Positions 1 through 32,127 of a DNA stretch of 32,127 bases are shown piece by piece. Each line of letters begins with the position of its first letter. Position 1 is the first letter of the stretch. Origin of the DNA: Candidatus Sumerlaeota bacterium (lineage in GTDB: Bacteria > Sumerlaeota > Sumerlaeia > SLMS01 > JAHLLQ01); contig JAJFLJ010000134.1 in assembly GCA_021772755.1 (NCBI GenBank), positions 1-32,127 on the forward strand. The letters are read 5' to 3'. The position numbers and the translations under genes are program-made. The notes below the pieces were generated by a model that saw nothing but the letters and a program-made list of their open reading frames with translations, made no database searches and had not been told where the DNA came from.

Positions 1-1412
1 ATGTAGTTCAGAACGGAGTAGTACGTGCTCGTCTGGTGGGGGTACTTCGCCGTGACGCGGCGGTGAACGGCCATCATGTCCGCTTCCCCGCTGCCGGCGC
101 CATAGATGCCGGCGAGCGTGTTGCCGACCCAGGGGATCGGCCCGGCGCGGTCGATGACGTCCTCCAGCATCTCGCTGGACTTCTCGTTGTAGAGTTCGAA
201 GAACTGCCACTCCTTGGCGGAAACGCTGTTGGCCCATCCGGTGCCGCGAAACTCCCACGCCGCCTTGTTGTAGCATTCCGCCATCAGCGCATCGACCCAC
301 GGGGTGTGCGGCGCGCGGGCGTACCACTTCTCGGCGATCTCGACGCGGCGGCGCGGGTCCTCCTCCTTCGGGAGCAGGTCGAAGAGAAGATGATTCGCGT
401 AGGAGATGGAGGAGGGGTTGTTGGCGAGAAGGATTTCGATTTCGTGGCGCGCGGCGCGGTAGTGGTCGCCGGCGAGAAGCGCCATCGAGCGAATGCCGCG
501 GTCCCAGGCGGGAGCGTCCTCCGGCAGCGGGCCGGGATCGAGCAGCACGAGCTGGCTGTTCTCGGCCCAGTCCCTGAAGGCGAGGGCGCGCCAGTGACGA
601 ACGCCCGGGTGGTCACCGGATTCCCGGATCACCGGGGTCCAGGCCTGGTCGTTGCCGGAGCTGTTGAGCGCCGCATACCGATCGTCCTCCAGCGCGGTGA
701 AGGAGTCGCTCCAGGCGGCGGATTCCAGGACCGTTCGGTCGCGGTCGGAAATCTCGAAGCCGCTCTTCGCGACGACGAAGCGGGAAACGTCGCGTGCGAG
801 AAGAATCCCCTCTCCCCGTTTCCCCGCAAGAACCGTCTCGTGGATTCCGTCCGGGGTGGAGAGGAACACCTTCGCGGAGAATTCGCCGTCCGTTTCCGTC
901 AGCGTTCCGCTGACGACGTGCGTGCCGCCCCAGAAGTCGATGGCGTCCTCCACGGAGTTCGCGTCCCATTCCCACGCGGGATGGTTCATCGAGTTGAGAG
1001 TATCGTTCACGACCCCCTGTTTCACGACGCCGATCCCCGGAGGAGACGCCAGCAGCCAGGGACTGATCACCGCACTCTGTAGATTCGTGGCGGTGGAGTA
1101 GATCGCGCCGTCCTCGCCCTGGAAGGGAAGGACGACGAGAATCCCCTGGTGGGGGACAGGCGGATTCGCCCACGGGTCTTCCGGCGCCGAGAGTTCCGCT
1201 CCGCCGCGATAGACGGGTTCCGGAGGCGCCTCCTTGCCGTATTCCTGCTGGAACTTCTGCCACGAGTAATACAGCACGGCCATGCCGCCGGCCGCCGCGA
1301 GCAACAGCAGCAGGCAGACTCCGAGGCCGACCCAGAGCAGAGTGCGCGAACCGCCTTCGCGCGGAGCCTTGCGTTCGGCGGGGGCGTCCCGCTCTTCCGA
1401 TGACTGGTCCAT
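1..1412 (-). CDS. Membrane-anchored protein with DUF4034-like C-terminal region (3' end outside window)
   Basis: Manual reverse-strand reading from ATG at 1412 gives an uninterrupted frame to base 1: MDQSSEERDAPAERKAPREGGSRTLLWVGLGVCLLLLLAAAGGMAVLYYSWQKFQQEYG... through ...CYNKAAWEFRGTGWANSVSAKEWQFFELYNEKSSEMLEDV... No stop in window, so absent from the ORF track. One N-terminal TM helix. The 'RGTGWANSVSAKEW' region resembles DUF4034 from memory. Confidence 0.8.
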   Translation of the reverse strand, partial: MDQSSEERDAPAERKAPREGGSRTLLWVGLGVCLLLLLAAAGGMAVLYYSWQKFQQEYGKEAPPEPVYRGGAELSAPEDPWANPPVPHQGILVVLPFQGEDGAIYSTATNLQSAVISPWLLASPPGIGVVKQGVVNDTLNSMNHPAWEWDANSVEDAIDFWGGTHVVSGTLTETDGEFSAKVFLSTPDGIHETVLAGKRGEGILLARDVSRFVVAKSGFEISDRDRTVLESAAWSDSFTALEDDRYAALNSSGNDQAWTPVIRESGDHPGVRHWRALAFRDWAENSQLVLLDPGPLPEDAPAWDRGIRSMALLAGDHYRAARHEIEILLANNPSSISYANHLLFDLLPKEEDPRRRVEIAEKWYARAPHTPWVDALMAECYNKAAWEFRGTGWANSVSAKEWQFFELYNEKSSEMLEDVIDRAGPIPWVGNTLAGIYGAGSGEADMMAVHRRVTAKYPHQTSTYYSVLNY

Positions 1413-1423
1413 GGCCGGTTCAT

Positions 1424-3646
1424 CTACTCCTCTGCTGCTGGAATATTCTCAGAATCCGGCTCGCTTAGGTGGGGAAGGTACCATTGCAGGCGCTTGCGGC
1501 GGCTTTCGATGGCGCCGGACTGCATCTCGATGCTGCCCGAGAGCTTGCGCGTCTTCGAATCGAACTCCTTGCGGTCGATGGCCCCGGCGGCGTGGAGCTG
1601 CTCCAGCGCGCGTCGCTCCTGCGTGTCCCTGTCGCGCTGCTGCTCCAGCTCGTGCACTTCCCAGTAACCCTTCGAGTATTCCTCGTCGATGGTGCTGCGA
1701 AGGTGCGAGACGATGCCGGCCAGGTGTGTCTCCTCCTCCTGGTAGCGGCGAAGGAACTCCTCGAAGTGCTCCGGCGAGACGGAGGTGCGGGTGCGGTCGA
1801 GCGCCGCGATCTTCCGCCGGACCTCGCCGAGCTTCTCCGTCGCCTCCTCGAATCCGATCACGACTTCCGGCTTTCCGGCGAATCGCTGCTGGGTCACCGA
1901 GAGCGTCTTCTTTCCCTTCTGGCCGAGCTCCGACGAGGAGATTCGGTCCTTTGCCGCGCCGACGGCCTGCAGCAGTTGCTTCTTGCGGTCGGCGGCGCCC
2001 TCCTTCGGCTGCTTCCTCTCGCCCAGAACGAAGCGGCCCTTCTTCGGCACGCGCAGCGTCTGCGCCGCAGGCTTCCAGTCCTCGTTCGTCGCGGCGGGGG
2101 CGGTGGCCGGCTGCTCCGGTTCCGCGATCTCCTCTTCCCCTGCGGCCGCGACGGGTTCGGTCGGCGGCGTTGTCACCGCCGGTTCGGCTGCCGCTGCGGG
2201 CGCGGATTCCTGCGGGGATTCGGCGGGGAACTTCTTCAGGAACACGTCGCGCTTGCGATAGAGAATGAGCCCCACCAGAAGCACCATCACGGCGGCGACG
2301 GACTTCGTCAGCATCCCGAGGTAGAAGGGCAGGTCGATGGAGCCTTCGCCCTCGCCGCGCAGGACGGCGCTCGACGCCCAGAGGCTCGTCGAGATGAGCA
2401 GGAAGAAGACGACGACGTTGGGCAGCAGCCAGCTGAGAAGTTGGAAGTGGATGTCCGCCACGCGCATCGGGCGGTAGCGGGACTTGCACATCAGGACGAC
2501 GCCCTCCGCGACCAGCAGGCCGACGACCACGAGGGCGAGGTGCGCGATCGTGGTGATGGAGTTCTCGGCGACGTAGGCCTTCGTCAGGTCGGCGGCGGTC
2601 TTCGCGCCGACGGCGGCGAGAGAGAGCGCGACGGCGGGGGCGAGCAGTTCGCGAAGAAACGCCAGGATCACCCGCGACACGTCGACGGCGACGTGGCGCA
2701 CCGTGTCGATGAGGTAGTGGACCATCTGTTCGAGGGCGCCGGCGAAGCGCCGCGCCATGCCGCTGACCAGCAGCAGCGCCCTGACGAAGCCCGTCTCCCG
2801 GCGGAGCGCCTCGCGGTCCAGGACCTCCTTGCCCTTGTTGGCGATGCGGTATCCGCGCACGGCGGAGAAGACGAAGATCTCGAAAACGAAGAGGCGCATG
2901 GTGTTCACGCCCATCAGGCTGACGATGCGCCAGTACTTCGGGATGACGGCCTTCTCGTTGCCGTCGGCGCCGACCATTTCGGCGAGCCACTTGTGCTCGG
3001 CCGCCGCAGGCCAGTGCTGGTGCGCCAGTTCGGCGAACTTGAAGACCAGCAGAATCCCCCCGAACATCGCCGCGATGGAGAGCAGCGTGATCCGGTAGGC
3101 GTTTACCAGTCCGTAGACGCGCTTCCAGCGGAAGAAGACGGGAAGGAAGAGGAGAACGACGGCTCCGGCGGCGGCGGGGTAGAAGACGCTGGGCTGCTTG
3201 CGCGCGATGTCGGGCAGGCCCTCCAGGACATAGACGAAGAGGGCGGCGCCGCCCAGGTCGCTGTTGAGTTCGTGATAGATCAGTCCCCAGGCCGCGAAGA
3301 AGGCGATCATCCAGCCCGCCAGGCGGCCGCCCAGCCGGGGGTTGCCGGTGGCGAAGAGCAGCGCGACCTGGAAGTAGAGAAGACCGTAGAGGGCGAAGAG
3401 CATCCAGGGCCAGGTCTGGATATCGGCGAAGTAGTACGTGCCGAAGAACGCCGTCAGCGCCAGGGAGAGGTTCGCCATGACGCGCCAGTGGCCGAGCTTG
3501 ATGCGGGGCGCCCCGCACTGGGAGCAGAAGACCCACGGAAGCTCGTTCGCCGCCGCGCACTGCGGGCACGGCGTCTCCTTCAGGATCCCGCGTCCGGCGG
3601 TCAGATCCCGGTTGAAGAAAGATTTAATGCCCAACGACACCTTCAT
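1424..3646 (-). CDS. Multi-pass membrane protein with N-terminal zinc ribbon (CPQC...CSQC) and C-terminal coiled-coil/SHOCT-like tail
   Basis: Frame of the 763-aa ORF; likely start MKVSLGIKSFF at 3646, preceded by a GGAGGGG Shine-Dalgarno-like stretch. CPQCAAANELPWVFCSQCG motif, many hydrophobic segments, tail '...LEQLHAAGAIDRKEFDSKTRKL'. Confidence 0.85.
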   Translation of the reverse strand: MKVSLGIKSFFNRDLTAGRGILKETPCPQCAAANELPWVFCSQCGAPRIKLGHWRVMANLSLALTAFFGTYYFADIQTWPWMLFALYGLLYFQVALLFATGNPRLGGRLAGWMIAFFAAWGLIYHELNSDLGGAALFVYVLEGLPDIARKQPSVFYPAAAGAVVLLFLPVFFRWKRVYGLVNAYRITLLSIAAMFGGILLVFKFAELAHQHWPAAAEHKWLAEMVGADGNEKAVIPKYWRIVSLMGVNTMRLFVFEIFVFSAVRGYRIANKGKEVLDREALRRETGFVRALLLVSGMARRFAGALEQMVHYLIDTVRHVAVDVSRVILAFLRELLAPAVALSLAAVGAKTAADLTKAYVAENSITTIAHLALVVVGLLVAEGVVLMCKSRYRPMRVADIHFQLLSWLLPNVVVFFLLISTSLWASSAVLRGEGEGSIDLPFYLGMLTKSVAAVMVLLVGLILYRKRDVFLKKFPAESPQESAPAAAAEPAVTTPPTEPVAAAGEEEIAEPEQPATAPAATNEDWKPAAQTLRVPKKGRFVLGERKQPKEGAADRKKQLLQAVGAAKDRISSSELGQKGKKTLSVTQQRFAGKPEVVIGFEEATEKLGEVRRKIAALDRTRTSVSPEHFEEFLRRYQEEETHLAGIVSHLRSTIDEEYSKGYWEVHELEQQRDRDTQERRALEQLHAAGAIDRKEFDSKTRKLSGSIEMQSGAIESRRKRLQWYLPHLSEPDSENIPAAEE

Positions 3647-3814
3647 CCCATGCCCCTCCAGGCGAGTCCTGTCTTGCGGGAACGTGTCACTATCGAACGG
3701 CGGCCACACCGGCAAGCCAAGCGATTTGTGCGACAGGGGGCTCCTTCTTGACCCGGGAGGCGCCGCTCCGGTCCGCTAACGCCCGTCGATCCAGTTCACC
3801 GGCGGGACTCCTCC

Positions 3815-4693
3815 ATGACAACCAGCAGAGGCATCATTCTGGCCGGCGGTGCGGGCACGCGACTCCACCCGCTGACGCTCGTGGCGAGCAAGCAACTGAT
3901 GCCCGTCTACGACAAGCCCATGATCTACTACCCGCTCTCGACGCTGATGCTGGCCGGCATTCGCGACGTGCTCCTGATTTCAACGCCCCAGGACCTGCCC
4001 CGGTTTCGCGAGCTGCTCGGCGACGGGTCGCGCCTGGGCATCTCCATCTCGTACGCCGAGCAGCCCCGCCCCGAGGGCATCGCCCAGGCGTTCCTGATCG
4101 GCGAGGACTTCATCGCCGGCGCCGACCGCGTCGCGCTGATTCTGGGCGACAACATCTTCTACGGAAAGCTCGACTACTTTCGGCAGGCGCTGAAGATCGA
4201 GCGCGGCGCCGTCGTGTTCGGCTACTGGGTGCGCGACGCCGAGCGGTACGGCGTCGTCGAGTTCGACGCCGACGGCCGCGCGGTCTCCATCGAGGAGAAG
4301 CCGAAGAAGCCGAAGTCGAACTATGCCGTCCCGGGGCTCTATGTCTACGACGGACGCGTGACGGACTTCGTTCGGAGCCTGAAGCCCTCCGCGCGCGGGG
4401 AACTGGAGATCACGGACCTCAACAACGCGTATCTTGCGGAGGGAAGCCTTCAGGTGAACCTGATCGGTCGCGGGGTCGCGTGGCTCGACACCGGAACGCA
4501 CGAGTCGCTGCTGGAGGCGTCGAACTTCATCGCGACGATCGAGCACCGCCAGGGCCTGAAGATCGGGTGCCTGGAGGAGGTCGCCTGGCGCATGGGCTTT
4601 CTGGACGACGCGGGGTTCGACGCCCTGATCGCGGGGCTCCCGTCCAACACCTACAGAGAGTACTTGCAGACCCTCCGCCAGCGGGAGCCATGA
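3815..4693 (+). CDS. rfbA: Glucose-1-phosphate thymidylyltransferase (RfbA/RmlA-type)
   Basis: [49 protein letters not shown]...; nucleotidyltransferase GGxGTRLxPLT signature, ...[16 protein letters not shown]... Confidence 0.95.
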
Positions 4694-4766
4694 TTTCCCC
4701 ACGGGGTCGCACCGCCCGGAGAGCGGGCGCGCGACTCGGATTTCCAGACGGAAAGGACGCATTGGC

Positions 4767-5594
4767 ATGGAAGACATCATGAACTCAATTCAAGGCTGGC
4801 TTTTGGACGAGGGGCCGAAGGTGGGAATGAAGATCGTCGGAGCGATCCTGATCTTCGTCATCGGCCGGATCGTCATCGCCGGAATGATGAAGGCGCTGAA
4901 GGCGTTCATCGACCGGTCGAAGAAGATGCCGGAGCTGCTCCAGACCTTCATCGTCGGAACGGCGCAGAAGATACTGACGCTGATTCTCCTGATCATGATC
5001 GTCGACCAGTTCACCGACGTCGCGCCGCTGATCGCCGGCCTGGGCATCGCCGGCTTCGTGCTCGGCTTCGCCCTGCAGGATTCCCTCGGAAACCTGGCGG
5101 CCGGCTTCATGCTGCTCTTCAACCAGCCCTTCAAGGTCGGCGACTTCGTCGACATCGCCGGAACGTCCGGCGTCGTCAAGGCGCTGAACCTCTCGGCGAC
5201 GACGCTCTACACGCCGGACAACAAGGTGATCACCACGCCCAACAGCAAGGTCTGGGGAAACACCATCACGAACTTCACCGCGCTCGACACGCGTCGCGTG
5301 CAGTGGGACGTGGGCATTTCCTACGGCAGCGACATCGGCAAGGCCCAGGAGATCATCCGCGGCGTTCTGAACGGGGACCAGCGCATCCTGAAGGACCCCG
5401 CGATCCAGGTGGAACTGCTGGCGATGGCGGACTCGTCGCTGAACCTGGTGGTGCGCGGATGGGTGAAGACGCCGGAATTCTGGAACGTGTTCTTCGACGT
5501 GAACAAGGCGATCAAGGAGGCCCTCGACGCCGGCGGCATCGAGATTCCCTTCCCGCAGATGGACGTTCACTTCGACGGCCCCGTGCCGGCCTGA
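4767..5594 (+). CDS. mscS: Small-conductance mechanosensitive channel (MscS family)
   Basis: 275 aa; '...GIAGFVLGFALQDSLGNLAAGFMLLFNQPFKVGDFVDIAGTSGVVKALNLSATTLYTPDNKVITTPNSKVWGNTITNFT...' is classic MscS. Confidence 0.95.
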   Translation: MEDIMNSIQGWLLDEGPKVGMKIVGAILIFVIGRIVIAGMMKALKAFIDRSKKMPELLQTFIVGTAQKILTLILLIMIVDQFTDVAPLIAGLGIAGFVLGFALQDSLGNLAAGFMLLFNQPFKVGDFVDIAGTSGVVKALNLSATTLYTPDNKVITTPNSKVWGNTITNFTALDTRRVQWDVGISYGSDIGKAQEIIRGVLNGDQRILKDPAIQVELLAMADSSLNLVVRGWVKTPEFWNVFFDVNKAIKEALDAGGIEIPFPQMDVHFDGPVPA

Positions 5595-5621
5595 CATCGC
5601 GGCGGCGGCCAGGCTCTCTTC

Positions 5622-5651
5622 CGCGGCTCCGCGCCATCGCGCGGAGCCGCG
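5622..5651. terminator. Strong GC hairpin between mscS and wecB (terminator-like or structural)
   Basis: CGCGGCTCCGCGC-CATC-GCGCGGAGCCGCG: perfect 13-bp stem, 4-nt loop; only a short T run follows. Confidence 0.5.
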
Positions 5652-5675
5652 CCGTTTCGACACCAGCGAGGCGCC

Positions 5676-6812
5676 ATGAAACTCATCGTCCTCTACGGCA
5701 CGCGCCCCGAAGCCATCAAGACCGCGCCGGTGATCCTGGAGGCGCGCCGCCGCGCGAAGGACGGCGTCGAAACGGTCGTCGTCTCCACGGGACAGCACCG
5801 CGAGATGCTGCGCCCCATCGTGCGGCTGTTCGGAACGCAGCCGGACGCCGATCTCGACATCATGCAGGCGGACCAGTCCCTTGCGGGGCTGACCGCGCGC
5901 GCCGTCGAACGGCTCGACGCCGTCTTCGCGGAGCACGGACCCGACGCCGTTCTCGTCCAGGGCGACACGACGACCGCGATGTGCGGCGCGCTCGCGGCGT
6001 TCTATCGCGGAATCCCCGTGGGACACATCGAGGCCGGTCTGCGCACGGGGGACATCGCCTCGCCCTTTCCCGAAGAGGCCAACCGCCGCATCGTCGGCCA
6101 GATCGCGCGCTGGCACTTCGCGCCGACGCTCGCCGCGCGCGACAACCTGCGCCGCGAGAACCTTCCCCACGCGTCGATGCCCGGCGGAGCCCTCGTCGTG
6201 ACCGGCAACACCGTGATCGACGCGCTGAAGATCGCCACGGCGAAAGTTCGCGAGTCGCCCTCCGGCGACGAACACGTCGCCTTCGCCCGCCAGTGGAAGT
6301 CGCGCGCGGGCGGCCAGGTGGTTCTCGTCACCGGCCACCGGCGCGAGAATTTCGGCGAACCTTTCCGCGAGTTCTGCGGCGGTCTCGCGGACATCGCGAA
6401 GCGCTTTCCGAAGGCGCTGGTCGTCTATCCCGTCCACCTGAACCCCAACGTGCAGCGGCCCGTTCGCGAACTGCTCGACGGGATCGAAAACGTGCGGCTC
6501 GCGCCGCCGGCGGACTACCCGGAATTCGTCGAACTGATGACGCTCGCCGACGTCATCGTCACCGACAGCGGAGGCGTGCAGGAGGAGGCGCCGTCGCTGG
6601 GCGTGCCGGTGCTGGTGACGCGCACGACGACGGAGCGGCCGGAAGCGGTGCATGCCGGCGCCGCACTGCTCGTCGGTCCGGACCGCGGCCGCATTCTGCG
6701 GGAAGTCTCGCGCCTCTTGTCGGATGCCGGCGCGCGCGACGCGATGCGCGTCGCGACGAACCCCTACGGCGACGGAAACGCGGCGAAGCGGATTCTCGAC
6801 GCGCTCGCGTAG
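5676..6812 (+). CDS. wecB: UDP-N-acetylglucosamine 2-epimerase (non-hydrolysing)
   Basis: MKLIVLYGTRPEAIKTAPVI...VQGDTTTAMCGALAAFYRGIPVGHIEAGLRTGDIASPFPEEANRR...TDSGGVQEEAPSLGVPVLVTRTTTERPEAV. Confidence 0.96.
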   Translation: MKLIVLYGTRPEAIKTAPVILEARRRAKDGVETVVVSTGQHREMLRPIVRLFGTQPDADLDIMQADQSLAGLTARAVERLDAVFAEHGPDAVLVQGDTTTAMCGALAAFYRGIPVGHIEAGLRTGDIASPFPEEANRRIVGQIARWHFAPTLAARDNLRRENLPHASMPGGALVVTGNTVIDALKIATAKVRESPSGDEHVAFARQWKSRAGGQVVLVTGHRRENFGEPFREFCGGLADIAKRFPKALVVYPVHLNPNVQRPVRELLDGIENVRLAPPADYPEFVELMTLADVIVTDSGGVQEEAPSLGVPVLVTRTTTERPEAVHAGAALLVGPDRGRILREVSRLLSDAGARDAMRVATNPYGDGNAAKRILDALA

Positions 6813-6813
6813 G

Positions 6814-7680
6814 TCAGGACTTCGGATTCAGCCACGCGCCCAGGTCGCGCCCGATCAGTTCCTGCAGGTCCTCGATCTCGGGCCGGTAGAGTTCCGCGAG
6901 TTCCGCGCGCAGTTCCGCGGGAAAATGCGGCTTCTTCGCGGGATCGCGGTCGCGCCGGGCGGGAGAGAGCGCCGTGCGGATGCGGTCGGCGATTCCGCCC
7001 CGGTACTCGAAGACCTCCTCCGCGTCCCCGCCGACGTTGTACTTCCTGGACAGGTCGGGCTCGAACAGCGGATCGACGCCGAGAAAGGCGAACACCCCGC
7101 GCAGCAGGCTCTTCGGGTCGGCCATCAGATCGTCGAAGAGACACACGTGCAGCTGTTCCTTCGGAAAGAGCGCGTGGTACCTCCGCAACTGGCGCGCGTA
7201 GAAGCCCTTGCTCTTGTAGGCGTAGGGGTCGCCCCACCCCTCGGCGAGCCGCCGCTCCTCGTCGCGAACGGCCTTCGCGAAACCGTCCGCCGGTTCGCGC
7301 CCGCTTCGCACTGCATGGTGGAAGTGCGACCAGGCGCGGTCGACGGGTTCGCGAAGGATGGCGATCAGCTTCGCGTCGGGAATGCGGCTGCGAATGCGCG
7401 CGGCCGACTGCTCCTCGTGGAGGTAGCTGGTGGAGCCCTCGCCGATGGCGCGTTCGGTCGTCGCGCCGTCGAAGAGGGCCAGGTATTCCGGCAGGGTGTT
7501 GATGACGTTCTTCGTCTTTCGCGACCGCTGGCGGAAGCGCGGCTCGCGACCCTCGTAGCTGAAGAAGTGCGGTTCCTTCTTCGCCGGAACGAAGACGTCG
7601 GGGTGCGACGCGAGATGCCGGCACAGCGACGTGGTGCCGGACTTCTGCGCTCCGATGACCAGGAAATTCGGCAGCGTCAT
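6814..7680 (-). CDS. Sulfotransferase family protein
   Basis: MTLPNFLVIGAQKSGTTSLCRHLASHPDVFVP...; 5'-PSB P-loop-like motif and later LREPVDRAWSHFHHAV 3'-PB-like motif. Confidence 0.9.
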   Translation of the reverse strand: MTLPNFLVIGAQKSGTTSLCRHLASHPDVFVPAKKEPHFFSYEGREPRFRQRSRKTKNVINTLPEYLALFDGATTERAIGEGSTSYLHEEQSAARIRSRIPDAKLIAILREPVDRAWSHFHHAVRSGREPADGFAKAVRDEERRLAEGWGDPYAYKSKGFYARQLRRYHALFPKEQLHVCLFDDLMADPKSLLRGVFAFLGVDPLFEPDLSRKYNVGGDAEEVFEYRGGIADRIRTALSPARRDRDPAKKPHFPAELRAELAELYRPEIEDLQELIGRDLGAWLNPKS

Positions 7681-7862
7681 CCTTCTTCCGATCGCGAAAA
7701 CCGGCCCGAATTACCCGCCGGGAGACACCGCGCGGCAACGCCAATCCCCCGCGGCGCCGCGTTCCCGGGTTTCGTCTTGATTCCGGGGAGGAATCGGGAA
7801 ACGGTGCGGTATCCGTACCGAAATCAGAAACCCCCTGCGCGACCGGGGACGGGGAAGACATC

Positions 7863-8801
7863 ATGGCACGACCACCCGCCAAATCCGAGGGCTCGGGAAA
7901 AGGCAAGCTCATCGGCAACATCGCGTTCTTCGCGTTCCTGATCGGCGTCGGCGTCTACTTCGCCATCGAGATGATGCAACCCTCGGACGACGAGATTCTC
8001 TCGCGCCAGCTCGATCCCGCCTCCGCCATGACCGTCTACCTGGAGCACGCCGACGGGTTCATCCACGCCCAGAGCCTCGCCGGCGAGGTGCAGAAGACGG
8101 TCGCCAAGGACGACTGGCAGTGGCTCCAGGACAACCACGAGAGCATCTTCGCGAAGTACGACGCCATCGGCCTGCAATCGGCCGCCGATCCGACGGTCGT
8201 CATGGTGGGCGGGCGGCTGGCGGTCCTCAAGATGCTCCTGGAGGGCGGCCCCAACCGCAAGGACTCGGTCATCGTTTCGACGACCGAAACCAGCGAGAGC
8301 ACCGCCGACCTGGTCGTGCGCCAGAAGATCTTCTACGGTGGCGGCAGCTACGACTACACCGACTACAAGGTACGGATGGTCAAGGAGGGGAAGTACTGGA
8401 AGGTGAAGGACTACGCCGGCGGGAAGCAGGTCATGGAGGGCACCCGCCAGCCCGGCGATGCCGTCTTCCGCGACCGCGAAGAAGTCGAAGGCGGCGCCGT
8501 GGCCAATGCGGCGGGCGGAGACCCGGCAGCGGCATCTGCCGCCGTTCCCGGCGGGCAACCCGCCCAGCCGGGCGCACCCGGGGCGGCCATCGCCACCATC
8601 GAGCAGGCGGACGCGGCCGTGATCGAGGCCCGTCGCGCCTGGGAGGCGGGCGACGCCCAGACCGCCTACGACGAAGCCCTGAAGGCCTACGGCTTCTACA
8701 GCACCCAGCTTGGCCCCGACGACCCGCGGACCCAGCAGACCATGGCGATGGGCCGCAAGGCGCGGGAGACCCTGGTTCAGCAGGGGGTACTACAGCCATA
8801 G
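7863..8801 (+). CDS. Membrane-anchored hypothetical protein (single N-terminal TM; Ala/Pro/Gly linker; C-terminal TPR-like segment)
   Basis: 312 aa; N-term TM LIGNIAFFAFLIGVGVYFAIE; central 'YTDYKVRMVKEGKYWKVKDY' lumazine-binding/NTF2-like strand pattern. Confidence 0.75.
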   Translation: MARPPAKSEGSGKGKLIGNIAFFAFLIGVGVYFAIEMMQPSDDEILSRQLDPASAMTVYLEHADGFIHAQSLAGEVQKTVAKDDWQWLQDNHESIFAKYDAIGLQSAADPTVVMVGGRLAVLKMLLEGGPNRKDSVIVSTTETSESTADLVVRQKIFYGGGSYDYTDYKVRMVKEGKYWKVKDYAGGKQVMEGTRQPGDAVFRDREEVEGGAVANAAGGDPAAASAAVPGGQPAQPGAPGAAIATIEQADAAVIEARRAWEAGDAQTAYDEALKAYGFYSTQLGPDDPRTQQTMAMGRKARETLVQQGVLQP

Positions 8802-8901
8802 GGCGTTGATCGTCGGACGTCGGTCGTTCCCCCCCAAACACCCGACCCGTAACGCGCCCGACTCCATCTTCATCTTCCTCCCGCCACCACCTGCCCCCGA
8901 C

Positions 8902-8957
8902 AGCTAACACCTAACAGCTAGTAGCTAGTAGCTAGCAGCTAGTAGCTAGTAGCCAAT
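8902..8957. repeat. Heptamer tandem repeat, consensus AGCTAGT (about 8 units)
   Basis: AGCTAAC ACCTAAC AGCTAGT AGCTAGT AGCTAGC AGCTAGT AGCTAGT AGCCAAT. Confidence 0.9.
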
Positions 8958-9183
8958 AGCCACCCCACCGTTTTTCACAGCTTCTCACCCCTCGACGGGG
9001 ATTGACCCGAGGGCATCGAGTCCCGCAGATTTCACCCTTTTGCGCGAAACCGACCGACTCCCACAAAAGACCCCTTGACGGCGGCCAGCATGCCGACAAG
9101 AAGTTGCGGCCCTTTGCGCCGGGCAAATCGCTTCGGCGGAGGGATGCACGGGCCCCCACGCCCTCTCTTCAAGGATGTAACCC

Positions 9184-9648
9184 ATGAAAGCTCAGTCCAC
9201 CACGATGCCGAACACGGTCGAGAAGGCCGAGACCTGGTATCACGTCGATGCCGAAGGTCTGGTGGTTGGCCGCCTTGCGGCCCGCCTCGCCAAGCTCATC
9301 CGCGGCAAGATGGAACCGGATTTCGCGCCCCACGCGAACCCCAAGATTCACGTCGTGATCACGAACGCGGAAAAGGTCGTCTTCACCGGCAACAAGCTTC
9401 GCGACAAGATCTACTACCACCACTCCGGATGGCGGACGGGAATCAAGGCGAAGGCCGCAGGCAAGATGCTGGCCGAGAAGCCCGAAGAGGTTCTCCGCAA
9501 GGCCATCTACGGAATGCTTCCGAAGAACAGGCTCGGTTCGGTCCTCAACCGCAACATCCGCATCTACGCCGGTGCCGAGCACCCCCACGAGTCCCAGAAC
9601 CCCCAGACCCTCCAGATCCAAACGCGCAAGCCGCGCGCGGCGGCCTGA
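9184..9648 (+). CDS. rplM: 50S ribosomal protein L13
   Basis: TWYHVDAEGLVVGRLAARLAKLIRGKMEPDFAPHANPKIHVVITNAEKVVFTGNKLRDKIYYHHSGWRTGIK...; adjacent to rpsI as usual. Confidence 0.97.
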   Translation: MKAQSTTMPNTVEKAETWYHVDAEGLVVGRLAARLAKLIRGKMEPDFAPHANPKIHVVITNAEKVVFTGNKLRDKIYYHHSGWRTGIKAKAAGKMLAEKPEEVLRKAIYGMLPKNRLGSVLNRNIRIYAGAEHPHESQNPQTLQIQTRKPRAAA

Positions 9649-9683
9649 CCGCCACAATCCCCTGACCCGCATCGGGAGTCGTT

Positions 9684-10085
9684 ATGTCAGACAAGCTTGA
9701 GCAGTATCTCGGAACCGGACGCCGCAAGTGCTCCGTCGCCCGCGTCTATCTCCGCCCGGGCAAGGGCCGGTTCATGGTCAACGGCCGCGAAATCAAGGAC
9801 TACTTCGGCAACGTCTTCCGCTTCGAGGCGGTCAGCAAGTCGCCCCTGGTGACGACCGAAGCGGGCACCAAGTACGACGTCATCGTGAACGTCGTGGGCG
9901 GCGGCCCCGCCGGCCAGGCCGGCGCGATTCGCCACGGACTTTCCCGCGCGCTCATCCGCGCCAACGAGGGCAACCGCCCGCCGCTCAAGCGCGCCGGCTA
10001 CCTCACGCGCGACCCGCGCGTCGTCGAGCGCAAGAAGCCCGGCCTTCACAAGGCCCGCAAGGCGAGCCAGTTCTCCAAGCGCTGA
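9684..10085 (+). CDS. rpsI: 30S ribosomal protein S9
   Basis: [35 protein letters not shown]...[20 protein letters not shown]...[30 protein letters not shown]. Confidence 0.98.
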
Positions 10086-10111
10086 CCGCCGCGCCAACCA
10101 CCGAAACGCCG

Positions 10112-10140
10112 AACGCCTCCCGCAAACGCGGGGGGCGTTT
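10112..10140 (+). terminator. Rho-independent terminator after rpsI
   Basis: AACGCCTCCCGC-AAAC-GCGGGGGGCGTT followed by TTCG; stem with one G-T pair. Confidence 0.8.
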
Positions 10141-10208
10141 TCGCGTTCGAGCGCCCGTCGCAGCCGCCTGTCGGGATGTGGCCGATGCGCGGTATTGCTC
10201 AAGAAAGA

Positions 10209-10472
10209 CAGGCGCGGCGCGCCTGGAGTCGATAGCCTGCGGTTGCCGCGTGAGCGGCTACCGCAGGTCAGGCGGGCAGAGAGCCGAACCGCATCGCGGT
10301 TCGACGGGTTGGACACGGAAGAATATCGAACCGCGATGCGGTTCGATGGTGACGTTCGCGTTCCTCTGGTTGCCTGCGGCAACCAGAGGCTATCATCTCC
10401 AAGCGCGCTGCGCTTGGAGCAACAGGGCGCAGCGCGCCAGAGGGGGCCGGTGACGTTCTCGTTTCCGGCCCC
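10209..10472. repeat. Cluster of hairpins, mostly with 3-nt loops
   Basis: CAGGCGC-GGC-GCGCCTG (10209-10225); CCTGCGGT(T)GCCGC-GTGA-GCGGC(T)ACCGCAGG (10236-10267); CGAACCGC-ATC-GCGGTTCG (10285-10303); ATCGAACCGC-GAT-GCGGTTCGAT (10325-10347); CCTCTGGTTGCC-TGC-GGCAACCAGAGG (10363-10389); CTCCAAGCGC-GCT-GCGCTTGGAG (10397-10419); GGCGC-AGC-GCGCC (10426-10438); GGGGCCGG...CCGGCCCC (10443-10472). Confidence 0.9.
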
Positions 10473-10473
10473 T

Positions 10474-10494
10474 GATAGCCGATAGCCGACAGCC
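10474..10494. repeat. Short heptamer tandem repeat GATAGCC x3
   Basis: GATAGCC GATAGCC GACAGCC; same period and AGC core as the 8902-8957 tract. Confidence 0.7.
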
Positions 10495-10539
10495 ATTCGG
10501 CGTTTCTGCTCATGCCCCGCAGTCTCCGCCCCAAAGAAG

Positions 10540-10565
10540 GACGGCCCGCTGCGAAGCGGGCCGTC
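10540..10565 (-). terminator. Hairpin terminator downstream of the first metallopeptidase gene
   Basis: GACGGCCCGCT-GCGA-AGCGGGCCGTC; on the minus strand followed by CTTCTTT. Confidence 0.75.
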
Positions 10566-10592
10566 GTGTCCTGCGGGGAAGAGCGGATTCGG

Positions 10593-11915
10593 CTATTCGA
10601 CGCCGAACTGGTCGAGTTCCACGGGCACCAGGGCGCCGCCCCAGCCCATGGCGAGGAAGGCCGCCTGGGTGAGGGAGTCGTCCGGGCTCGGATCGGCGAT
10701 CGGCTCCATCAACTCGTGGGGCAGAAGCACCTCGTCCCAGTGCGAAACCGACGAGCCGGGAGTGAGAGAGAGCGGCGCGTACATGCGAACGCGCCCGCCG
10801 CTTCCCGTTCCGGAGGTGAGGGGAAGCGAGGCGGCCAGCGCCGTTACCCCGGCGTCGTCCCACAGCAGATTGCCGTTGTTGACCATGGACGTGGAGCGCT
10901 GGCCGTCGGACATCGAGGGCCAGTCGCTGGGGGAAATGGTGGGATCGTAGAGGAACTGCATAAAGACGTCGTCGGAACCGAAAAACTTGCCGCCAGTTGC
11001 CGGCGTGCTGGTGGTTTCCGTATCGACGAAGGTCGAGAAACAAAGACCGTGGGCGACCTCGTGCTTGAAGGTGTCGAAGAAATCGAGTTCCGTCGAGGTG
11101 GGACTGCCGTCGTAGCCGTAGTACCAGTCGATACTGGTGACACCGAGTCCTCCCACGCTCACGCACGAGGGATTGTTGTCCATATCGCTGTTGAAGGAGG
11201 AAAAAATGTCGGACTCGACTCCGTCGTTGTCTTGGTTGGCGATGGAGTTGGCCAGCGCCTGGTGATACCAGGTGTTGATGAAGGGTGCGGAGGATCCGCC
11301 ACCGGCAGGCGCCCAGTTTCCATGAACGGTGTTGGTTCCCGCAGAGCCGAGCACCCCGCCACCCGCATTGCAGGGGAGGGCGGCCCAATCGACCTCGACC
11401 TCGATGTCGATGTTCGACTGCACCCTGTCGGCCCAGTAGGAAAGCGCCTCGGTCATCGCGTTGGCTCTCTGGGCCCCCAGAGTCACGCCCGGGTTGCCGC
11501 CTTCCGGCGTGGCGGCGGTCCCGTCGTTGACGCCTTCGCCGCCGCCATCGAGCGAGACGATGATGAAGTTGGAGTAGGGCGCGGCCTTGGCTCCGCCGCG
11601 GGGCTGGATCGGAATCGTGGCGACGACGGTCCGGGTCTTGGCGGGCGCCGCATGATCGACCAGGGTGGCGCTTATGGCGCCGCTCTTCTCGGTGCTGACG
11701 ACCCACTCGTAGTCGTGCTTCGCGGCCTCGGCCGCCATCAGCGATTCGAGTTCGCCGGGGTTGGGGGCGCGCAGGCCTTCGGGGCCGACGAAGATGGTGG
11801 AGGCGTCGCGACCGGGGGTAAGCTGCTGGCAGACGGCGCCGGTGCTTTGCGCATGGAGCGCGAGGGGGGAGGCGGCGAGAATGCCGGCCGCCAGTGCAAA
11901 ACGAGTCGTTTTCAT
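10593..11915 (-). CDS. Secreted leishmanolysin-like (M8-type) zinc metallopeptidase, paralog 1
   Basis: Start at 11915: MKTTRFALAAGILAASPLALHAQS signal peptide; HEVAHGLCFSTF zinc motif; distal 'SVSHWDEVLLPHELMEPIAD' resembles the M8 third-His plus Met-turn block. Upstream part of the 597-aa track ORF is frame-shifted readthrough. Confidence 0.8.
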   Translation of the reverse strand: MKTTRFALAAGILAASPLALHAQSTGAVCQQLTPGRDASTIFVGPEGLRAPNPGELESLMAAEAAKHDYEWVVSTEKSGAISATLVDHAAPAKTRTVVATIPIQPRGGAKAAPYSNFIIVSLDGGGEGVNDGTAATPEGGNPGVTLGAQRANAMTEALSYWADRVQSNIDIEVEVDWAALPCNAGGGVLGSAGTNTVHGNWAPAGGGSSAPFINTWYHQALANSIANQDNDGVESDIFSSFNSDMDNNPSCVSVGGLGVTSIDWYYGYDGSPTSTELDFFDTFKHEVAHGLCFSTFVDTETTSTPATGGKFFGSDDVFMQFLYDPTISPSDWPSMSDGQRSTSMVNNGNLLWDDAGVTALAASLPLTSGTGSGGRVRMYAPLSLTPGSSVSHWDEVLLPHELMEPIADPSPDDSLTQAAFLAMGWGGALVPVELDQFGVE

Positions 11916-12063
11916 GGATCGTTTCTCCACGGAGAGTTTCAGAGGGGATGCGAAATCCTCCCCCGCCCGGATTGCGGCGGAAGGGGGCGCGTCCCACTTC
12001 TGAGCGTTACCGCCGAAATCAGCACGACGAACCCCGGTTTCGTCAACTCCAATGCATACGAAA

Positions 12064-12089
12064 AGGCCCGCCGGTGATCTGGCGGGCCT
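12064..12089 (-). terminator. Rho-independent terminator downstream of paralog 2
   Basis: Minus strand: AGGCCCGCC-AGATCACC-GGCGGGCCT followed by TTTCG. Confidence 0.85.
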
Positions 12090-12118
12090 CTTGGCGAATC
12101 CCGAAACGATGCGGGAGA

Positions 12119-13375
12119 TCAGTACTCCTGCCACTCTCCGACCGCCGAGGGGCCGAGATCGCCGGTCCAGCCCATGCCCTCGAAGGCCAGCTGGGTCAGC
12201 GTATCGTCGGGGGTCGGGTCGGCGATGGGCTCCATCAGCTCGTGGGGGAAGAGGACCTCGTCCCAGTGCGAGACGGAGGAGCCGGGGGCCAGGCTGGCGG
12301 GGGCGTACATGCGAACGCGACCGCCCGCGCCGATTCCCGAGGAGAGCCGCGAGGCAGCCTCCGCCGTGACGGTCGCCATGTCCCAAAGCAGGTTGCCGTT
12401 GTTCGTGGCCGACCCCATGCGCTGGGCATTGCTCATCGAGGGCCAGTCGCTGGGGGAGACGGTGGGGTCGTAGAGGAACTGCATGAAGACGTCGTCCAGA
12501 CCGCCGCTCTTCACCCCCGTGGCGGTGTTGACGTATGTCGAGAAGCCCAGACCGTGGGCCATCTCGTGCTTGAAGGTGTCGAAGAAGTCGATGTCTCCCC
12601 CGAAATTGCCGTCGTAGCCGTAGTACCAGTTCGTGCCGGTCAGGCAGCTGTTATTGTTATCGACGGAGGAATTGAAGCTGGCGAAGATCTCGGGATCGGA
12701 CCCGAAAAGATCGGTGCCGGCGAAGGAGTTGGCCAGCGGGTCGTGGTAGAGGGTGCTGGCGGCGGGGGCGCCGCCGAAGTCGCTTGCCGCCAGGGCGCCG
12801 GCACTGCCAAGAACGCCGCCACCGGAATTGCAGGTCAGCGGTTCCCAGTCCACCTCGACGTTGATGTCGACGGTGCTGTTGAGCTTGCCGCCCCAGTAGA
12901 GGGCCGCCTGCTGCATGGCGTTGGCGCGCTGCTGGCCGATGGTCGTACCCGGATTGCCCCCGACGGCTGCGCGGGCGGTCGGGTCGTTGACGCCTTCGCC
13001 GCCGCCATCCACGGAGAGGATGACGAAGTTGGCGAGGCCCTTGGCGCCGCCTGTGCCGATCGGTGCGGTGGCCACGACGTAGGGGGCTTCGCCACCCTTC
13101 TTCGCCGTGCTCTTGATGCTGAGGCGCGTGATGCCGGACTTCATCACCAGCGTCTCGGTCTGGAACGCGGCGCGGGCCCGTTCCTGTTCCAGCAGACTGC
13201 TCACCTCTTCCGCCGACGCCGCGCGGGAATTGCCGTCCGCATCGACGAACGCCATCGGCGATTCGACGCCGGGGACGAGCTGCTGGCACACGACATGGGT
13301 TCCGCCGCCAAGAGCGGCGAGCGGCGACGCGGCCATGATGCCGACCGCGACGATGGAACGAATGGAACACTTCAT
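12119..13375 (-). CDS. Secreted leishmanolysin-like (M8-type) zinc metallopeptidase, paralog 2
   Basis: Start at 13375: MKCSIRSIVAVGIMAASPLAALGG signal peptide; HEMAHGLGFSTY; 'SVSHWDEVLFPHELMEPIADPTPDDTLTQ'. Strong similarity to the 10593-11915 product. Confidence 0.82.
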   Translation of the reverse strand: MKCSIRSIVAVGIMAASPLAALGGGTHVVCQQLVPGVESPMAFVDADGNSRAASAEEVSSLLEQERARAAFQTETLVMKSGITRLSIKSTAKKGGEAPYVVATAPIGTGGAKGLANFVILSVDGGGEGVNDPTARAAVGGNPGTTIGQQRANAMQQAALYWGGKLNSTVDINVEVDWEPLTCNSGGGVLGSAGALAASDFGGAPAASTLYHDPLANSFAGTDLFGSDPEIFASFNSSVDNNNSCLTGTNWYYGYDGNFGGDIDFFDTFKHEMAHGLGFSTYVNTATGVKSGGLDDVFMQFLYDPTVSPSDWPSMSNAQRMGSATNNGNLLWDMATVTAEAASRLSSGIGAGGRVRMYAPASLAPGSSVSHWDEVLFPHELMEPIADPTPDDTLTQLAFEGMGWTGDLGPSAVGEWQEY

Positions 13376-13574
13376 GGAGAATCCTCCAAACCTGGAATGT
13401 GTCCTTCGGCTGCGCCACGGAAACGAATCCGTAACCGCAAGGGACGACAGGCTCCCACTTCCGCCGATAAGAACGAGAATGCGAATGGGGGAGGACTTCG
13501 TGGCGGTCAAGGCCAGAACTTCCGTCCGAATCCGAATTGTGCCCGAGCCCGTCGCACACCCCCATTGGCGCGCC

Positions 13575-15158
13575 ATGCCGAGCCAACCCCCTTCCGAAAG
13601 TGCATACACAGCCACGTTGCTGCGGATCGCGGTTCCGTTGCTGCTGGTGGCGGCGGCGTTGCGGTTCTGGAGCCTCGGATCGGTTCCGCCGGGACTGTTT
13701 CGCGACGAGGTGGAGAAAGGCTGGACCGCGCTGGAACTCTGGCAGACGGGTCGCCAGGGCTACGTCGCCACGGACGGAACGTTCGTGGTGTCGCGGCTTC
13801 TGCCGGTCTTTACCGACGCGGTCGGCGTGAAGACCTCGGCGGTGTACCAGTACATGACGGCGCCGGTCGTGGGCCTGTTCGGACTTTCGCCCTTTACGAC
13901 GCGGTTCGTCGCGGCGCTCGCGGGAACGCTGACGGCGCTGATGGCGATGCTTCTCGCGCTGCAACTCGCGCGCGGCGAGCCGAAGGCGGCGCTCTTCGCT
14001 GCTGCGGCCATGGCCTTCTGCGCCGTTTCGCCGACGCACGTTCTCTTCAGCCGGTGGGCGCAGCAGGGCGTCACCGTGCCGCTGTTCCTGACGGCGGGAC
14101 TGGCTCTGGCGATGTCGCTTCCCGCGATGGGCGAACGCCACCGCCGCGCGGCCGCCGCACTCGCGGGTCTTCTGCTGGCGCTCGCGTGCTATGCGTACGC
14201 GCCGGCGAGACTCGTCGTGCCGCTGGTCGTCGGGGGACTGCTGCTGGAGCTTCGGCTCTGGCGGCGCGAACCGGCCGCAGCGTGGAGGTTCGCATGGCCG
14301 GGGGCGGCGATCTTCGCGGTGGCGGCGTGCGCGCTCGTGGTGTTCACGCTCACCGGCGGTTCCGAACGTCTCGGACGCATTTCCGTCTTCGCGGGCGATC
14401 GCGGAGTCGCCGGCGGCGCGCTGCACTTCGTCGCGAACTACGCGAAGCACTTCGATCCGCGGTTTCTGTTTCTCTTCGGCGACGCCAATCCGCGCCACGC
14501 GATGCCGCTGGCGGGAATCGTCGCGTGGGCGGAGACGCCGTTCTTCCTCGCGGGACTGGCGACGCTGGCGAACCTTCGCCGGCGCGGAAGCGTCCTGTTG
14601 CTCGTCTGGCTGCTGGCGGCGCCGGTCGCCGCGGCACTGACGAACGACGGCGTGCCGCACGCATTGCGCTCGATTCTCCTGTTTCCCGTCGTGCATCTGA
14701 TCGCCGCGCGCGGCGTGGTTCTTCTCGCCGAACGGACGTCGCCGCGCGTCGCCGCGACGTGCGCGGGCGCGTGTTGTCTGGCGACGCTGGCGCTCTGCGT
14801 CGTGGCGATGAAGACGAAGGTCGCGCGCGACGCGGCGTCCTGGCAGTACGGCGTGCTGGAGGCGATGGACGCGATGTGGCGCGCGAATCCGCAGGGGCCG
14901 AACGCGCTCGGCGCCGAAGTGCCCTACGCGCACTACTACGTTCTCTTCTTCGAGCGCCCCTCCGCTGCGGCGTGGCACGAGGAGGGGCCGGCCGTTCTGC
15001 GCACGGCGATCCTCGCTCCGGGTGGAACCATGCCGGAGGGCGCGCTGGTGGCGAGGCCGAACTACGACCTCTTCGGGCGGGCGGGGGAGCTCGACGTGCG
15101 CGGACTCTCGGGCGACGAAACGGCGCCGCCGGTCATGACGATCCGTCCGGCGCGATAG
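13575..15158 (+). CDS. Multi-pass membrane glycosyltransferase (GT39/ArnT-PMT-like)
   Basis: Start MPSQPPSESAYTATLLRIAVPLLLVAAALRFWSLGSVPPGLFRDEVEKGWTALEL...; early acidic 'RDE' loop after TM1 and many TM segments. Confidence 0.8.
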   Translation: MPSQPPSESAYTATLLRIAVPLLLVAAALRFWSLGSVPPGLFRDEVEKGWTALELWQTGRQGYVATDGTFVVSRLLPVFTDAVGVKTSAVYQYMTAPVVGLFGLSPFTTRFVAALAGTLTALMAMLLALQLARGEPKAALFAAAAMAFCAVSPTHVLFSRWAQQGVTVPLFLTAGLALAMSLPAMGERHRRAAAALAGLLLALACYAYAPARLVVPLVVGGLLLELRLWRREPAAAWRFAWPGAAIFAVAACALVVFTLTGGSERLGRISVFAGDRGVAGGALHFVANYAKHFDPRFLFLFGDANPRHAMPLAGIVAWAETPFFLAGLATLANLRRRGSVLLLVWLLAAPVAAALTNDGVPHALRSILLFPVVHLIAARGVVLLAERTSPRVAATCAGACCLATLALCVVAMKTKVARDAASWQYGVLEAMDAMWRANPQGPNALGAEVPYAHYYVLFFERPSAAAWHEEGPAVLRTAILAPGGTMPEGALVARPNYDLFGRAGELDVRGLSGDETAPPVMTIRPAR

Positions 15159-15159
15159 G

Positions 15160-15903
15160 TCAGATGCCGAGCTTGCGGAAGATGAATCCGGGGATGTGGC
15201 GAATCACGAGCATGATGTAGCGCCAGCGGCGGGGGACGTAGACCTCCCCCTTCGCGGGCTTTGCGATGGCGGCGACGATGCGGCGGGCGGCTTCCCCGGC
15301 GGAGATCATGAAGGGCATGTCGCCGAGCTGCGCGGTCATCGGCGTCGCGACGGGGCCGGGCTTGATCGTGATGACGGACACGCCGAAGGCGGCCAGGCGG
15401 TTGCGCAGCGCTTCGAGAAAGATCGCCTGCGCGCCCTTGCTGGCGTTGTACCCGGGACGGTCCTTGCGGCCGCGGTCGCCGGCGACGGAACCGATGCCGC
15501 AGATCGTGCCGTTCTTCATTCGCGTGAACAGGTCGGCGGCCTCGTTCAGCCAGGCCATCATGCCGAGCAGGTTGACCTCCACCATCTGCAGGTCCTTCGC
15601 GAAGTCGTACTCGTCCGCCGCGACGTCGGGCATGACGCCGGCCGCGTAGACGATGGTGTCGAGGCCGTGAAGGTCGTCGACGATGCGGTCGAAGAGGGCG
15701 GGCACCTCGGCGTAGTTCGTGACATCGTGTTCGTAGACGAAGGCGCGGTCGTCGCCGATTTCGGCGGCGAGTTCGGCGAGCTGGTCCCCGCGCCGGGCGA
15801 CGAGCGCCACCATATAGCCCGCGCGCGCCAGGCGTTTGGCCACGGCGGCTCCGATGCCCGAGGAGGCACCCACGACGACTGCTCGTCTGCGCTCGAATTT
15901 CAT
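15160..15903 (-). CDS. Short-chain dehydrogenase/reductase
   Basis: MKFERRRAVVVGASSGIGAAVAKRLARAGYMVALVARR (TGxxxGIG-type motif); GYNASKGAQ (YxxxK). Confidence 0.93.
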   Translation of the reverse strand: MKFERRRAVVVGASSGIGAAVAKRLARAGYMVALVARRGDQLAELAAEIGDDRAFVYEHDVTNYAEVPALFDRIVDDLHGLDTIVYAAGVMPDVAADEYDFAKDLQMVEVNLLGMMAWLNEAADLFTRMKNGTICGIGSVAGDRGRKDRPGYNASKGAQAIFLEALRNRLAAFGVSVITIKPGPVATPMTAQLGDMPFMISAGEAARRIVAAIAKPAKGEVYVPRRWRYIMLVIRHIPGFIFRKLGI

Positions 15904-15967
15904 GAAGTTTCGCTCCGAACGGAACGATCGTCGCGGAGCGCGGACGCCGGGGAAAGACAAAAGCCCT

Positions 15968-17125
15968 TCATGGGGCGGCGATTCGCCGCAGTTCGCGGGC
16001 GACGATCTCCACGGCGGCGTCGTAGGTGTAGTCCTGCGCGCGGGCAAGCGCACCGGCGGTGTAGCGCGCGCGGATTTCCGGAGAGGCGAGAACGCCGTCG
16101 ATCTCCCGCGCCAGGTCCTCCGGCGTCGGGTTCTTCAGGATCGAGCCGATCTCTCCCTCGCGGAGAACCTCCGGCATGTTGCCGGCCGAGGTCGTCACGA
16201 TGGGCAGTCCCGCCGCCATCGCTTCGATGACGGCGAGGGGCTGGGCGTCGGCGCGGGTGGGAAGAACGAACAGGTCCGCACCCAGGAGAAGGTCGGGGAC
16301 TTCGTTTCGCGGCCCGGGAAGAAGAAAGGTCCCGGCTGGAAACTCGGCGGCGGCGCGCGCGCGAATGCCGTCGGCGAAGGCCTTGTTGCCGCCGTCCGGA
16401 CCGACGACCAGCGTGCGCAGGCGCGGGCGCTTCTCCCTGAGCAGCAGTGCGGCCTCCAGCAGGAGGTCGATGCCTTTGCGCACGGTGACGGACGCGATGC
16501 AGACGGCGATCTCCGCGTCGTCGGGAAGCTGGAACTCGTCGAGAAGCGCGCGGCGGCACGCGCCGCGCCGGGTGCGGTCGAACCGCCCGGTCTCGACGCC
16601 GTTGTGTACGGCCAGCATGTTGGCGCCGGGAAACATTTCGACGTGGGCGCCGGGCGCGTTGAAGAGCAGATCGGACGCGGCGGAGATGGTCTGCGCCTTG
16701 CGCCGGTTTCGGGGCGTGTCGGGAAACGAGAAGTCGGGTTCCTGAAGATGGTAGACGAGTTTCGCGCCGGCGGCTTTCGCGGCGAGCGCCGGCGTCGCGT
16801 TGACGACCGACGACGCGAAGACGATGTCGGGCTTCCGTTCGCGAAAGAAACGGACCAGCGCCTTTCGCGCGGCACGGCGCCGCAGCACGTGGCGAAGCTT
16901 GCAAAGCGGTCCCCGCCGCGCCGCGATGCCACCCGTCGGGCTGCTGACGACGTGCACGTCCAGTCCGTATTCCCGCGCGCGGAGGGCGAGCGGGCCGTCG
17001 TCGGGAACGACGAAGAGAACGTCGAAGTCGTCGAGTGCGGACAACCGGCGCGCGAACTCGAGATGAGTCAGCGGCGCGCCGGTCAGTTCCGTCAGGTGGG
17101 GGAGAAGCGCGGCCTTGATCGTCAT
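15968..17125 (-). CDS. Glycosyltransferase family 4-like
   Basis: MTIKAALLPHLTELTGAPLTHLEFARRLSAL...; ...VCIASVTVRKGIDLLLEAALLL...DLFVLPTRADAQPLAVIEAMAAGLPIVTTSAGNMPEVL. Confidence 0.92.
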   Translation of the reverse strand: MTIKAALLPHLTELTGAPLTHLEFARRLSALDDFDVLFVVPDDGPLALRAREYGLDVHVVSSPTGGIAARRGPLCKLRHVLRRRAARKALVRFFRERKPDIVFASSVVNATPALAAKAAGAKLVYHLQEPDFSFPDTPRNRRKAQTISAASDLLFNAPGAHVEMFPGANMLAVHNGVETGRFDRTRRGACRRALLDEFQLPDDAEIAVCIASVTVRKGIDLLLEAALLLREKRPRLRTLVVGPDGGNKAFADGIRARAAAEFPAGTFLLPGPRNEVPDLLLGADLFVLPTRADAQPLAVIEAMAAGLPIVTTSAGNMPEVLREGEIGSILKNPTPEDLAREIDGVLASPEIRARYTAGALARAQDYTYDAAVEIVARELRRIAAP

Positions 17126-17156
17126 GGTGCAATTCAGGGCCGCGCGAGAGGACGGC

Positions 17157-18110
17157 CTATTCCTGGGCGGCGGCGGCCGCCTTGGCGATCTTGTAGAGCG
17201 ACCCGGCCTGGGCCGCCACGTTGTCCGCATCGACGGCGAGAATGGCGTCGTGCGCGGCGAGACGGACCTGCGGGCGTTCGCGATACTCTCCGGCGATCCC
17301 CGAGAGGACAAGGGCGGTTCCCGGCTTGAGCAGCGATTCGTTCATCTTTTCGCGGGTGTCGGCCCAGAAGACGACCTCCGTCGATCCCGTCGCGTCCTTC
17401 AGCGTCAGGATGCTGGGGGCCCGTTCGCTCCACGCATCGCGCATTTCGGCGACGGTTCCCACCAGCACGACGGGCTGGTCGATGTGTTCGAGGACCTTGC
17501 CGGCGCCGATCACGCCGGGCAGACCGGCCGCAGGCGCAGGCGCCGCAGCGGGCGCGCCGGGGACGGCGGCTTCCGGCGACGGCGGAGCGGCAACGACGCC
17601 TTCGATGACCAGATCGCCGGGGGATTCCGGCTTGATCTGCAACGCGCCGCGCCAGTCCTGTAGCTTGCCGCGCACCGAGACCTTCTTGCCGGCGGAGGGC
17701 GGACCGCCGCCGCCCTCGACCTCGTCGGCCATGTCCTGCCAGTAGACGACGGACACGGCGGGTTCCGCCTGAAGGACGAGCGTCGTCGGCGCGCGTTCCG
17801 ACCACGACGGCTTGACCGAAACGATGGTGCCGGTGACGACGACGGCCTGGCCGACCTGCTCGGCGGTCAGGGACGCGGGAGCGACGGCGCCCTCGAAACC
17901 GGTGAATTCCGCGACGTGTTGGGCCGCCGCCGCAGGCGCCGCAGCGGGCGCGCCGCGCAGTCCGGCGGGAACGCGGGCGGGCGGTGGAACCGTTGACCAG
18001 TCGACCGGTTGGGCGTCCTGGGCGATGGCGGGAACGAACAAAGCGGCGAGCGCCAGGGCGGCAATGCCGCAGGCGAACTTCGGGAGGGAAGATGCGTGTG
18101 GGTTCATCAT
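17157..18110 (-). CDS. Secreted protein with two tandem OB-fold-like domains
   Basis: Start MMNPHASSLPKFACGIAALALAALFVPAIAQ (signal peptide). Two internal repeats: 'VVVTGTIVSVKPSWSERAPTTLVLQ...' and 'VVLVGTVAEMRDAWSERAPSILTLKD...', separated by Ala/Pro linkers. Confidence 0.8.
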   Translation of the reverse strand: MMNPHASSLPKFACGIAALALAALFVPAIAQDAQPVDWSTVPPPARVPAGLRGAPAAAPAAAAQHVAEFTGFEGAVAPASLTAEQVGQAVVVTGTIVSVKPSWSERAPTTLVLQAEPAVSVVYWQDMADEVEGGGGPPSAGKKVSVRGKLQDWRGALQIKPESPGDLVIEGVVAAPPSPEAAVPGAPAAAPAPAAGLPGVIGAGKVLEHIDQPVVLVGTVAEMRDAWSERAPSILTLKDATGSTEVVFWADTREKMNESLLKPGTALVLSGIAGEYRERPQVRLAAHDAILAVDADNVAAQAGSLYKIAKAAAAAQE

Positions 18111-18224
18111 GGTGTGTGTCGGTACCCTTGCTTTCGGTGAATCGCTCGAACCCGCGATGACATCGGAATCGGCTCCGACTGGCAAGCCCAATCGCGGGGC
18201 GCGCGGGAAAGGGAAGAAGATTCT

Positions 18225-18478
18225 AACGCAGAGTCGCCGAGCATGGCAGAGAGTCGCAGAGAAAGAGCACAACGCGAAGTTGCGAAGCGCGCAAAGGTTC
18301 GCGAAGAGGGTGGCACGGGCGTCCCGCCCGTGCAGACGACAGTACGCTCCGGTCGCGCGATGCTTCGGCGAGACGCCATAGCCGCCCCACCCCGCTCTCT
18401 GTTCCCCGTCCGCTATCTCGCACGACACTTTGCGTTGCTTCGCGGTTCTCCGCGCCTTTGCGTTGAAATCGCTTCCGC
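18225..18478. repeat. Dispersed inverted-arm repeat element, copy A
   Basis: aacgcagagtcgccgagcatggcagagagtcgcagagaaagagcacaacgcgaag... centre ...GCACGGGCG-TCC-CGCCCGTGC... mirrored by ...tttgcgttgcttcgcggttctccgcgcctttgcgttgaaatcgc. Confidence 0.88.
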
Positions 18479-18529
18479 GCGTCGATGGACGACACGGTCG
18501 CCATTGCCGCGACGGCAGGAAGTCTCCGA

Positions 18530-19747
18530 ATGACTAGAAACCGCACCAGGCCTTCGATCGCTCGGCTGCTTCTCGCGGCGGTGCTTTGCACCTTCGCCTC
18601 GCTTGGTGCATCCCAGACCGTCGCTGCCGACTGGTCGCTCGAACTTCGCGGCGACGGCACCGTTCTCTGGCAGGGTGCCACGCCCGGCGGCGGTTCCCCC
18701 TGGCGGGCCGAGGCCATCTGGACGAGCGCCTTCGACCCTGCCGAGTCCACCGTTTTGGCGGACGAACCGGCAGGCGAGTCTCTCCGCATCGTTCTGGACC
18801 CCCCACCGGGAATCGGAACGATCGTTCTGAAACTCGCCGGAGGCCCGGAAACCCTTACCGCCTGGGCATCGACCTCCGGGCCCCAGACCGCTTTCGACGA
18901 CCTGCTCGTCTCTGCCCGCGCAGCCCGCAACGACCTCGAAGCGGAAATGATCGTCGCCAACCGCTATGGGGTTCGCCGCCCCGAGGCCCGCGCCATGCTC
19001 ACCATCGCCGATATCTGGCTGGGGCACGCCGAGCACCTCGAAACCGACGAAACCCGGCGCACCTGGGGGCGGTGGTGGCTGGCCTACATCGCCGCCGAAT
19101 GCGCCGCCGAGCAGACCTTGCTGGTGGAGTTGCGCGACAAGCCCGGGGACTGGACGGTCATTGACGATCCGCCGCTTCAGGAGCTGCGCGTTTCAAAGGA
19201 TGGGCTGAGGCTGGAGACCGGCATTTGGACCCCCGAGGGCACGGACTGGGTGCCGGTGCGGCTCTTTGGCTTGAGAGGCCATTTCGAACCCGGCGACGCC
19301 CGGCTGGTGAGGGATCTGGGCTTCAACTTCATCGAGCACCATTCGGAAATCGTCACCACGCCCGCGCGCCTGCCGGAGGACGTGAAGCGAGAGGTCGAAC
19401 GCCTGAACATGGGATGGTGGGGGATTCTGCCGAAGGGGGCGATCACCCAGGGAATATGCCAGTCGTGGTTGGAACCAAGCCTCGTTCCGGCGTACGGATA
19501 CTGGTCTCCGTACGCCGAGAAAACGGGACGCGACGAAAGTCTGGCAGCCAATCCCTGGAGGCTGCGGGCCTACAGCCACAAGGCTTTGCGCTATCGCTGG
19601 GGCGAGACGGTGGAGCTTCCCCCGGGCTGGCCCCACGACCCCTTCGAGGAGACGAGCGTGCTGCCGGAGGGCGTGGAGCTCTCGATCCAAAACGAAGCCG
19701 GAGCACCTTCGGCGAAGGTGCTCCGGCTGATGCAGGGCGTGGACTGA
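18530..19747 (+). CDS. Secreted hypothetical protein (possible truncated glycoside-hydrolase-like)
   Basis: MTRNRTRPSIARLLLAAVLCTFASLGASQTVAADWSLEL...; AGGAAG SD-like site upstream of 18530; '...WVPVRLFGLRGHFEPGDARLVRDLGFNFIEHH...' resembles the start of a TIM-barrel hydrolase domain. Confidence 0.7.
   Translation: MTRNRTRPSIARLLLAAVLCTFASLGASQTVAADWSLELRGDGTVLWQGATPGGGSPWRAEAIWTSAFDPAESTVLADEPAGESLRIVLDPPPGIGTIVLKLAGGPETLTAWASTSGPQTAFDDLLVSARAARNDLEAEMIVANRYGVRRPEARAMLTIADIWLGHAEHLETDETRRTWGRWWLAYIAAECAAEQTLLVELRDKPGDWTVIDDPPLQELRVSKDGLRLETGIWTPEGTDWVPVRLFGLRGHFEPGDARLVRDLGFNFIEHHSEIVTTPARLPEDVKREVERLNMGWWGILPKGAITQGICQSWLEPSLVPAYGYWSPYAEKTGRDESLAANPWRLRAYSHKALRYRWGETVELPPGWPHDPFEETSVLPEGVELSIQNEAGAPSAKVLRLMQGVD
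19696..19728. repeat. Perfect palindrome (15-bp arms, GGC loop) inside the 3' end of the preceding CDS
   Basis: AGCCGGAGCACCTTC-GGC-GAAGGTGCTCCGGCT. Confidence 0.95.
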
Positions 19748-19763
19748 GGGGCGCTCGGCGGAC

Positions 19764-20183
19764 TTAGCCGCAGAACTCCTCGAAAGCCGCCACCAGGTTG
19801 CGGGCGATCGTGTCGGGCATCTGACCCTCGATGTGGTGGCGCTCCAGGACGTGGATGGGCTCGCCGTCCTTGAGGAGAGCGATCATGGGCGAGCTGGGCG
19901 GAACGCCGACGAAGTAGCTGCGGGCCTGGTTGGCGGCTTCGCGCTCCATGCCGGCGAAGACGGTCAGGAGCCGCGCGGGCTTCTGTCCCGCGTTGGCGAG
20001 CGCCATGCGCAGCCCGGGGCGGGCGCCTCTGGCGGCGCAGCCGCACACCGAATTGACGAACACCAGGGCGGTGCCCTGAAGGTTCTTAAGCTCGGCATCG
20101 ACCTCTTCGGCGGTCTTCAGTTCCTTGAAGCCGATTTCGGTCACCTCTTCGCGCATCGGCTGGACAAGAACGGGATCGTACAT
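19764..20183 (-). CDS. BrxA/BrxB family bacilliredoxin (YphP/YqiW-type)
   Basis: Start MYDPVLVQPMREEVTEIGFKELKTAEEVDAEL...LVFVNSVCGCAARGARPG; CGC active-site motif, ...VGVPPSSPMIALLKDGEPIHVLERHHIEGQ. Confidence 0.93.
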   Translation of the reverse strand: MYDPVLVQPMREEVTEIGFKELKTAEEVDAELKNLQGTALVFVNSVCGCAARGARPGLRMALANAGQKPARLLTVFAGMEREAANQARSYFVGVPPSSPMIALLKDGEPIHVLERHHIEGQMPDTIARNLVAAFEEFCG

Positions 20184-20441
20184 CGTGGAACCTCTTGGTG
20201 GGCGGAATGGACGGCGGCGGGGTTGAACCCGCTCCGCGTCTCGCGGCGGATGGATGCTTGTTCCATGCCACAGGCCGCAAGGGATGATCCGCGAAGGGGG
20301 GGCATGCGGGCAGTGCGGGAACAGAGAACTCCTTTGGGCCTGTGGATCGAAAGTGACCGGGTCCATTCTCCTTGCCTTGTTCCTCGCGATTTCCACTACA
20401 TTGTCAGAATCTGAGACAACTCCATCCATCGGGACAGCGTC

Positions 20442-22460
20442 ATGCCGCCCATCCACCGCACGCCCATGCCCCGCAGGCACCGATTCCCGCTCACGCTCGT
20501 GGGCGTCGGCATCCTGGCCGTCGCTTCCCCCGGAGCCCTGTCCGCCCAGGACATCGATCTTTCCTTGCTGGGCACCACCCATCCGGGCTTCCGCATCGAC
20601 GGCATCGAAGGGGGCGACCGTTTCGGCCGCAGCGTCTCGGGCGCGGGAGACGTCAACGGCGACGGCCTCGCGGACCTCGTCATCGGTGCCTATCGTGCCG
20701 ACGCCGGCGGCAATGGCGGAGCCGGCCAGACCTTCGTCGTCTTTGGCAGGAACGATGGGACCCCCATCGATCTGGAAGCGCTGGGCAACGGAGGTTTTCG
20801 CATCGACGGCATCGATCCGGATGATCGCTCCGGCGTCAGTGTTTCGGGCGCGGGGGATGTCAACGGCGACGGCCTTGCAGACCTGATCGTTGGTGCCCTG
20901 GCCGCCAGAACCTTCGCAGGCGAAAGCTACGTCGTCTTCGGCAAGGCCGATGGCGCGGCGGTGGACCTGGGAGATCTGGGTTCCGGTGGTTTCCGTATCG
21001 ATGGGGCCAACAACTACGACCGTTCCGGCTCAAGCGTCTCGGGCGCGGGAGACGTCAATGGCGACGGCCTCGCGGACCTGATCGTCGGAGCCTGGGCCGC
21101 CGAACCCGGCGGCGATTCCCTGGCGGGCGAGAGCTATGTCGTCTTCGGGAAGGCCGATGGTGGGACGGTCGAATTGAACGCTCTGGGCAACGGAGGTTTC
21201 CGCATCGACGGCATCGACCCGAACGATCGTTCCGGCTGGAGCGTCTCGGGCGCAGGGGACGTCAACGGCGACGGTCTCGCGGACATCATCGTGGGGGCCT
21301 ACGCGGCCGATGCCGTCAGTCCTCACATCAACGCGGGCGAGAGCTACGTCGTCTTCGGCAAGGCTGACTCCGCGGCGGTCGATGCCGGCGCTCTGGGCGA
21401 CGGCGGTTTCCGGATCGACGGCATCGCGAGAAACAACGACTCCGGCTGGAGCGTCTCGGGCGCGGGGGACGTCAACGGCGACGGTCTCGCCGACCTCATC
21501 GTCGGGGCCCCCGGCGGCGGTTCCCTGGCCGGCGAAAGCTTCGTCGTCTTCGGAAAGACCGACGTCGCGCCCGTGGACCTGGGCGCTCTGGGCGACGGCG
21601 GCTTCCGGATCGACGGCATCGATATGTACGACTACTCGGGCCGAAGCGTTTCGGGCGCGGGGGACGTCAACGGCGACGGCCTCGCAGACCTCATCGTCGG
21701 GGCTCCTTACGCCCATCCCGGTGGCGACTCCGAAGCCGGGGAAAGCTACGTCGTCTTCGGCAAGGCTGACTCCACGGCGGTCGATGCCGACGCTCTGGGC
21801 GACGGCGGTTTTCGCATCGACGGCATCGATCCCGACGACCTGTCCGGAGACACCGTTTCGGGCGCGGGAGACGTCAACGGCGACGGCCTCGCCGACCTGA
21901 TCGTTGGAGCGCGTGCCGCCGACCCAGGCGGGGCATTCTACGCAGGCGAGAGCTACGTCATCTTCAGTCCCTCGACCGCTCCGGACTCCGCCACCTACAA
22001 GGCCACCGCGCCCACCGGTGACGCGCCGCGCACCGCCGTGGGGATCACCGGCGATGGCAGCGACGACGGCACGCCTTCGTCCCGCTGCTGGATCGACTTC
22101 GCCGACGGCGCCGCCGCTTCCATGCAGACCGTCGTTCTGACCCGCACCGACGCGGGCCTTTCCGGCGGCCTGAACCCCTCTATCGCGGCGAACGTCGCCT
22201 GGGAGGTCTCCACCAACCGCACCGCGTGGACCAGTGCGGAGGTGACCTTCAGGTACACCGACGCCGAAATCGCCGGACTGGAGGAGGGAACCCTGCGCCT
22301 CTATCAGGCCCCCACCGCGTCCGGTCCGTGGACCGGGCTCGCCACCACGCTCGATGCCGCCCGCAACACCACAACGGCGACCGTGACGTCGTTCTCGTTC
22401 TTTGCCCTCAGCGACCAGGCCGTGCTCCCCTCCGATTTGGACGCCTTCGCGATTCGGTAG
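20442..22460 (+). CDS. Secreted FG-GAP/integrin-alpha-like beta-propeller protein (7 repeats)
   Basis: Signal peptide ([26 protein letters not shown]) then seven units '[33 protein letters not shown]...[12 protein letters not shown]...'. Confidence 0.93.
20587..21965 (+). repeat. Seven coding tandem repeats of about 195-213 bp
   Basis: Recurring 'tcgggcgcggg(g/a)gacgtcaacggcgacgg' and 'ggcgaaagctacgtcgtcttcggcaaggc' blocks. Confidence 0.9.
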
Positions 22461-22548
22461 GACCGCGCAGGCGGGGGGCATCGCGCTTGACCCCGCGGGT
22501 GTGCGGCGCGGACAAGGACCGCCCATTTTTGACGGAGTCCCCCGCCCC

Positions 22549-23433
22549 ATGGCAATTGTCGTCGATGAAAACACCCGTCTCCTGATCCAGGGAATCACGG
22601 GCCGCGAAGGCCAGTTCCACGGTCAGCAGATGATCAACTACGGCACCCAGGTGGTCGCCGGAGTCACTCCCGGCAAGGGGGGGCAGACGACGCTCGGCGA
22701 GGTGCCCGTCTTCAACACCGTGGAGCAGGCCGTGAAGGAGACCGGCTGCAACGCGTCGGTCATCTACGTGCCGCCCCGGTTCGCGGCGGACGCGGCCCTG
22801 GAAGCCATCGAGGCCGGCCTGCGCACGGTGATCATCATCACCGAAGGCATTCCGACGATGCAGATGATGACGGTCTATCACGAGGCGCGTCGCCAGGGCG
22901 TGCTGCTTCAGGGGCCGAACTGTCCGGGCACCATCAGCCCCGGCAAGTGCAAGGTCGGCATCATGCCCGGCCACATCCACAAGCCCGGCCGGGTCGGCGT
23001 GATTTCGCGTTCCGGCACGCTGACGTACGCAGTGGTGTGGGAACTGACCCGCGCCTCGATCGGCCAGAGCACCTGCGTGGGCATCGGCGGCGACCCGATC
23101 ATCGGGGCCACGTTCGTGGATTTCCTGGAGCTTTTCGAGAAGGACGCGGACACCGACGCGGTCGTCGTCATCGGCGAAATCGGCGGCACCGACGAACAGG
23201 ACGCCGCCCGCTACGTCCGCGACCACATGAGCAAGCCGGTCGTCGGCTTCGTGGCGGGACTGACCGCTCCCCCCGGCAAGCGCATGGGGCATGCCGGCGC
23301 CATCATCAGCGGTGGCGAGGGAACGGCGCAGGAGAAGATCGAGGTCTTCCGCGAGTGCGGCGTCGAACCCGTCGAACTCCCCAGCGAAATCCCCGGCAAG
23401 ATCAAGAACCTCATCGGCGCCACCAGCGCGTAG
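22549..23433 (+). CDS. sucD: Succinate--CoA ligase subunit alpha
   Basis: Start [45 protein letters not shown]...; [40 protein letters not shown]-like; [18 protein letters not shown]. Confidence 0.97.
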
Positions 23434-23458
23434 TCGCCGCGGCGCCGAAAAGAGCGGT

Positions 23459-23709
23459 ACGCAGAGGCGCCGAGGGTGGCAGAGAATCGCAGAGAAAGAG
23501 CACAACGCAAAGTCGCGAAGTGCGCAAAGGTTCGCAAATAGGGTGGCTTGGGCGTCCCGCCCAGGCGAACGTCAGCCGCTCCGGTCGCGCGATGCTTTGG
23601 CGAGACGCCAAAGCCACCCTGCCCCGCTCCTCCCTCCACGCGCCACCTCATACGATCTTTGCGCTCCCTTGAGATTCTCGGCGCCTCTGCGTTGAAATCG
23701 CTTTTCTGC
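23459..23709. repeat. Dispersed inverted-arm repeat element, copy B
   Basis: Flanked by ACGCAGAGGCGCCGA (23459-23473) and its exact inverse TCGGCGCCTCTGCGT (23678-23692). Inner inverted arms GGTGGCTTGGGCGTCCCGCC / GGCGAGACGCCAAAGCCACC. Confidence 0.9.
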
Positions 23710-23727
23710 GGCGACGGGAAAGTGCGA

Positions 23728-23820
23728 AACGCAAAGTCGCGAAGTGCGCAGAGGCTCGCAAAGAGGGTGGCTTGGGCGTCCCGCCCAGGCGAACGTCAGC
23801 GGCTCCGGGCGCGCGAGGTG
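23728..23820. repeat. Partial copy C of the same element, direct orientation relative to the left half of copy B
   Basis: aacgcaaagtcgcgaagtgcgcagaggctcgcaaagagggtggcttgggcgtcccgcccaggcgaacgtcagcggctccggg... near-identical to 23504-23594. Confidence 0.9.
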
Positions 23821-23953
23821 CCACCGATCCATGCACTCCGATCGGCGAGATCGTTATGGCGATCCCTTCCCGATGATCGACGGCCAATGACACGGATTCA
23901 TGCGTCATCGCAGGGTGTCGGCGCCGTCCATGCCCCTTGCTCCGCAAATCATA

Positions 23954-24721
23954 TCATGGCATCGATACAATGCGGAACCACACGAGGTGGCCCTCCTGCA
24001 ACGAGTACATGAATTCGGCCTCCAACGTGTCGCCCAGCCTTCGATGCCTTACGGCCACCATATCAAGATTGGGGCCGGCTCCGTAACTTGCGGCCACGGT
24101 CCATATGCGCGTCTCGTAGGTCTCGGGCAGTATCCTCTTCGCCATCTCCATGTGGCGGCTATCCAGCAACTCCCCGATCATATAGACACGTGAAAAGTTG
24201 ATCTGGGGTCCGAGACTCGCACTCTCCCACTTCCACTCCCCAATAGCGGCATTTAGATACTCCTTCAACACGCCCGCCCGATCGAATCTCATGGTCAGTC
24301 CTGCCGGTTCAGGCAAGTCATATGGCTTTAGTTCGAAAGGAGGCCATTCTACGTCCGGCGTGAGCACCAGCGTGAGTGGCATCGTCACCACCACGCCATC
24401 CGGCTCGTCTTCCACGCCGATCCGATCGATGCCATCCCTGGGAAAGGGGCATTGAAGAATCGCCGATCCCTCCGTGCAGGACATCTCGTAGACCTCCAGC
24501 GCCCGCGCGATGAAATCGTATCTGGTCAACTCGACTGCAGAATCCGTCTCGGCAGAATAGGCTTCGGTCTGGGCGGGAGCTTGTTTTTGGGGTATCTTAT
24601 GGACCCAATCATCGGGCAGTCCCGGCCAAGAGTCAGGTGGTGGTACCAACTCGTCCTGGCCGACAAGGCCCGAAACCAGGCACCACACGGCAAGAAGTGC
24701 GATAAGAACGCGTGTTGTCAT
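23954..24721 (-). CDS. Hypothetical secreted protein
   Basis: Start MTTRVLIALLAVWCLVSGLVGQDE (signal peptide) with AGGA 6 nt upstream; composition visibly less GC-rich than neighbours. Confidence 0.7.
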   Translation of the reverse strand: MTTRVLIALLAVWCLVSGLVGQDELVPPPDSWPGLPDDWVHKIPQKQAPAQTEAYSAETDSAVELTRYDFIARALEVYEMSCTEGSAILQCPFPRDGIDRIGVEDEPDGVVVTMPLTLVLTPDVEWPPFELKPYDLPEPAGLTMRFDRAGVLKEYLNAAIGEWKWESASLGPQINFSRVYMIGELLDSRHMEMAKRILPETYETRIWTVAASYGAGPNLDMVAVRHRRLGDTLEAEFMYSLQEGHLVWFRIVSMP

Positions 24722-24773
24722 GGCCATTCCTCGTTCGGTCGGAATACCGCCATCGCCGCTCGCGGCCATCCGT

Positions 24774-25529
24774 TCAGTCGACCGGCGAGTCGGTTCTTCC
24801 CGCGGTCCATCGAACGGCTCGTTGCAGCAGGTGTTCCTGGCCGGGCGTCAGTTCGGGATGGGGGCCGAAGAGCACGACGCGGCCCTTGCCGAACGGCGCG
24901 GCGACGATGGCGTCGTGTCCCGCGATGCTTTCCCTGCCGGTCGGCGTGCCGGCGGGGTCGGACGCGAAGCGGGCGATCGTCTCGTAGGGCGGCAGGTCCT
25001 CGCGGCCGGCCGGTTCGAAGACCGGCGCGTTCTCGAACCGCAGCGTCGCGCGCGTTCCCGACCTGGCCAGGTCGATGTCCACGGTTCCCTCTCCGCGCGC
25101 CCAGTTGTCCAGATCCCAAAGCCGCGCATTGACGAGTTCCACGCGCGCCGTTCCGTCGTTGTAGCCGACCGCGCAGAGATATCCCCCCGCGCACACGCCG
25201 ATCACGCCGCCGCCATCGCGCGCGAACTCCGTCACCGCCGCGCCGCCCTCCTCGCCGAGCGAAGCTGCGAGGCCGTTGCCCGTTCCGCCGGGAAAGATCA
25301 CCACGTCGTAGGACTTCAGGGCACCGCTCCGGACGTCGTCCGCCACGATGCGTTCGCAACGCATGCCGTCCGCCCGCACGGCGTCCTGCGCCGCCGTGAT
25401 GTAGGGTTCCATCGCGCCCTCGTCGGCGTAGACGGCGACGCGAACGGGTCCGCGCGACGCGCAGCCGAGGGAGAGAAGGGCGAATGCGGTCATGGCGAGT
25501 ATCGTCGCGGCTCGGGCGATACGGTTCAT
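24774..25529 (-). CDS. Lipoprotein with biotin-protein-ligase N-terminal-like / class I GATase-like domain
   Basis: MNRIARAATILAMTAFALLSLGCASRG lipobox; 'VVIFPGGTGNGLAASLGEEGGAAVTEFARDGGGVIGVCAGGYLCA' GATase1-like nucleophile elbow (GVCAGGY). Confidence 0.82.
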   Translation of the reverse strand: MNRIARAATILAMTAFALLSLGCASRGPVRVAVYADEGAMEPYITAAQDAVRADGMRCERIVADDVRSGALKSYDVVIFPGGTGNGLAASLGEEGGAAVTEFARDGGGVIGVCAGGYLCAVGYNDGTARVELVNARLWDLDNWARGEGTVDIDLARSGTRATLRFENAPVFEPAGREDLPPYETIARFASDPAGTPTGRESIAGHDAIVAAPFGKGRVVLFGPHPELTPGQEHLLQRAVRWTAGRTDSPVD

Positions 25530-26434
25530 GTCGCGCGTCCGGCGAGTCCGAGGGTCTGGTAGATCTGGCGCGTGGCGTCGGACTTGTTCAGCGTGTAGAA
25601 GTGAATGCCGGCCACCTTGTTGTCGAGCAGGTCGCGGCACTGTTCCGTCGCCCAGTGGATGCCGACGCGCTGGACCGCTTCGGCGTCGTCGCGGCATCGC
25701 GCCACGGCGCGCATGAGCGCCGCGGGAAACCGCGCGCCGGCGGCGAGTTCCGCCATGCGCCGCATTCCGCCCGCCGACGTGACGGGCATGATGCCGGCCA
25801 CGATGGGGACGTGGATGCCGGCGAGCTCGCACCGCTCGCGAAAGTCGTAGAAGTCGCGATTGTCGAAGAAGAGCTGCGTCACGATGTAGTCCGCGCCGGC
25901 GTCCACCTTCGCCTTCAGATGGTCCATCTCCAGCAGTCGGTTGGGCGTGGCGGGATGGCCTTCGGGGAAACCGGCGACGCCGATGCCGAAGCCGCGCGCG
26001 TCGGCGTGCGCGCCGCTGCCGTTGAATTCGCGGACGAAGGCCACCAGGTCGGCGGCGTGCTGGAAGCGGTCGGCGGCGCGGTCGTAGCCGCTCAGGTCCC
26101 GGGGCGGATCGCCACCGAGGGCCAGGATGTTGGAGACGCCGGCCGCGGCGTAGCGCCGCAGGATCGCGCGGATGTCGGCTTCGTCGTGGCAGACGCACGT
26201 CAGGTGCGGAATGGGGTCGAGGGTCGTCTCGTTCTTGATGCGGACGACGAGATCGTGGGTGAGCTCGCGCGTCGATCCGCCGGCGCCGTACGTCACCGAG
26301 ACGAAGGAGGGCCGAAGCGGTTCGAGCTGGCGGATGGTTTCGAAGAGCGCGTCGGCGCCCTTCTCCGTCTTCGGGGGAAAGAACTCGAAGGAGAGCGTCG
26401 TCTCGCTGCTGTCGAGAATGTCGTGTACGTGCAT
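25526..26434 (-). CDS. metF: Methylenetetrahydrofolate reductase
   Basis: TLSFEFFPPKTEKGADALFETIRQLEPLRPSFVSVTYGAGGSTRE...FGIGVAGFPEGHP...YIVTQLFFDN...PIVAGIMPV. Confidence 0.97.
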   Translation of the reverse strand: MHVHDILDSSETTLSFEFFPPKTEKGADALFETIRQLEPLRPSFVSVTYGAGGSTRELTHDLVVRIKNETTLDPIPHLTCVCHDEADIRAILRRYAAAGVSNILALGGDPPRDLSGYDRAADRFQHAADLVAFVREFNGSGAHADARGFGIGVAGFPEGHPATPNRLLEMDHLKAKVDAGADYIVTQLFFDNRDFYDFRERCELAGIHVPIVAGIMPVTSAGGMRRMAELAAGARFPAALMRAVARCRDDAEAVQRVGIHWATEQCRDLLDNKVAGIHFYTLNKSDATRQIYQTLGLAGRAT

Positions 26435-26503
26435 CGTGGGGACCTGCGCGGGAATGCGGTTGTGATGGGCGCGGGGGCCTCTCCCGGTCGAGCGAAAAGG
26501 CGG

Positions 26504-27478
26504 TCAGTCGCCGAGGCGAAGGGCTTCCGCGCGGTTGATCCGCCGGACCAGGTCCTGGAGCTCCTCGGTGCCGAAGCCGAAGACGCGCTCGAAGCGGTCG
26601 TCGCCGAGGTGGAGGGCGTCTTCGCGCAGGGCGAACACGCGTTTCGCCATCGAGCGGTTGGCATCGGCCAGTTGCGCGCGAACGGAATCCGCCATCGGGT
26701 CGGTGGGCATCAGTCCGCCGGTCGCCAGGCGGGACGCGTAGAGGGCGTCGCGGCTTCCGAACATTCGGAACGACGCGCGCCGCCGCGCGGTTCGTCCGAA
26801 ACCCGCGGGCACGAACGTCATGTCCGCCAGGAAATACCGGTCCTCGAACCGCCACACGAACACCATACGCCCGCTGTCGTCGTCCATCGACCATTCGATC
26901 GCCGCGGGCGCCCGTGCCCAGAGCGACGTGCAGATGGCCATGATCGAGAGGAAGTCGCCGTCGGGAGAATCGAGAAGGACGGTATAGCTGGTGACGACGC
27001 GGGGCGTTCCCGGCGCCTGGTAGATGGCGACGGGGGGCGCGAGGCGGTAGAGGTCCAGGCCCTTCGCGCTCTGGCGCTCGATTCCGTAGGCGGTGATGCC
27101 GGAGCGATAGTGCAGATGGCCGGAGCCGCGGCCGTCGCGGGGAAACTCCCAGATGCCCGCGCTGCGCTGCCTCGCCAGGAATCCCCGTTCGCCGAGCAGC
27201 GGAAGCCCGACGCCGAGCTGCGCGAAGTCGTTCGTTCCCGAAGGTCGCGAACGCGTCTGGAACGAACGCACCTCCATGCCGCGCAGGGCGGCGACGCGAT
27301 CGCCCGGCATGCCGCGCGCCAGCCAGATGAACTTCGCGAGTCCGTAGGACGCGAAGGATCCCAGCACCAGGGCGAGAAGAAGAATGGCGGCCCATCGCCC
27401 GGTGTCGCGCAGCCAGCGCGCGAAGGCGCCCGGGCGTCTGCGGCGTTTCGGAGGGGCGATGGCGGCCGCACGGGTCAT
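26504..27478 (-). CDS. Membrane-anchored hypothetical protein
   Basis: Start MTRAAAIAPPKRRRRPGAFARWLRDTGRWAAILLLALVLGSFASYGLAKFIWLARG; single N-terminal TM. Confidence 0.72.
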   Translation of the reverse strand: MTRAAAIAPPKRRRRPGAFARWLRDTGRWAAILLLALVLGSFASYGLAKFIWLARGMPGDRVAALRGMEVRSFQTRSRPSGTNDFAQLGVGLPLLGERGFLARQRSAGIWEFPRDGRGSGHLHYRSGITAYGIERQSAKGLDLYRLAPPVAIYQAPGTPRVVTSYTVLLDSPDGDFLSIMAICTSLWARAPAAIEWSMDDDSGRMVFVWRFEDRYFLADMTFVPAGFGRTARRRASFRMFGSRDALYASRLATGGLMPTDPMADSVRAQLADANRSMAKRVFALREDALHLGDDRFERVFGFGTEELQDLVRRINRAEALRLGD

Positions 27479-27534
27479 GCGCCGTGTGTAGACCGCGCGG
27501 GCCGGACCGCACAAGGAGCAATGGCGGAGGACCG

Positions 27535-29583
27535 CTACCGGTACAGCCGGCGAATCTCGGGGTCGGGGTCGAGCGGCACCAGCGCCGGCGCGACGGCGAA
27601 GCCCGGAACGGCTCCGCCCTGGATGGCGATGGGAATGCGCTTGAGTTCGCGTGGCTCGTCGAGCTCGTCGCCGACGTCGAGCGTGCGCCGCCGCGCGGCA
27701 TAGAGACGCAGCGTGCGCGCAACGGCCCCTTCGGGCAGATCGATGCGGAACGTTTCCTTCGTGTCGGCGCGCGCGTAGGCGATGCGGTCGCCGCGAAGAA
27801 GCGCGACGCCTTCGCGCGTGACGCCGCCGAGTCCGCTGCCGCCGAGAACGAGTTCCCGCGAGAGGCGAAGCCCTTCGTCGCCCCAGAGTTCCGGATAGCG
27901 GCGAAGGTCCTTGCGGGGAATGGCGACGATGGTCTCCGCCTCGCGTTCGGATTCCGCGCGCTTGCGCTCGACGCGCGCCCGCTTCGCGTAGTTCGGGTAC
28001 GCGGTGAGCAGGCGCTCGTACATCGCGGCGCGAACGGCGGGCGACGCCTGGCCGCCGGCGACGCGTTCGACCCGGCGCGCGGCCCTGTCGCGCGCCCTGT
28101 CCGCGAGCGCGAACTCGGCCTGGTCCGCGTACACCCGCGCCGCCTCCTCGTGGCGGCGCATGGCTTCGAACGCGCGGGCCGTCCGCAGGGCCTCGTCGCG
28201 TCCGCGCCCGGTCTTCAGGAATTCCGGCGGAGCGGCGCGGTAGGCCTCGAAGATCTCCTCGCGGGGAAACGCGTGGCCGGGCAGAAACGGAAACGCGACG
28301 AGCCGCGCGAAGGTGTCGAACACGAAGAGGGAGCGCGCGCGAACGATCCACGACGCCTCGCGCAGGCGCGCCTCCTCCGCCGTCATGTGATCCCGCGACG
28401 GCGCCGCCGGTGGCGTTCCGTTCAGAAGGAACGCCCACTTGCGCGCGCGAACCGCGGAACGCGCGCGGTCGAAGGCGACGGACGGCGTGAAGTCCGGGCG
28501 TTCCAGGTACGCCTCCATGCGCGCGCCTTCGGCGGTCGGCGTCGCGGCGAGCTGCTCGAGTTGCGCGCGGTAGTAGAGGGAATCGCCGGCGTCGCGCGAC
28601 TGGATGGCCTCCACCATGCGCAACTCGCCCTGCATCTGGGTGTCCCAGAGGGAGACGGCGGCGCGCGCCGCCGTCTCCACCGTCGCGGGGTCGGAGGGGT
28701 TCCGAAGAAACGCCGCGAGGAGATCGCGATAGGCCGAACTGCTGACGGGTTCGGCGTTCGCGTCGATGGCGTCGGATTCGCGGATGCGTTGCGCGCGGCG
28801 TTCGATGTCGGTCTGGAGATCGACGTTCGCGCGACGCCACGCCGCGCCGTCGCCGCGCAGAAGACGCTCCTGCGACCACCACCAGGCGGCGGTCTGCGGC
28901 CGGCCCGCGCGTTCCGCCATTTCCGCGTTGCGGCGCGCCTGGAGAACGGAGGTCTGGCGCCGAAGTGGCGTCCACCCGCGAACGATGCGCGCCGCCTGGG
29001 GCGGCTTGTCCGCGACCGTCATCGCGACGACGTCCCGCGCCGCGCGCAGTTCGCGCCGCTCCTCGGGGTTCAGGTACCGGTAGCCGTTGGCGATGTATTC
29101 CAGGTAGTCGAGCGGCGGCTGGATCAGCGCGAAGACGCGCAGCTGCACGACTCCCGCGAGTGCGTTGACGGCGCTGTTCACGGTGCGGCGGCGCTTCTCG
29201 TACACGCTGTTGGCGCGCGCGGTGCGGAAGCGGTCGCGGGGATCGGTTTCGCGGACGAGTTCCAGGAAGGCTTCGACTTCGCCGTCGCGATCGTAGCCCG
29301 CGAGCAGACGCTTCGCCGACACGGTGTCGGGAGCGGGGCGCTCGGCGGCGAGCGCGAGCACGGCGATGTTCTCGCCGAGATGCCGAACGGTGTCACCGCG
29401 CGCGGCGGCTTCGTCCTCGAAGCGCGACCGCTCGCCCGCGATCAGCGCGACGCGCGCGGAATCGCCGTTGAGTGCGGCATGCAGGGCGCGGCGCACGGCG
29501 GCGTCGTCGGCCGGTTCGGCGCTCTGGCCCGGCGCGGCGGAGGCAACCAGCGCGAACGCGAACGCGGTCAGGAATCTCCGCAT
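27535..29583 (-). CDS. Secreted, helix-rich hypothetical protein (682 aa)
   Basis: MRRFLTAFAFALVASAAPGQSAEPADDAAVRRALHAAL...; signal peptide, Arg/Ala-rich helical repeats; 16-nt overlap with the upstream CDS. Confidence 0.75.
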   Translation of the reverse strand: MRRFLTAFAFALVASAAPGQSAEPADDAAVRRALHAALNGDSARVALIAGERSRFEDEAAARGDTVRHLGENIAVLALAAERPAPDTVSAKRLLAGYDRDGEVEAFLELVRETDPRDRFRTARANSVYEKRRRTVNSAVNALAGVVQLRVFALIQPPLDYLEYIANGYRYLNPEERRELRAARDVVAMTVADKPPQAARIVRGWTPLRRQTSVLQARRNAEMAERAGRPQTAAWWWSQERLLRGDGAAWRRANVDLQTDIERRAQRIRESDAIDANAEPVSSSAYRDLLAAFLRNPSDPATVETAARAAVSLWDTQMQGELRMVEAIQSRDAGDSLYYRAQLEQLAATPTAEGARMEAYLERPDFTPSVAFDRARSAVRARKWAFLLNGTPPAAPSRDHMTAEEARLREASWIVRARSLFVFDTFARLVAFPFLPGHAFPREEIFEAYRAAPPEFLKTGRGRDEALRTARAFEAMRRHEEAARVYADQAEFALADRARDRAARRVERVAGGQASPAVRAAMYERLLTAYPNYAKRARVERKRAESEREAETIVAIPRKDLRRYPELWGDEGLRLSRELVLGGSGLGGVTREGVALLRGDRIAYARADTKETFRIDLPEGAVARTLRLYAARRRTLDVGDELDEPRELKRIPIAIQGGAVPGFAVAPALVPLDPDPEIRRLYR

Positions 29584-30131
29584 TCGCGACAGCCGCTGCG
29601 ACGGCGTTCCTCCATGACGAGTTCGTAGTCCTCTTCCGACATGAACCCGGCGTTGCGGAGGCTCTCGATCTCCTCCTCGGGTTTGTCGGCGAAGACGCGA
29701 AGGCGCTCGGGCAATCCGGTTTCCTCTTCCGCGGGAGGGGCGGGCGGAAGCAGCGGCGCCGGTTCCGCCGGCGGCTTCGCACTGGAGGCGGGAGCTTTCT
29801 TCTCCGCAACGATCGCGGCCTGCTGCGCCTCCCAGGCGAGTGCCTCCAGCGGCTTCATGTCGCGCTCCTCCGCAGCCGCCTGCTCGCGCTCCTTCTCGTC
29901 CTGAAGGTACTGCCGCGCCATCGCCTGGCGAACGCGGGCGAGTTCCTCCTTCGTGAGCAGGTTCTTCTTCTCGATGCTCTGCAGTCCGGCGATGGTCGCG
30001 CCGCTTTCCGGGCGGCGTCCGCGCAGGCGGGACTTGATGAAATGCCAGAAGAGAACGATCGCCATCGCGGCGGTCAGGAAGATCAGGACGCCAAGAACGA
30101 TTCGCAGGTCGCCGTCGGACTGAAGGGACAC
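29568..30131 (-). CDS. Small membrane-anchored protein with SHOCT-like segments (GTG start)
   Basis: GTG at 30131: (M)SLQSDGDLRIVLGVLIFLTAAMAIVLFWHFIKSRLRGRR...GLQSIEKKNLLTKEELARVRQAMARQYLQ...IESLRNAGFMSEEDYELVMEERR; begins 5 nt after the upstream gene's stop. Confidence 0.72.
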   Translation of the reverse strand: MSLQSDGDLRIVLGVLIFLTAAMAIVLFWHFIKSRLRGRRPESGATIAGLQSIEKKNLLTKEELARVRQAMARQYLQDEKEREQAAAEERDMKPLEALAWEAQQAAIVAEKKAPASSAKPPAEPAPLLPPAPPAEEETGLPERLRVFADKPEEEIESLRNAGFMSEEDYELVMEERRRSGCRECGDS

Positions 30132-30136
30132 GGAAC

Positions 30137-32127
30137 TCAGACCCCCGCCGTCGTTTTTTCGACGATGCGCGCGGCCGTCGCGGCGTCGAGCGCCTCGCCG
30201 CCGATCTCGTGCTGAAGGAAGAGCTGGGAGAGCGAGGCCTTCAGTTCCCGCACGTTGGAATCGACGTGCTCGGCGAGAACGAGCAGCGCGTCGTCGGGCA
30301 CGGAGAGTTCCGGGCGCAGCGCGGCGTCGCGCCGCAGGATGGCGAGACGCGTCTCGAAGTCGGGCGAATGGATATCGACGATGACGCCGGCGCCGAAGCG
30401 CGACTTGAGGCGCTTCTCCAGGTGCGAGATGTCGCGGGGAGGGCGGTCGGACGTGACGATGATCTGGCGGCGCGCCTGGTACAGCGTGTTGAAGATGTGG
30501 AAGAACTCCTCCTGGGCGACTTCCTTGCCGGCCAGGAAATGGACGTCGTCGATCAGCAGGACGTCCACCGACTTGTAGCGCGAGCGGAACGCGTTGACCG
30601 CGTTCATGCGGATCGCCTCCACCAGGTCGGAGGTGAAGTCCTCGGCGTTGGTGTAGATCACGCGGACGGTGTTCTCCGTCGCGACGGCATGGTTGGCGAC
30701 GGCGTGGAGCAGGTGCGTCTTGCCGAGTCCGACGTCGGAATGGATGAAGAGGGGATTGTGCGGCGTGCGGCCCGGATCGCGGGCGACGGCCATGGCCGTC
30801 GCGTGGACGAAGCGGTTGTGGTCGCCGACGACGAACTGGTCGAAGGTGTACTCGGGAAGAATCATGAGCGAAAGCGGCTCGCCACCGGCGGATGCCGCGC
30901 CCCGCGGTTCGCCGCCGACGCGTTCGAGCAGCGGCGCCAGCCCGCGCCATTCCTCCAGGGCGGCGCCGGTGTCGCCGGAGTCCTCGAGCAGCCGCGCGCG
31001 CATGGACCGCGCACGCAGGTGGTTCGCGTTCAGGCCGAGGCATTCGTCGGCGACGGCGAGGGCGTCCTTCACCGAGCCGGCCGCCTTGTGGACTTCGCAG
31101 ATGCCGAGCAGTTCGTCGATGGCTTCGCCGCGGCGCCCGGCGTCCATCAGGTGATTGACGAGGTGGCGCCGCAGACCGATGTCGGCCGGCTTGATCTCGA
31201 CGGCTTCGCGTCGCGCGGCGAAGGCGGCGTCGGGATCGCCGGCGGCGGCGAGGAACTCGCCGAGGCGCTCCAGTTCCTGCACGGCGCGGTCGTCGTCGCG
31301 GTTCGATCCGTGGAGGTACAGGTTGGCGATGTCGCGCTGGACGGCGGGATCGCGCGGCCTGGTTTCGAGCGCGTCCCGAAGAACGCCGCGGGCCGCTTCG
31401 AAATCCCCCGCCGCGACGTGGGACTGCGCGAACTCCCGAAGGTACGAGACCGCCTCCTCCGCGTTGCCGCGTTCGAGCGCCATCGACGCCATCCCGCGCC
31501 ATGCGCGCCCGTTGTTCGCGTCCAGTTCGAAAACCTCGCGGTAGACCTCTTCCGCCTCGCCGTAGCGGTGGTGGCGGGCATGCAGATCGGCGAGTTCCAC
31601 CGCGGCTTCGGCCGCCTCCGCCGTGCGCTCCAGGTTCGCGAGGATCGTCGCGAGGCGCCGCCGGTGGGTGACTTCCGCGGGCTTGAGTTCGAGAAGCTGG
31701 CGGTAGAGCGGGACGAGCTCCTCCTCGTCGCGGTTCTCCTCGTGCCTGCGGACGAGTTCGAGGATCGCGTCCTCGCGCTCCTCGTTGCGGCTCGCGCGGT
31801 GGAACAGATCGATGAGGCGCTTGCTGAGGACGGCGCTTCCGCTGGTGCGCAGGCGGAACTCCTTGAAGTAGTCGGCGGCGCGCTCGAGTTCGCCCTCCTT
31901 CTCGCAGAGATCGACGTAGTGGTCGATCTCCTCCATCAGGGCGTCGTCGTCGGATTCGCGCAGCAGCTCCATCAGCCGCTCGCGAAGATCGAAGGCGCGG
32001 GGGCGTTGGCGGACGATCTCGGCGATCAGCTCCCGCTCGGCGACGCTGTCGCCGGTTTCCCGGTAGAGGGCGGCGAGTTCGCGGCTCGCCTCGCCCCAGC
32101 GGACGAGGTCGCCGTCGAGGCGGTAGA
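30137..32127 (-). CDS. TPR-DnaA-type AAA+ ATPase fusion lacking the DnaA domain IV DNA-binding region (5' end outside window)
   Basis: C-terminal ~220 aa: YTFDQFVVGDHNRFVHATAMAVA...HNPLFIHSDVGLGKTHLLHAVANHAV...VDVLLIDDVHFLAGKEVAQEEFFHIFNTLYQARRQIIVTSDRPPRDISHLEKRLKSRFGAGVIVDIHSPDFETRLAILRRDA...NVRELKASLSQLF...ARIVEKTTAGV*. N-terminal part is TPR-like. Manual reading shows the frame open from 31972 to the window end (YRLDGDLVRWGEASRELAALYRETGDSVAERELIAEIVRQRPRAFDLRERLMELL). Confidence 0.93.
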   Translation of the reverse strand, partial: YRLDGDLVRWGEASRELAALYRETGDSVAERELIAEIVRQRPRAFDLRERLMELLRESDDDALMEEIDHYVDLCEKEGELERAADYFKEFRLRTSGSAVLSKRLIDLFHRASRNEEREDAILELVRRHEENRDEEELVPLYRQLLELKPAEVTHRRRLATILANLERTAEAAEAAVELADLHARHHRYGEAEEVYREVFELDANNGRAWRGMASMALERGNAEEAVSYLREFAQSHVAAGDFEAARGVLRDALETRPRDPAVQRDIANLYLHGSNRDDDRAVQELERLGEFLAAAGDPDAAFAARREAVEIKPADIGLRRHLVNHLMDAGRRGEAIDELLGICEVHKAAGSVKDALAVADECLGLNANHLRARSMRARLLEDSGDTGAALEEWRGLAPLLERVGGEPRGAASAGGEPLSLMILPEYTFDQFVVGDHNRFVHATAMAVARDPGRTPHNPLFIHSDVGLGKTHLLHAVANHAVATENTVRVIYTNAEDFTSDLVEAIRMNAVNAFRSRYKSVDVLLIDDVHFLAGKEVAQEEFFHIFNTLYQARRQIIVTSDRPPRDISHLEKRLKSRFGAGVIVDIHSPDFETRLAILRRDAALRPELSVPDDALLVLAEHVDSNVRELKASLSQLFLQHEIGGEALDAATAARIVEKTTAGV

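Follow-up and report, generated by a model that had tools for sequence, protein, structure and literature searches.

The closest described systems are the REPINs and the REP/RAYT pairs of E. coli (rayT) and P. fluorescens SBW25 (PMC3116915, PMC2817692). There, a REP is one hairpin of 20-40 nt with a GTAG tag at its foot. REPs occur in inverted pairs, they adjoin one Y1 gene, and each such gene has its own repeat family. The protein, TnpA-REP, carries a Y...NP motif (class 2). In E. coli, cleavage by TnpA-REP needs both the GTAG tag and a bulge in the middle of the stem (PMC8266576).

Other Y1 transposases are arranged differently. IS200/IS605 elements have an HUH/Y1 transposase, make no target duplication and often carry tnpB; they end in subterminal hairpins, all on a single strand, and have no terminal inverted repeats. 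In TIRtrons, as far as the available text of Di Nocera et al. 2013 (PMC3733652) goes, a Y1 gene (TIRYT) lies between long inverted repeats, some of them partly self-complementary, and some families are dispersed as dimers; the ends share the motif GGGGWSAS.

The third group is subclass 1.2 of the Y1 family. In the available portion of the survey by Quentin et al. 2018 (PMC6006769), no REPs are listed for its members, which are described as lacking IS properties and, in general, terminal structures of the IS200 type; no DNA partner is given for this type, and it is found mostly in Cyanobacteria and Bacteroidetes. The same portion assigns the 26 TIRYT proteins to class 2 (subclass 2.1, 20; subclasses 2.2 and 2.5, 6) and none to 1.2. 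In the open-access literature, to the extent that the texts were accessible, we found no description of ends for subclass 1.2. In public genomes, proteins with its Y...Q..HH motif carry the annotation IS200/IS605 transposase.

A hairpin cluster between convergent genes

The window is the whole stretch of DNA that was analysed, 32,127 nt from Candidatus Sumerlaeota bacterium. Here rpsI (9684-10085) is followed by a convergent intergenic region that contains a cluster of hairpins. A first-pass annotation had described at least six stems in this region, mostly with loops of 3 nt, and all of them are present where it placed them. The features are listed below, with the hairpins numbered according to the two halves, A and B, of the element described in the next section.

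10112-10143, plus strand: terminator of rpsI, a GC-rich inverted repeat followed by TTTT, outside the element
10209-10416, no strand: the whole REPIN/MITE-like element, 208 bp, inverted half-units A then B; six other full-length copies
10209-10225, plus strand: A half, h1, CAGGCGC-GGC-GCGCCTG, loop GGC; compensatory change in 5/28 half-units
10226-10235, plus strand: A half, linker of 10 nt, GAGTCGATAG, whose last four bases, ATAG, adjoin the foot of h2
10236-10267, plus strand: A half, h2 (REP core, inverted repeat I9), CCTGCGGTTGCCGC-GTGA-GCGGCTACCGCAGG, a long hairpin whose 13-bp stem has one T.T mismatch, with a loop of 4 nt
10285-10303, plus strand: A half, h3, CGAACCGC-ATC-GCGGTTCG, loop ATC
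10304-10324, no strand: central 21 nt between h3 and h3', compared by alignment with the C302 locus
10325-10347, minus strand: B half, h3', ATCGAACCGC-GAT-GCGGTTCGAT, loop GAT
10363-10389, minus strand: B half, h2', CCTCTGGTTGCC-TGC-GGCAACCAGAGG, a perfect stem with loop TGC
10390-10399, minus strand: B half, linker, GAGATGATAG in minus-strand reading
10400-10416, minus strand: B half, h1', CAAGCGC-AGC-GCGCTTG in minus-strand reading; in the window copy the stem, with loop GCT, extends to 10397-10419
10426-10438: degenerate 5-bp stem with loop AGC, just outside the element
10443-10472: hairpin just outside the element
10540-10565: terminator-like hairpin of the convergent gene, next to minus-strand ORFs (10593-13615)

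The cluster is confirmed to be real and not a product of chance. The 276 nt from 10200 to 10475 hold five perfect stems with 3-nt loops and a length of at least 7 bp, while 2000 first-order Markov shuffles give 0.033 on average and never more than 2. Within a sample of 201 kb from this genome no stretch of 276 nt has more than two such stems, and their total in the sample is at chance level (33 seen, 33.6 expected). It is thus the cluster that is special and not the genome, and the genome-wide check suggested in the first-pass annotation speaks, in this sample, against a general enrichment of 3-nt-loop stems. One more perfect stem, of 15 bp with a 3-nt loop (AGCCGGAGCACCTTCGGCGAAGGTGCTCCGGCT), lies at 19696-19728 and falls outside the repeat family of the element.

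When folded as a single DNA strand the element reaches -85.8 kcal/mol (z = -12.5), and as RNA its z-score is -11.7. Such a strong RNA fold in a convergent intergenic position would suit a transcription terminator, or a structure in the 3' UTR of the RNA, that is maintained for the expression of rpsI or its convergent neighbour. However, rpsI has its own terminator and the convergent gene its own hairpin at 10540-10565, and an Rfam scan of the window matched no family. Further, the element recurs at unrelated loci, its half-units flank transposase genes, and it is absent after rpsI in a genome of the same genus (see below). We therefore regard a role in rpsI or convergent-gene expression as very improbable.

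On the minus strand, 10593-13615 consists of two adjacent paralogous ORFs for putative secreted metalloprotease-like proteins (motifs HEVAHGLCF and HEMAHGLGF).

Two inverted half-units and their copies

The second half of the cluster mirrors the first: the three hairpins return inverted, giving h1 h2 h3 / h3' h2' h1' (inverted repeats I1 and I2). Each half-unit is about 95 nt long and follows one plan: h1, a 10-nt linker ending in ATAG, h2 and h3. In the A half the ATAG occupies the place of the GTAG tag of REPs, and h2 is separated from h3 by a spacer of 17 nt. The h2 of the A half has its T.T mismatch between an outer stem of 8 bp and an inner stem of 5 bp, whereas the h2' of the B half is mostly a perfect stem among the half-units.

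Besides the window, the genome holds six full-length copies of 206-209 bp and 81-90% identity, on C302, C184, C294, C239, C185 and C259. When all seven are aligned in one orientation the hairpins agree throughout while the spacers differ. In addition there are about 17 further half-units, and a pattern for the junction of h1, linker and h2 finds about 31 genuine-looking sites in the genome. The hairpins thus recur elsewhere, as the first-pass annotation had implied, and it was also right that GAACCGCATCGCGGTTC and GAACCGCGATGCGGTTC are exact reverse complements. Its view that the stems share geometry rather than sequence does not hold, given the inverted repetition and the identity between full copies.

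The 28 half-units compared show compensatory, two-sided changes in h1, h2 and h3. In h1, CAGGCGC/GCGCCTG becomes CAAGCGC/GCGCTTG in the five half-units with the compensatory change, and in h3 GAACCGC/GCGGTTC becomes GAACAGC/GCTGTTC in several copies. The foot of h2 is more variable: CCTGCGG/CCGCAGG changes to CCTCTGG/CCAGAGG, CCTATGG/CCATAGG and others, and all the variants found (CCTGCGG, CCTCTGG, CCTATGG, CCTGTGG, CCTTTGG and CCCCTGG) are compensated. Nearly all half-units of the window family have ATAG or GTAG before h2, strict GTAG being one variant among several.

It could be argued that unrelated palindromes have piled up independently in a tolerant intergenic region, which corresponds to the nested landing site proposed in the first-pass annotation. 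The degenerate stem at 10426-10438 and the hairpin at 10443-10472, just beyond the element, would agree with this. However, the ordered set h1-h2-h3/h3'-h2'-h1' is found in all full copies and is co-linear, which makes an independent origin of the hairpins hardly credible. The locus is a single composite of two inverted half-units and not a series of insertions into one another.

The region 10426-10472 contains degenerate extra stems (GGCGCAGCGCGCC; GGGGCCGGTGACG...CGTTTCCGGCCCC) as well as a 15-nt copy of the spacer of the B half, GGTGACGTTCTCGTT, matching at 14 of the 15 positions. Together they suggest, by their sequence, a decayed further half-unit.

Directly 3' of the element, at 10475-10497, there is a short tandem-like heptad, GATAGCCGATAGCCGACAGCC. 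Similar repeats, GATAGC/GACAGC or GGCTGTC, adjoin the element copies on C35, C53 and C294; the heptad may be a separate microsatellite or the outer part of the element.

The copies lie at unrelated loci as dispersed inverted doublets, as in REP/REPIN-RAYT systems, but their number is low compared with enterobacterial REPs. In a second arrangement the B half comes first and is followed by the A half after 150-240 nt; it is seen on C59, C53, C183 and C248, and on C35 with a broken A half. None of the six full copies has a target-site duplication (0-1 nt), which is expected for Y1 transposition.

A DNA search in 40 relatives confines the element itself to the source genome. Its weak relatives are two copies with 68% matches in G010, of the same order, and a short match in G009. 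One genome of the same genus lacks the element after rpsI; as a different neighbour gene is found there it is not a clean empty site, and the comparison is suggestive.

Y1 transposase genes and their flanks

Six genes for Y1 transposases (PF01797) were identified in the genome. All are of the Y...Q..HH type and none is a class 2 RAYT by its Y motif. They are divergent single genes and not identical IS copies, and their catalytic motifs are intact: HUH (DHVH), WQ and Y...Q..HH.

Two of these genes lie next to half-units of the repeat or of a close relative of it. On C302 an A-type block (h1 GAAGCGCGTACGCGCTTC, a linker ending in CCAG, h2 CCTGTGGTTGCCG...GGCTACCACAGG and h3 GAACCGCGTCGCGGTTC) precedes a Y1 gene of 150 aa, and an inverse B-type block follows it. 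This A-gene-B unit is shorter than 700 bp, and its half-units belong to a family related to that of the window. For the Y1 gene on C59, an A half-unit (h1 CAGGCGCAGCGCGCCTG) that belongs to the family of the window copy itself stops 12 nt short of the ATG; no recognisable B half-unit is found downstream, and upstream the contig begins inside the repeat. The C302 and C59 proteins share 54% identity and form one group in the tree (99/92).

Since their half-units are shared with Y1 loci, the gene-less 208-bp elements look like the ends of an A-gene-B unit in which about 20 nt have replaced the gene. It is the central 21 nt of the element that correspond to the site of the Y1 gene. We are confident that the cluster in the window represents a copy of a REPIN-like, non-autonomous and presumably mobile element, with ends made of the half-units that also flank Y1 genes. 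The first-pass idea of REP/MITE-like elements and single-strand DNA processing seems, judging from the dispersed copies, the six Y1 genes and the half-units beside two of them, to be correct in kind; the landing site that it attached to this idea is not.

The other four Y1 genes, on C231 (L056), C106 (L057), C197 (L055) and C28 (L058), each have a hairpin family of their own in the same inverted layout. Repeated blocks surround the gene on C231 and C106, and the C231 family is also represented on C259, by a dispersed inverted pair with a gap of 20 nt.

In several ways this system resembles REPINs and REP/RAYT: the hairpin foot is tagged (ATAG here, GTAG there), the half-units form inverted pairs and adjoin one Y1 gene, by the same family on C59 and by a related one on C302, and every Y1 gene has its own repeat family. 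It differs in that the half-unit has three hairpins instead of one, and in that the cognate protein is of class 1. TIRtrons are similar in having a Y1 gene between long inverted repeats, but the plan of their ends, in the available text, is the common motif and not three hairpins.

Because of the analogy with E. coli TnpA-REP (PMC8266576), we propose h2 with its tag as the recognised unit. Most likely a Y1 protein of the C59/C302 type would recognise h2 and the ATAG tag on single-stranded DNA. During this step h1 and h3 would serve as accessory structures, which perhaps hold the strand open or contact the C-terminal tail of the protein. The HUH/tyrosine site of the protein would then cut the ends of the element, and the unit would be moved or copied to intergenic sites with no target duplication.

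The same layout in other phyla

One genome per species was searched with an alignment of the six Y1 proteins, which yielded 80 named loci, 74 of them with both flanks. The motifs DH[VI]H, WQ and Y...Q..HH are all present in 71 of the 80. As these relatives were picked by protein similarity with motif patterns, such motif counts are partly built in, which is not the case for the flank test.

In the flank test, 350 bp upstream of the gene were aligned in inverted orientation to 350 bp downstream, with 60 shuffles and 248 control positions from the same loci. An inverted repeat across the gene scores above the best of the 60 shuffles in 67 of the 74 relatives. A score of at least 45 is reached in 50 of the 74 (24 are below) and at none of the 248 control positions. 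For E. coli rayT, used as a control, the known REPs were recovered.

A stricter search required a perfect block of h1, a linker ending in AG, h2 and h3. Such blocks are found upstream at 29/74 and downstream at 35/74 loci, compared with 5/496 control flanks; several Bacteroidota loci have a part of the layout only. The linker before h2 is 8-13 nt long in other Y1 families and phyla, mostly 10-12. The tags are mainly NTAG or NCAG (GTAG, ATAG and TTAG being commonest), where the final AG was required by the search. In h1 and h3 most tri-loops are GNA (GAA, GGA, GCA, GTA) or AAC/AAA, and h3 lies a median of 21.5 nt from the gene. In other phyla, too, the h2 of the A half has a T.T mismatch 8 bp up from its foot.

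Isolates or complete genomes with such loci include Pan216, Kaistella haifensis, Verrucomicrobium and Haloferula (Verrucomicrobiota, Planctomycetota and Bacteroidota). MAGs add Acidobacteriota, Calditrichota, Hydrogenedentota and other phyla; a few of these assignments could be binning errors, but the isolates alone cover three.

The Y1 proteins are about 148-150 aa long and have the three motifs that form the signature of subclass 1.2 in the available text of PMC6006769. Their motifs fit an assignment to this type, as do their low copy number and the divergence of copies within a genome. What differs from the published picture, as far as that text shows it, is that inverted ends with three hairpins flank the gene, that gene-less copies are dispersed, and that the type is frequent in Verrucomicrobiota and Planctomycetota.

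With the NCBIfam model transpos_IS200 (cut-off 55 bits) three distant relatives score 67-73 bits, while two tested proteins of the source genome are just below the cut-off, at 48-52. The cut-off of the model REP_Tyr_transpos (80 bits) is reached by none of them: they have no hit or score 21 or 33 bits, compared with 179 bits for E. coli RayT. Having Y...Q..HH in place of Y...NP, the protein is not a class 2 RAYT, although with its REP-like repeats the system works like REP/REPIN-RAYT. In the tree the 35 Y...Q..HH rows are apart from the 7 IS200 rows, by two forks (92/85 and 91/90) that are both open in a tree that lacks published subclass 1.2 sequences and has a bootstrap that is not fully settled.

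The better match to the IS200 model could indicate that the element is an IS200/IS605 element that has lost its gene, a PATE-like derivative with ordinary subterminal hairpins. However, the ends here are inverted repeats of three hairpins, and eight typical IS200/IS605 tnpA loci showed no inverted repeat across the gene in the same test, where several have tnpB upstream and the left end may be beyond the 350 bp. Further, the C302 unit has no room for tnpB, the Y1 genes are not identical IS copies, and the tree separates the Y...Q..HH type from IS200 tnpA, with the reservation about its open forks. Descent from an ordinary IS200/IS605 element is therefore very improbable, and we retain the REPIN-like element.

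We consider it probable that the Y...Q..HH lineage of class 1 is a widespread REP-transposase system of its own, with a three-hairpin end module (tri-loops mostly GNA-like) whose plan, but not whose sequence, is conserved in at least six phyla, and with gene-less, REPIN-like offspring. If so, the tagged-REP life style arose in, or is shared with, the IS200 branch and does not belong to class 2 RAYTs alone. A defined three-hairpin cognate end is a testable substrate that connects IS-type and REP-type transposases, and the spread of gene-less repeats by a domesticated single-strand transposase becomes testable outside Proteobacteria. Such ends may also account for the hairpin-rich repeats that lie between genes in Planctomycetes, Verrucomicrobia and Bacteroidetes.

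In Planctomycetes bacterium Pan216 (L142, 2495-2977) the half-units are arranged differently from inverted pairs: five A blocks stand in direct tandem before the Y1 gene with a period of 95 bp. A B block follows the gene, and elsewhere the chromosome has scattered inverted pairs with a gap of 18 nt.

Finally, at L132 (G004:C64) there is a different Y1 protein of 151 aa, with a Y...KQKEHH region. Its gene is flanked by a perfect inverted repeat of 58 bp that contains a AGCGTGCTTCAGCACGCT hairpin.
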